Assembly (NCBI RefSeq): GCF_000835495.1
Contig: NW_015622541.1
Location: 3,720,001-3,784,000 of the forward strand
From: Cladophialophora immunda
Lineage: Eukaryota; Ascomycota; Eurotiomycetes; Chaetothyriales; Herpotrichiellaceae
DNA length: 64,000 bases
Reading direction: 5' to 3'
Part shown: positions 1 to 64,000 of the stretch, piece by piece
Layout: every line of letters starts with the position of its first letter
Position numbering within the stretch: the first letter of the stretch is position 1
Notes under the pieces: model-generated
Databases searched by the model: none
The model's input: only the letters and a program-made list of their open reading frames with translations
What the model was told of the DNA's origin: nothing
Position numbers and translations under genes: made by a program

Positions 1-1089
1 GAAGTCTACAACCATGAAAACCGCCATCCGCAGGTGGAATTTGGCACTGCGGAAGAAGATGCGCTTCGTCGAGATGCCACGGTTAATGCTCTTTTCTATA
101 ACCTGGACACACAGGCGGTGGAGGACTTCACGCATCGAGGACTCGAGGACATGAAGAACAAGATCATCCGGACGCCTCTTGCGCCGTATCAGACGTTCAA
201 GGACGATCCGCTTCGGGTTCTGCGCCTCATTCGATTCGCCTGCCGACTCCAGTACGAGATCGAGGCAACTGCGAAGGAGGCGATGAAAGATCAGACCATC
301 CACGAGGCTCTTCGCCTGAAGATCAGCCGAGAGCGCGTGGGGGTGGAAATTGGGAAGATTATGGCTGGACCCGATCCTTACACCGGGCTGAAATATGTCA
401 ACGATTTTGATCTCTACTTCACCGTGTTCGCCGACCCGTCAACACCACCGACCGACGACTCAATCGATGCCAGTCACGCGGTCATCGCGTACGACGGACT
501 CCAGAGAGTTCTAGACGAGAAGTCCTCGATCTGCCTGAGCCTGAGACCTAAAGAAGACCAAGCCCTGAGCTGGTTCCTCGCGGCATACACGTCGTGGTAT
601 AAATCGTCTGCAAAGGCATATCAGGCATCCAGGGAAGGCATCAAGGCTACCAATAGCATGAGCAAAGTCCTGAAAGATGCAATCGACCTGCGGCCCTCCA
701 TCGTCGAAGCCGTGCAGTCAGTAAACGACGACAAAGCCGTTCGCGGGGACGTGGGCATGACTCTGAGACAGTGCAGGGAGGCGTGGAGATCGCATGTGCT
801 TTTCTCGTTGCTCTGCGACATCGTGGAGCAAGATTTCTCGACCGCGACAGACCGATATCAGAAGTTCGTCGCCTACGTTCACGACCAAGATCTCGAAGCT
901 GCGTATGCCGTCCCTCCAATTTTGAAGGGGAACGAGATCAAAAAGGCATTGGGCGATCCTAAAGGTGGTCCGTGGCTGAAGAATGCGGTCGATGAACTTG
1001 CACGCTGGCAGTTCAACCATCCGAAGGGAACGAGGGAAGAGGCAATTGAGATGATCTCTGGCAAAAGATCGGAGTTTGGCCTTGGTTGA
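1..1089 (+). CDS. CCA1: CCA tRNA nucleotidyltransferase, 5' partial
   Basis: Adds or repairs the 3' CCA end of tRNAs in nucleus, cytosol and mitochondria. The frame is open from base 1, so the N-terminus lies outside the window, including the catalytic DxD of the nucleotidyltransferase head. The visible part begins with the class II signature around RRDATVNAL (nucleotide-binding motif) and continues with DPLRVLRLIRFACRL, the conserved neck motif of CCA-adding enzymes. A divergent helical C-terminal body of about 250 residues follows. Stop is TGA at 1087-1089. About 360 codons are present, versus roughly 520-600 residues for full fungal enzymes, so about a third is missing to the left. No intron is seen in this part. 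Confidence 0.95.
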   Translation, partial: EVYNHENRHPQVEFGTAEEDALRRDATVNALFYNLDTQAVEDFTHRGLEDMKNKIIRTPLAPYQTFKDDPLRVLRLIRFACRLQYEIEATAKEAMKDQTIHEALRLKISRERVGVEIGKIMAGPDPYTGLKYVNDFDLYFTVFADPSTPPTDDSIDASHAVIAYDGLQRVLDEKSSICLSLRPKEDQALSWFLAAYTSWYKSSAKAYQASREGIKATNSMSKVLKDAIDLRPSIVEAVQSVNDDKAVRGDVGMTLRQCREAWRSHVLFSLLCDIVEQDFSTATDRYQKFVAYVHDQDLEAAYAVPPILKGNEIKKALGDPKGGPWLKNAVDELARWQFNHPKGTREEAIEMISGKRSEFGLG

Positions 1090-1873
1090 AGGGTGGTCTC
1101 TTTTGCAATTTCGAGCTTTTGCCGCAGGCCATCCAGGCACCTCCTTCTACCTGATGGGCATGCTCAGGGCATTGCTTATCGCTAGGTGGAGATGGGTTCA
1201 ATGTCGGCCATGACCCGTTTATGCCACTTTCACGATCTTGAAAGGTTTCAGTCGGGCAGCTAAAATGCTCACAATCAATGCGATCAATTTACATACCATG
1301 GTGTGTGGCAGGAATCAGAAACATTTCACGATTGACTCTATACCTAGTACCTTTCCAAGAAAGGGGCTTTCCGGAAGCAATGGTTCTTCCGGACGCGACT
1401 GGGAAGTGGACAGACCAACAGGGAAGGCACCAGGGAACAAGGAAGGTAGGACTCTGGTTATGTTTCTCACACTTAAGGAAAAAACCCCTCCCCCTTCTCT
1501 CTCCTTTTCCTCTCCTCAGGCAGAAACGAGACTCTGTAAGAACACCCACCCACTTTCTCTCGCCTTCCCCCCTTCTATTTGCTGTGACTCGAGCTTTCTC
1601 CCGGACCAGTCAATCTACGCCTCCACGAGACACTCGACCTGTCAATCAAAAACTCAGCCAGGCTGCCCGTCTCGTTGTCTCGCTCGTGCGCTGTCGGAAA
1701 CCAAAAGATACTTTCTGGCTCCTAGCATGCTTGTTCCAATGACTGTATACGTTTCTACAAGGCTTTCGCTTCGTTTATGCACTAACACATCATTTTGTGC
1801 AGACAAGACACGCAGCAGCAGCAGGAGCACCGCCGCCGCCACCACCAGCACCAAGCACCAAGCACCAGCAAGA
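1090..1873. other. Intergenic region with a probable 5' UTR intron
   Basis: No convincing coding sequence. A pyrimidine-rich tract lies near 1485-1520, typical of fungal promoters. A plausible leader intron runs from a GTAAGA donor at 1535 to a CAG acceptor ending at 1802, with a CTAAC branch site near 1782. This would place the next ATG (1874) on a spliced leader, but it is inferred from sequence only. Confidence 0.4.
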
Positions 1874-2404
1874 ATGTCTGTCAACAAGCGCAACCGCAAC
1901 AGCTTCGGCAATAAACGCCCCTCAAAAGCAGAAACAGCAGCAAGAAAGAAGCCTTCTATTTTGGAGGGTCTCAATCCCCCAAACGCGGCGGGTGTTCAAC
2001 AGCTAGTCGCTCTCATGAGGAGAGACAGAAACCGACCATTCTCTGTTCGGCCCGAGCTTCGGACGTTGTTAAAGAAGGTGCAAGCCGAGGTCAAGTGGGT
2101 CAGAGAGCAGCAGCAGCAACAGCAACGGCGCAAGGGGCAGGAGAAATGCCTGCGAGAGAGGCTGCAGGAAGCAACAGCAGAGGAGCGATATTGCAGCAGA
2201 CTGGCAGCAGAGGCAGAAGCAGCAAATAAAGCATTTGATGAGCGAACCAAGGCTCCAGTAGCAGAAACAGCAACTGAGAAGGAGGCGTTGATTGCAACAG
2301 CAAGACGAGCAATAGAGGAGGAGAGGTTGAACAGGGCGCGCGACAGGGCAACAGATGCAGCAACAGTAAAAAACCACCCCAGGCGGCCTTGGACTCCTTT
2401 TTAA
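1874..2404 (+). CDS. Low-complexity hypothetical protein, coiled-coil prone
   Basis: A 176-residue frame starting MSVNKRNRNSFGNKRPSK with good ATG context (AAGAATGTC). Residues 1-30 are basic. The rest is rich in Gln, Glu, Arg and Ala, with a short poly-Gln run and heptad-like spacing suggesting a coiled coil. The frame extends further upstream without a stop, but this ATG is the best start and follows a possible 5' UTR intron. The CAG/GCAACA low complexity continues past the stop to about 2530, so the true 3' end may lie in another frame. I recognise no family. It may be a lineage-specific gene or non-coding low-complexity DNA. Confidence 0.4.
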   Translation: MSVNKRNRNSFGNKRPSKAETAARKKPSILEGLNPPNAAGVQQLVALMRRDRNRPFSVRPELRTLLKKVQAEVKWVREQQQQQQRRKGQEKCLRERLQEATAEERYCSRLAAEAEAANKAFDERTKAPVAETATEKEALIATARRAIEEERLNRARDRATDAATVKNHPRRPWTPF

Positions 2405-2599
2405 AGTCCAACAACAGCGGTAACCGCACCAGCAACAGCAACAATGTCGCAACAGCATCTGGCGGCAGCTTGGATAGCACTGGACCATGAAGGCGAATGG
2501 TATCGACGCAGCATCAGTAGCAACAGCATGTGGCAGCACGCATGAGATGAAATAGAATGCAGAGAATAACCAATTCTATTTCAATTAAGTTTTGTTCCT
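2405..2599. repeat. CAG/CAACAG-rich low-complexity tract (continues from ~2100)
   Basis: Imperfect CAG, CAA and GCA triplets seen in the preceding frame (from about 2105) continue beyond its stop to about 2530. It is a low-complexity tract rather than a clean microsatellite. Beyond it is the short 3' flank of the minus-strand acyl-CoA dehydrogenase gene. Confidence 0.5.
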
Positions 2600-3954
2600 C
2601 TACAGCTTTGAGCTTGCTGCAAGCCTAGCAGCTCTCAGCTTGACATCCCTCGCCTCCTGACGGACAGCCAGGTCAAGCATGATCTCTTCACTTCCACCAC
2701 CGACAACATGGACACGCACGTCTCGACTGATCTGCTCGATCCGAGCGCCTCGTCCAGTTTTGGAATAACCTGCTCCGCCCATAATCTGTTGGGCCTCTCG
2801 GCAGACTTTCTCCAGGCACCTTGTGCTCATCACCTTCAACAAGGCCGTCATACCGCCAACATTGACCTCCTTTCCTGTAACGCGGGAAGTCTCGATGATG
2901 TAGCACAGCTGTTCTAGGAACGCGTGGGCGGGCTCAATGAGGAGTCCGAAGGACGCAATCTTCGACTTGATGGGAGAATGGTCGATCAGTTTCTTGCCAA
3001 AGGTTTCGCGTTCGCAAGCGTAAGTGTATGCGTCTTGAGCGCAGACTCGGGCGAGACGGAGTGCCGCGGTGGCCAGAGACAAGCGCTCTGGGTTGAAGTT
3101 CGACATGATGAGCTGGAAGCCGTGGTTTTCTTGTCCAATGAGATTGTCTGCTGGGACTTCGACGTCTTCGAAAGTGATAAAGGTCGATCCTGGGGATGTT
3201 AGTGGAACGGACAGCGATGGGCATGGTTAAACATCATACCGCTGGCGTTGACTCCCTGATTCTCCATCCTTCTTGTTGTAACACCCTTTGCTTTTAGCGG
3301 CACAACCAACAGGCTGATACCTCCACGGCCAGGTCCACCCGTTCTCACGGCGGCGGTAACGAAGTCGCACCAGATTCCGTTGGTGATCCATTTCTTGCTA
3401 CCATTCACAATATAAGAATCTCCTCTCCTCTCCGCAGTCGTCCTTATGTTTGCCACGTCACTTCCTCCATCTGGCTCGGTGATACCCAGACAAAATCTGA
3501 TCTCTCCCCTAGCAACTTTCGGCAACCACCTTTCTCTTTGTTTTTTACTTCCATGGCGCGAGAGAGGCGGGCAGCCGATTCCATTTCCCCCTCCTAGACC
3601 CCATATTGGACCACACCATCCTAGGCGAGCGAACTCATCCCCTACAATCACACTGCACCAAGTATCCCATTCGTCGTAGGGTATTCCGGCAGGATGTTGA
3701 ATACCGCCCGCATCGGCTGGATCGACGACGGGATGCGTGATTGCAAACCCTAGCTGACAATGCCGTAGACGGACGTGCTCAGGCACCTGGCCTGCTATTT
3801 CCCATTCTTGCGCATAGGGTGCGATTTCAGTGTCGACGTAGTTGCGGACAAATGCGCGCAGACGGTGGTGCTTCTCAGTATAGTATGGATTCGCCGGGAG
3901 GTCGAGCTGAGGGAGGAGTGGTTCCGAGAAGGGCGCTGGAGCGGTGGGAGCCAT
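2600..3954 (-). CDS. Acyl-CoA dehydrogenase family protein
   Basis: FAD-dependent oxidation of an acyl-CoA (or related carboxylic derivative) to the 2,3-enoyl form. Exons are complement(3240..3954) and complement(2600..3189). The 50-nt intron 3190-3239 has a CACTAAC branch and the phase checks, giving 434 residues, normal for the family. N-terminal helical, central beta (CLGITEPDGGSD, KKWITNG) and C-terminal helical domains are in order. The usual C-terminal catalytic Glu (as in YEGT) is replaced by Gly (VGGGSEEI). A Glu stands instead in FNPERL, the position used as base by isovaleryl-CoA and long-chain acyl-CoA dehydrogenases. No clear mitochondrial or PTS1 signal is seen; the C-terminus SSKL is close to, but not, a canonical PTS1. 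Divergent from FIG4. Confidence 0.92.
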
Positions 3955-4407
3955 TTTAGGACTTCTGGTATAGATGTGGGTGGTGAGGAAGCTCGAGCTT
4001 CCAGCGTACGTTGGCTACATTTTTAGAAATAAGCTGGGGGAAGGAGCAAAACACCTTGGGTAGAACGCGGGGAGAGCCAAACATTAAGGGACGAGCCCGA
4101 ATTGAGCCTCGGCCTCGAAAGCTTGGCGAGCTTAAACCAAAGTTGGAAACCCTTGCATCATCGCCAAGCAATTTGTTTCCCTTCCTCATCGGCGTGTAGG
4201 TGATGTACGCTGTGGCTATATCTTCGAATCCACCAACTTTAAGATGAAGTGTGCATCATTATAGCCGGTATCATGGCCTCGAGTATGTCAAGCGTCTCTT
4301 GCTGACTGTAACGGTGTTGGTCAATCTCGAAATCGAGCGTCTGTGATGGGGTCGAAGGGGTGTTGTTTGTTGCCACTCCAGGCAATGTGAGACGCGAACA
4401 TACCAAG
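3955..4407. promoter_or_regulatory. Divergent promoter region, ACAD and FIG4
   Basis: About 450 bp between two divergently transcribed ATGs. No ORF of interest and no clear TATA box. Confidence 0.5.
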
Positions 4408-7400
4408 ATGGAATCCTTCAGAGAGTTTGTCGCCAATCAGGTCCTGGTGAAATCTGGCGATGAATACACGGAGACAAATGAAGATGCTTCCGTCAATGGC
4501 ACCGACGGCCAGGACAGCGAACGCAAACCGCCTTCGCAGGATGTTGAGATTGGCAATAACGTTCCTCGCGCCCTGGGAGTCAACAAGTCCGACTCGGACG
4601 AGACGGAGAAGATGGTCCCTCAGAAATACCCCCAGCTGTCAAACAATCCCCCGGAGTCACCGCCCCTGGCACCGGGACAGAGGGAGGTTGAGGAGGACGA
4701 GGACGAATTTGATTTGTCGAAGTCTTTCCACCGCACAGCGAGTCCTTCTCCGACAGCACTGCAACGCAATAGGGGCGCGCTGGTCAGCAAAGTGGGAGAG
4801 GAAGGTGTCAGCAAAATGCACAAATTTACTCTCCACGAAACGGCCAACTATTACTACATTGTTGGGTCAGACCTGTTGGACTCGGCCTTCCGGATATTGA
4901 AGATCGATCGGACATCAGAACCTGGCGAGCTCAATATTACAGAGGATGATATTGTCTACACCAAAAAGGAGACCCAGCAGATTCTCAATGCCATAGATGA
5001 GGGCAATCGAGCAACTGGCGGGCTGAAAATCAAGACCAGCTTTTGGGGTCTGCTGGGTTTCATCCGCTTCACGGCCCAGTATTACATGTTGTATGTGACC
5101 AAAAGGAGTCAAGTAGCCATGATCGGGGGCCATTACATCTATCAAATTGACAAGACGGAGCTCATGCCTTTGGTAACGGCAGCATCCACAAGAACGAAGT
5201 CAGACCGACACCTCGAAGAGACACGCTTCATTGGCATCCTGAACAATCTCGATCTTACCAGGTCCTTTTATTTCAGCTATTCCTACGATGTCACTCGAAC
5301 GCTGCAGCACAATATCATGCGAGAACGGCAAGCCCTCCAAGAAGGTCTGACGCAGCCTCACAAGCCGGACCACAATGATATGTTTGTCTGGAACAACCAC
5401 CTGTTGCGGCCCGCCAAAGAAGTACTCAAAAATCCGTATGACTGGTGTCTGTCAGTCGTTCATGGCTACGTCGATCAGAGTGCAGTGTCGGTATATTGGG
5501 GAAGGGTGGTCTACGTGACAATCATCGCCCGTCGATCGCGATTCTTCGCCGGTGCCAGATTCCTGAAACGAGGTGCCAATGACCTTGGATATGTGGCAAA
5601 CGATGTGGAAACTGAACAAATCGTCTCAGAAATGCTGACCACTTCATTTCACGCCCCGGGCCCGGAGCTGTTTGCGAACAACAAATACACTTCCTATGTG
5701 CAGCATCGTGGCAGCATCCCGTTACATTGGACTCAGGACAGTACAGGTGTCTCACCGAAACCTGATATCCATCTTAACGTGGTGGACCCCTTCTTCAGCG
5801 CTGCTGCTCTTCACTTCGACAATCTCTTCAAGCGGTACGGAACCCCCATCTACGTGCTCAACCTCATCAAGGCCCGCGAGCGCATCCCAAGAGAGTCCAA
5901 GCTTCTGAAAGAGTATACTCTCGCTGTCAACTACCTCAACCAATTTTTACCCAAAGACAAGCAGATTGTGTATCATGCCTGGGACATGAGTCGAGCATCG
6001 AAAAGTCGAGATCAAGATGTCATTGGTAGCCTCGAGGCGATAGCGGAAGATATCCTTCCCAGGACAGGGTTCTTTCGGAATGGAAGTGACGAGGAATCCG
6101 GCCTCCGGCTCCAGACAGGTGTCGCAAGAACCAACTGCATCGACTGTCTCGACCGGACCAATGCCGCACAATTTGTCATTGCAAAGAAGGCCTTTGGCTA
6201 TCAGCTCCAGGCACTAGGAGTGATCGAGCACCCATCGGTCGAGTACGACTCTGATGCCGTGAACCTGTTCACCCACATGTGGCACGACCACGGCGACACT
6301 ATAGCCGTACAGTATGGTGGCTCACACCTGGTCAACACAATGGCGACGTACCGCAAGATCAATCAGTGGACGAGCCATTCGCGCGACATGGTCGAGAGTT
6401 TCAAGCGCTACTACAACAACTCATTCATGGACGCGCAACGGCAAGAAGCGTACAACCTTTTTCTGGGAAACTATGTCTTCTCCCAGGGCCAGCCCATGCT
6501 TTGGGATCTCACCACGGACTATTACTTGCACCACTCCGACCCGCGCTCCATGTTTGGCAAACGCAGACCGAGTTATCGCCACTGGTACACGGACGAATAC
6601 CTCGAATCCCCCCGGATGCCGCCCTCGCTCTGGCCGCGTGAGCTGCGCGACCGACCGTTGGCGTATTTTGACGACTACTGGGTCGAATACTACCGCCCTT
6701 TGTCGATCTCGTCCTTCCGGAAGCTCTTCTCCTTCAAAATGCGCTCGAATCTACAATACATCCCGATCAGCTCCACGTCGGCCGGGAAATACGACCTCAG
6801 CCCGTTTAGGGTGCGGACGGCGAATGACAGCGACGGAGAAGGACATGACAAAGGGCAGGGAACTCGGAAGGGCGTGAAGATAGTTGCGCCGTCGGATGAT
6901 GCAGCATCCACGACCACCCTGTTCGGAGGAGAATCGATGCTGTCGTCCGCCGACGGACGCCTGAATTCGGCCACTCCATCAGCAATTGAGCCGACTCCGA
7001 AACCCAGCACCTTGGGGCCTTGGCTCGACGCGCAGCATCAACTTCACAACGCCCTGCGAGGCCGCCGATACACGGGGATCATCAAGGAACCGTCCTTTGA
7101 AGTCCAGTCCACTTCGGTGCCCAAGATCCCACGACTGCCGACTACCACTAATAGCGACCTGACTAACAGCTCTCTGCTACTTGGCCCGCCCACAAAAGCC
7201 GAACTTGCTCTCCAAGCCTTCACGTCCCTGATTGAGAACTCTCTCAATCCGCAGGTGCGCCAGTTGGACGAGTATCAGCGCTACGTCGCACACCCATCAA
7301 CCATCCCATTGGTGGTGTCCAGCCACATTGACTACTCCTCGGCGCCGCTCGAATTCCTCGAGTACCTGTCAAAGACGACCTCGGACCCTGCTGACCACAG

Positions 7401-7659
7401 GGTGCTCAGGCACTTCGATGACGAGCGCGGTGCAGTGACTTTGACCATGGAGGAGAGAGCCGAGGCCAGCATTGATGAGTACTTCGAGTTTGTGGCGAGT
7501 GGGCAGGTGGAGGAACCGCTGACCGTGATGGAGGAGGACGGTGGGAAGAAGAGGTACAAGGCGTACAGGAAGTGGTTGAGGGGCAAGAGTCTGTTCAAGC
7601 AGAGGCCCGTGGTCGGCGATGAGTTGGAAGGAAATGCTGATGGGCCGGTCGTCGGTTAA
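4408..7659 (+). CDS. FIG4: Polyphosphoinositide phosphatase FIG4 (SAC domain)
   Basis: SAC-family phosphatase that removes the 5-phosphate of PtdIns(3,5)P2 and works with the Fab1-Vac14 complex on vacuole/endosome membranes. Intronless, 1083 residues from ATG 4408 (MESFREF). The frame is open further upstream but without another ATG. The N-terminal SAC subdomain starts near residue 130 (KFTLHETANYYYIVGSDLLD). The catalytic CX5R motif CIDCLDRT is at residues 577-584. The C-terminal part, with WYTDEYLESPRMPPSLWPRE and a disordered tail, is typical of fungal FIG4 and longer than the yeast protein. The C-terminal third carries acidic and Ser/Pro-rich linkers. Confidence 0.95.
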   Translation: MESFREFVANQVLVKSGDEYTETNEDASVNGTDGQDSERKPPSQDVEIGNNVPRALGVNKSDSDETEKMVPQKYPQLSNNPPESPPLAPGQREVEEDEDEFDLSKSFHRTASPSPTALQRNRGALVSKVGEEGVSKMHKFTLHETANYYYIVGSDLLDSAFRILKIDRTSEPGELNITEDDIVYTKKETQQILNAIDEGNRATGGLKIKTSFWGLLGFIRFTAQYYMLYVTKRSQVAMIGGHYIYQIDKTELMPLVTAASTRTKSDRHLEETRFIGILNNLDLTRSFYFSYSYDVTRTLQHNIMRERQALQEGLTQPHKPDHNDMFVWNNHLLRPAKEVLKNPYDWCLSVVHGYVDQSAVSVYWGRVVYVTIIARRSRFFAGARFLKRGANDLGYVANDVETEQIVSEMLTTSFHAPGPELFANNKYTSYVQHRGSIPLHWTQDSTGVSPKPDIHLNVVDPFFSAAALHFDNLFKRYGTPIYVLNLIKARERIPRESKLLKEYTLAVNYLNQFLPKDKQIVYHAWDMSRASKSRDQDVIGSLEAIAEDILPRTGFFRNGSDEESGLRLQTGVARTNCIDCLDRTNAAQFVIAKKAFGYQLQALGVIEHPSVEYDSDAVNLFTHMWHDHGDTIAVQYGGSHLVNTMATYRKINQWTSHSRDMVESFKRYYNNSFMDAQRQEAYNLFLGNYVFSQGQPMLWDLTTDYYLHHSDPRSMFGKRRPSYRHWYTDEYLESPRMPPSLWPRELRDRPLAYFDDYWVEYYRPLSISSFRKLFSFKMRSNLQYIPISSTSAGKYDLSPFRVRTANDSDGEGHDKGQGTRKGVKIVAPSDDAASTTTLFGGESMLSSADGRLNSATPSAIEPTPKPSTLGPWLDAQHQLHNALRGRRYTGIIKEPSFEVQSTSVPKIPRLPTTTNSDLTNSSLLLGPPTKAELALQAFTSLIENSLNPQVRQLDEYQRYVAHPSTIPLVVSSHIDYSSAPLEFLEYLSKTTSDPADHRVLRHFDDERGAVTLTMEERAEASIDEYFEFVASGQVEEPLTVMEEDGGKKRYKAYRKWLRGKSLFKQRPVVGDELEGNADGPVVG

Positions 7660-7988
7660 GCGGGCGTTTGTTCGATCCTTTACTTGATTGCCGTCGCCGG
7701 ACGGGGAGTTGACAGCAAGGTCAGGTTTTGGGATGGCTTTTCATTTGTGTTGCTCTTTTCGTGATACCCCAATAGATTGACATTCTCTTGGAACGGGTTG
7801 ATGGCTCGAGTTTGTGTTTGTTCATGCAAAAGGACACAGCAATAATTGATTGACCGCAGAAGGCCAGCATACGCCTGTCCATGTTTCTTTGCACTGGCTG
7901 GGCTTGCTCGCCTCCATCCCATGCGTAATTTCTGAAATGCCGATTCCTGGAAGCATGTCCCCGGATGATCCCTCAGTCACAGCATTCT
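7660..7988. other. Convergent 3' intergenic region
   Basis: About 330 bp between the FIG4 and TTI2 stop codons. Only 3' UTR-like sequence is seen. Confidence 0.5.
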
Positions 7989-9308
7989 TTAGTCTTCAAA
8001 CAGTCCGTTCAAATCTTTCTCCTCTTCGAGCAGCTTCCCCTTGACGCCTTCCCACTCCTCTCTTCCCAGGACACCTTGCAGCATCTTGACCACTCCCTTC
8101 GCACTCTTCATTACCTCATGTGTAGCCTTCGCGGTCTTTTCACTCGCGCCTTCTCTCTCGTCCAAACAGTTGCACCAGCATGCGACACAACCCCTTAGAA
8201 TCTCGCCCCACCACTTGTCCTTGACCCTCGGCGCGCACACCTCGACGACCACTTCGAGAACGCCTAGCAAGGCGAGCGCCATCTCGGGAGCCGCCAGGAC
8301 GAATGGGTCCATCAAGGCCATCCTCGTCATGGGCAAAAGTTTCTGGAGATGCTTCACGGCGTGAATACCCAGCCGCCTGAATACGGGCGGGATCTGTTTG
8401 AGTAGGAAGATCGTTATCGGGGCGCAGATTGTGTTTGAAAAGGCGTCCGTGGATGAGGACAGGTGGGACAACGACGCCAATATACCGTGTCTGTAGAGCT
8501 TAGTGAGCAGGGCTTCCCTGGCCACGAAGTCCTCTCCCATCGCCCACGTCGCCCCGGCGTCGGTCTTCTTGCCCGTGGAGATATCAACCCCCTCGGCCAT
8601 GGCCACTTGAAGTTTGAGGAACCGCGCGTCCACCAGCGCCAGATAGGCCGGATAGAGCTCCCTCAGGACCAGCAGACTGTCCTCCTCGGGTGTCAGGGTG
8701 GGCAGCAGCAAGAAATTCGTCTTGAGCGCATCGACGAATACGTCCGTCAATCCGGTACGTCGCAACATGTCGCTTTGCGCGGAGACTAATGTCGTGCAGA
8801 GCAGATGTAGTAGCAGGCAGCCTTCGGATTTGTACTGGGGGGATGCGTCATCGATCATGTTGAGGATCGGTGGGACAAGGAGGTGGAAGTGGGATTCGAT
8901 GGTAGATTTCTGCACCGGTTGTGGGAGAGATAGATAGCTCTGTAAGACGTATTTGAGCAGAGGCACGGTGAAGGGGGTCCGCTTCCATGGTTTCTGGCTC
9001 TCTTCCTGTTCATCGTCGTCGAGGGGCGAGAGGAAGCGCGCTGCTGCTATCGAGGGCGGCGGTCCTGGAACAAGGGACTTGCGGCCCGTGGATGTCAAGT
9101 GTGGATGTTTGGTTTTTGTGAAGAGCGGCTTGATGATCTGGGTGAGAAGATCGAGGAGCGCGGCTGGGAGATGATCTGGATGGCCTTGGCCCTCGTCGTG
9201 CGGGATGCTGGATATGATGGAGTGGGCTTGTTGCCGAAGTTCGACGCTCTGAGGGCGCTCGTGCCTTGACTCATGTGCGAGCGCGTTCAGAATCTCAGTT
9301 CTATCCAT
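7989..9308 (-). CDS. TTI2: TTI2-like protein (TELO2/TTT co-chaperone subunit)
   Basis: 439-residue, all-helical HEAT-repeat-like protein, intronless. The central segments YKSEGCLLLHLLCTTLVS and LTDVFVDALK...LLPTLTPEED, with a following LRELYPAYLAL helix, match the TTI2 family as I know it. TTI2 works with TEL2 and TTI1 (TTT complex) in maturation of PIK-related kinases such as TOR, ATM and ATR with Hsp90. An Asp/Glu-rich loop lies near residues 95-110. Assignment rests on motif recall, so an unrelated HEAT protein is possible. A CCAAT box lies about 90 bp upstream. Confidence 0.72.
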   Translation of the reverse strand: MDRTEILNALAHESRHERPQSVELRQQAHSIISSIPHDEGQGHPDHLPAALLDLLTQIIKPLFTKTKHPHLTSTGRKSLVPGPPPSIAAARFLSPLDDDEQEESQKPWKRTPFTVPLLKYVLQSYLSLPQPVQKSTIESHFHLLVPPILNMIDDASPQYKSEGCLLLHLLCTTLVSAQSDMLRRTGLTDVFVDALKTNFLLLPTLTPEEDSLLVLRELYPAYLALVDARFLKLQVAMAEGVDISTGKKTDAGATWAMGEDFVAREALLTKLYRHGILASLSHLSSSTDAFSNTICAPITIFLLKQIPPVFRRLGIHAVKHLQKLLPMTRMALMDPFVLAAPEMALALLGVLEVVVEVCAPRVKDKWWGEILRGCVACWCNCLDEREGASEKTAKATHEVMKSAKGVVKMLQGVLGREEWEGVKGKLLEEEKDLNGLFED

Positions 9309-10430
9309 GTTGCAGGCCTTGTTGAGTGACTAACGAGATGACGAGGAAGAGAATTCAGTTGACAAGGCTGGCATTTTCAGCGGGAGGTGGGGTGCAGCCA
9401 ATCAGAGGTCAGTGCGGACAGCCTCATCACGAAGAGCCCTTCATGCATTGCCAACAGATCATGTCCGATACACGTTGACGCTCAACTTCATTTCTGACGA
9501 CTCTCTGAGTGCTATGAGGCTGGAAGCAGATTCAACAGTCCAGGGATTACATGTCCAAGAGTTTCAAAGACGCAGTTGCCAGACGGTTACGTCCATGTAA
9601 TGGCTCTCTACGGCGACAAAGTCCAGCTTGACACTGTTTGATCTATACAATAGCAGCATGGCCATCCACCCCCCCCCTCCCAGCCAAAGGTATACATACA
9701 ATACATGACGCTCAACACCATTGAAGACCCCTCCCAAGCCACTTCTCAGCCGGAGAACCAGCCAAGCCCCACAACCTCCGGCAAGATTATCATTAGGGCT
9801 TAGTTAAACGCTCGCCTTCCGCCCTCCCCGTCCCCAGTTCTCAGTTCTCCCAATCGCCAGAAGTCAGATATGGGCTGAAGATAAGGAAAGGAAAAGGCGC
9901 CGCGACAATTGGATAACGCAATGACTTTTGTCCACGGACGCAAAGCTTCCCACAGCTGCATCATTGACTGCATCAGCTCATTGTTGATAGGCGTCTCCCC
10001 GTTACGTTTTGCCATTTGACATTCGATTTCGAACCGACCCAATCCGACCATCACCGAATCGTCTGCCCTATGCTTGCCAGCTCGAGGGACGTACGATCCG
10101 TCCAGGCGTCGGTATCTTGGATGGGGCGTCTCATGGATACCGTTGACTAACCGCATCTTCACATGCCCTGTTTGTACTGTTCCATAACTAGCTGGTGTCG
10201 GTTCTCTCGAGTCTGGACTTTTGTGTCCCTTTTCTTTCCAAGACAATCTTGTCAGATTGTTAATTTGTTTGGGGCCGCCCGCAAAAGAAAGTCATACGGC
10301 TTTGCTGACTAGTCATGCGAAGATATAGTTCCACCGGTAAGTCTCGAAGGGTGCAGCAGCCCCCAAGTATACCGGCTCACCGCGCGGCTCTGCAGAAGAA
10401 GATCACGACCGGCGACGTTCAGTGGCGTTG
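9309..10430. other. Intergenic region, TTI2 to MATE transporter
   Basis: About 1.1 kb serving as promoters for the flanking divergent genes. It contains a C8 run near 9670. A minus-strand frame at 9800-10246 opens with a non-ATG codon and has no recognisable features, so it was not called. Confidence 0.4.
9398..9402 (+). promoter_or_regulatory. CCAAT box upstream of TTI2
   Basis: GCCAATCAG lies about 90 bp upstream of the minus-strand ATG at 9308. It matches the HAP/CBC complex core, which works in either orientation. Sequence match only. Confidence 0.35.
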
Positions 10431-11978
10431 ATGAGTGAAGAAATTCAACGGGAGGAGCCCAATGAGCAAACCGGGCTTCTGCCCAAGAAGCACCAGGATG
10501 AAGAGCGAGCACCAAGCCAGGAGGAAGGCGAGCTGCTCGACATCCTCCCTGAAGATGACACGCCGACTCGCAAGCTCATTCTTCATGAATTCTGGGTCCT
10601 CTTCCGCGGCTCTATACCCGTCATTTTGGCCTACTCGCTACAGAACTCGCTGCAAACAATATCCATCTTGATCGTCGGCCGAGCATCGCCGCAAGATCTG
10701 TCCACTGCTGCCTTCTCCTATATGTTCGCCATGTGCACCGGTTGGCTAATTGGTATGGGCGGATCGACGGCCTTGGATACTCTGGCGAGTTCCACATTCA
10801 CCGGAAGCAAGAACAAGCATGACTTGGGCATCTTGCTCCAGCGGGCCCTTATCGTCCTGACGCTGTTCTACGTCCCGGTCGCCATCCTTTGGCTGTGTTC
10901 GGAACCAGTGTTCAGAGCTCTGGGCCAGAGCCCCCAATTGTCACACGACAGCTCCAAATTCCTGAGCTGTCTGATCCCCGGCGGACTGGGCTATATCTAC
11001 TTTGAGACCATGAAGAAGTATCTTCAGGCCCAAGAGATTATGCGACCAGGCACCTATGTGCTCCTGATCACCTCTCCAATCAGCGCGTTGCTGAATTACC
11101 TGTTTGTCTATGTGGCCGGCTGGGGTATCTTTGCCGCGCCATTTGCAACAGGTATCGGGTACTGGCTTTCGTTCCTCGGTCTCGTGCTCTATGCCAAGTT
11201 CGTTGCTGGCGGAGAATGTTGGGGCGGCTGGACCAAGAGATGCCTCCAGAACATGGGAGTCTTTGCTAAATTGGCTTTCCTAGGAGTGATCCATGTCGGC
11301 ACCGAGTGGTGGGCATTTGAGATTGTTGCGTTGGCGGCTGGCCGACTCGGAGAAATCCCTCTCGCATCTCAAAGTGTCATCATGACGGCAGACCAAGTCA
11401 TGAACACCATCCCCTTTGGCATTGGAGTCGCCGCCAGCGCACGGGTGGGCAACATGCTTGGCTCACGCTCTGCCAAAGGTGCAGCCCGATCGGCCAATGT
11501 CGCTGCCTGGCTGAGCATGTTCATGGGAGCCGTGGTGTTGGCGATTCTGATGGGCACGAAGAACGTCTTTGCCAAGATTTTCAACGACGACGAGCGGGTG
11601 GTCAAGCTCACCGCCCACGTCTTGCCGTATGTGGCGCTGTTCCAGATCGCAGATGGACTGAACGGCAGTTGTGGCGGATCTCTACGGGGCATGGGCAGAC
11701 AGCATATCGGAGCTGCCGTCAATCTTGTCAGCTACTATTGCGGCGCCCTCCCTCTCGGCATCTGGCTCGCCTTCCATGGCTGGGGCCTTCCGGGACTCTG
11801 GGTCGGTCAATGCATCGCACTGTATCTGGTTGGGATTGCCGAATGGGCGATTGTGGCGTTCAGCAACTGGGAGCACGAAGTCGACAAGGCTTTTGCCCGG
11901 ATGGACAAGGACGAGCTAGTGGAGGGTGGTCATGCAACGGCGTCTGTGCCAGCGCCCGCGGGAAACGGCCCTCAGTGA
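10431..11978 (+). CDS. MATE family efflux transporter
   Basis: 515-residue membrane protein in a single exon. After a charged cytosolic N-terminus (about 60 residues, containing QTGLLPKK), some 12 hydrophobic segments follow from LFRGSIPVILAYSLQNSL to the helix at AIALYLVGIAEWAIV. Family hallmarks include the two-fold MatE repeat, with SQSVIMTADQVMNTIPFGIG and AASARVGNMLG in the second half and RGMGRQHIGA near the start of helix 10. Fungal relatives (yeast ERC1/YDR338C group) are H+-coupled exporters of organic cations or drugs at the vacuole or plasma membrane. Substrate cannot be read from sequence. Start chosen at ATG 10431 (MSEEIQ); the upstream in-frame codon is GTG. Confidence 0.93.
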   Translation: MSEEIQREEPNEQTGLLPKKHQDEERAPSQEEGELLDILPEDDTPTRKLILHEFWVLFRGSIPVILAYSLQNSLQTISILIVGRASPQDLSTAAFSYMFAMCTGWLIGMGGSTALDTLASSTFTGSKNKHDLGILLQRALIVLTLFYVPVAILWLCSEPVFRALGQSPQLSHDSSKFLSCLIPGGLGYIYFETMKKYLQAQEIMRPGTYVLLITSPISALLNYLFVYVAGWGIFAAPFATGIGYWLSFLGLVLYAKFVAGGECWGGWTKRCLQNMGVFAKLAFLGVIHVGTEWWAFEIVALAAGRLGEIPLASQSVIMTADQVMNTIPFGIGVAASARVGNMLGSRSAKGAARSANVAAWLSMFMGAVVLAILMGTKNVFAKIFNDDERVVKLTAHVLPYVALFQIADGLNGSCGGSLRGMGRQHIGAAVNLVSYYCGALPLGIWLAFHGWGLPGLWVGQCIALYLVGIAEWAIVAFSNWEHEVDKAFARMDKDELVEGGHATASVPAPAGNGPQ

Positions 11979-12877
11979 CCATGAGTGGATGATGCAGGAT
12001 ACATGACGACGCAAAGATAGACGGATAGATCGCAAAAAGTAACATGCTCCTAGGTATAATAAGATGCGGTGATATGATACAAGCTTCCTCTTTGGGCTAG
12101 CGTCGTCGCCCGCCGGCCTCGATTGAACGTCGGACCAAAACTGCGCATGATACGAGCTTCTCTCTCTTCCTCTCATTCCCACTGTGCCACTGATAAGCAT
12201 CCCGACAATGGGCTGCGTCACGCCTTCAATGACACACAACATTCGCTCACGCCTCTCTCCTCTGACACGTCGCCGGTCATGTCCACCTGCATTCCCCTCG
12301 CATGGACTTGCGCGCTGCCTCCTCTGCCCACCAAACCCATGTGGCTCCCTTGCTGCTCACCGGCTCTTTGCTCTTCGTCTGCTGATGGGCCAAACCCCCC
12401 GCGAGATGCGCGACCAAAAAATGTTCCGCACCGCAAGCTCCAAGAACCCAATGTAGCTTCCCAATGCCCTGGTCTCGGCCTCTGGGCTCGGGCTTGAGAG
12501 TTCTCATGCCGTCATGATTTGGCAATTCCTCGTGTCAACACGGCGGGGCATGCATTGATAGGAAAGCTTCAGGCTTGCTCGGAAGACTCCCGCGCCCACT
12601 GTCATGCTTGGAAGCTTTAGGTAAGAGGAAGTCCAAATCGGCATCATTGGACCTGGTCCAGGGTTGAGGTGCATTGACCTGCCCGAGCTGGAAGCTATCT
12701 GCAGGAACTCGCTGGCTGGGAGCTTGGTACCTAGCTCGTGGGAAAAAACAACAAAGCTGCTCACGCTCGAGCTCCGAATTTCTGCTTCGTGGGGTCGTGT
12801 TTCTCGAAATCCTCTCTTCATTTTTTGCTGTTTGAGTCTTCATCGTGGTGTCTGGACGTATACACTCACGGCACAAG
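11979..12877. other. Intergenic region upstream of agmatinase
   Basis: About 900 bp. It holds the 3' flank of the MATE gene and the promoter and leader of the agmatinase gene. Several short frames on both strands lack family features. Confidence 0.4.
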
Positions 12878-14562
12878 ATGCTGCTAAAATCGTTTGCCCT
12901 GCTGGCATGTGCCAGCTGCGCACTCGCCCATGGCAACCATGACCACGACCAGGCTCCTATCGAAGGACCGCACAAGTCTCTTTGGTACAACACCCTGCCA
13001 GGTGACGGCGGCACACAGGTGAGCATGACCACGAAACCCAGCGGCAGAATGAGCTTCGTTAACACTCGTGCAATCCAGGCCGACTCTGTCTTCTCCGGAA
13101 TCTCGACCTTTGGCCGCCTGCCCTACTTCCCCTGCTTAACCAGCGACGAGGAGAAATATGACATTGCATTCATTGGTGGGTTACTTCACCATTTTCAATC
13201 TCTCTCCACACAGACGAGACATGAGGAGCTAATTGTGTCGTCTCCTTGTGCTGCAATAGGTGCACCATTCGACACGGGCACTTCGTACCGACCAGGAGCA
13301 CGGTTTGGACCCAGCGGGATCAGGCAAGGTTCTCGACGCCTCAATCTCTAGTACGTCTGTTTTCGTCCCTGCTCAAAGGCTTACTTTGCGACCGGATTGA
13401 AAAGGCTCACGAAAGCTTGGATTTAGCGGCGGGTATAATGTGTACGTTCGCCGGTCCCTCCCTTCCCCCCTTCGTCCAATGTTGCACAGATGCTGGAGTC
13501 GTGGAAAATCAAGAACAAGAAGCAGTGCCACCCAGCAGCAGCAGCAGCGGCAGTAGCAGAAGAGCAAGGCTAATATGTACGGGAGATAACACACAAATAG
13601 ACCTATGAAATCCAACCCCTTCAATTTCTGGGGCAAAGTCATTGATTGCGGCGACATCCCAGTCACCTCGTGAGTACAAAGCCTTGGCCTCTCGACAAGC
13701 CTCAAACCCTTTTTCTACAGCATTTGCTGACGACGACGCTAGGTACGACAACCACTACGCCCTGCAGCAGATCGAGGACGGGCACAACACGCTGCTCATG
13801 CGCACGCCGTACACGGCGGCCCAGGAACCGGGCATCTCCAAGGCGGGCAAGACGCTGCCGCGGATCATCACGCTCGGGGGCGACCACACGATCACGCTGC
13901 CGCTGCTGCGGTCGATCAACAAGGCGTACGGGCCGATCAGCGTGATCCACTTCGACTCGCACCTGGACACGTGGAAGCCCAAGGTGTTTGGCGGGGCGCC
14001 GTCGAAGCAGGCCGCCATCAACCACGGGACGTACTTCTACTGGGCGTCCGAGGAAGGGCTGCTGGCCAACGACAGCTCGATCCACGCGGGCATCCGCACG
14101 ACGCTGTCGGGGCCCTCGGACTACGAGAACGACGGGTACTGCGGCTTCACGCGCGTCGAGGCGCGCGAGATCGACACCATCGGCGTCCATGGCATCATCC
14201 GCCGCATCCGCGACCGCGTCGGCACCACCAACCCGGTGTACCTGTCCATCGACATCGACACGCTCGACCCGGCCTTCGCCCCCGCGACCGGCACCCCCGA
14301 GACCGGCGGCTGGAGCACGCGCGAGCTGCGCACCATCCTGCGCGGCCTCGAGGGCGTCAACTTCGTCGCCGCCGACATCGTCGAGGTCGCCCCGGCCTAC
14401 GACACCAACGCCGAGCTGACCACCATGGCCGCCGCCGACGTGCTCTACGAGGTCATGACCATCATGGTCAAGAACGGGCCCTTGACCAAGGGGGCCGCCC
14501 AGGCAGAGGGCAAGCCGGCCGACGACTTTGTCCTCCCCGAGCTCGCAGAGGAGTTGAAGTAG
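12878..14562 (+). CDS. Agmatinase-type ureohydrolase with signal peptide
   Basis: Binuclear Mn2+ ureohydrolase, most like fungal agmatinases that split agmatine into putrescine and urea. Exons: 12878..13018, 13079..13175, 13260..13350, 13427..13441, 13601..13669, 13743..14562; total 1233 nt, 410 residues. Exon 4 is a 15-nt microexon coding GGYN. Intron 1 is 60 nt and stop-free, so retention would add 20 residues. Metal ligands are in GGDHT (183-187), DSHLD (209-213) and SIDIDTLDP (D308, D310). [16 protein letters not shown] and [18 protein letters not shown] are typical of the group. The N-terminus ([19 protein letters not shown]) looks like a cleavable signal peptide, suggesting secretion or an endomembrane location. 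Exon 6 is clearly more GC-rich than exons 1-5. Confidence 0.93.
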
Positions 14563-14590
14563 GAGGAAGAGGAGACCGGTGCCATAAGAA

Positions 14591-14614
14591 GTGGTGGTGG
14601 TGGTGGTGGTGGTG
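14591..14614 (+). repeat. (GTG)8 microsatellite
   Basis: Eight perfect GTG units just downstream of the agmatinase stop, in its 3' UTR. Confidence 0.9.
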
Positions 14615-15322
14615 GGCATGCTCGAGGGGGCAGGAGAAATGGAGGCTACAAGGTGTCCAATCGTGTGGCTCTCATTGCAAGGCGTCCGTCGAGAAGGGGA
14701 GAGTGGGGACGAAAGGCGGCCAAATAGCCTGGGATATACATAGGCCTTAGCAGCTACACACCAGGATCTCTACGCATGGTGCACGCCTGAACGGGGCGAA
14801 TCGCCATGGCAAGACACGAGCGGTGTAGAACGGAACAAAGACAATGAAACCCAGGGACAGGCCAAAAGAAAACCCAGTCTCCCAACTCTTCATTAATGGT
14901 CTTGTAATACATCGCACAGAAGGCCCGACGCCCTAGCAAAGGCAGCGCGTGAAGCAGAGGACCATACCCATCTGGCAAGTGTGCATGATTGGTGGTTGTA
15001 TGTCTATCAAACATCGTTTCTTTGGGTCTCTCTGGAGGGCATTCCGCTGCTCACACGCTGCCTGCGTCCTCGTTCACACTCGTCATGCTCATGCCATCAC
15101 CTCTCTTCACGTCCAGGATATCTGGAGTCACTTCTCACGGACCTGCTGCTTTGTGAAGCCCCTTGCTTTACACGATATTTTCTCTTTCTGAATGATCGCC
15201 CCTGTCGTTTGTGTGAAACCCTCGTCTATCAAAGCGCAATGGAGAACCACACCCACCCGAGGATGTGGCAGTTTCTGGGACTCTAGTCGTGTAATCTGGG
15301 CAAGGTTGTGCATGGATCTTGT
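14615..15322. other. Convergent 3' intergenic region
   Basis: About 0.7 kb between the convergent agmatinase and PP2A genes. No gene seen. Confidence 0.4.
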
Positions 15323-16528
<1,206 letters not shown>

Positions 16529-17529
16529 GGTTGGGCGTAGACCCGCGCAGAATGCCGATTTGGACGGAGAATGGCAAGTGAAAAGGAGGAGAGGCGAGTC
16601 TTGAAAAGGGTTCGGGGATGTCGTGTGCGAAGGTGGGATGGCGTGTTGTGGTCTCAGTCTGGGAGAAATTAACGCAACGCAGTCGAATGGAGGAGCACCG
16701 CAGGACGGCAGGTTAGGCGAACAATCTCAGGTGAATTCAGCTGGCTTCAATATGTGTCACAACTACTTTCTGCAGTGAGGATGCTGTTGGGTTGTGGTCA
16801 GGTTGCGGCCATGACATACCTGTCGAAATCCTGCCACTGGCATGTACTCGGAACTAATAATCCGCTAGCCGCTTAGGTGCTTAGCCAGCTCGAGATAATA
16901 ATTAATACCTAAATTACTTGTACAATAATAAAGCTTAAGCGCAGTACCGCGCCAGTCACAGAACGGAGATAGGTTAATCCGAGCTCGACGGGAATCCTCT
17001 ATTCTTGCACCTCACCACCGCTAGGAATGTCTTCTCTTGTGCTCTGTAGCCCACTGGCAGTCCCGATTTATCCACGAGATGGACACAATCCCGCAGCCTC
17101 CCTCCAGAGCTCCTAGTCTCCCTTACAGAAGAGATGGCCGAAATCCGGCAAGGCACAGGCCGACGCCGAACTGCGCGATCAAGCTCGCTCGGCCACTTCC
17201 CTCTGTCAAATCCAACTCAGACGACTGAACGAGGGCCTAGAACAAGCAGGCAAAACACGTTCGCAGAGAATGCAGATGGAACCGTCTCCGCATACTCGCA
17301 GTTGCTGCTCCGCTTTTTCCTGAAGCCCCGAGAGAGGTCAGTCTGAAGCGCGGGGAACAGAGCTATCTCATGACTACTCTATAGCAGTACAGCTGGTCTA
17401 TGTACTTATTACATTTGAAGGCCTTGCACGCCGCCTGGCCTTTTTCATGCCGAAGAGTCACATTGCTGCGTTCTTTCTAGAGATCTCTTTCACAACGCTG
17501 TGGCGCCTTTGTGATCAATATCACCGCAG
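16529..17529. other. Intergenic region with AT-rich block
   Basis: About 1 kb between the PP2A and transporter ATGs. Positions 16845-16945 are unusually AT-rich and TpA-rich. The 17,000-17,350 part has short frames on both strands, none recognisable. Confidence 0.4.
16845..16945. repeat. AT-rich tract, possible RIP-degraded repeat remnant
   Basis: The stretch contains runs such as AATAATTAATACCTAAATTA and ACAATAATAAAGC in an otherwise balanced sequence. It could be a fragment of a mutated mobile element. There are no terminal repeats or ORF, so it could equally be a simple AT-rich spacer. Confidence 0.3.
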
Positions 17530-19372
17530 ATGTGCACGGCTATGGACTCTGACGCAGTGACTTCGGGGTCGTCTGTCATCCCCCTGCACCGTGCAAAGGA
17601 TGACATACCCCTAGTGGCGTTGACACATCTGGAGGATGCTTCCAACAAACCCGTCAGCGGGATTTCAAAACATCTAGAGCAAGCAAGAACTCCCGAAGAA
17701 GCGAAAGCGGAGAAGCGTTTTGTGCTGAAGACGGACCTCATCGTCCTTCCGCTACTCGCCTCCATGTACTTCCTTGCTTCTTTGGTAAGAGTTCCTCTCC
17801 CAGCTTCGAACTTAATCCTGATAGCCACTGACAAGAGTACCAGGATCGTGGAGATGTGGGAAATGCAGCAGTAGCTGGCATGACGGATGAGCTCCATCTG
17901 ACACCTCACCAGCTTAGTACCTGCATCACCATATTTTATGTCGGGTACATCGTCTTTCAGTTGCCAGGCTATCTATGTCTGAGAATCGTCCGGCCCCCTG
18001 TCCAGCTCGGGCTAGCTCTCATGGTTTGGGGCACGTTCAATACTCTGTAAGACTGGAGGCCGTCAACCACAAACTCTCTCATACAGACACTAATTCTCGC
18101 TAGAATATGTGTTGCAAAGTCATATCAAGCCATCGCCGGTCTTCGTGTAGGTGTTGGTGTTGGGGAAGCTTTTCTCCAGGCAGGCCCCCTGTATCTGTCA
18201 CTTTGGTATAAACGAGATGAATTGGCAACAAGAGGTGCTATTTTCTTCGGCACCAGTGCGGTTGCTGGTGCTTTTAACGGCATCATAGCCTATGGCATTG
18301 AGAAGAACCTTGATGGTGCTGATGGTTGGTCAGCCTGGCGATGGCTGTTTCTCATTGAAGGTAAACTCAGTACATATTGTGCTTGACTTGGCTGATGGGG
18401 GACCTTCAGGTGTCGTTTCGGTCGCTTGGGGCTTCGTTGTTCTCTTGATGCTGCCGCCATTGCCTGAGCAAGTTCGGTGGGGATTTACCGAGGAAGAGAA
18501 GGCTCTCGCAAGACGCAGAACGATCGAGGGTTATAATGAGCCCAACGCGCAGATCAAGCCGAAACAGATCCTCGCCATCTTCAAGGATCGTCGAACCTAT
18601 CTTTACAGTACATTGATCCAGGGCCCCTAAACTGATTGCGGCAGATACTGACAGCTGTAACAGTAATATTCTACTCCTGCACCAATCTGAGCCTGGCATG
18701 TTTCAGCAGCTTTCTGCCAGTCATTCTGAGGTCGTTTGGATATTCACAGCTACAAACTCAGGCCTTGACAATTCCTGTGTTTTTCTGCGCCGCAGTCTCA
18801 GCGGTGGGAACCAGTCTGGCGTCAGACCGTCTCCAGCAACGTGCACATGTTCTGTTGGCTTGTTTTGTGTCGATGGGCATGGGATGGTTGATCCTGATAT
18901 GCAGCAAGTCTCAGCACCTCTCGTTCGCGGGCTGCTTCTTCATCGGTATCGGGACTTATCCTAGCATCATTATCGGCCAGGTCTGGCTAAATAACAATAC
19001 ACCCGGTTTTACCAAAAGGTGAGCAACTCTGAGCCCGACCTGTCAGAATCCTTTCAGAGAGACGTGGCTGCTAACATGCGGTAATGCGACTTTAGAGCAG
19101 CTGCGCTCGGCGTGCTCGGCACGGTTGGCCAGTGCTTTTCCATCATCGGCACGCAGGTCTACAGCGATCCTCCCCGATATTACCGTGGCAATGGCTTTGC
19201 TTTTGGCGCATCCGTGGTTGGCGGAATTGCCACCATCGCGCTATTCTTTGATCTGAGAAACGAGAATGCAAAGAAGCGTAGGGACGCGGACACGGACTTC
19301 GCCAGGAGCCAGCGCTCTCTGGGTATCGAGGACATCGGCAACCAGCACCCGGACTTCTACTACTTTACATGA
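17530..19372 (+). CDS. MFS transporter, DAL5/allantoate permease (ACS) family
   Basis: Likely proton-coupled importer of an organic anion. Exons: 17530..17784, 17844..18046, 18104..18360, 18410..18607, 18664..19018, 19096..19372; 1545 nt, 514 residues. The exon 4/5 junction is the least certain; an alternative acceptor at 18654 would add 3 residues. N-terminal KTDLIVLPLLASMYFLASLDRGDVGNA and the helix starting HQLSTCITIFYVGY are hallmarks of the anion:cation symporter group (DAL5, TNA1, FEN2, SEO1). The central cytosolic loop has FTEEEKALARRR. The C-terminal helix block contains TYPSIIIGQVWL and ends in a charged tail. First gene of a probable catabolic cluster, so the cargo may be that pathway's substrate. 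Confidence 0.92.
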
Positions 19373-20117
19373 ACGAAGCAGAAGCTCATCAGAAAAAGAA
19401 GCTGGAGAATGTCATCCCCTTTGCCTATGGAAGACTAAGAGGGAGCAGGGCGATTGTTAGACGAGAGGCGCTCGAGCAAGACTGGCAACAGTATACAATG
19501 GATTCAGACTGTTTACTTTGTCGAAAGACAAACATTATTCGTCTCTCTACAAAATGAAGACGTCATTCTCACTCGGGCCCGCTTTTGTGACTGTAGCAGT
19601 CTATGCTTCTCTCTACAAGCCGATTTTCGCTCCTCGACGTCCTTCACACCTCTGGTTTGAAGTCCGAAGGCTACTTTCACCGTCCCTTTGGAAGGGCCAG
19701 CATCAAACATGCCGATGCCCCTTCGACACCGATTGCTGTCTGTTATCGCTCCGGCGTGCGCTTTCGGTCCATCCCGATTGTCGGCAAAGCGAAAGCGGCG
19801 ACACGATGGGGGCTTGACTGACATGTTGCAGTATCTCTCGATGAGCCAGTTCAGCCTGCTCAGCCTGCTCAACGGCGAGGGTAACACTCGACTGTGGTTG
19901 GCCGTTTACGTCTCATGCATTCTTTGTATGGCGCTCCTTTTCATTGAAAAGCAAGCCACTCTCTCCTCCTGGCCTTGGACGACATCACCAATATACCGAT
20001 TTTATCCTCGTCCGCTTTGAAAAGGCAAAAGATGCCTCACGCATCATCAGAAGGTGTGTTGATGGGGGAATGATTACTCCCTCGTTACATGGGCAATGTG
20101 GAAAGCTGATCAGCCGC
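19373..20117. other. Intergenic region, transporter to MmgE/PrpD gene
   Basis: About 745 bp. It contains a perfect 6-bp inverted repeat with a GAAA loop at 19517-19532 in the transporter's 3' flank. No gene is supported. The following gene's frame opens upstream of its chosen ATG without a better start. Confidence 0.4.
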
Positions 20118-21524
20118 ATGACAGAGACCGTACCAGCGAGTATTACTCGAAAGCTGGCCGAATTCGTACACCAAACGACATGGGACGACATCCAACCCAT
20201 CCGCAATGTCCTCGAGTGCGGCCTCTTGGACTACATCGGGCTTGCCTCATACGCGGTCGATCACGTCGCCTCAAGCCCGGTCTTCATTGAGGCGGTGAAC
20301 AACCTGTCCGCCACGGGGCCAGGGTCTGTCCTGGGCCTCTCCCGCAGGTACCAGGCGCAATACAGTGCCCTGCTGAACGGGACCTTGGTGCACTCGATGG
20401 ACTGGGACGACACGAACAGCGTCGCGTCTCTGCATCCGGGCGCCTCTGCCATCTCTGCTGCCCTCGCTCAAGCTGAGCTGGAGATGAGTGCCGCCGCCCC
20501 CGGGGGTGGCCGCAAGGTGACGGGACACGAGTTCCTCACCGCCGTGGCCGTGGGGTACGAGGTGACATGCCGGCTGGGACGGTCGATCAGCGACGTGCTG
20601 CACCGGGTCGGCTTCCACCCGACGTGTGTGGCCGGGGTGTTTGGCGCCGCCGCCACGGCCGGGAAACTCGCGGGCTTCGACGCCGGCCAGATCGAGCACC
20701 TGTTTGGGGTGGTCGGGAGCATGGCCAGCGGGTCGCTGCAGTGCTTCGAGAACGGCGGCTGGAACAAGCGCTTCCACCCGGGCATCGCGGCGCACAACGC
20801 GCTGCTGGGCGTGCAGTTCGTCAAGGCCGGCATGGTGGGCGCAGCCAGGGCCATCGACGGGAAGCGCGGCCTGCTCTACGCGTACGCCCGCCTGCCGGAG
20901 CCGGACCTGCACATCGTCGACGCCCTGAGCTCCTTCTGGGAGACGTCCAACACGGCCATCAAGCCGTACCCGTCGTGCCGTCTGACGCACGGCCCCATCG
21001 AGGCGGCCTACGAGCTGCGCAAACACTTCCTCCCGGACCTCGACTCGGCACTGCCGCTCGACGACACCACCATCGAGGTCACCGTGGGCAGCAAGGCGTT
21101 CCAGGGCGTCGGCAGCACGGCTCCGAACAAGATCCGCCCGACCAACATCGTCGAGGGCCAGTTCAGCCTGTACTTCCAGTTCGCGGTGGCCTGGCTGCAC
21201 GGGCGCAACACGTGGGACTCGTACCGGCTGCTGCAGGACGAGAAGGTGCTGGCGCTGTGCCGGCGCATCACGGTGCGGGTCGACGACGACCTCCGCGACG
21301 GCTCGCTGGTCACCGTGGCCCGCATCGGCGACCGGGCCGTCAAGATCGAGCACCCGCTCGGCGAGCCCGGGAACCCCATCGGCCTGCCCGAGGTCGAGGC
21401 CAAGTTCCTGCCCATGGCCGAGAAGGTCTACGGCGTCCAGGGGGCCAGGGACATCTTGACCCTGTTCCACGACCTGGAGAACCAGGACGATCTGAGCGTC
21501 TTCACGAGGGCTCTTAGGACCTAA
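20118..21524 (+). CDS. MmgE/PrpD family protein
   Basis: Member of the fold that includes 2-methylcitrate dehydratase (PrpD) and cis-aconitate decarboxylase. 468 residues, single exon, starting MTETVPASITRKLAEFV; an upstream in-frame ATG at 20070 would add 16 residues. Family landmarks are DYIGLASYA, the substrate-loop-like NGTLVHSMDWDDTNSVASLHPGAS, GYEVTCRLGR, GFHPTCVAGVFGAAATAGKL and the active-site-type KPYPSCRLTHGPIEA. The HxMDWDDT/LHPG and KPYPSC motifs are those seen across PrpD relatives, so it is probably an active lyase, but substrate cannot be told (methylcitrate, aconitate or another polycarboxylate). From about 20,270 to the stop the sequence is markedly GC-rich. It sits in the putative catabolic cluster. 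Confidence 0.9.
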   Translation: MTETVPASITRKLAEFVHQTTWDDIQPIRNVLECGLLDYIGLASYAVDHVASSPVFIEAVNNLSATGPGSVLGLSRRYQAQYSALLNGTLVHSMDWDDTNSVASLHPGASAISAALAQAELEMSAAAPGGGRKVTGHEFLTAVAVGYEVTCRLGRSISDVLHRVGFHPTCVAGVFGAAATAGKLAGFDAGQIEHLFGVVGSMASGSLQCFENGGWNKRFHPGIAAHNALLGVQFVKAGMVGAARAIDGKRGLLYAYARLPEPDLHIVDALSSFWETSNTAIKPYPSCRLTHGPIEAAYELRKHFLPDLDSALPLDDTTIEVTVGSKAFQGVGSTAPNKIRPTNIVEGQFSLYFQFAVAWLHGRNTWDSYRLLQDEKVLALCRRITVRVDDDLRDGSLVTVARIGDRAVKIEHPLGEPGNPIGLPEVEAKFLPMAEKVYGVQGARDILTLFHDLENQDDLSVFTRALRT

Positions 21525-21826
21525 AAGCCCCCCTCAGCTCTATGAACCATGAGTAGCAACATATAGTCAATTCCCATAACAGAGGCATCTGGTAGAAATC
21601 TTGAACTCTACCTTCCCAAAAACGCATCTGGCTATACAACTAGTCTTTCGAGTGTCTGCTTTCTTTGATTTCACCTGGATACTCTCTAGGTCTGAGTTTG
21701 TCCTATTATTTCAAACCCATCTTTGTCCGTCGATATGGAGAATAGTTCCTGAGTGATAAGAAGCTTTGATAATCTCTCTTACGGACATTCTACTGAGGCA
21801 CCTAGTAAAAGCAACCATGTGCCGCT
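21525..21826. other. Convergent 3' intergenic region
   Basis: About 300 bp, AT-richer, between the MmgE/PrpD and AtuA-like stops. No gene seen. Confidence 0.5.
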
Positions 21827-23987
21827 CTAAACTCTCTGATTGTGCTGCAAATGCCCTTGGCTCATGCGGACAGAATCAGAGGCCAGCAGAGAATTTCGAA
21901 GCTCCTCGGTCAACCGTAGCGTCATGAGAGGCATGTACTGCTGAGACCCGTGCACGTCGCTTTCCATGTAGCCCCCGGAACAGCTGAGTTCGCCTCCCCG
22001 TTTCCTGGGCAGGGTGAGCTTGAAAGCCAACGCCTGGTCAAAGAAGCCACAGTAGACGACTTCATCGACCGATCGCCCGAAGAGCTGGGCCATCGCGTCC
22101 GTGCTCAGCATTCCGGACGACTTTACCGCCTTATAGACGACGGGATCGTCGAATATCACGTCAAAGGTGAGCTGGAAAGGACCTGCATTCTTCGAACGAA
22201 TGACCTTTGCCACGTCCCGAAGTGTTGTGGGATCGCGAGGTTGGAAGTGCTTCGTCTCATTCTGGGCGGTGCGCTTGGTGACGCCATTGGTAGCGATCTT
22301 GGTCTCCAGAACTGGAATCGTGTCGTTGGATATCGCGACCCCAGACGTGGAGGCTCGAATGACTATTGTGTCCCATGGAAATAGACCATCTAGGGTGCGG
22401 TCTTGCGCAGCTATTTTTCCATCGCCGTTTGATATGGGGTGGCCGCTTTCTTCTCCGTTGCGCAAATTCATCAGGTGATAGATAGAAAACTGACAGCAAG
22501 GACCGACATCTAATTCTGTCATCCCACCAATGCCGAATGCAAAGTTTCCAGAAGTAGCCATCTGTCCTTTATAGGCGCCATGGGAGCAATAAACGCGTGC
22601 AGTAGATGCAACACTTTTGGCCAGCGTTGGCGAGTCTGCGAGGACTTCGCCCACGATGAAGACTTCTTTGGAATTCCAGATTTCATCAGTAGAGGTTAAT
22701 CCGTCGGCCCGCCTCTCCGGAGCGCCATAGATGTGAAAATCGAGTTTCCACTTGCCGTCCATATCTCTGTGTTGGCGGGCGCAGCGGTTCTTGCCAACCT
22801 CGAGATATTCGTGTATCTGGCCGATAAGAATCGGATCTTTGAATGACCCAATAAAGAGGTTACGGAACCCAATGACACGAGCGCCCTCTAATTTGACCGT
22901 ATAAGATAATCCTTCGGAAACCGAAAAGTGGAAGTTGCCTCCCCGCACGCGAACTGAAGTTCCGTCAGGTAACTGTTCATAAGTGGTATTGGTCAGATCC
23001 AGATATCCTCCTGGGCCGTGCAGGATGTCGGGACGGGACTTCTCATAGAGGGTGTGCGCAGCCACACTGAGGGGAACACATTTTGCCGCGGGATCAAGGG
23101 GTGAAATGTCGAACGTCCCATCTTTGTAGACCAAGGCTGTTGCGCCAGATGATTTGGGCGTTGCACACAGGCCACCACATTCCATGATCTTTCCCATGTG
23201 ATAGAAACCCCCTAGCAAATTGTTGCCAAGTGAGCTGAAGGACGAGGATGAGGACTTGACGCTGTTGATGGCACAAAACGCCACAAATATCGCAGGGTCG
23301 TACGCGCGCCCCGCGACGAGGATATCAAAGTCGGGGTTTGATTGCATAGCATTCAAGATGGGCTCAGGGCCCATTTGAGCCAGTATGCGCGGAGTGGCAT
23401 GGATTTCTTCACTTGTTAGTGCAGTGACTTCATCTCCACATCCAGATATGTCCCCGGCCAGAAGTTTGTTCTCTACAACTTCCTTGGATAATTCAGAATA
23501 CACGGCAAGGACCTTCAACTCCCGGCGGCTGGATGTCTGCTATTAGTTCACAAATACTAAGCGTTGTAATCGAGACTGACCAGTTGAGCGACGCGCTAAT
23601 CTCCTTGATCATCTCCACGAAGAGATCAACATGCTCGTTACTACCGTCTCCTCCGACCGAAGAGATTAGGACAGGTACGTGATAATTGATGACTGCCCGA
23701 ATCAACTTGGTCAAGTCCCTTTTGTAGGATGTTTCAGGGCAAGTCATGGTGCCCAATGCCAATTTCGAGGGCCCAGAATCTGTTGAACCAGAATCCATGA
23801 CGACGGCGAGGGGCATGGGTGACTTGGTCAATTCGTCCAGTTTGTCGGTCAGGAGATGCTCTTCGAAGCCATATCCCAGCATTCCCAGTGGGGTGACAAT
23901 CGCACAGAGCGGCTCTGGACTCCCTTTCGGGGATGATTCAGCGCCATTTGCAGAGGCATTGCTCGATGAAACTGCCATCGGTGTCAT
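21827..23987 (-). CDS. AtuA-like (DUF1446) protein fused to DUF4387
   Basis: Exons are complement(23581..23987) and complement(21827..23528); the 52-nt intron has a GTCAGT donor; 702 residues. Residues about 35-560 match the AtuA/DUF1446 family named from bacterial acyclic terpene utilisation: SSVGGDGSNEH, LVAGRAYDPAIF (near 207-218), HMGKIMECGGLCA (near 246-258), GPGGYLDLTN and RVRGGNF. Residues about 571-675 (RDVAKVIRSKNAGPF, TFDVIFDD, FFDQALAFKLTLPR, VHGSQQY) match DUF4387, which I recall as a separate small gene beside DUF1446 genes in bacteria. AtuA's reaction is not established. The fusion implies the two parts act together. Probably cytosolic, with no signal peptide. It is divergent from the dioxygenase gene and shares its promoter. 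Confidence 0.88.
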
Positions 23988-24678
23988 CGTCTCCAGAGAC
24001 CAGCTTGCCGACTGTTGATAGCAACTTTTGACTCAATTGCTAGCAGGTATTTCAACGTTCATAGAAAGCCAAGGTGCCGGGGATGGCAATGAAGATGGAT
24101 TGAGAGAACGAAGGTATAGATTTCAGTAGTCTCGCTAGGTCCTGGCTCATGAATGGCGGACCCCTTGCAGTCCATGGTGGTTTGACTCCGGCAGCATGTT
24201 GATTCCATGCCGCAGCGAGTGATCCATCGTTCGGCTTCATGGGCGCGAGCGTGATTCACAAACGCCCAAGCTTGCGAGTTGGTCTCAAGGCTGCTGTTGG
24301 TAGCATTGAATGAAGATTGACGTGGGGAGAAGCTTCGATGGTGACCACGTGACATACCGAAAATCGGCCACGGCCAGCGCCGACTCCGTTTTTCGCTCGG
24401 CGTCGCCCCTTTTCCCCCTTTCCCCTTCTCCCGCAGCCTGCCATTGTTTGTGTCGTGCTCCTCTTGCCGAACCCCTCTTACATGACATCGGCTTCTGGCG
24501 ATGGAGGTTGAAACGAAATGGCCAAGGCTGCCTGGCGCTTTTGCCCTTTGCGAATCAAATGATATGAAGACCTGGACGGCAGAGTCCGATATAAGAAACA
24601 TGGTCACTTCGATGCCACAATACTCTAGACTGACCACTCTGCGCAACTAAACTACAAGATCAACTTCGAGGCAAGAAA
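23988..24678. promoter_or_regulatory. Bidirectional promoter, AtuA-like and dioxygenase genes
   Basis: About 690 bp between divergent ATGs. It contains a CACGTG E-box at 24346-24351, flanked as TGACCACGTGACA, and a CGG-N18-CCG inverted repeat at 24189-24212 that a Zn2Cys6 dimer could bind. A CT-rich stretch lies at 24405-24435. Sequence matches only. Confidence 0.45.
24346..24351. promoter_or_regulatory. E-box CACGTG
   Basis: Palindromic bHLH core in the shared promoter, about 330 bp from the dioxygenase ATG and 360 bp from the AtuA-like ATG. Confidence 0.3.
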
Positions 24679-25830
24679 ATGGCTGAAAGTCAGATTGGGA
24701 CAAACCTTTTGGATCGCGGTAGGTTCTTGTTTGAACTCCTCTTCGGGGTCTCTTTGGAGGTATTCTATACAGAGACTAATTTGACGATGGGCGCCGCAGA
24801 GTGGCTGGCTGTGGATGCCCAAAACGATCCTGACCGATGGATCCATCGATTCACAGAGGAAGAGCTCAAGGATATCGATCATGCTTTGCAAACCACGTTG
24901 AGAAAAGGCCACAAGAGCTGCGAAACGATGACCAAGGAGGATTTCCCGCTAGGCCCATCGGAGAAACCGTTGCAGCAGGTCCTCGAGCATCTGGAGAATG
25001 ACATGGGGCTCTTTGTCTTGCGTGGGATCCCTGCCGACAACTACACAAAGGCAGAAATGAGGATGATCTACTGGGGAATCGGACTGAACATGGGCGTGGC
25101 AGTGTCGCAGAGTGGGAAGGGAGATGTTCTGGGGGATGTCAAGAACTTCGGCAACAATATCCACCCATCTTCCACCACTGGCCGTGGATATATGTCCCGT
25201 GTCCATCTATCATTCCACACCGATAGCTCTGACATTGTTGGTCTCATGGTACTGCAAGTTGCCAAAAGTGGCGGGCTCAGCATGATTTGCAGCTCGGTGG
25301 CCGTGAGGAACGAGATTGCGCGCCGGCGACCCGACCTGCTTAAGGTCTTGTACGAAGACTTCTACTGGAGCTGGAAAGGAAACTCCCCCCCTGGAGCTGG
25401 TCCCTACTATAAGATTCCCATTTTCAGCGAGGAAGGCGGACGCTTCTCCTGCCGCTACATTCCGCCGCACATCTTCACGGCTCAAGAGTACCCTGAGATT
25501 CCCCGTCTCACTGAGCAGCAAAAGGAAGCTATTAAGTTGGTCGCTCAGATCGCCAATGAAGAGAAGTTCCACTTTGCCATGATGTTCGAACCAGGAGATA
25601 TACAGTTCCTGAACAACCACATCACCTTGCACGCCCGCACTGAGTTTGAGGACGGGGACACAGAGGAGACAAAGCGACACTTGTTGCGAGTGTGGCTGTG
25701 TCCCCCAAACAGCCGGAAGCTGAGCGCCAATGTCGTCGATTTCTATAGAGATCAGAGGCCAGGCACGGTGCGAGGAGGATTCCATTCGCAGACGGGCAAA
25801 TTTGTGTTTGAAACAACCGTCCAGGGATGA
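24679..25830 (+). CDS. TauD/TfdA-type Fe(II)/2-oxoglutarate dioxygenase
   Basis: Non-haem iron oxygenase coupling 2-oxoglutarate decarboxylation to substrate hydroxylation. 383 residues if unspliced. A 54-nt in-frame segment (24719-24772, GTAGGT...ACAG) looks like an intron; removing it gives 365 residues, deletes a hydrophobic stretch (FLFELLFGVSLEVFYT) and reads on normally. Fe ligands are H180 and D182 in SFHTDSSD and the distal His in HITLHARTEF (H317), with the 2-oxoglutarate-binding Arg region TKRHLLRVWL (numbering unspliced). The C-terminus GTVRGGFHSQTGKF resembles fungal clavaminate-synthase-like proteins. Substrate unknown. It may hydroxylate or desaturate the cluster's substrate. 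Confidence 0.9.
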   Translation: MAESQIGTNLLDRGRFLFELLFGVSLEVFYTETNLTMGAAEWLAVDAQNDPDRWIHRFTEEELKDIDHALQTTLRKGHKSCETMTKEDFPLGPSEKPLQQVLEHLENDMGLFVLRGIPADNYTKAEMRMIYWGIGLNMGVAVSQSGKGDVLGDVKNFGNNIHPSSTTGRGYMSRVHLSFHTDSSDIVGLMVLQVAKSGGLSMICSSVAVRNEIARRRPDLLKVLYEDFYWSWKGNSPPGAGPYYKIPIFSEEGGRFSCRYIPPHIFTAQEYPEIPRLTEQQKEAIKLVAQIANEEKFHFAMMFEPGDIQFLNNHITLHARTEFEDGDTEETKRHLLRVWLCPPNSRKLSANVVDFYRDQRPGTVRGGFHSQTGKFVFETTVQG

Positions 25831-26235
25831 TTTGTAGCTGGGTAGGTAGCCTAAGTAGGTTGTGCCAGTAGGATCTACCAGAATGATTAAGATTATAAGT
25901 CATGTCCAGCCAGGTCTCTCAGTATGAGTGTATTCGGTATGCAGGATTGCATGTATGCCAGTGGTATGTGTGTACATACCTTGATAGGCATGTATCTGGA
26001 CGCTGGAGCCTCGGCACAAAGCCTCTCAAAGCCTCCAGTCCACCATTTTTTCTTCCCACTTACTCTCTTCATTCTTTTCAATCTCTTTGGCCTGTCTTAT
26101 TCATCTTCATCGCCGACCAATTAACGCACTCACTGGCCAGTCAATTGACCGCCTATCGTGCCTCGCAATCTAGTGAATAGCTCCCAGAAGCACCGCCCGG
26201 GGAACGCCCCAAATTTCTGATGAAGCCACCATACA
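25831..26235. other. Intergenic region, dioxygenase to regulator
   Basis: About 400 bp between two same-strand genes. It presumably contains the dioxygenase terminator and the regulator promoter, which has a CT-rich tract near 26040-26100. No gene seen. Confidence 0.45.
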
Positions 26236-28417
26236 ATGGCTAGGCCAGCTGCATGCATCACTTGCCGACAGAACAAGGTGAGGAAGCCTAGGATTGAAAT
26301 TGACTATGGCGACCACAAGATTGTCTGCATATTCGTACCTGACACAATCAACAGCTCCGTTGCAATGCATCTTCTACCTTCCCAGCGCCCTGTTCGAGAT
26401 GTGGAGCACGAAACATTGCCTGCAGGATTGATCTAAATTACAAGCGAGTCCCGACGAGGAAGTATGCACCCAGGTTAAGGCATCCGCCGATATATCACAC
26501 GCTAACGACCACACTGTCGAGTCGAACAACTCACTCAAGAACTCGACAGGCTCAAGTCAGGTCTCCAGGTGACGGGAGAGAGCGAGAAATGGCCAAGCCA
26601 GCCTCTGCTTACTCTGTCAAGCATATCTCCCGGTGGCGACATCTCCCCAAGAGCTGGAGCTATCCCTGAATCTGCCTCGACAAGCCCGCTCAAAAACTCT
26701 CAGAGTGGCCATGACAAGACTTTCAAGTTTGAGGATCTTGTTCTGCTAAAGACTGATGTGGATGAACTGTTTCAAGAGTGCGTACCCTCGAGCATGAGAC
26801 AATAGACTCTTGACGTCGGAAATATGCATTAACTGTTTGCGACCACTTAGGTATTTCCTTCATTATCATCAACAGCTTCCGGTTCTTGAAGTGCAAGCTG
26901 AGCCTGCGGCCATCATAGATGCGAGTCCCCTCCTGTTTTGGACCATCGTCTTCACAGCTTGCCAAAATCTCCCGTCACAGCAACACCATTTTCGAAGTTT
27001 GTGCAACAAACTGCCCAGCCTTTTGGGCCATCTTATGATGCGTCGTCAAGACTCAATTTACGCAATACAAGCGCTGCTCATCTTGAGCATGTGGCCCCCT
27101 CCGGTCCAACGACAAGCTGACGATGTACGGTGGTTATACAGCGGCATGGCTATGCAGATGGCAATGCATGCCGGATACCACCGTGTTGGTTATGAGCATG
27201 AGTACCACGCGTACACTTATTCCAAGTCACTTTCAAACGAGCAGAGCCATACACGAGTATGGCGTTGCTGGTGTTTTGTCAATGCACTGTAGGTGGGCCA
27301 TCACCCTCTGCAAGTTTATGCTTCGCTAACGATGCTCAGACTTAGCTGCGAACTCGGTCTCCCCTGTCTCGTCCCATTCGACGCTCTCGAGATCAAACCT
27401 GGAGACGAAGCCGCTCTGCCCGCAGACTTCATCTCCAAGCTTCGTATCGTCTTCTATATCAGTCGAATCAATGACACTTTGGGCGACAATACGTGTAAAG
27501 ATGGAAGCCACCGGATGAGGACGGTCCGTCTATTGGAGAAGGACATCAACTCGTTGGTATTTGGGCTTCGTCAGTCCCCAACGCAGTGGAATCCCTCTGT
27601 CGAGTTCGTGCATCTGAGCGTCCTTCTTAACCTATATTCTTGCTGTCTCCGCTGGTCTTCTCCGGTGTCCATCAACGACCCCGACCATACGATAATCCAA
27701 AGTTCCGCGGCCCAGGCTGCCTCCCAACTGATCAAGCTTTATTCAAGCTCGCCATCGCTCATCAATGATACAGCAAGTTCTGAGCCACGCCCGCAGAGGT
27801 ACTATCCTAAATTCTATCTTCGATTCAACGTCATCGCACTCCTGATGCTCCTCAAGATTTCCGTGCTCAACAAGATCTCCTTACGAGAACTTGGCGAGGT
27901 GGACGACGCCATTCGACTTGGCCATGGGGCGCTCATGTCTCAGTCTTCTTCCGAGGGCGACGAATTTCACAGGGCCGCGAGTGTAGTGGAAGTCCTTTGT
28001 AAGAAGGGTGTGATTGACTCTGTCCGAGGAAAATCATCTGTTGAGTCCCGCTTTGGCGCCTCCCTGTGGCTTGAACTTGTTGCTACTGCGATCCGTTGGC
28101 GTCGCCAGAACTCGAAAAGGGGGCCACGGCCAACAGACGGTGGCCGCGGCAACACTGATAACAACAACGATAATCCTGGAGACAGCGCGATCCCATCTTC
28201 AAACATGGGCAGACCTACTGGGTCCGGAGATGGAGTGATGTCAGGTTCTACAGCGGCTGATAGTGTGGATGCCGCCAGGTTGACTATGGCCGATGTCCAG
28301 GGAAACGTGAATTTGTTCCCTTTCAGCATCGAGGACTGGTCTGCCTACCTAGATGTCACAGAAGCCGATCTGGGATTTGGCTGTGAATCCAGTGGGTGGG
28401 GAGGATTGGGGGGTTGA
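26236..28417 (+). CDS. Zn2Cys6 transcription factor
   Basis: Probable pathway-specific regulator. Exons: 26236..26277, 26355..26461, 26550..26777, 26851..27288, 27340..28417 (1893 nt, 630 residues). The binuclear cluster C-x2-C-x6-C-x9-C-x2-C-x6-C uses C7, C10, C17, C27, C30 and C37 and is split by intron 1, followed by LNYKRVPTRK. The middle-homology region spans YFLHYHQQLPVLEV to QSHTRVWRCW. Intron 2 is problematic: the natural coiled coil VEQLTQELDRLKSGL lies just before 26550 in the right frame, but the nearest AG (26521) gives the wrong phase and the in-phase acceptor (26549) skips the coil. The C-terminal 100 residues are Gly/Asn/Asp-rich. It lies within the cluster, between the dioxygenase and the second transporter. 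Confidence 0.85.
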
Positions 28418-29016
28418 ACAGGTGAAGTCATGCCCCGGCCGTTCTAAACAGTTATTCTCAGATCTATCGTTGAGTCCGAGTTCTCGCAATGTCCGAACTA
28501 CTGCCCTGATTTGGACGACCGCCTGCTAACTTTCTGGTATTAGTGAGATATGCAAGCCTGCGGAGCCCGCGAGTCTTACTGTCTGTGGACCAGAACACGA
28601 GATTCGAAAGTCCAGTCAACTTCGATTCAGCCTGCATTGTCACGGTGTTCTTCCGTGAAACGTCAAGTCTATTTGGTGCCCATCACCATCGGAGGCCGAT
28701 CTGAGCGTGCACCCCGATTGAGTGTTCACCATCATTTCTGCAACTGGCCGAACCTCGGAGTCGGCCGATCAGACCATCGACATCAATGGGAGCGAGCTGC
28801 TTTCCCTCCCCGGATTATCATCCCCGGTATCAACCTAATCTCTCCACAGCTCCATGGTTTGAAGCCGCCGAACGCGGGGGAGTCGTGCTCATGGAGCGAA
28901 TGTGTCCGGGTATATATTTTCAAAAAGGGGTCTCCTTCCATCTACCTCCCCGGTTTGTTCAAGGGTACGCCGTGGACAAAACTGTTATAGTCCTGCGACC
29001 GCCAGACATCATCATC
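28418..29016. promoter_or_regulatory. Promoter region of TRI12-type transporter with CGG inverted repeats
   Basis: About 600 bp. It contains CGG-N3-CCG at 28690-28698 and CGG-N6-CCG (overlapping TCGGCCGA) at 28756-28767, candidate Zn2Cys6 dimer sites. The frame of exon 1 stays open upstream to about 28786, but the best start is ATG 29017. Confidence 0.45.
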
Positions 29017-31120
29017 ATGAGTGTCGTGCCCCTGGAAAACACCGACAAAGTCGAACTCGAACGGCTGCACGATCTCGCCGTCCATCATGAATACGCCTCT
29101 ACCGTCGTGGAGAAGGACCAGAAGGTTCAGCCCAGGGCCGCCGAGAGTCCAGCTCTTCCGACCGATTCGGACGAGGGGAGCACCTCTCTGGACCATCAAG
29201 ACCAAACGGTGTGGACGCTCAAAACCTTTCTTGCCACGCTCGCATTGGCCGGCCTCTACGTTGGATCTCAGATCCCTTTATACTTCGTTGGAGCAGTGCT
29301 GTCATATGTGGCTGCCGACATTGGGGGCGTCGAAGCATCATCATGGCTCTCTGTGGCCTACGCTCTGCCTCTTGCAGCAGTTGCTCCATTCTGCGGCTAC
29401 CTACAGGATCTGCTGGGGCGCCGGAACATTACACTTGCCGGTGGCGTTATCATCATGATGGGCTGCGTGATCGTGGCGACTGCTCACCACTTCCGAGAAG
29501 GTATCGTGGGCATGGGCTTTGCTGGAGCGGGCGCGGCAATAGGAGAACTCAGTGCTCTGGCTGGGTGGGTTGTTTGATCTCTTGATCAGCCAGTCCTGAC
29601 CGCTTGACCCAAGATCACTGACAATAAAACTAGGACATCCGAGCTAGTGCCTGTCAACAAGCGCGGGACGTATCTGGCATTGGTCACCGGTTTCGTCCTT
29701 CCCTTTACTCCATATGTTATATACGCTCAGCTTCTAGCCGCGTATCACACGTGGCGTTGGGGCCTCTGGATCTGTTTGTTCGTTTCACTGATCGCTCTCG
29801 CTCCAGCCCAGCAGCCACTGACACGCACCACAGAATATGGAACGGGATTTGGTGGCTGGTTCTGTTGGTCATCTACTTCCCCGAGTCGCAGACAAGGGCA
29901 AAGGGGAGAATGTCGACAGAGGCCTTGAAGAAGATTGACTACATCGGCGGAATAACTTCAGTCACAGGCCTGACTCTCATGTGAGTTTCCGGTTTGCGTC
30001 GGCAAGTCGCTACTTTCTGACGAATCGCAGCTTGGTCGCGCTCGAAGCTGGAGGCTACTCTCACCCCTGGAAGAGCGCATATATCCTTGCTCAGCTTCTG
30101 GTGGGGATTGCATTGCTCGTTGCATTCGTTGTCTGGGAGTGGAAATATTGCAAAGAGCCGATGGTCCCGCACGAACTCTTCACCGGGCAGCGCATAGTGG
30201 CCATGGCGTATGGGATTGCGTTCGTCGCAGGCAAGCTTCCCCGGAGATTCACAGGATCAGAAACTAACGAACCCTCCGGCAGGCATGAACTTCTATGCAA
30301 TGATCAACTTCTTCCCGCTGGTGTACCAGAGGGTCTTTCAGCCGGATCCCGTCAAAGTCGGGCTCAGAGGTCTGGGTCCGGGGCTAAGCACCACCCTGGG
30401 TGCTGTGATTGCCAATTCATCGCTTTCGTGGTTCAGGGGCCACAACAGAGAGATCCTGCTGGCAGGATGTGTTATTATGAGTATGTGTGCCGTCGCCGCC
30501 TCAGGGCAAGTTTCGGAGACATTTGTCGCTAACTTTGAATTTCTCAAGCTGCATTTGGCGGAGCTTTCGCAGCTGTGACGCCGGACCGAGAGGCCCTGGC
30601 GATAGGTCTAGGTATATGCACGGGCTTGGGCGTGGGAGCCGTCCTGGTGCCGGCCGCCACTGTCGCCATCACAGTCGCCCCGGACACATCGATCGCGACC
30701 TGCGTCGCGCTGTCGATCACGATCCGCGCCGTGGGAGGGGGTATCGGCGCCGCCATCTACTACAACATCTTCGTCAACAAGCTCAAGTCCACACTCCCGG
30801 CATACGTCGCCCAGAGCGCCGTCCACGCGGGCCTCCCCGTGGCGGAGGCGGCTGAGTTCGTCGAGCTCTTCGTCGGCGGTGGCGGTGGCGGCGGCAGCGG
30901 CGTGTCCCTCGACGTCGCCCAGCTGGTCCAACTCCCCGGCGTGAACGAGCGGATCATCGACGCGGCGTCGGTGGCCACCAGATGGGCGTACGCGGACTGC
31001 CTCAAGTACATCTGGCTGACCAGCATCGCTTTCGGCGGCTGTGCCATCATCGCCTGCCTGTTCCTGGGCAACGTCTCCAAGTACATGACCAACCGGGTGG
31101 CAGCGCGGATCAGGGAGTGA
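29017..31120 (+). CDS. MFS transporter, TRI12-like family
   Basis: Fourteen-helix drug:H+ antiporter-like protein related to the trichothecene efflux pump TRI12 and siderophore transporters. Exons: 29017..29564, 29634..29777, 29834..29980, 30031..30230, 30283..30480, 30549..31120; 1809 nt, 602 residues, all phases consistent. Intron 4 (30231-30282) uses a GC donor (CAG|GCAAGC) with a normal CTAAC branch and CAG acceptor. Markers are SSWLSVAYALPLAAVAPFCG, LQDLLGRRNITLAGG (MFS motif A), GTSELVPVNKRGTYLALVTG, IWNGIWWLVLLVIYFPES and a C-terminal VSKYMTNRVAARI tail. Exon 6 is strongly GC-rich and carries a Gly7 run near a periplasm-like loop. Last gene of the putative cluster; likely exports a pathway product or the toxic substrate. 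Confidence 0.92.
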
Positions 31121-31711
31121 AGAGAGAGAATGGCAAGGTCAGCCCAGGAGACGAAACACAGAGAGCATCACTCTCCCGAGTCATGATCTTGACAAGGGGC
31201 CACTGTGGACACTCGTGGGGAGGAGAGACCCGTGGCATATGTGACGAGAATGGGGCGGAAGAGATTCCTCAGATTCGGCTTCACGCACGCACGCCAGATA
31301 CTGACCACGACAGTGACATCTTTACACTCACTTACATCTTGCCCGCTATGCTCCTGGTATCCAGGTAGTCATGGCCGATAGCCTTCTTGTACTAAGTATT
31401 GGTTCCCCTACGTCTCTCCCTGTCGTGAGACAGACTGAGAAGGCCATCACAGCCGACCGTTGAAACATTATTCTCGCAAAAGACAACGACTCGGAAGGAA
31501 GCCTTGACTGAGCGATCATACTGGGCTTAGAGAGATGACAACGCCTTCTCCAGATCACGTCTGCTTTTGAGTCCTCACAATCATGCTATGCCACGTCTCC
31601 GGTCGTGATGTTTGTTTTCGCTGGTTTGCGCGATAGATACCCCCCACTCCTGTCATTCCTCGTGCAGGCATTGTTCTCGTTATGATCTTCCCTGCGGCTG
31701 TTTACAGCACT
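31121..31711. other. Convergent 3' intergenic region
   Basis: About 590 bp between the TRI12-like and PI31 stops. No gene seen. It forms the right edge of the cluster. Confidence 0.4.
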
Positions 31712-32863
31712 CTATATAAAGTCACCGCTTCCAAACCCTCCGAACGGATTGTTGCCCCATCCTCGACCACCACCTCCTGGAAACCGTGGCCCACCTCGAA
31801 GATTTGGAGGACCGTCGCCTGGACCAACAGGGTCATATCGAGCCCCTGGAGGCACCTGAGGGTCATAAGGTCTTTGACCCCCCTGGCCGCCAAACAAGGG
31901 ATCGTCAAAAGTGGGATGCATGCCTCCTCCGCCATGAAAACCGCCTCCAGGTCCCATCCTGAGAGGATCATGCGGTCCTAGCCCTGGAGGATAAAGGTCT
32001 CTCTCCCCAATGTTTCCAAATGGCTGATGACCTGGTGGCATGCCGCGCGGGGGTCGGTTAATTTCATATTCGTCCTCGAAACCCGGTGGTGGAAAGTCTC
32101 CTGGCGGATGGGGTCTTCGAGGGGGTATCGCTAATGGATCATCGAAAGGGTACGGTCGTGCAGGTGGAGGATGATCGTCACGTAGGGGGTCGCGCTCAGG
32201 AGGGCGAGTTTCTTCGTGCCGTCGTGGCTGCTCCAGGGTGGAAGCTGCATCCTCGTACCCCGCCTTCTGAATCCCTGGAGCCAATTTCTGGATGATGTTG
32301 AGTTTGAAAAGCGACGCGAGGTCAGCAATCCGCCCACTTGATATAAAAACATTCCGAAGGGCGGGAACTTTGTCGGACGTCGTGGTTGCCTCTTTTATTG
32401 ACCCTTCGGAAGTGTAGTCGTTGGCTTTGACCTCAAAGGAGGCGGTCTTGTCGTCACCCATACCGGCCCCAAATATGATAGCCTTGCCTCCTAGTCGATT
32501 CACCTTGATAAGATACTCCATGGCGGATTGCGAATGGGCATAGCGGAAAGCGTAGGAAGAGGATTTGTCCCACTCAGAGGGCAGAGGTTGGGCATCTTGG
32601 GGGTCTGATCTTGCTTCTGCTAGTGGTGAGATATCTGGGTCACTGCGACACCACAGAATCCTACCTATCTTGTGGTCTTCTCCCAAGCCAACGAGACGGA
32701 AGCCAACTGCAAGCATGCAGGCATGTGAGAAGAGGGCAATGGCGGCGAATGGATCTTTGATGAGTGTGGATTGCTCCGAGTCGGGAGGCGGGGTCGGCAG
32801 GCTCTTGACCATGTAGTCGAGGATTGAGTCTGCGCTCAAGGCGTTCCCCGAAGCAGGGGCCAT
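31712..32863 (-). CDS. PI31-like proteasome regulator
   Basis: 383 residues from MAPASGNALSADSILDYM; the frame is open upstream but that part reads as leader. The N-terminal FP domain shows DPFAAIALFSHACMLAVGFR and LVGLGEDHKIG. The C-terminal half is Pro/Gly/Arg-rich with HPTFDDPLFGGQGG, the conserved HPxxDDPLF-type element of PI31, and ends GNNPFGGFGSGDFI. PI31 (yeast Fub1) binds 20S proteasome and modulates its assembly or activity. Length fits the family. No intron needed. Convergent with the transporter cluster, marking the return to conserved genes. Confidence 0.9.
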   Translation of the reverse strand: MAPASGNALSADSILDYMVKSLPTPPPDSEQSTLIKDPFAAIALFSHACMLAVGFRLVGLGEDHKIGRILWCRSDPDISPLAEARSDPQDAQPLPSEWDKSSSYAFRYAHSQSAMEYLIKVNRLGGKAIIFGAGMGDDKTASFEVKANDYTSEGSIKEATTTSDKVPALRNVFISSGRIADLASLFKLNIIQKLAPGIQKAGYEDAASTLEQPRRHEETRPPERDPLRDDHPPPARPYPFDDPLAIPPRRPHPPGDFPPPGFEDEYEINRPPRGMPPGHQPFGNIGERDLYPPGLGPHDPLRMGPGGGFHGGGGMHPTFDDPLFGGQGGQRPYDPQVPPGARYDPVGPGDGPPNLRGGPRFPGGGGRGWGNNPFGGFGSGDFI

Positions 32864-34375
32864 GGCGACGTCAGGAATCACGTTGGATGGAGCTTCTCGA
32901 CCAAAGCAGGAGATGCGCAGGAAATGGGTTTGTAGAGAGAGGATACCTAGTAGGCAGCCAACGGGCAACGTATGGCCTGACTTCTCCAATACCGCAACGA
33001 ACGACATGCACTGTGCGGGACGCGCTGCCCGATGCAAGACACGCGCACCGCACTTCGGCCTGATGTCATCGGGATCGGCTAAGTTGCCCTTGTCTTCTCG
33101 CATTCCAAACCGTCCTTGGTCTCGCAGAATCACCAGTTCGATCGCGTACAGTACCAGCCAAGTTACCCAGAACGGAGATCAATGAACAAGGTGGGATCCC
33201 TACACCCGTTACAACCGCTAACAGGCATTTGACCTAGAACCAGCTCCAGCAAAGCTGGAATTCGCCCTCCATCCACCCCACCCCCCAAAACAAGCATCTA
33301 TGATCTACTTTTGCTGCATGTCGCCCCTGTCGCTGAATGCTTCTTCCAACGCCATACAGGCAGACATTTTGCGCCTCCAACCCTGGCCGATATCACCAAT
33401 CTTTCCACCTATTTGCCGGGTGCATCATCACAAGCGCTCCGGTCGGTCTCTCGGCCGCCGTGGCAGGACGCAACTGAACGTAATAGGATATATTAGCGAG
33501 GGGATGGCCGTCCGTTAAACGCCGAGCAAGTCGCGCTATCTGATGGATGGCGAGTGCGGCATACAGGAAATACCTCTCTTCCATGGACCCGAGTTACACC
33601 AGAGTCGTCGATCGAGAGTGGAGGAAACCTCCTGATTCGCTGATTGGCGGCATCTATAAATTCGTGTAAACCCAGCATTGTCTCATACTGCAGCTATTTG
33701 CACGCAAAGCACGAAGTTGCACATGTTACAACGCCGCTCACAATGTGTCTCTCCAGCGCGAAGCCACAGTGCCTGCGACTGATGCAGCACGTTGCTCAGT
33801 TAGCTTTTGGACACTCTATGCTATGCCCTCGGAGTCATTCTTGTCAGTTGACCTAGGACGACTGGCGGCCTCATCTCTCTCAACCGCACAACAAGGAACG
33901 GAGCAATGCACACATTATAAAGGCTGAGCAACATATGACCGAATCGCACTCCAGTTCGTCTCTTTAGCACGGCGTATAAGGATTGAGAACTTTGCATCGC
34001 GACAGTTGCAGCGACATGATAGGTTGATGAGTGCCATCTAGCCCAAATTGCTACGTGCCAGGCCAACAGTCCATGTGCGAGCTCACATTCGCTAGTGCAA
34101 ACTACCGCAAGACCCTTACCTGTCGGCGTCCGGGTATCCAAAGCTCAACACGCGTCGAAGGGTAAGTTCCGCCCCTGGACAGACATTACGACATACTGGG
34201 GAGACCATACATGCTCCAGGCTTCTTTTAGCGGCTCGGGTGATCTCAAAATCCATAAAGGATTCCCCTGTCTCTTTCTGCATTTCTATACTCAGATAGCA
34301 TTCCGACTCTCGTAGGGCAAAACGTCCCAGTGGCCAACATTCACATTAACGACAAGGAGCAGCAACTTCACCAAC
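32864..34375. other. Long intergenic region
   Basis: About 1.5 kb between two divergent genes. The frame upstream of PI31 continues to 33133 in the same phase but with no domain. Small frames elsewhere on both strands are unremarkable. No repeat, RNA gene or mobile element recognised. Confidence 0.4.
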
Positions 34376-35561
34376 ATGGCCTCATCCAAAGTCGTCTGTC
34401 TTCCATAACAACGTTCGAGTTACCTGCTGACTATTTATAGCCACCAGGTCCTCCCTACCAGCCACAAACTGTTAATGTTGGTGGAGTCCCAGCTGTCGCC
34501 GTTGACGTCCCAATATGCAGTGTGTTCATGTTCCTTTTCCTCGTCGGAGCCATCTGCCATATGACCATATTGCAAATCAACCTGAGGCGAGGACACAAGT
34601 TTCTGATGAGTGGAATCCTATTCGGCTTCTGCATGGCTCGTGAGGTGGCATTGACCATAGTAAGTCACCCCGTCGACTTGTTTGTCTTGGGAAGTGCCGT
34701 TCGAAGGTTGCCTTTTCCGTTGCTCCGGGCTCAGTTGACTACCCTTGTCTCGACTAACGGCCCTTGTAGCGAATAGTGTGGGCGGTCTATCCGGAGGACA
34801 CCCAGATAGCCATTGCCGCGGCCATTTTCGTTCCAATCGGTGTGCTGCTCCTGTTCCTCATCAACCTCATCTTCGCACAACGGATTCTTCGAGCTTCGCA
34901 TCCTCACCTGGGGTGGAACAAAGCCGTCTCAACCACTTTCACGGTCCTGTACGCCTTAATAGTTGTCATGCTCGCCATCATAGTCACAGCAACAGTAGAC
35001 AACTTCTTCGTTCTCAAACCCAACGCTCACAACACAATTCGAGACTTGACAATCACTGCGGTGACCTACTTTCTGTTCCTGTCATTCCTACCTATTCCGA
35101 TCGTCGTCCTGGCCATCCTCCTTCCTCGAAAGACCAGGGTCGAGAAGTTTGGAAGCGGCCGTTGGCGGAGTAAGGTTGGCGTCCTCCTCACGTCCTCGGT
35201 CCTTCTGTGCTTGGGATCATCATTCCGCGCGGCAACCGCATATAAGGATCCGCGACCGAAAAATAATCCCGCGTGGTTTGATAAAAAGTGGTGCTTCTAC
35301 CTCTTCAACTTCACGCTCGAGACGATTGTCATCTATCTATACCTCTTGCTTAGGGTCGATCGTCGGTTCCACGTTCCAAACGGCAGTAAAGGACCTGGGG
35401 ACTATAGTGCGGTACAGAGACCGCAGGAGACGCAGCAGGATTCCGGAGAAAGTGGTGGAGATAGCAGTGTCGCAACTCGAGTCAACTCCGAAGAAGAAGT
35501 GTTCGACGACCACATGCCAATCGAACGAGAGCCGAGCAAAGATATGGGGATCTTGGTTTGA
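34376..35561 (+). CDS. Seven-TM fungal membrane protein (DUF3112-like)
   Basis: Exons: 34376..34390 (MASSK only), 34441..34659, 34770..35561; 1026 nt, 341 residues. Intron 1 (50 nt) has an unusual GTCGTC donor but a CTGAC branch and TAG acceptor; intron 2 has GTAAGT. The N-terminus PPGPPYQPQTVNVGGVPAV followed by seven hydrophobic helices (from ICSVFMFLFLVGAICHMT to FYLFNFTLETIVIYLYLLLR) matches the fungal DUF3112 family, sometimes labelled family C GPCR-like. The conserved loop MILQINLRRGHKFLMSG-like (TILQINLRRGHKF) and REVALTIRIVWAVYP span exon 2/3. The C-terminal 70 residues are acidic and cytosolic. Function unknown; plasma or vacuolar membrane likely. Confidence 0.85.
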
Positions 35562-36364
35562 CGGTCTTGTATGGAGATATTGAAAGGAGAGATAGAAAGG
35601 CGGTTGAGGAGCCTGTGATGATCAACAAAGAATTATCAATTGTACCATATAAACAGCCAACCGAGTATTGATATTCATCACAAACCACACCATCCAGCTC
35701 GTAATGCTACACCCTGAAGGGAGAGGAATTGGAAAAAGGGGCAGGGAAGACGAGGCTGGATGGAGGGGGGTGGCCAGATGGCAACTTAGCCGAGGCTTAT
35801 GTAACAAGGTTTTTCTGGAATGCGAGAAACAAACTCGAGAAGCCGGACAACCACATTTCGACGCGTCCCTCTAAACAAAGACCATAGTCAAGACTCGACC
35901 AGACTTCAAGAGCCGCCTCGGATGCCATCGAAAGGAAAGTCTCGATCTTAATGCCCGGAGCCGCCCCTTTGGCGTCGCTGTGTACGGTTTGCTGAATGCG
36001 ACAAAGTCACAGTGTCTGACCGCGCCATTCCATCCTCCTCTAACCACCTCCACCCAGATCTGAAGTCGAGATTCATTTGGGCCAAATACAACTATCCTAC
36101 GGCCTTGCTCCACATCGCCCACAGAAATCACGTCTCCCCGATATTGCATCCGTTGCGACGGAAGTCGATGAAGGCTGGGCCGCAAATTCACTCGCACCTC
36201 GGCGCCGATGGGTCACAGGAGCGGTGACTGTTCACAGAGAGAGTGATTGTTCGGCGATTCCTCTGCCCGCCGTGGCCGAATTTCGTGCTTACTTTACACA
36301 GAAATTACCATCCGAAGGTTGCACAAGCCGTCGACATCCGTGCCTTGTGCCGTAAGAGCATAAA
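35562..36364. other. Intergenic region upstream of SUN gene
   Basis: About 800 bp between two same-strand genes. No coding sequence supported. Confidence 0.4.
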
Positions 36365-38317
36365 ATGGCGCCTCGTCGATCTACGGCAAGAACCTCAAGT
36401 GCGACGCCGGTACGCGCAGCTTCACCGACGAAGCGGTCAACTCGTGCAAGCAGTGCTTTAGCACCAGAGGACGCTATCCCGCGTCGAGTCACTCGTGGGA
36501 CTTCTCAACAACCGAGCCTTGCTGATGGTATTGTGAACAATCCGAGACTGCCTGAGGTGCAGATCCAGCAGTCTTACGCCTATGGGTCAAGCAAGACTCC
36601 CGTTTTACCCACCCAGTTGGTCGCACGAAGTAGGATGAACTTGAAGGAGATGGCCGAAACGATCGACGCTGGAGTCGAGCAAGCGCAGCAACATCTTCAG
36701 AACCATATCGAAGAGACCCATGCAAACTTACAGAACGACTCTCGGGCTGAAAGAGCTCGGCGAAGAGCCTCTCGCGAACACTCACAGGAAGCCTCGGTGG
36801 CGAGCGATGATGCCGAGCAACAGTGGAATCAGCGGGTAGCTGCATGGGCCACCTCTTTACACAATAACCGACTCAATGAGATACAAGAAGAAAGTCAAGA
36901 ACTAGGGGAAGATGAAGACGAAGATATTGACAGGGACAATGAGAGCGTCGCCCGCAGTACTCCCGATGACGATACCAACAAGGAAACAGATCCCTCCAGC
37001 TTTCCCAGCGGCATATTTGATCACAGCTACAATTACGAGCGGGGACTCCGGAAACCTAACATCACAATACGAGAACGGCAAGACCCGTGGTTTCGAAAAG
37101 CGTGGAATACCAGCAAGGGCTCCGTGCAACAATTTCGGCAGACCTCCTTGGACATCTTATCTTCGATATCGGACTGGTTCGTGCAGTTATTGCGGGTCAG
37201 TGGACGAGCGATCAGAGATCTCCCAAATTCACCTCTTGTACCCATCATGACGAGTCTTCTTTTCAGTTTGTTTTTTGTCGGCGGAGCGAGCCTTCTACTA
37301 TGTTATACCTACACTAATTTTGTTTGCGACCCTCTATCCACTTCTACAGCCGGGTTGACTCTTCAGAAATTCTGTGGAACCTGTACGAGGAGCCCGAGCA
37401 TAGCGTCTCTCAACCTTACAGCTGGCAATGGGAATGATTTGTCAAAGCTCTCAGCAGCAATAAACAGCATTAATCAACAACTTCGGACGCTTGAGACACG
37501 ACTGACCGACAAGGCCGACTCGCGATACGCGACAATAGACAAAGATATTGAAGCCCTGAAGAGGCAGCATTCGGAGTTGTCAAGCCACATAGCGGGATCG
37601 AAGCCCGGAGGCAAATCGAAGACCCTGTCTGGCGACGTTGCCTCTCCAGTCATTCCGAAAGTCAACTACTTCGCTCCAAATAACGGAGCCATGATTGAGC
37701 CACGATTAACCTCACCAACTATGCAAAAGCCGCTGACACTTGGCCACCGAATACTCTTGCGAATCCTCCTGTCGACACGCTATGTGAGCAAGCCACCCAT
37801 TACAGCTCTCACTCCATGGCAAGATGTAGGGGACTGCTGGTGCGCTTCGGCTGTTCAAACTGGTGGCCCAGGACACGAGGATGACATGATGAGACTGGGC
37901 GTGAAAGTGACGGAACTGATCTACCCCACCGAAGTGGTCCTGGAAAACTATCCCAGCGCTGGCTCGTTGTCGCCAGGGTCGACGCCCAAGACTCTGGAAC
38001 TGTGGGCCGATTTCGAGCAACTGGACAGTTTGGAATGGGAGAAGCTGAACATCAGATCGATGCAAGGCGCGACGGGGAGCACCCTTGGACCCACCTACGC
38101 CCGGATCGGAAAGATGGAATACGACGCCTCGATCGAGGCGAGCCATGTCCAAGCCTTTCCGCTGGACGTGAACCAGGGCGGTTCGTTGGCATACGCGGCG
38201 CAAAACTTTGTGCTGCGGGTGACGGAAAATCACGGCGCGGAGTTTGCTTGTTTGTACCGGGTCAGGCTGCATGGCGTTCCGGTTTTTGGGCACGGAGCGG
38301 AAGACTCAGAAGGCTAG
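36365..38317 (+). CDS. SUN-domain nuclear envelope protein
   Basis: 650 residues, single exon. A basic N-terminus (MAPRRSTARTSSATPVRAAS) with SPT/R motifs suits the nucleoplasmic side and chromatin contact. A coiled-coil-like acidic region lies around 90-200, and one transmembrane helix at about 290-315 (SLLFSLFFVGGASLLLCYTY). A luminal coiled coil follows around 360-420 (INSINQQLRTLETRLTDK). The SUN domain spans about 465-645: LTPWQDVGDCWCASA, VTELIYPTEVVLENYP, LELWADFEQ and the terminal CLYRVRLHG. SUN proteins pair with KASH proteins to link the nucleus, or spindle pole body, to the cytoskeleton; S. pombe Sad1 is the best-known fungal member. Confidence 0.93.
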   Translation: MAPRRSTARTSSATPVRAASPTKRSTRASSALAPEDAIPRRVTRGTSQQPSLADGIVNNPRLPEVQIQQSYAYGSSKTPVLPTQLVARSRMNLKEMAETIDAGVEQAQQHLQNHIEETHANLQNDSRAERARRRASREHSQEASVASDDAEQQWNQRVAAWATSLHNNRLNEIQEESQELGEDEDEDIDRDNESVARSTPDDDTNKETDPSSFPSGIFDHSYNYERGLRKPNITIRERQDPWFRKAWNTSKGSVQQFRQTSLDILSSISDWFVQLLRVSGRAIRDLPNSPLVPIMTSLLFSLFFVGGASLLLCYTYTNFVCDPLSTSTAGLTLQKFCGTCTRSPSIASLNLTAGNGNDLSKLSAAINSINQQLRTLETRLTDKADSRYATIDKDIEALKRQHSELSSHIAGSKPGGKSKTLSGDVASPVIPKVNYFAPNNGAMIEPRLTSPTMQKPLTLGHRILLRILLSTRYVSKPPITALTPWQDVGDCWCASAVQTGGPGHEDDMMRLGVKVTELIYPTEVVLENYPSAGSLSPGSTPKTLELWADFEQLDSLEWEKLNIRSMQGATGSTLGPTYARIGKMEYDASIEASHVQAFPLDVNQGGSLAYAAQNFVLRVTENHGAEFACLYRVRLHGVPVFGHGAEDSEG

Positions 38318-38891
38318 AATCTCGTCCGCGAGCGTTGGGATTGTATCATTACCAAAGAGTTTGCGACTGCCACGCACAGGCAGCTCGGGGATGACATGCC
38401 GACAACAGATTGGCGCCAGCTTTTGGCACGATTTGTGGCGGAGAGACAGGACGGACGTCGGAGCTCGAGCTTGAAGATCTACAGGACCCCTTCTGCCTTG
38501 AGCATTGGCCCGACCGAGTCTATGGGAGAGGATTAGTATTGATCCCAACACATTGGATCGATGAATAAACAGATCCAGTGAGACCTTCGTGTTGATCATT
38601 CCATCCACACCCCCTTCACCGTGTTGGCCTCCGAGGAGGTTCTCAGGTATGAGCATCAGAGTCCTGGCGTAGAAAAGTAATGCGCAAGACCGCCGTATTC
38701 TGCATCTTCAATTCCTCCTATGATCTATCTACATATCTTATTACAGCAGCTCGAAAGTACCCTTCCTGGATGTATGTCTATCATCATTACTTGTGGTATA
38801 GCGTAGCGTGGTGGGTGAAACAGAGAGCCGGCGTGAATACGACCGGTCTGGAACGAGGGACCAAGAGGGAAGGGGCGGGAGAGGGTCTCGT
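38318..38891. other. Convergent 3' intergenic region
   Basis: About 570 bp between the SUN and short-chain dehydrogenase stops. A 116-codon minus-strand frame there has no recognisable feature. Confidence 0.4.
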
Positions 38892-39933
38892 CTACCAGAA
38901 GTCCGTGCCCCCTCCTCCGGTTTCAAACGGGCGATTTCTGTCCTGGTAGAGCTCTGCGGTTGCTGCTGCTGCTGCTGCTGCTGCCTGAGAGCCTGACACG
39001 CCCGAAGCCTTGGCCTTCTCGCCCTGCGGCCTCTCCGGCGGGGAGTGCCAGACCAAGTCGTGGACGATGGCCTCGAGGGTCTCGCCGGCGGGGCCGCTCT
39101 CGACCCAGTCCTCCCTCGCGACGCCGGCCAGGTCGGCCACGGCGTCGAAGCCGCGCAGCACGGTGCTCATGGGCGTGATCTGGCCTGGGAGCAGTTTGTC
39201 CAGGAAGCCCAGCGGCAGGCCGCCCGTGTCGACGATGGCGGGGCAGACGCTGTTGATGCGCACGTTGGCCGCGAGGGCGGCGTCGGATGTGCCCAGGGCG
39301 CGGACGAGGCCGATCAGCGCGTGCTTGCTGGTCGTGTACTGAGGGGTGGACGGGGAAGGGAAGAGGCCTGCGCCGGACCCCGTGACGGTGATCTTGCCCC
39401 CGGGCTTCGCCTTGCCGGCCGCCCCGCTGAGGATGGTCATGTAGTGCGCGGCGAGCTTGATGCCGTAGTATCTAAAGCCATCGAAAATCAAGAAAAGAGG
39501 GTTAGTCACTCTGGGGTCCCCATTCCACTTCACAGAAAGGACACAAAAGAAACAGGGACAATGTTAAACGGGGCGCGAAAGAAAGCGCGTACGTTCCAGT
39601 GATGTTGACCGAGAAAGTGTCCGTGTTGGGCTTCTTGGGCGGCTTGTGCAGGTCGTACGACAGCGTGTTGAAGATGTCGTCTCGGTCGTCGATGCCCGCG
39701 TTCAGCGCACAGAAATCGAGCCGCTTGCCCCATTCGTAGGCCTGCTTGAACATGTGGGACTGCTGCTCCCAGGAGGACACGTCGGAATGGATGTATAATG
39801 TGCCCGGGAGAGAGTGCTTCGGTTGGTGGATGTCTGCGATGACCACGTTCCAGCCTAGGGAGACGAGGTGTTCCACGAGGGCTGCCCCTATACCGGAGGA
39901 GCCACCAGTAACGATGGCAATTGGAGGAGCCAT
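38892..39933 (-). CDS. Short-chain dehydrogenase/reductase with Ala-rich tail
   Basis: NAD(P)-dependent oxidoreductase resembling 15-hydroxyprostaglandin dehydrogenase-like fungal SDRs. Exons are complement(39593..39933) and complement(38892..39471); the 121-nt intron is long for this window; 306 residues. TGGSSGIG (residues 9-16) binds the cofactor, NAG lies in FCALNAGIDD, and the catalytic Ser/Tyr/Lys sit in GSGAGLFPSP...YTTSK. The acidic residue after beta-2 (VVIADIHQPK) favours NAD. The last about 45 residues contain an Ala8-9 run coded by a (TGC)8 microsatellite on the plus strand. Exon 2 is very GC-rich. Substrate unknown. Confidence 0.9.
38961..38984 (+). repeat. (TGC)8 coding microsatellite
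   Basis: Eight perfect TGC units, read on the minus strand as GCA, encoding a poly-Ala run near the SDR C-terminus. Confidence 0.9.
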
Positions 39934-40827
39934 GGCAATGATGATGTTTGATGATGATTCAGCGGAAAGAACAGTTATCTTGGATCGGTGTCATGAGAGG
40001 GGGAGCGAAAAGGAGAAGGAAGAAACAGATATTCTGTCCCCCATCGTCTCTGCCGCGTACTTGCTGCGTTCAAAGGTCTCCGGTCTTCCGAGGCCGTTCC
40101 AGCAGGATTGTCAGACTACCTCATACTCCAAGTATATATTCTCTGCGCTAGGTATATAATAGCCGGTGGCTCGGGCCTATATTCTAGCGGATAGAGCACC
40201 CACCGCAGGCTGGGGCCATGGCAAGGCTTGGCGCCAGCCTTGCAGATATCGGGCTTCAGTCTCCTGAGTTCCAGATAGCCTTGTGGTTTTGCCGCCTCGA
40301 CAGGTGGAGGTGGAGGTCAATTGCGAGAAAACGATAGAAGGAGGTGGCTCTTCAAGACACTCAAACATAATATGTTTCACGGAGATTATTCCGCGAGGTC
40401 ATTGCCAATGGTCCCATTGGAATTGTCACCATTGGCACACCCTGGCACAGGGCTGCTCATGACGACGAAGCGGCGGTGATATGAGATCTGGCGAATGATA
40501 TAGGTGATCGATCAAGCACCATCATCTTGCAAAGGAGGCACACCAAATATAATATCAGATGAAGGTCAGCTCCACGATGATAATGGTGAGTCACTCTTAA
40601 ATCTTTTTGTCAGACGATGCCTTTCTTTGGTAGTCGCCAAGCCCACCGAGTCATGCATGGCCCCCTGCGCGCAGTTTGCGACATGCCCGCAATGCTTGCA
40701 AAGACTTCACCTCCAGACTCCTATAAAACCCAGTGGACTACACAAACGAACGAAAGCCATAGGCCGGAAGGAACTTCAATCGCGTGCTTAGCGAGAGGGA
40801 TTTGACCCGCGGTACACGCATCAGTGA
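39934..40827. other. Intergenic region, SDR to ARC1-like gene
   Basis: About 890 bp divergent promoter region. TATATA-type motifs near 40130-40158 could serve the SDR gene. A tRNA-like stretch near 40170-40260 was examined and rejected. Confidence 0.4.
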
Positions 40828-41916
40828 ATGAAACTCCGCACGCCGATCTTCACTTCGCGGCGCATTCACCTCGAAAATTTTACCAAACAAAGAGTCTCGT
40901 TAACGTCTCTTGTTTCCTCACCTTCTACCCCCTGCGTTGGTCGGGGCTCCCTTGCCGTACCCTGTCGAACCATCACATCATCAATGACGTCCGAAGTCCC
41001 CTCGACTTCCACGTCACCCTCTGCTCCCGCACAGCACAAACCTCTGGTCGTTGGCCGCACCAAACCTCAGTCTGCCACCATGGATGCCTCATCGAGTAGC
41101 GGCCCTGTTGACAAAGCCATCCCCGCTGAGACCAAGGCAGCCCTCAACCACGAGATCGCCGAGAACGTCAAATCCAACACCTCAGCCCCCGCCCCCGCAG
41201 AGGGAACCACCAATCCGTCCACCAACAACAAAAAGAAAGAAAAGGCGCCAAAGCAGCCCAAGCAGCCCAAAGCCCCCGCCACGCCCGCAGCGCCGGTGTC
41301 GCCCGCCCTCATCGACTTGCGAGTCGGCCACATCCTTCGCGCGATCGCACACCCCAACGCCGATTCCCTCTACGTCTCCACCATTGCCATGGGCGACCCT
41401 GAAGGAACAGAACACACCCAAGTGGACGAAGAGACAGGCAAAGTTGTGCGGACGGTATGTTCAGGTCTGAACGGACTGGTTCCGCTGGAGGAAATGCAAA
41501 ACCGAAAAGTCGTGGTTGTGGCGAACCTGAAGCCGGTGAACATGCGCAGCATTAAATCCGCGGCCATGGTGCTGGCTGCGTCCCCGCCGGCGGAAGAAGG
41601 CGCAGACCCGCACGCAGCTGATCGCATTGTGGAACTCGTCAATCCCCCGGAGGGAAGCGAAGCGGGTGATAAAGTCTACTTTGAGGGCTGGCCGTACGGC
41701 GAAGGCAAGGGGCCGGAGAAGCAGTTAAACCCGAAGAAGAAAGTGTGGGAAAGCGTACAACCGGGCTTCTTCACGAGTGAGGAGTGTGCGGTTGGGTTTG
41801 ATGCGGGCAGGCCCGGCGTGGAGATTGAGGGCGACAAGGAGAAGAAAGGCTGGTTGATCGTGGAGGGAAAGGGGAAATGTACGGTCCAGACGCTGAAGGG
41901 AGCCGTGGTGAGGTGA
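40828..41916 (+). CDS. ARC1: ARC1/EMAPII-like tRNA-binding protein
   Basis: C-terminal tRNA-binding OB-fold domain of the ARC1/AIMP1 family (from about residue 160 to the end): LIDLRVGHILRAIAHPNADS, VRTVCSGLNGLVPLEEMQNR, NLKPVNMRSIKSAAMVLAAS, ending in the EMAPII-like tail. Yeast Arc1 delivers tRNA to Met- and Glu-tRNA synthetases. A Lys/Pro/Ala-rich linker precedes the domain. Three in-frame starts exist: ATG 40828 (362 residues; Arg/Ser-rich, acid-poor leader resembling a mitochondrial presequence), ATG 40984, and ATG 41080, which has a near-ideal GCCACCATGG context (278 residues). The cytosolic form probably uses 41080, and the longer form could be organellar. Single exon. Confidence 0.9.
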   Translation: MKLRTPIFTSRRIHLENFTKQRVSLTSLVSSPSTPCVGRGSLAVPCRTITSSMTSEVPSTSTSPSAPAQHKPLVVGRTKPQSATMDASSSSGPVDKAIPAETKAALNHEIAENVKSNTSAPAPAEGTTNPSTNNKKKEKAPKQPKQPKAPATPAAPVSPALIDLRVGHILRAIAHPNADSLYVSTIAMGDPEGTEHTQVDEETGKVVRTVCSGLNGLVPLEEMQNRKVVVVANLKPVNMRSIKSAAMVLAASPPAEEGADPHAADRIVELVNPPEGSEAGDKVYFEGWPYGEGKGPEKQLNPKKKVWESVQPGFFTSEECAVGFDAGRPGVEIEGDKEKKGWLIVEGKGKCTVQTLKGAVVR

Positions 41917-42803
41917 TCCGTCGTCGGTGTCGAGATGAACTCGCCTGTCCAGTCACCAAAGGATCCCAGGCGTATCTGGCGTCGGTGACCAAAAAAACGG
42001 ACGGAATGTGCCTTCTCTTCTCATGAGGAGGACCTCAAAAATGATTCATGCGGTGCGTGCGGAGATGAAATGGTCTACGAAATAAAAGGATCGGACCGAT
42101 GAGATAGAGCATAGAGCCCATGTACGAGCGTCGTGTCGCGCTGCATCGTCTCGCATCGCAGCAGGGAACCGAGGGAGCAGGACAGATACTGTAGATCCTC
42201 GCGCCAAAAGACCCGTGGTGCAGGGAACAAGATACCCCCGTTTGCTTGGAAGAGCAAGATCTGGAACCGGACCTGAACTCCAGACCAAGATGTAAGATGC
42301 AAGGCTTGGGGCTGAGCCTCCGTCGTAGCCCAGAGCTGATGCTGGAGCGGCATTGATGGCATGATATGGTGGATGCAAGTCTCTTCGCTCTACGCATGAC
42401 GGGGATCCAGTTGCATGTACTGTACATATTATATGGATACACGCAGACAGGAAATTCTAGGCTTCTCCATAATGTGCCTGCGCAACCACGCCCTCATTCA
42501 TCAATCATGAGCAAGGCCAAGGTACCATCCGCATGTCCTCTCTGGCCTTGCTCGACTGTACTCCTAGCAAGTATATCTGAGGGACACCCGAGGCAACATA
42601 GTACGGCAAGCACATGCCTCGCTTGTGAAAACCTCACACAATGTCTGAGGAACCGCCAAGGGTGTCAGCAATATCCCAGACTCTTGCTTCGCATCGTTTT
42701 GGGGCCCCGGTTTGCAAGAGGGCCCAAAGCTCCTGTCGTTTTACCATCTATATGATCGCCTGCTCATTCCCAGACACATTAGTTGTCACCGTGTAAGCTC
42801 GCT
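41917..42803. other. Convergent 3' intergenic region
   Basis: About 890 bp between convergent ARC1-like and SNARE genes. No coding sequence supported. Confidence 0.4.
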
Positions 42804-43649
42804 TCATTTCAGTAACACAATCAACAAGACCAAAATAACAATCAGCACAACGATCGTCGTCATGCCCCAATTCTGCTTCGCCCGTTCTCCGACCCCCTTT
42901 AACCGTCTCTTTGCGCCATCTAGCCGACCTTGATGCCGGTCTACACCCCTGTCGACTTCATCTAAGAGAGCAATTTGACCCTCCAACTCGTCACCCACCT
43001 GCATGGCCAGATGCCGCTGCCGGCCAATAGATTCACCCAGCCGGTCAAGCTGCTCGTCTTGCTCAGCAATCACTTGTTGGTGGTAGACGTGGATTTGTTG
43101 GTTGTCCATGCTCTCCGAGGGGTCGGGGGTACGAGCGCGAGAGTCCTCCTCATCCGTATAGCGAGCAGGGAAGAGGGCCGCACGGTTCGCTTCGTCTTGC
43201 ACATCAAGTGATTCTTGCGAAGGGTCATCGCGGAAACGGACATTTTTGGCGCCTTGATTCTGCGCCACCGCCGCATCCTGCTTCCGCAAGTTCGAGGCTC
43301 TCTGCTGTTGGGCAGCGTCACTGGGTTTGCGGGTCTTTGCACGTTCAAAGTCTTCTTTCAAAGCCGGGTCATTCGGTGAAGAAAGTGTGTCTTCGGCCGT
43401 TGCAGAGCTTTCCCCTTGAAACTGCCGCGATAGATCATTATATTGACTCCAAAGTTGGGACAGCGATTCATCTTCAGGGGAGCGGTTAGAGAGGGCTTCG
43501 ATGCCTTCTCGGAAGGATTCTAGTGAGCGGGCGATGTTCGAGTCTTGCGAAGGGTTTAGGTCTAGATTTAGCGAGATGGCGCGCTGGCGCTCGAGAAGAG
43601 AGAGTTTAATGTGGTCGGCGAGGAGTAGGAGTTGGGATGGATTGGACAT
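42804..43649 (-). CDS. SYN8: Qc-SNARE, syntaxin 8/SYN8-like
   Basis: 281 residues from ATG 43649 (MSNPSQLLLLADHIKLSLLE), single exon; the frame continues upstream but without a better start. Layout: N-terminal helical region, disordered charged middle with RFRDDPSQESLD, SNARE motif at about 185-255 (QVIAEQDEQLDRLGESIGRQ, zero-layer Gln in LAMQVGDELEGQ), then a C-terminal membrane anchor (TTIVVLIVILVLLIVLL). Syn8-type SNAREs act in endosomal and vacuolar fusion. The tail anchor and single Q at the zero layer support Qc. Divergent from the RING/TRAF gene. Confidence 0.88.
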   Translation of the reverse strand: MSNPSQLLLLADHIKLSLLERQRAISLNLDLNPSQDSNIARSLESFREGIEALSNRSPEDESLSQLWSQYNDLSRQFQGESSATAEDTLSSPNDPALKEDFERAKTRKPSDAAQQQRASNLRKQDAAVAQNQGAKNVRFRDDPSQESLDVQDEANRAALFPARYTDEEDSRARTPDPSESMDNQQIHVYHQQVIAEQDEQLDRLGESIGRQRHLAMQVGDELEGQIALLDEVDRGVDRHQGRLDGAKRRLKGVGERAKQNWGMTTIVVLIVILVLLIVLLK

Positions 43650-44366
43650 TGTGAGTTGGGACGGAGCACGAGGTTTGAGGAGAGGTGTTGCGGGGGGAGG
43701 CTGGAGGTCGCAGGAAGTTCCACGGTTGATGCCAAGGCACAAGGAAGAGAACGAGAGAGGTTGGATGAGTGCTGTGGGCGTCCTATGTAAAGAGTGTCTC
43801 ACAGGGTTGGACGAATCGCATGGGACAAGAGGCTCATTTGTGTAGAGAGTGCCTGGACGAAGTCAGCTGAAGCCTGGAAGAAAGAATACCAGCGGAAAGT
43901 CCGGGGCAAGGTGAAGCCTAGTGGCCGGCGAGTAGGCGGCAGATGCACCTGCCGTGACCTGCCAAGCACGAGGAGAGCGAGTTGGGTGTCGGAAGTGCAG
44001 GCGACTTAGGGTCCCCCAATCGAGTCTAGGGTGCTTCCAAGGGGCCCCTAAGGGTGCCCCTCCCCTTCCACCTGAGGGGCCTCAGAAGCCTAAGGGTCAG
44101 ATGAGGCAAGGGCGGGCCCAGACCCAGGAACAACGCATCCGCTCACCCTCGTCGTCACCGCAGTCCATCGTGCAATAGCGACCAGATTCCGACCCCCGAG
44201 GCGACGAATCTTTTCTCCACACGTCGCCTTCCGATTCACTTCCAACAACAAAACTGACTTCAACCAAACAGCGGCCTTTCTTAAAACATGCCCCTCTGGC
44301 TGCCGAATGCGAGGTTCTCCTCTTCTCTTCCTCTAGGTTTGCGACTCAATCCTGTCCACTTTCAAA
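43650..44366. promoter_or_regulatory. Divergent promoter, SYN8 and RING/TRAF gene
   Basis: About 715 bp. Positions 44005-44100 are GC-rich and repeat short C/G blocks around CCTAAGGG and TTAGGG words (GGGGCCCCTAAGGGTGCCCC and similar), forming nested imperfect palindromes. Confidence 0.4.
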
Positions 44367-45989
44367 ATGGATGACGATGATGTGAGATACTCTGGGGCTG
44401 GCTATGGCGCCCTCCCCTCACCGAGTCCGATTCAGTCACAGTTCGACACCCTCTTTGCCGAGTTCGCTCGCTCTCGTCCCCGAGTCTCACCTCCACGGTC
44501 GCCTTCCTCTCTGTCCCACGAGCCGCTGTCGAGGGACATTGAGAAGAAGACTATAGACCTCCGCGCGCTCGATTATGTGTCGGAGTACGACGCAAACTTG
44601 ATGTGTCCGATATGCCATGTCCCTTTCATCGAGCCCGTTGTCCTCGAATGCGATCACACATTCTGCGAGTCTTGCCTGAAGGAATATCGAGAGGGAGGTT
44701 CTAGCGGGTCACGGAATCAATGTCCTTCGTGTCGCTCCTTCCTCCTGTCGACTGCCCACAAGGCTTCCCGCCTCATAATCAACATGTGCAACGACATCAG
44801 AGTCAAGTGTCCCAACGAGGATTGTGAAGAGGTGGTCGCTCGAGGCTACGTCGAGCGACACGCCACGAAAGAGTGTCCGCATGAGCGGCTTCAGTGTCCG
44901 GATCCAGACTGTGGGAAACTGATCAAACGAAAGAACTATGTGCCGGAACAATGCATCCACTCTTCGCATATCGAGTGTGACTGCGGCGCCGTCATCGAAT
45001 TGGGCAAAGGCGAGTGGCTGAGACACAAGGATGAAGATTGTCCAAATACCGGCGTCAAGTGTAAGCGATGTGGCCAGAGAATTTCAGCCAGGGACTATTT
45101 GAATGGCATTACCGGCCATAGGTGCGGCGCCGATGAAGACCAGCGCTGTCCCGGCCATGGATACGGCTGTACAGAAGACTTCCACCCTGATGATCGGGAC
45201 AATCACGTGAAAACGTGCCCTCTGGCGCGCATGGCACCATACCTCCAAAGACAATCTCAGCTGCTCAAATCTCTGCAGGAACAACTTGCCATGGTCAAGG
45301 TCCGAAACGAAGTCCTCGAGGCTGGCTTTGACAGGATCAATGACATTGTCAATGAACGTGTCCTGCCTCACATTGGTCATTCCGACCAGTCTCAGGCGGG
45401 CGAAGCTTCCGATATCGAGGAGATTGAACGAGACCATATTCCATCAGCAATCTCTCACCGTGATCTCCTCATGCCAGCACATCTTCGCGCCTTGACACCT
45501 TCCCCAGATCCCGAGGCTTCCTCCATTTCTCAGACTCAACAGCACCTCCTTGCTTTGCACGAATCCTTGCGCGGGACCGTGTCGACCCTCGAGCATGACG
45601 TTGCAGCAATGTCCAATGCACTTGCAGATCTCGACGCTAGATCTTCAATGCAGATAATGAACGAAACCTTGCGAATAAAAGAAGAGCTAGCCCATACCAA
45701 CGCCGCCTTGTTCAGCACTAGATCACAAGTCCAGTGGCTCTTGAACCGCGAACGACTAGGCCAGCAACAACAGGCGGGGCTCGTGCGCGGGCGAGCACCG
45801 TCAGCTCAGCCTCAAGCCTCAAATATAGCGTCGTCGGCGAGGAGTTCGGTCTCAGAAGACACTGATGGGTCCGGCCAAGGGTCGAGTTTGGAAAATCAAC
45901 CTTCAGGGAGCGCGAATCTGGCATCAAGTCCTAGTTTCCGACCCCAAATGCGAAGGCTCAGCGGCAGTCAAGAAAGAGTGAAATTGTGA
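44367..45989 (+). CDS. RING and TRAF-type zinc finger protein
   Basis: 540 residues, single exon, ATG context TCAAAATGG. The C3HC4 RING lies at residues 80-122 (CPICHVPFIEPVVLECDHTF...CPSC), followed by Cys/His-rich TRAF-type fingers to about residue 290 (VKCPNEDCEEVV, CPDPDCGKLIKRKN, CKRCGQRISARDY). A coiled coil lies around 295-330, a second helical region around 385-455, and a Ser/Gln-rich tail ends the protein. This is the architecture of TRAF-like E3 ubiquitin ligases. The MATH domain of animal TRAFs is absent. The substrate is unknown. Confidence 0.9.
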   Translation: MDDDDVRYSGAGYGALPSPSPIQSQFDTLFAEFARSRPRVSPPRSPSSLSHEPLSRDIEKKTIDLRALDYVSEYDANLMCPICHVPFIEPVVLECDHTFCESCLKEYREGGSSGSRNQCPSCRSFLLSTAHKASRLIINMCNDIRVKCPNEDCEEVVARGYVERHATKECPHERLQCPDPDCGKLIKRKNYVPEQCIHSSHIECDCGAVIELGKGEWLRHKDEDCPNTGVKCKRCGQRISARDYLNGITGHRCGADEDQRCPGHGYGCTEDFHPDDRDNHVKTCPLARMAPYLQRQSQLLKSLQEQLAMVKVRNEVLEAGFDRINDIVNERVLPHIGHSDQSQAGEASDIEEIERDHIPSAISHRDLLMPAHLRALTPSPDPEASSISQTQQHLLALHESLRGTVSTLEHDVAAMSNALADLDARSSMQIMNETLRIKEELAHTNAALFSTRSQVQWLLNRERLGQQQQAGLVRGRAPSAQPQASNIASSARSSVSEDTDGSGQGSSLENQPSGSANLASSPSFRPQMRRLSGSQERVKL

Positions 45990-46807
45990 TGTTTTGGCGC
46001 CAGGTTATCTTCAGACCTGCCCGAAAAGTCGATAATCTCGAAGCACTTATCTAGAGGAGCTCATCTGAGAGGCTTTATAGTAAATAGACGTCAATCAGCG
46101 CGTTAACGCCTGCATGACCTGGATGCTCGAATGGAAGAGCGCCAATTTCCAAGCAGGGAGTTCCCCAGGAAACTCCTTATCTTCGCGAGCCTTGCCGATT
46201 CGCTTGTTCTCGCTTTGTGCTCGGGTGGACCTGCTATTTGTGGGGGCGGTCTTCTGCGATTCTCGCCCTGAGCGCCTTACACAGTCCAGGCCGACCCAGT
46301 CCATGGGCAGAGACTCTAGGATTGGTTGACTCGAAGGGGAGAAGGGAGAAGAGGCAGGCTACCGCGAGCGAGAGTGCATCGCCTGGGTACCAACATCTGA
46401 TAAGGCTCCGACGGTTTAGCTAACCTTCAGCTGTGGAGGTGGGGGATTGGGTCGCTGGGGTGTAGTATGGCAATGGCTTGGTGGTTCTACCATTGAGACA
46501 GTTGCCATTGATAATGAATCTACGATTTAAGTAGACGCCATATGATTATGATAATGACTGTGATTATATATACCTACGACCATATGTGTCTCTGTAGTCG
46601 CCTTCCACCTTTTGCTCGGAGTAGGTAACCGAAAGGCCCGCGTTGTCGCAACCATCATATCTATTTCTCGCTCGACCCTCTTTCACCTCGACCGCAGCAA
46701 TCTATTCTCTCTGAGACCTGAATAATCAACCCAAAACGGAATCCAATCCACGCTAGCCAGTTCATTCACCCACTGCAACCGGCGATACGACGTGACTAGA
46801 TCTTAAG
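45990..46807. other. Intergenic region
   Basis: About 820 bp between same-strand genes. The part near 46500-46580 is AT-richer (TATATATACC). No gene seen. Confidence 0.4.
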
Positions 46808-48140
46808 ATGGGCCACGGCAGGACGCTCGAGTATCCCAAGACGCCGGTGAACAGGGTCAACCGGTATAACCAGCGAGGTGAGTCCACAGTGCTCGATACA
46901 GGACACGTGACCCCTGAAAACCTGCCCGAGAGATATAGAGAGAGATAGAGGGAGGGAGAGATAGAAGAGTCCAACGGAAATGGAAGATAGCCGCGTATTT
47001 TCTGGCGATGGAGGGTGGAGAAGAATAAACAGAGTCTTCCTCTGGGGTTTTGAGCGAGGAAAGAGACGCGGAGGTTTCAAGCAGAACAGACGGAATGACG
47101 GCTTGTTGTTGTTTCGAGTCGGTGTCTCTGCGGGAGACTGTCCTGTCCTCATTTTCTCTTCGTCGTTTTGTTTGAGATATGGGCAACCCCCCTATTTCGA
47201 GGCCTCTTCTTCTTCCTCTCTTCTCTTTTCGGCCTTTCCAAAGGGGGGAAAGAGTGCAATGGAAAAAGAGCCTCTGGAGGGGGCCGAGTATTCTTACACT
47301 GAAAATGAACCGCTTGCTCACGATTTTCTGTATTTTGGGGCGACAATAGCAACCTATGACCTCGAACAAATCCACACCATCATCAACACCAGCACGGTGG
47401 TGCACGTCTCGTTCAACACGCCGGACGCGGCGAATCCGTTCCCGGTCACGCTGCCCATGGTCGGGGTGGCGGCGAGCTTCGAGCACCCGTCGGCGTCGCT
47501 GGGCGAGCCGCTCGACATCTACCTGCACGGGTACGTCAGTTCGCGGCTGATGAACCTGTCGCGCAACGCCGGCGGCCAGGGTGCCCCGGACTCGGCCTCC
47601 CCGCCGCCACCGGCGCAGGGACTGCCCGTGACCATCTCGGCGACGCTGGTCGACGGGCTCGTCCTGACGCTCACACCCAACACGCACGACGTCAACTACC
47701 GCTCCGCCACCGTGTTCGGGTACGCCAGCCTGGTGACGACGCTCGAGGAGAAGCTCTGGGCCATGGAGCAGGTCACCAACTCGGTCGTGCGCGACCGCTG
47801 GCGCCACACGCGGGTGCCGCCCGACGGCGCCGAGATGCAGAGCACCAGCATCCTCCGGGTCAAGGTCGTCGGCGGCAGCGGCAAGGTCCGCGTCGGCGGC
47901 CCGCGCGACGAGCTCAAGGACCTGAAGAGGGACGACATCCGCGACACCGTCTGGACCGGCGTCATCCCCGTGTGGGAGTGTTTCGGGGAGCCCGTGGCGT
48001 ACAAGGGCGTCGTGGAAGGGGATGAGAAGGCAAACCGAGTGAGCAGTGTCCCCGAGCATGTGAGCGAGTTTGCGAGGGAGATGAGGGAGCAGAACGAGAA
48101 GTATGCCTTGGCAACCGTGGTGGACACGAGCCAGGATTGA
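46808..48140 (+). CDS. PPOx-like flavin-binding split-barrel protein
   Basis: Pyridoxamine-phosphate-oxidase-related family (FMN-binding split barrel). Exons 46808..46877 and 47350..48140, 286 residues, starting MGHGRTLEYPKTPVNRVNRY, the conserved N-terminus of fungal members. Core segments are TIINTSTVVHVSFNTP, LDIYLHGYVSSRLMNLSRN, NYRSATVFGYASLVT and the terminal RWRHTRVPPDGAEMQSTSI. The exact reaction is unknown; relatives include NimA-like flavoproteins. Intron 1 is 472 nt, by far the longest here. Its 3' 370 nt stay open in the exon 2 frame, including an in-frame ATG at 46980, so an alternative start is conceivable. Most of exon 2 is GC-rich. Confidence 0.88.
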
Positions 48141-49518
48141 GTGGCGCGTGATGCCCTTTCGGTCTCAATGAAGATGCAATGACGGCGATTCCATCCCCCC
48201 ATTCCAGTCGAAGCAAAGGGTGAACGGGAGGGCGTCTGAGGCGTTGGGAGATGTAGTCGGCTGTTATGCCGCAATGATAGAATACTTGACTCGAGTTGTG
48301 CCTCGTCCTGTCTCTTATTTATCCAGCCTCTGCATGCGAGGTCACGACAACTCGTCTTGGCCAACGTTAGGGTTACAATGATGTCCCGTCCATCAGCAAT
48401 GTATCCCTTGAATGATCGTCCATTCTCTTGAATGCCACCACCGACTTCAACTTTCTTCTGCCATGCAAGGGGAGGAGGGGTTCGGCATCATGGAGAATCG
48501 AGCATTGAGACCGGGCAGGCAAGAAGGGGCAGTCTTCTGGAAGCCCCCTCCCCCCTTGGCTTGCTTCCACAGGTCGTGTAACTCGGAGGGGGGGAGTCCG
48601 GTAATTGAGAGAGATGCCAATCAATCAATAAGGTGCAGTCGAGGGCACCGTGCCATGCACGAGTTTTGACGCAAGGAGCAGCATGCCCCCGAACCTTGGC
48701 TTGCCCGCATCGTCACCGCCCCCGTCGGATCAACCCGAGGAATGGGGGGAGCACGGGTCATTTTGCAGAACACGCTTTTGTACGAGGCGGGAGGATGTGT
48801 CTCGTTTGCGTCAATAGGCTCCCCACTGTTTCAGAAGGTGGTGGTGGTGCCATGAGAGCGGTTTGGCCGGTCGTGTTGGCAATGGGATTCCTCAATGACC
48901 GCGTTTGATATCTCCGCCGATCCTATTTACATCCCTTGTGTTGGTGTGCAGATCTCACCAGGGCAGGGAACGGCGGACTCCTCGTCAACGGCGTCACGCT
49001 CGCATTGTCTCGTTGTGCGTGGGCGTGTGCGTCCTGAACAATGAATGAGGCCTCGGTTTTGACACATTGAAAGGGCTCCGCATACTAGGCATTCTGCCAT
49101 CACTCCTCCATCTCACATTGTCTTCACCGTCCCTCACCAAGGCAACCTGAGCGCCACGACATCGAGTCATGGCCTGATCCTCCGTCCGTTCTTTTCTCAG
49201 TCTCTTTTCTTCGCAAGGTGCATGTTCTTCGTCTCTCACCTTTTCCTTCCTTTCCTTTATACACTCGTTTCACCTCCAACTTACTGGTCACTCCTTTGTA
49301 CATGTCTTGTCACGGCGCGGCAAACGAAAATTGGTTTCTCTGCTGTTCAAACAGACCAAAGCCAGGTCGACAAACGGGCATGCACAGCTCTGCCTCACCC
49401 ACCTTCTGTGTATAACTGATCGAGTCGGTCTCAAGGGCGTCCGTCCGAGCACCAAGCAAGTCCACTCGCTCGCAACTCCAAGAAACCCGAGTCCTATTGT
49501 TTCGCTGTGAACCGGTCA
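48141..49518. other. Intergenic region
   Basis: About 1.4 kb of CT- and G-rich promoter-like sequence between two same-strand genes. Several short frames on both strands were dismissed as lacking features. Confidence 0.4.
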
Positions 49519-49905
49519 ATGCCATCGCTTCGAGAACTCAAAGCTGCCGCAATGAACAAGTTTCGCTCGGGTCGCAAATGGCTCAAAGGAAAACTGCGAG
49601 GACACCTCCAACGAGCTCCAAAGGAGAGAAAACTCATCATTGTAAGTTGAGGACAGCGAGGTGTCTTGACCACGAGTTGCTGATATGTACCAACCAAAGG
49701 GACATCCAACTGATTTTCGTCGGGAGAACATCACTCTTGGAACAGATGTTGACGGGTACAAGTCTCCAAGACGAACCCCTTCCTACGGAACATATGCTGA
49801 TATATGACCCTCAGGAACGCGATTCTCGTGGAAAAGGCTCGAGAAGATGCCCAAGCCATGCACATTGCCTCAAAAACACAGCCTCGGGAGAATACAGCTG
49901 GATAG
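49519..49905 (+). CDS. Small fungal protein with CRIB-like motif (split by introns)
   Basis: Assembled by hand: exons 49519..49641, 49700..49755, 49815..49905; 270 nt, 89 residues. Introns of 58 and 59 nt have GTAAGT and GTACAA donors and CTGAT branches. The N-terminus is basic (MPSLRELKAAAMNKFRSGRK). At residues 41-47 an IGHPTDF segment (exon 1/2 junction) fits the I-x-x-P-x-x-F start of CRIB motifs that bind Cdc42/Rac, though the usual later His residues are absent. The tail AILVEKAREDAQAM is helical. If intron 2 is not used, the protein ends at 49807 (76 residues). Function not known. No long open frame reveals this gene. Confidence 0.55.
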
Positions 49906-50145
49906 AAGTACAACAGGTACAACCCAGGCACTGTTCAGCCACGCACAGGATAGCTACGCATCGAGCTCCCAGGAGAAGAGAATCCAAACAATCGACATCT
50001 GCTTCAGATGACGGCAGACTGTTACCATGTGCCATGTATTCGCAGAACCCTCCGCTGATCAGCGGTTTTCTGGGCGGTTATGTCGGTCCAACCCTTGGAT
50101 ACGCTGATGGAAATAGGATAAGAGCACAAAGTCTTGCGAGGGAAT

Positions 50146-51305
50146 TCAAATTATGAACAACGGAACTTCCTCGAATCGCAATTTCTTGTCCCTTTCCTTG
50201 TCTGCCATGCTTTTGGATAGGTGTCTTCCATCTGCTTGCGGCCCTGCTCTTGATCTGCGAGCACCATCATGAGAGTCATCCACGGCTGCTGTTGCGACAG
50301 AATCATCGTCGAGGTCCACAACGAACCTGTGCTTCGTAGTTCGCTCATCGGATCTGCTAGGCACTGGAGAGTTCCTGTGTTGTCGGACAGTGTGGTCGGA
50401 CAGTCTAGATGTCGACGCGGGGTGAAGACCGTTTTGCAGAGTTTCCTGCTTTTCTGCCACCAAAATCGAGGAACCATTAGAATTGTCTCGTTTGGAGGAT
50501 GTCTGTTGTGCGAAATGATCTGTTCCCAGGTTGGTGGTGCTTCTTCTGCTGCTCGGACTTCTGGCGAGACCCATGCCAGCCTTTGTACTGCTCGAAATTC
50601 CCTCCAAACCAACAAGAGACCTCTTCTGCTGGCTGTTACTCGCCATCAGCGGAGCGAGACTGGTGCCAGACCACAAGTCGGTGACCTTGTCTTCGTCTTC
50701 CTCATCGTCGACCACCGGACCTCTAATGACTCGTCGTAAAATCTCTTTTTGCTTGTTCTGTAAGGCAGCAGATTTGAGTCGTCTCTTTGTCTTCTCGGAC
50801 ATAGGCGACGTGGGTTCAGGAAGGGCTTTCGGCACTGCTTTCCGTGCTTGTTTGACCAATCTCTTGTATTCGGCGTGATGCAGATGTGCGGTATACGACT
50901 GTGCGACCGTCTGGAACTCGTCTTCCACCATGATGTAGATGTCATCGCCATCGTACCCCTCTCGCATGAGCCTGCATGGCCGTCAGAGCATATTCTCTGT
51001 AGCCGACTAGGATGGCTTACTCTGTTGTTGGGGGGCCTCGAAGAGGAGATGAAGAAGGTGTCCTCCCTACCCAGCGGTCAGTGCGATCCATGACACGTCA
51101 TTCACTTGAAAAACGTACGACTTGGATCTGCTGAAGCAGATGCCTTGACGGAGCGTCCCCGGTCAGTCGCGGGTGTGCTATCGGCCAAACTGTCGCTGCG
51201 CGCTGGAGGGGATGCTCTCTCATGCTTGACATGCGGCGCAGGAGCCACTCGCGCTCTCTTGGCTGGCGGAAGATGGTCAACCGTCCAAGGCAAAGTGCGC
51301 GCCAT
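50146..51305 (-). CDS. Conserved fungal protein of unknown function, probably nuclear
   Basis: Exons are complement(51119..51305, 51021..51066, 50146..50971); introns of 52 and 49 nt have CTGAC-like branches; 1059 nt, 352 residues. The N-terminus has a PPAKRARV nuclear-localisation-like segment and Ser/Pro-rich stretches. The only strongly ordered part is the exon 2/3 junction region TELMREGYDGDDIYIMVEDE followed by helices (AQSYTAHLHHAEYKRLVKQA). The rest is Ser/Arg/Asp-rich and disordered, with VDDEEDEDKVTDL and a basic SKSMADKERDKKLRF tail. I do not recognise a family name. Confidence 0.8.
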
Positions 51306-51890
51306 TGGTTCTGCTAGATGATTGCAGCCTGGGAAACCCTGATGTGCGGAAGCTCAAGGAGGATTTGCGCGTTGCGGATTGCATTTCCTAAAAAGAAAAC
51401 TATGCATGTCTGCCTTCTTGGTGGAAAGTGAGCTTCGAAGGCAGTGATCGGTGGTCACGACGGGAAGCGTGAATAACTGGATTCTGAAGTTTTGTGAGGC
51501 CGCAACTCCAGACCCAGACTGCCCCACCCTGCACCCTGCTCCCTCAAACTGTGTTCCTTCTAGAGTTGAATGGTATGGCTATGTCAAAGAGGTGATGGCT
51601 TGTGAATGAAATTCATCATAAAGAACTGATTATGCAAGAAATCGTAGTATTTGTAGATGCCTTGTCGCAGCCTTGCTGCATTTAATCAGCACGGGGTATC
51701 ATTTTCCACTCATGGAGAGTGCCCATAGCCCATATCATAGCCATCAACTCCGTGTGAACGTTCTCAACGGTGTTTTGTCCTGTTTGCCCAAGTGTATGTC
51801 GTAGCAGCGTCTAGCTCTGCATGCGCAATCCATAATGCAATCCTGCTAACAGAGCACCACCATAACCCATGCCCTCGTTCATTCAAGCTC
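51306..51890. other. Intergenic region upstream of the unknown gene and downstream of TOA2
   Basis: About 585 bp. It contains the promoter of the unknown gene and the 3' flank of TOA2, both on the minus strand. No gene seen. Confidence 0.4.
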
Positions 51891-52384
51891 CTATGCCTCG
51901 CCGGGTTTCTTGGAATTGCAGCTGACGATCTTGACCTTATCCGCGTGGAACTCTTGACCAGCATCACTCTTGAACCTGACGTCTTTAACGAGAAATGTCC
52001 AAACATCGTCACAGAATCGATAGGTCTCAAGGTGTCCCTGTGGGCACTGTCAGTAGATCCAACGCAGGGTTGTCAATCTGTGAGGCCAACCTTGAATGTC
52101 ATTCTCGACTTGACCTTCTCTGCGAGTGTCTCGGCGATTGCGCGATCGAAGTTGCTAAGGATCTTCATAGCCAGTTGGGGTTCGATTCGGCCGTCATTGA
52201 TGAGATCGTCAATTGTATCGATAAGCGCTTCGCCGATACTGCATAGCCTGTCAATATCTTCTGCCGCTAGTCTCCGTGGATGTGTTGCCGGACGGAGGCG
52301 GCATAGCGGTTCAGCAGGCGCCAGGTGGCAGAGGGCAACCTACCTGCTGCCCCGGTACAGCTCATAATACTGTTGAGTCGCCAT
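51891..52384 (-). CDS. TOA2: Transcription initiation factor TFIIA small (gamma) subunit
   Basis: Small subunit of TFIIA, which stabilises TBP on promoters. Exons are complement(52344..52384, 52091..52238, 51891..52037); introns of 105 and 53 nt; 336 nt, 111 residues, the normal size. It starts [20 protein letters not shown] (across intron 1), then [20 protein letters not shown] and the C-terminal beta-barrel part [19 protein letters not shown] with DKVKIVSC. The second splice junction (RMTFK|GHLE) is conserved. No reading frame over 60 codons corresponds to it, because the exons are short. Confidence 0.95.
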
Positions 52385-52796
52385 CCTCGCTGCTCTCGTG
52401 CGCTCCCGTAGATTGCTGGGAGTCTGGATGAACCCGGAAAACCCTTGAGACTTAGGAGGCTATCCTGCAACAAGGTGGAACAAAGGTGAGGTAAGAGTGA
52501 AAGTCGCAGGAATGGAGGTACAGATACACCCAAGAAGTACCTGGGCCATGGACATGACTCCCTCGTCGAGGCCGTCAAGGTCTAGTCTACAAGCGTGACT
52601 GGCCGGATCAAAATCTCCGAGCTTGGCATTCATCTTGCGCCTCATTGGATGATAGCCGACTCCGGTCGTCACCCCGCAATACCTACCTAGTCGAAGTAGA
52701 TGACTTCCACCTTTTAGATGTTTTTGAAGCTGTTCGTTCTTGCAAGGGAAGGGCTTATTTGAGGCTGGAAGCGCATTCTCAGCCTGAGTTCTTACA
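52385..52796. promoter_or_regulatory. Divergent promoter, TOA2 and small mitochondrial-type protein
   Basis: About 410 bp between two divergent ATGs. No other frame supported. Confidence 0.4.
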
Positions 52797-53132
52797 ATGA
52801 TGAATCAACAGACTCTAGCTCTCTCTAAGGTCATGAGGCGTGGCCGACCATTTGTCTTGAATCATGTACTGAGCCAACATCGCTTGACGTCTTCGTCTAG
52901 TACTAAGGACTCTGAGGGCAAGTCCGCCAATGTAGTGGACACTGCGAAAAAGAAAGAAGCCTTTAAGAAGCTGAAGAAGACCCACAAGAGCATGGCCGAC
53001 GCTGACGAGGAAATGCGGCAAGCTATGGAGAATCTGGCAGGAGATGGGGGAGAAGCTGGACTCGAGCTCGAGGACGGCAAGCCTGTTGCCATGAAGAGGG
53101 GTGTTCGAGAGAACATGTTCAGATATATCTGA
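52797..53132 (+). CDS. Small protein, probably mitochondrial
   Basis: 111 residues, single exon. The first 35 residues (MMNQQTLALSKVMRRGRPFV...LSQHRLTSSSS) are basic, hydrophobic and lack acids, like a mitochondrial presequence. The rest is charged, with a KKKEAFKKLKKTHKSMADAD helix and an acidic GDGGEAGLELEDGK stretch, ending AMKRGVRENMFRYI. I do not recognise the family. The ATG is preceded by an A-rich leader (CTTACAATGA). Convergent with the GILT-like gene 175 bp away. Confidence 0.65.
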   Translation: MMNQQTLALSKVMRRGRPFVLNHVLSQHRLTSSSSTKDSEGKSANVVDTAKKKEAFKKLKKTHKSMADADEEMRQAMENLAGDGGEAGLELEDGKPVAMKRGVRENMFRYI

Positions 53133-53307
53133 ACATGGGGGATAAAATCACAAATGACGGCATCGGAGTCTGCACAACGCCATGGGCTGAGACCAAGTCT
53201 GTGATGAAGCTCAGGGAGCTGATCATGTTGGACACGGGTATCATGCAAGTTGAACAACGCTGAAATCTGCCAGAGCCGACAAACAACCAAAGGAGCAACA
53301 TGCCATC

Positions 53308-54155
53308 CTAGTCATACAATTTGTTGATATCACCAACAAGAGCGTCCACGGAACTGCCTCCTGGACAATCGTACCACTTCCCGCCATCACGAATGCATCG
53401 AACCTTTTCTGCGAGCCTGACTGTACAACTCTTTGTTACGTTGTTCTCTTGACTCCTTTCAATGCTGGCCCGAAGCAAACCGATTCCTTCCCCTTCGTCA
53501 CTGATGCACGAGTTGAGCTGCTGGAAGTCAAGACCGTGTTCCATGGCACAGCTCTGGACGAGGTCTCGCTTTGGGATGTCTGGATATTCGGAGATCATGC
53601 AGTTGGCAAATCCGAGCCAGAGTTTGACTTCGGGATAGACTTTAGCTGCGCAGAGGAGGATGATGTTGCCCAGGCACTCGCCCGGTCCATGTTTACATGA
53701 CACTGCGTCGGAATCAGGATCGACGCTGTGGCCGTGTGAGCGACGAATTGATTTTCGGCCAAGGGCAGGATAGCATACCTTCCAATAAATGACATTGTGA
53801 AGTTGACCTTTTCGTTCACTTGGATCATCGTTGGCACAATCAGCTCGCGCAGGCAATCCCGAGCGTCTGGGCATTTGGACATGACATGTATTTCCAGCGG
53901 GATCTTGTTTTTCGGTGCCTCATCCTCCACAACATCTATGGGTGCTCTGGATAAAGTCGGCCCATAATGGTGGTGGCAGACAAACGTAGTGCGGAATAGG
54001 GAGAAGACCACCAGTATCGTCAGGATGGCTGGGATGACTCGCCTCACGAGGTAGTGTCTTCGGGGGCCATGCTGCCTGGGTAGAGCATGAGCCGTCGACT
54101 CGGAGTGTTTGTGTAGTGGGAGCTTTTCCTCGGCATGCGGCGGCTGGAGAGCCAT
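53308..54155 (-). CDS. GILT-like thiol reductase
   Basis: Gamma-interferon-inducible lysosomal thiol reductase family. Exons are complement(53779..54155) and complement(53308..53725); 53-nt intron; 264 residues. One signal-anchor helix lies at about 38-58 (VRRVIPAILTILVVFSLFRT), giving a type II topology in the secretory pathway. The redox pair is C95 and C101 in SKCPDARDC, a CX5C spacing in place of the CXXC of animal GILT. The family signature CQHGx2ECx2NxxxxC is present as CKHGPGECLGNIILLC. Probably vacuolar or secreted thiol oxidoreductase activity, but the altered active site makes catalysis uncertain. Confidence 0.88.
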
Positions 54156-55409
54156 GATGGGTGCAGGTGTGTTCAGTGTGCACTAGCGTGAGGGCGTTAT
54201 ATGCAAGTGGTTTCGCGGGCGTCGGTGTGTCGAGATGAGGGGATGGGGTCACCTTGGCGAATCTGCAAGCCTGGAATCCTGGCGGCCTGTAGCGGGCAGC
54301 TTGCGGGGACCCGGGCAGCCCAGTGGCAGGTACCGACCTGTCGACCCGGAGTACTCCGTGGCACCGTGACAGCGGTGTCTGCCTGCTGCTGTCGATGCGA
54401 AAGCCTTTGCAGGTGGTGGGTGACGCTGCTCTCGAGATGATATGACAAACCGGCTTGACAGATACTGACTCATAACTGCCTCCTGATAGATAGGAGGCCC
54501 TGGCAGTTCTTCATCGAGGGAGCCTACGTACACGGTGACCTCCTAGGTACATGGCTAGCCTGCGCCATAGGAAAGTACTCGTCCAAGTCGCACCCAACAC
54601 CGATGCGCCCCCAGGCTGGCCGCCAGCCCTGCCGTTATCGCAGGTCCAATTAGGCAAAAAGAGCTGCCCAGATCCGGCTGAGGGGCAGCTTTACGTACGC
54701 ATCAAGCATGACTTCATCTCTGTGGCCCATAGCGAGCTCCGAAAAGCGGTGGTAGCCCTACCTTTAGGGAAGCTAATAGCTACAGTAGGTACCTAGGTAG
54801 CCATGTGGCAGGCCGTCTGGAGTATCTCACGGGTAAGCCTCCTGTAGCCTCCAGTCCATTCGCCGGTCTAGCCCCCCCTTTCTTCACACCCCCTCCCAAG
54901 CCTCATTCATTAGCCACTGCATCTGCTGCACAAAAAAACCCTTCTCTTGCTGCTGGCCTCCGCTGGGGTCTGTGCGCCTAAAGATGCCCTGCATCCTTTT
55001 TCAGATGGTCGCTGATTCGCACTCGAGGCAAAAAAAGGCTTGAGGCTGACTTTTCCCTTTTCCCTCCCTCAAAGTCCCAGCGTCACATCCCGACTCCCCA
55101 GGGTCACATCTGAACCACGCGATATAGCGATCGAATCCTGTTCTTCACGGGCACAGTCTCCTTATCCGGGGTCCTGTTTCATCTATGAACCTTCGCTGAC
55201 CCGCTGCCGAAACTTGAACCTCGAACTGACCTTGACAATCCGACATATCCCAACTGCCCTGACACCTGCTGCTAGGTCACCCCGACTCATCCTCTTTCTC
55301 CGATGCTGACCTGGCCGCCTCGCACGTGAGTGTACAAGAGTACCAATTGGTGCACCATTCAGCCATTCGACCATTCGAGTCCGTGAGATCCCCTCAACCA
55401 CCCACGATC
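54156..55409. other. Intergenic region, GILT to hexokinase
   Basis: About 1.25 kb divergent promoter region. It includes the palindromic GTAGGTACCTAGGTAG near 54785-54800 and A-rich tracts near 54930 and 55030. A frame at 54551-54796 has no recognisable feature. Confidence 0.4.
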
Positions 55410-57230
55410 ATGTCGGAGCAAGCCTCGCATCGGTCGGCCAGCAATGGAAGCCCGCCACCTGATGATCTCGAGCATGACCTCGACGCCTTTATTCAGCCGC
55501 TGCTTATCAACGACAACCAGGTACACAGCCTGGCATATAAGTTCTCCAAGGTATATGAGGAGCTAGCCTTACGCTCCGAGGAGCAATTCCTGCCTACTCC
55601 CGTCACCAAACTGCCCACCGGACAGGAGACTGGCCAGTTTCTGGCCATTGATGTTGGAGGCACTAACCTGCGAGTGGCATTCATCGAACTGTTGGGCGAC
55701 GCCGAGGAACTGCTGCCTACGGCCAATGGCGTGGAGCGGTCACGTGAGACGATTCGGAATGCTCAACGACCTCGAGTGCGGCGGACCTTGGAGAAGGCAT
55801 GGCCCATCGGAGAGCATTTGAAGATGGACAAGACGGAGGACCTCTTCTCCTGGATTGGCGATTGTATAGCCGAAGTCGTCGGGGATCGGTTGACTTCAGA
55901 CATGGGCAAAGTGGCCGTTCCAGATGAGCTCCCAATGGGCATCACCTTCAGCTTTCCCATGATGTAAGTCCTGACAACTCATCCAAACATCCAGTTCCTG
56001 ACAAGAGAATCAAGGCAAACCGAGTTATCCGCTGCGACGTTGATGCCCATGGGGAAAGGCTTCACCATCAGTTCTGATCTTGACCTTGGGTCTACTCTGT
56101 TACAAGGCTACGCCCGCCACACTCGTCGACAGTCTCCCACGAGCTCGTCTCCCAAAGCAAAGCGAAGGAAGCTCGGCCCCCTTCCCCGACTGAAGATCAC
56201 CGCCATCACCAACGACACGATTGCGACTCTCGCTTCTCTGGCATACACTGTCAAATCCCTTCCGAACTCTAGGGTCGTCGCTGGAATCATCGTCGGCACG
56301 GGGTGCAACGCTACGATTCCCATGAAGTTCTCAAGCTTGGGCGAGGCTAAAGTCGAACCAATCAGAAAGAACAAACCTCATGCTACTGAGACGGTTGTGA
56401 ATACCGAAATCACAATCGCTGGTGCTTGCGGGCCCTTGCAAGACATTACCACTGATTGGGATCATCAATTGGACCGCGCGTGCGCGCGACCCGGCTTTCA
56501 ACCTTTGGAATACATGACTGGGGGCCGGTACATTGGAGAGCTGGTTCGCATCATTTTCTTTGACTATATGACGCGTGCCCACAAACCACCAGTGCCCGCA
56601 GCGTCGCTTCCCGCGACGATTGTACACAGCTATAGTTTTAGCACCACATTTGTGAGCGCAGTCGTTGCACGGGCTCGGTCCGATTCAGAATTGGCAGGCG
56701 AATTGAAGCGACGCATCCCTCCTCCGGAATCCTCAAACTGGGGTTGGTCACCGCATTCGGCCGGCGCGCTTCGCAAAATTGCGCAGATGGTTCAGGTCCG
56801 GTCCGCCGGGCTTATTGCTGCGGCCACGGTCGGGCTTCTGGCTACCGTGGGCGAGATCGCATTGACAGAGCCTAGCAGCCCTACGTCACTTCCTGACGCG
56901 ATGGTCTTGACCGACAGTAAGCCACCATCTCCCAAGTCAGGTGTCCCGTCTCTCCCTCAGCGTGACGCGAGAGATGGTCTGTCGCCCGCTCCTGGTGCCA
57001 CCGCCTGGAAGTCAGGACCAGAAGAATTGGTCATTGCTTACACCGGTGGTATTATCCAGCACTATCCCAACTTCAAAGAACAATGCCAACGGTTCATCGA
57101 CCGGCTAGTGATGAGAGCAGGTCCTCAGGACGGCGGCAAGAGTGTCTTCTTAAGAGAAGCTCGGGATGGCGGCATCATTGGTGCCGGCGTCCTTGCAGGC
57201 ATGGAGACTCAAGAGCGGGGCCTGTCATAG
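55410..57230 (+). CDS. Atypical hexokinase (HxkC/HxkD-like)
   Basis: Hexokinase fold, 589 residues, longer than catalytic hexokinases. Exons 55410..55963 and 56015..57230, 51-nt intron. AIDVGGTNLRV (near 79-89) keeps phosphate-1, and the catalytic-type Asp sits in ITNDTIATLAS (D252). Phosphate-2 is altered (GTGCNATIPM for GTGTNA), NTEW becomes NTEI, and inserts appear around 195-240 (with SSPKAKRRKLG, NLS-like) and 465-505 (Pro/Ser-rich). These fit the atypical regulators described in Aspergillus (XprF/HxkC and HxkD) rather than glycolytic enzymes. I cannot tell which. Catalysis is doubtful. Confidence 0.88.
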
Positions 57231-59355
57231 CGAGTCGAGGTCTTGATGGGCGTGTCATGCTCGTCTCGTCTGGGTACCATTGCGACGTCTTGTTGTGGAC
57301 AGCAGGTTGTAGGAAATTGGCTTGCCTTTTCGATTGCACATTCGAGGACGATCGATCGCCAGGAGACAAGCCTCGAGGATTCGTGGAAAAACTCCGGGGG
57401 ATACTTGGAGGAGTTGTGAAGTTGAAGCAACGAGTGATGCAGGGCAAACCCCCTGCATGTTGGAGGAACTGTGACAGGAGCTGCTGGTGCTGCTGGGCCG
57501 TTTAAGAAGCTTCGGAACCGGTAACGAGGGGGGTTACTCCATTTGTCACGGAACTAGTCGTTACAAGCACTCCTTGCGGTGCTCGCCCAAATGCTTCGTA
57601 CTTGCGCACCCTCGCTCACAAGCGAAAGGAAAATTGGCCTCGTGGATTGGCGGCCAGGGCCGCTAGCTGGTTCCTAAGGCGCAGGCTCAACCCCGTGAGT
57701 TTTAGCCGAAGGATCCAAAGGACCAGCCCAGGATCAGCATCGGCATCAGAGCCCAGAATCAGAATCAGGGGTCCCCGCAACACACCAACGCACCTAAAGG
57801 TATAGTCACATGAATTGAGGTCTCTGGGGTTTCAGAGGGCTCGACAAAGCCTTGAGCTTTCCTTTGGATTCGAGAAGGGGGTGTATATATACCGAGTACC
57901 TTATAGAGTCTGCTGAAAATAGACTGCTAATGGGAGGAGGGAGCTTGCCGATGAGGCGGCTAGTCATCAATGGATTGATGATCAGCCTCGATGTCATCAG
58001 ATGAATCACGGCCACGCGAGTTCCAAACGGGAAGGCCCCGGTGGCGACAACTCGACAACTTCGGAGCCCTCCAGCCGTATCCCAACAGGCCATCGGCCAT
58101 CAGCCATGAGTGGCTGCGTCAAGCTTGGACTAATCCATCGCTGCTGTGTGCATTCATTGCCGAAGTCCATCCATCAATGTGCTGCAGGTCTCAGGGCCTA
58201 GACAAATCGAGGCATTTGGACGTGCTCAACGGTTGCTCTGGGCGAGATGGAAATATTCCGTTGGCAGAGCTCCATACCACCGAGCTCACCTGTGTGACCG
58301 GACTCGACGCTGTGCCGGCTGAGGAAGGAATACGTGAACCATGGACGAGCTTGTAACAAGACACACACTCGGTGAAATCGAAATATGTGACCAACAACGG
58401 TGTACGGAGTCATTCTTGATGTCTGGTTGGGATTGAATTGGACACGGGGATCGAGACGAGCGCAGTCGACGTTGATCGACCGTCGAGACACGCGAGCAGC
58501 CTGGTGGCCCAGCAATCACGGTCCGGGGGGGGGAGGCTCCTGCGCATGCCTCTTGGGGCTTCTTAGGCCTGAGCTTTGCCTAGGTTATGTGCTCACTGCT
58601 CATACTGGTGCGAATGTTTTTAGCTCGTGCCTCGTAAGCTCTCGCTTTAACCCGAGAAGGGGCTGATTGACCGAAAAATGGCGTAAGGAGAACCGGCTCC
58701 TCCACCGCTGCGCGCCACTGGGGGAGCCACTGGCAACCCGCTTCGACCACCTCTTCCACCCCCGGCCAACGCATTTCGTTGCGAGATTCCTTTGCCCCCA
58801 AATTCCCCCAGGACCAGGTCTGGGTCTCAGGGTGCCGATGGCGTTTTGGCAGGGTCTGGTGCGTCTGTCGGTGGGGAGAAGGGTCATCTTTTTTCACGTT
58901 TTCACCTCGACCAGACGGTGAGTGATGTGCAGCCAACGGGCCCTCCACCTTTTCCCACTCACCCGCATTTTTTGCTTTGGGCCCATGATCATTACATCGA
59001 TTCCTCCCTCTCTGTCCAAACCACCTACGCCTCACTCCTCTCCTCGACTCCGACTTGGTCAACTCGTTGACGTCGCTCGTTGCTCACCTCGCGAACCTCT
59101 CTCCCGCCCGTTCACGGAAATCCTCCTGTCTCCATCACTCACTCGCTGTCGCCCATTGATCAGCTTTCCATTCTGCAGCAACTGAAACTTTGCCCTCTGC
59201 GCTTCCTGAAATCGACTGCGAGCAGTAGCTGACCCCTGCCTTCGGCTCTGCTATGCGCAGGGTATCGCAGAGCATTCAGTCTTAATGGGCGCGATCGGAC
59301 TTTCGCCCTTTTGCTCGTTGCGCACGGGTTGCGGTGCTTCGGAACCCGGACAAAG
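57231..59355. other. Long intergenic region
   Basis: About 2.1 kb between same-strand genes. It contains a G9 run at about 58525-58533 and CT-rich promoter-like sequence at 58990-59150. A 160-codon minus-strand frame (58580-59062) has biased composition and no homologue I recognise. Long leaders are common here, but I cannot support a gene. Confidence 0.4.
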
Positions 59356-60806
59356 ATGAGCCCAATTCCGACAGTTGAACATGTCCTGCATACCTGGATT
59401 AGACGCGATGAGCCTGATAACCCAGAACAGAGGCCGAGTGACCCAAATGGACTTGTCCTTGAAGCATGGGGTGGGTATTGCCTTGTCCCCCCGTCGTCGT
59501 ACAGTCCGCCCGCAAGAACAAATGGCTGACAAACAAAATCTTTTGAGAGACAACAGCGCAGGGATACATGGTCGGGTCACTCATCATCATGTCCTGCATC
59601 ACATTGGCCAATATGCGGAAAGGCGTCCTGCTGCACAAGCTGATTTTGCTCGAGGTAAGTTGGGGGTTTTGCGCTCTTTCGATCCGCTATGTTCTTGCCA
59701 CAGTGACTGACCAGATTAACTCGGTCTGACAGCTAGTCCTTGGGTATTGGCAAGGCTTTTTTATTCTGTTCAACCCACCTGTGTACGCCTGGTGGCTCTC
59801 CATAGCCGCTATTCCGCTCAATATCTCCTGGTGGTTGCACAATGTAATCGCCTGGATGAAGTTGAGGCCTTTCCTCAACAAGACAGTCAGTCGCCTGTTC
59901 ATCGGCACCGTGATCTTGGTGATCCCATATTGGATTGTCGAGATATACGCCAACTTCACCTACTTTCACAACGTCAACAAGGTCTTTCTCAGGACACGGC
60001 CGTGGGAAGCACTTTGTCGGGATCCTTGGTGGATATTAGCGGCTTGCCTCTTGATATACAACATCAAGACCAAGTACGACTTGACATTGACGCAAATTAT
60101 TCGCATCTCTCCTCGATTTGCCGTTATGCTGGGTGCTATGGTTCTCAGCATTTGCTTTATTGTTCTGGACGTCCTCTCGGTGACCTCGGCCCTCAAGTCT
60201 GTTTTACCAGTCGGCATCAACCCGTTCTGGAAGCTGTCCTTTGTCTTCAAGTGCTTGACCGACTCGGTTGTCTTGGATGATTTCAAAACAGCTCTGGACC
60301 GATTGAGGGCATTCAAAATGAGCCGGCTTGGCAGCTTCGCCATGGACGCGGCAGACCATCGCAACAAGAAGCACAAGGAGGATGTGAACAGCGCCAACAA
60401 TTGGAGCACCCCGCCTCCTCCACCAAATGGGGACAAGCCTCAACCGGTCGGCCCTCTGCCGATATTGCCTAGTCCTGACAGTGACTATATCAAACCTCGG
60501 TGGGAGGAGCTGAAACATGGGGGCTCAGCCCATCTGGAAAACGGAGACTCAACTGAAGTTGCTCGGAACGGCTCGAGAGATCGCGACCCCGAGGAGAACC
60601 CTTTTGATGCGATAGATTATGCCGATCCTCAGCGAGAGTCAAGTGACACTCAAATGCTCAAAACGCAAACCAGTTGGCTGCAAAGGCGGTCCTCTGAAGA
60701 AACTTCCGACGTCGACATAGAATATGCCATGGCCGTCCGCTCGATGACCAATGACTCTATGGAACAACAACGCAATAGGAGCAAATCAATAGGAATTGCC
60801 AAGTGA
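59356..60806 (+). CDS. Multi-spanning membrane protein of unknown function
   Basis: Exons 59356..59470, 59557..59654, 59733..60806; introns of 86 and 78 nt; 428 residues. The intron 1 acceptor is chosen by phase and the CTGAC branch. After a short polar N-terminus come about six or seven hydrophobic segments: GYMVGSLIIMSCITLANMR, LELVLGYWQGFFILFNPPVY, IAAIPLNISWWLHNVIAWM, RLFIGTVILVIPYWIVEIYA, DPWWILAACLLIYNI, FAVMLGAMVLSICFIVLDVL. A conserved KLSFVFKCLTDSVVLDDFKT segment follows, then a disordered Pro/Asp-rich cytosolic tail. Resembles uncharacterised fungal integral membrane proteins I have seen; no named family. Confidence 0.83.
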
Positions 60807-61871
60807 TCCTTGGAAGTCTGCCCCCGGAAGGGTACTTCTAGCAATGATTCTCCCACGGTTACCGTGCGGAGCTTGAAGAGTACGGCGCGATCATGACAAT
60901 CTACCTCAGCCACGAGAATTCCTCATGGTCACGGCAAGTCTGGAAGATCCGCGTGCTGGACACAGTTGTGTTAAGGCTTTCAGGAAGGCCTTGCCACCTG
61001 TCCTGCGAGACTGACTTCGCTGTCGAGACGGCCAGAGAGACCTTTCCCGGAATCCGAATGCGGAGCAGTATGTGCTGTCCTTCGCAGAGCGGTAACGCAA
61101 ACTGCCTTTTATGTAAAGAGCGGTGGGAATCAGACTCGATAAAACAGAGTCCTACAGGAGGAACATGCACCGACTGAGAAGAACTGGCCACAGGGCCTCG
61201 AATGAGCGTGGAGTACCCCATGTGGACTCCAGGAATGACAGACGAAGGAACGGATCTGGGAAACATTTTCTGAACTTTTGGTCGCATTGATACCCCATGA
61301 ATATTGCCGAGATGTTCATACATAGCGAATTGGCCCGGACTGGAAAGAGGAATAGCATCAGCTCTACGTGCTTGGGTGTTGTCTTGTTGCATTAACGTAT
61401 CTGCGTGTATACAAATAATATGTCGATGTCTGTTATATCCCTGGGAAACTCCGTGTGTTTACTGCAGCTAGCTCGAGCAGGTGTTCGAGCGGCCCCTGGA
61501 CGCACCCAGGGCATCGGCTTGACTAGCCACCCTCGCCTACCCGCAATTCGACTGGCTCACGGGCACCCAACGACCCCCAACCGTTTCCTTGGCACAAGGA
61601 CCCTCCCGAGCCTCCCAAACCATGCACGGTCACTTCCAACGCAGGGAACAACGCGTCTGCGGGCCCTGCGCGATTCCCAGTTGATACTTGGACAATTCGA
61701 CGCCTGCAATCATCAATTTCTCCCTCTATTCTTTCAACCCTCAACCCTTCTACCTCGCCACGGACATCTGTTCTTGTCAGCATTGCGCCGGCGCTGGAGG
61801 ACTTCTGATATGCTGGCAAATGTCTCAGTCGTCGAATTTGTTCTTCTGTCAGATTGATAGACCCATCCCCT
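60807..61871. other. Intergenic region upstream of dynein gene
   Basis: About 1.07 kb between same-strand genes. Short frames on both strands lack features. Confidence 0.4.
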
Positions 61872-64000
61872 ATGGATGTCCTTTCGACTAGCACTCCCAA
61901 CGGGGATCCCGGTCCTACGACGGTATTGGAGCCCGTGGATCCCCTCGAGGTTCTCGAACATATCGCCAATCTGATTGAGACTACGCTGGGTGCTGCAAGA
62001 AGAGAGCTCGAAGCAGTTGGCAGCCTTTTGTCTAAAGCCAGTCGTCCCGAATCCATCAACAAGTGTGCTCGATTTGCCGTGGATACTCAAATCACTCTCT
62101 ATGCGCAGAAGGATGTACGGGAAGAATTGGTCAATGGTCATGACGACACTCCTAGTTAGTTACCAAAATACCCTTTGCAGGTGAAGACTTCTAATCGATG
62201 GGCAGAAATCGAGCATCTCTATACCCTTTCGTCCGAGTTGTCCCCTGCACAAACGACCGTTGCCACAATTGCCTTTCTGAAACTGTCCGGGCCTCTTGAT
62301 GGACGAAAAACGATCGCCAGTCAGATCCAAGTCTTCAACCTCCCGGGTTCCTACAACATTGGTGGTGAAGCAAACACCGGCGGAGATGTTATCTCTCCCT
62401 ACGAAGTAGTCTACTCGCTCCTCCACAACGTTCTCAGCCCCTACTTTGAGGCCTATACCCGACAGCATGGATCGACCAACCGGAATTGGTATGATCCTCA
62501 GGCGAAAGGTGGCATTCCTGGTGCGAAGAGAAGGATTGCGGAACTTGAAATGAGCCTGCTGCACCTGCAACAAAACACTGATATTCCGATGATACACCTG
62601 CCCATGCATGAAGTGGTTATGGGAGCCTTGCAAAATGCTGAAGCCCAAGGACTGTCTCCCTCTGTGCAATTGATCCCGTCTCACGTCCTTGAGAACACCA
62701 CCGTCCTGAACAGCATCCAAAATCATGTTATCGGGTGGATCAAGTCGATACAGAATATCACCAAATTGACCAAGGATGTCAAGGACGCGACCCCCACACA
62801 GACTTCTGCGGCGCAGGAGATCAATTTCTGGCTATCTCTGGAGGCTTCATTGAACAAACTAGTGGAAGAAATAAGTCTCGACCATGTCCGTTTGACATTG
62901 GAGATTCTGAAGAAAGCCAAGCGGCAACAGGCGGTCGTGAGTTTTGAAACCGACACCGGCTGGAGAGACGCCCTCGAAGTTGTGCGGAACTACAACACTC
63001 TCATGAGAGACTTTCCCCTAGATGAATTGTCTTCGGCAACGTCGCTGCAAAAACTGGCGGAGGCTCTTGTCCTGATCTTTAACCACCTGAACAAGAAATG
63101 GAGGGTTTGCAACTACCCCATTCGCCGAGCACTCAGACTGGTGGAGGGTATCTCAGAGGACATGAATACTCAGATTCTTCGTCTCCTTCAAGGCCGCTCG
63201 ATCATGTCACTCAGCTGGGACGAGTTTACCGACCTGATGAACTCGGTCAATCTGGTTTGGGAGACTTGGGACGACCAGATGAAAAGTTTCACAGCTGTTG
63301 CTCGGGAGATTACACGGCGCAAAAACACCGACTTCGTGCCCGTGAAGATAGTCCCTAGACACGCTCAAACTCAGGAGCGACTGCGGTACGTCTACCGCTT
63401 CCGAAACGACCACGAGCAACTGCGCCGTACAATCATCAACGTACTCGGATCCAAAGCTCACGCGACCGACGCGACGCGACCAGCGGAGGACGGCGGGGCT
63501 GCTATCATCGAAGAGCTAGGCGATGTTGACGCCGTTGAGGAAGTCGCCGGTGCCTACGATATTGTCCGCCACGTGGATGTGCTAGACGTGTCTCCAAAGG
63601 GAACGGAAATTTGGGTCCAGGCTGAAATGCAGTATACCGAACGGACGTCTCGAGTGGAGGACTCGATCATCACAAGGCTTAGAGATCGCCTGGGCAAAGC
63701 GAAGACGGCTAATGAGATGTTTCGAGTTTTTGAAAAATTCAACGCCTTATTGGTCAGACCGAAAGTTCGAGGCGCCATCGCAGCATATCAGACTCAGCTC
63801 CTGGACAATGTCAAGAACGCCATTGCCTCTCTTCACGAAAGATTCAAGCAGCAGTACGGTGGCTCCGAAGCACAGATGATGGCTCAACTTCGTGACATCC
63901 CTCCCGTGGCAGGTGCAATCCTCTGGGTTCGTCAAATCGAAGCACAGTTGAACAACTATATGTCCAAGGTCCAGGCAGTCTTAGGAGAAGACTGGATGCT
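61872..64000 (+). CDS. nudA: Cytoplasmic dynein heavy chain, N-terminal part, 3' partial
   Basis: Start of the dynein heavy chain that drives minus-end motion along microtubules (nuclear migration, endosome traffic). Exons 61872..62154 and 62206..>64000; the 51-nt intron has a CTAAT branch and GTTAGT donor. MDVLSTSTPN... leads into the N-terminal tail region (DHC_N1): KIEHLYTLSSEL, GGIPGAKRRIAELEMSLLHL, SIQNHVIGWIKSIQNIT, WDALNDEM-like stretches and WETWDDQMKSFTAVAREI. About 690 codons are present of an expected about 4,300. The frame runs open to base 64,000, so the AAA+ motor lies outside the window. Confidence 0.95.

What the first reader, a model, noticed from the sequence alone, without database searches (positions are those of the whole stretch)
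17530..31120. Candidate undescribed catabolic cluster: ACS transporter, MmgE/PrpD, AtuA-DUF4387, 2OG dioxygenase, Zn2Cys6 regulator, TRI12 pump
Six adjacent genes fit a coherent accessory pathway: import (DAL5-like), lyase (PrpD fold), AtuA-type protein, hydroxylation (TauD-like), control (Zn2Cys6) and export or resistance (TRI12). The AtuA-like and dioxygenase genes share one divergent promoter, and housekeeping genes (PP2A, PI31) bound both sides. I recall DUF1446, DUF4387 and MmgE/PrpD genes occurring together in bacterial operons near carboxylate transporters. The substrate is probably an organic acid or terpenoid acid, but this is inference, and I know of no described fungal pathway of this composition.
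Basis: partly seen in the sequence, partly recalled or inferred. Interest (0 to 1): 0.88.

Follow-up and report, generated by a model that had tools for sequence, protein, structure and literature searches.

The report
Fungal branched-dicarboxylate breakdown gene cluster
A black-yeast fungus carries a small gene cluster whose key enzyme is a fused relative of bacterial citramalate lyase, next to a hydroxylase and an isomerase-type enzyme; some bacteria keep the same enzyme types together, which suggests a not yet described way of breaking down branched dicarboxylic acids.

The parts
17530..19372 (+).
   Evidence: MFS_1 137 bits; gene model; role inferred
20118..21524 (+). MmgE/PrpD-family enzyme, 468 aa, intronless, GC3 0.898; proposed 1,4-dicarboxylate epimerase or dehydratase
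   Evidence: PF03972 and PF19305 above cut-off; H92 D95 H106 H167 K217 K282 conserved, H162 at the IDS-epimerase Tyr145 position, C287 at the CAD His277 position; GC3
21827..23978 (-). Fused CmlA(AtuA)-CmlB(DUF4387) protein, 699 aa, exons 23581-23978 and 21827-23528; proposed citramalate-lyase-type C-C lyase
23979..24678 (.). 700-bp divergent intergenic region between the lyase and dioxygenase genes
   Evidence: coordinates of the two gene models; no regulatory motif established
24679..25830 (+). TauD-family Fe(II)/2OG dioxygenase, 356 aa, exons 24679-24718 and 24800-25830; proposed C2-hydroxylase
   Evidence: PF02668 122 bits; H153-x-D155 ... H291; PDB relatives 7n7v and FrbJ
26236..28417 (+). 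Zn2Cys6 transcription factor with fungal-specific TF domain, 630 or 634 aa, 5 exons; proposed pathway regulator
   Evidence: Zn_clus 27 bits, Fungal_trans 38 bits; two possible donors for the second intron; role inferred from position only
29017..31120 (+). TRI12/MFS transporter, 602 aa, 6 exons; proposed exporter or unrelated neighbour
   Evidence: TRI12 111 bits; membership in the unit not tested

Best explanation
This is a catabolic gene cluster for a branched 1,4-dicarboxylic acid of the 2-alkylsuccinate type, of which methylsuccinate is the simplest. The acid is imported by the MFS transporter. PrpD interconverts its stereoisomers by deprotonating and reprotonating C2. The Fe(II)/2OG dioxygenase hydroxylates C2 to give a 2-hydroxy-2-alkylsuccinate, which is citramalate if the alkyl group is methyl. 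The fused CmlA-CmlB enzyme splits that into a 2-oxo acid (pyruvate) and an acetyl unit without a CoA thioester. The Zn2Cys6 protein would switch it on; the TRI12 pump is optional. Shown here: gene structures, family membership, sequence and predicted-fold match to citramalate lyase, conserved catalytic residues in PrpD and the dioxygenase, co-occurrence of the three enzymes on contigs of equal listed length, bacterial neighbourhoods with the same families. Inferred: order of steps, substrate, independence of CoA, transport roles, regulation.
Against: Only the lyase step has a characterised relative with a matching substrate, at 33% (A) and 37% (B) identity to the E. coli O157 homologues; hydroxylation of a methylsuccinate by a 2OG enzyme appeared in no title or abstract start listed. 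Of 300 genomes of the Xenophilus order, 22 have DUF4387 and 38 a dioxygenase relative at E<=1e-25; 19 have both, and 1 (G307) has them within 10 kb (contig breaks may hide some). PrpD genes can be abundant (at least 115 matches in G307), so PrpD beside the dioxygenase (5 of 9) is weak evidence. The closest bacterial PrpD loci lie beside aconitase-family, PrpF or PEP-mutase/ICL-family genes in 4 of the 7 neighbourhoods inspected, and four PrpD relatives listed (P0157, P0165, P0184, P0194) carry a PrpF domain: both point to a tricarboxylate. The second-base Tyr of IDS epimerase is His in the window. L155, one of the three bacterial sets, lacks key residues in dioxygenase and PrpD.
Confidence: 0.37

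Rival explanations
1. Same lyase-centred catabolic unit, but the substrate is a tricarboxylate or alkylcitrate/alkylitaconate: the dioxygenase hydroxylates the chain or backbone, PrpD dehydrates or hydrates a citrate-like hydroxy acid, and the CmlAB-type lyase cleaves a tertiary hydroxy acid to an oxo acid and acetate.
For: Close bacterial PrpDs lie next to an aconitase-family gene (L024, L029), PrpF (L027, L028) or a PEP-mutase/ICL-family gene (L029): 4 of 7 neighbourhoods inspected, families confirmed. Four PrpD relatives carry a PrpF domain (P0157, P0165, P0184, P0194). MmgE/PrpD includes 2-methylcitrate dehydratase (PMC12290011), and some fungal relatives (P0171, P0178) bear that name.
Against: No aconitase-, PrpF- or PrpB-like gene was recognised in the cluster. 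The 2-methylcitrate dehydratase model scores 41 bits against a cut-off of 950, though that model is for high-GC Gram-positives.
Confidence: 0.28
2. The three-enzyme core is real, but the first MFS transporter, the regulator and the TRI12 pump are unrelated neighbours. (Not exclusive with the explanations above.)
For: Conservation of those three could not be tested; the shared contig lengths concern only PrpD, AtuA-DUF4387 and dioxygenase. No shared promoter motif established. The L156 MFS is of another kind: best NCBIfam match aromatic acid/H+ symport family, below cut-off, and neither window MFS matched any of the nine bacterial neighbourhoods at E<=1e-4.
Against: MFS genes also lie in the bacterial sets L117, L155 and L156, and a regulator plus transporters is the usual make-up of fungal accessory clusters (recalled).
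Confidence: 0.35
3. A biosynthetic cluster of the itaconate or maleidride/alkylcitrate kind, with PrpD as cis-aconitate decarboxylase or alkylcitrate dehydratase and the dioxygenase as tailoring enzyme.
For: PrpD-family dehydratases occur in maleidride clusters (PMC8851701, passages); CadA of A. terreus is recalled.
Against: C287 replaces the CAD His277 (role of His277 recalled). The largest ORF listed in the window is 1,099 aa, so no polyketide synthase is evident (introns could hide one); no alkylcitrate synthase, MDC or PEBP gene was recognised. A C-C lyase of the citramalate type points to degradation.
Confidence: 0.08
4. Chance neighbourhood of unrelated genes.
For: Bacterial co-localisation of DUF4387 and the dioxygenase is rare (1 of 19 genomes that have both, among 300).
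Against: Shared contig lengths of the relatives, contiguous bacterial sets with overlapping frames as called (L155, L156), and expected chance pairs in the own genome of 0.023 and 0.068.
Confidence: 0.05

Closest known systems
Citramalate lyase CmlAB (PDB 9erq, 9evf; E. coli O157 ECs_0760 and ECs_0759 are close homologues)
   Different: One fused polypeptide instead of two; [quoted passage not shown] activity untested
Bacterial AtuA-DUF4387-TauD-PrpD-MFS sets (L155, L156; also L117), seen here
   Same: Same four protein families plus MFS, contiguous in L155 and L156; dioxygenase 42-53% identical
   Different: AtuA and DUF4387 separate; PrpD of another branch (26-28%); AtuA of another branch; L155 copies lack two iron ligands and a catalytic His
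Pseudomonad itaconate/methylsuccinate cluster with MmgE/PrpD methylsuccinate isomerase (PMC12290011, passages)
   Same: PrpD-family isomerase for a branched C5 dicarboxylate; products at the pyruvate/acetyl level
   Different: That route runs on CoA thioesters (CoA transferase, acyl-CoA dehydrogenase, hydratase, citramalyl-CoA lyase); none of these was recognised in the window cluster
Fungal itaconate degradation IctA-IchA-CclA (PMC6320622, passages)
   Same: Branched C5 dicarboxylate to pyruvate and an acetyl unit
   Different: CoA-dependent, mitochondrial by the authors' model, no fused citramalate lyase
Pseudomonas atu acyclic-terpene cluster (recalled)
   Same: Shares the AtuA name and Pfam family (31-35 bits, above the 22.8 cut-off)
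   Different: Twenty other matches in this genome, some of them exons of one gene, score over 100 bits to AtuA; the window protein carries DUF4387

Membership tests
Citramalate lyase CmlAB | Large subunit homologous over its length to CmlA | tested here: met
Citramalate lyase CmlAB | Small DUF4387 subunit present | tested here: met
   Fused C-terminally; 9erq_B E 3.8e-13, PF14330 113 bits, Foldseek TMt 0.87
Citramalate lyase CmlAB | Pyruvate- and ADP-contacting residues conserved | not testable with these tools
   Coordinates of 9evf were not available; motifs such as GRAYDPA, AAHTLYEKS and FSIYHL are shared with the E. coli O157 protein
Citramalate lyase CmlAB | Cleaves citramalate | not testable with these tools
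   needs an enzyme assay
MmgE/PrpD family | Both Pfam domains and the conserved His/Asp/Lys set | tested here: met
   H92 D95 H106 H167 K217 K282
IDS epimerase / methylsuccinate isomerase | Second catalytic base Tyr (Tyr145/Tyr148) | tested here: inconclusive
   His162 in the window and in 4 of 5 clade relatives compared (Tyr in P0131); Tyr in 4 of 5 bacterial neighbourhood PrpDs, His in L116
2-methylcitrate dehydratase | NCBIfam equivalog score | tested here: not met
   40.9 bits against cut-off 950 for NF042438; that model covers high-GC Gram-positives
cis-aconitate decarboxylase | Active-site His277 | tested here: not met
   Cys287 at that position; number and importance of His277 recalled
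TauD/TfdA Fe(II)/2OG dioxygenase | Domain and HxD...H iron ligands | tested here: met
   PF02668 122 bits; H153, D155, H291
Maleidride/alkylcitrate biosynthetic cluster | PKS, alkylcitrate synthase, MDC, PEBP beside the dehydratase | tested here: inconclusive
   No ORF over 1,099 aa in the window listings and none of these recognised by eye; core set from PMC8851701
Conserved six-gene cluster | Synteny of all six genes in relatives | tested here: inconclusive

The most novel reading that the evidence does not exclude
Fungi and bacteria of the Xenophilus order each assembled the same CoA-thioester-free oxidative pathway: PrpD epimerises a 2-alkylsuccinate, a TauD-type dioxygenase converts it to a citramalate-type tertiary alcohol, and a CmlAB lyase, fused in fungi, splits it to a 2-oxo acid and an acetyl unit. 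The large fungal AtuA-DUF4387 family, often named 'CaiB/BaiF enzyme' (2,270 hits at E<=0.001 among 7,999 scored candidates, only 120 listed), would then be a eukaryotic branch of citramalate lyases.
Probability: 0.28. Interest if true: 0.75.

Novelty: new variant of a known kind. Interest (0 to 1): 0.6.

Why it matters
It gives a widespread fungal protein family, annotated as unknown or as 'CaiB/BaiF enzyme', a concrete and testable activity through a crystal structure released in 2025. It names a three-enzyme pathway that would avoid CoA thioesters for branched dicarboxylates, compounds that matter in host-microbe chemistry and bio-based plastics. And it offers an apparent case of the same enzyme set coming together separately in fungi and bacteria, which would be good evidence that the parts work together.

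Tried and rejected
Terpenoid acid as substrate: rejected, because the protein matches CmlAB over both parts and the AtuA model only weakly (34.5 bits, cut-off 22.8).

Bacterial PrpD relatives as direct donors of the whole cluster: tblastn of the window proteins (E<=1e-6) against the loci L024-L103 found none of 80 with a second cluster protein; 1 of the 14 of those genomes searched has DUF4387.

Shared regulator-binding motif: CGG-N-CCG counts against shuffles were 3 against 4.7, 2 against 3.2, 4 against 3.5 (between AtuA and dioxygenase), 0 against 1.0, and 7 against 3.0 (before TRI12). Not used.

Literature: in the listings of searches for DUF4387 (0 papers), DUF1446 (7), AtuA/citramalate lyase (20 of 7,036 listed, swamped by Portuguese words), citramalate lyase (7), 9ERQ/9EVF/CmlAB (20 of 30 listed), DUF/PrpD combinations (30 of 35 listed) and methylsuccinate/citramalate/fungi/dioxygenase (15 of 18 listed) no title or abstract start described this fungal cluster or CmlAB; 7N7V gave 0. 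This holds only for that open-access library.

More bacterial sets: 398 genomes of the phylum gave 0 dioxygenase matches at E<=1e-80, which shows little. Plasmid records gave only relatives below 60% identity for dioxygenase (35 records) and PrpD (553 records); these contexts were not followed. No fold other than citramalate lyase stood out.

In the PrpD tree row L009_own has a very long branch and is probably a wrong reading frame; it was left in and given no weight. L116_prpD is a long branch too. Trees are midpoint-rooted for drawing.

Full report
What is there. The window lies in a 42.2-Mb fungal genome. Its AtuA-type protein is identical to PV07_01088 of Cladophialophora immunda, a fungus of the Chaetothyriales. 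I built intron models for all six genes; each gives one open reading frame, with GT-AG introns apart from one GC-AG in the TRI12 gene and two possible donors for one intron of the regulator. The dioxygenase was first read as one exon; comparison with its Fonsecaea ortholog (P0241) shows an 81-bp intron near the start, giving 356 aa. Flanking genes tested are an arginase-family protein, a calcineurin-type phosphatase and PI31. PrpD is a compositional outlier: GC3 0.898 against 0.55-0.71 for the five other cluster genes and two other window genes, and it has no intron.

PrpD. Its best solved relatives are iminodisuccinate epimerase, cis-aconitate decarboxylases and IRG1 proteins. PMC12290011 (passages) reports that characterised members share a four-carbon 1,4-dicarboxylate substrate, and adds a methylsuccinate isomerase. 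The six residues named there for IDS epimerase are all kept in the window. The second-base tyrosine is histidine in the window and in four of five clade relatives compared (tyrosine in P0131), and tyrosine in four of five bacterial neighbourhood PrpDs. The cis-aconitate-decarboxylase histidine is cysteine.

Dioxygenase. The HxD...H ligands are intact. Its solved relatives are 7n7v ('Predicted hydroxylase') and FrbJ. Marginal, below-cut-off matches to CsiD and to trimethyllysine dioxygenase decide nothing; CsiD is of interest only because it hydroxylates the dicarboxylate glutarate (recalled).

Own genome. DUF4387 has 7 matches, each with an AtuA match within 1 kb; PrpD has 18 matches that I merged to 14 loci, TauD 56 merged to 41. 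The window is the only place where AtuA-DUF4387 lies within 20 kb of either of the others. Two other PrpD-TauD pairs lie 6.0 and 11.7 kb apart; three pairs within 20 kb, the window included, compare with 0.54 expected.

Bacteria. Relatives of the dioxygenase were sought in 300 genomes of the order of Xenophilus (10 genomes at E<=1e-70), 399 of its family (3 at E<=1e-80) and 398 of its phylum (0 at E<=1e-80). I fetched surroundings of 13-18 kb for the six best of 11 places and all three. AtuA plus DUF4387 occur in 3 of 9 (L117, L155, L156), PrpD in 5 of 9 (L116, L117, L119, L155, L156); L118, L120, L121 and L157 have neither (checked by tblastn). In L155 the order is TonB receptor, AtuA, DUF4387, dioxygenase, PrpD, MFS, second MFS, on one strand, frames overlapping as called; in L156 it is GntR, dioxygenase, PrpD, AtuA, DUF4387, MFS, alpha/beta hydrolase; in L117 DUF4387, AtuA, MFS, PrpD, MFS, dioxygenase. 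MFS and TonB labels rest; GntR and the L156 hydrolase were named by eye. In L155 the dioxygenase has lost two iron ligands (His to Arg, His to Tyr) and PrpD the catalytic His, so that copy may be inactive or changed; L156 is intact. A wider count is sobering: among 300 genomes, 22 carry DUF4387, 38 a dioxygenase relative at E<=1e-25, 19 carry both, and only G307 has both within 10 kb. And the bacterial PrpDs closest to the fungal one (up to 45%) lie beside other genes: aconitase-family (L024, L029), PrpF (L027, L028), a PEP-mutase/ICL-family gene (L029), in 4 of 7 neighbourhoods inspected (part of the output cut; families confirmed). Four listed PrpD relatives are fused to PrpF. This favours a tricarboxylate-type substrate, my first rival.

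Trees. The cluster dioxygenases form an 8-row clade (100/99) within a 20-row clade (100/99) that also holds Zasmidium cellare; named bacteria and L156 lie in neighbouring groups. The cluster PrpDs form an 11-row clade (100/99) apart from the PrpDs of L117, L155, L156 and L119. The 15 fused AtuA-DUF4387 rows separate from all 22 bacterial rows with 100/100, and L155/L156 sit deep among the latter. So PrpD and AtuA do not come from the operon lineage seen in L155/L156; the same enzyme kinds seem to have been put together at least twice, although an old common set with later replacement is not excluded. I take this as the best evidence that they share a pathway.

Mechanism proposed. Import; PrpD epimerisation; dioxygenase hydroxylation at C2; CmlAB-type cleavage. 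It explains each enzyme with one substrate class and needs no CoA thioester, unlike the known fungal (PMC6320622, passages) and pseudomonad (PMC12290011) routes. My estimates: fused CmlAB-type lyase about 0.8; one pathway for the three enzymes about 0.7; 2-alkylsuccinate-type substrate about 0.37, methylsuccinate itself less.

Verdict. Observation confirmed; interpretation partly supported and sharpened; a new variant built from known enzyme families, worth an enzyme assay.

Noticed in passing
L158 31934-32251 and 32248-33618 (E. coli O157:H7 Sakai ECs_0759, ECs_0760): Annotated as acyl-CoA synthetase and 3-methylaspartate ammonia-lyase, but close homologues of citramalate lyase subunits B and A of PDB 9erq; this may answer the 2015 question where citramalate goes in that operon.
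   Followed up: partly
L155 7090-8163 and 8153-9589: The dioxygenase and PrpD of this bacterial set lack two iron-binding His and the catalytic His; possible loss or change of function.
   Followed up: partly
G307 (surroundings in L117): At least 115 MmgE/PrpD matches in a 5.7-Mb genome, an extreme expansion.
   Followed up: no
window 20118-21524: PrpD has GC3 0.898 and no introns among genes of 0.55-0.71, suggesting foreign origin or unusual codon bias.
   Followed up: partly
P0003 (Trichoderma velutinum): AtuA-DUF4387 sits inside the five-row clade of the window protein, suggestive of transfer between fungi.
   Followed up: no
G000 C7:1571952/1583633 and C3:5394051/5400084: Two further PrpD-TauD pairs in the own genome; the C7 PrpD (L010) groups with the bacterial PrpD of L119, which lies beside a dioxygenase, at 100/100.
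   Followed up: no
P0157, P0165, P0184, P0194: PrpD relatives of 672-704 aa that carry a PrpF domain as well.
   Followed up: no
P0348: A dioxygenase relative of 620 aa with additional alpha/beta-hydrolase domains; alpha/beta hydrolases also lie near the dioxygenases of L116 and L156 (by eye), hinting at an ester substrate.
   Followed up: no
L117 9862-10952: Two-gene TPP decarboxylase-like pair next to the dioxygenase; the first has a TPP_enzyme_C domain, the second was named by eye.
   Followed up: partly
P0001 and several fungal relatives: Depositors or UniRef name this family 'CaiB/BaiF family enzyme', which the Pfam scan does not support.
   Followed up: yes
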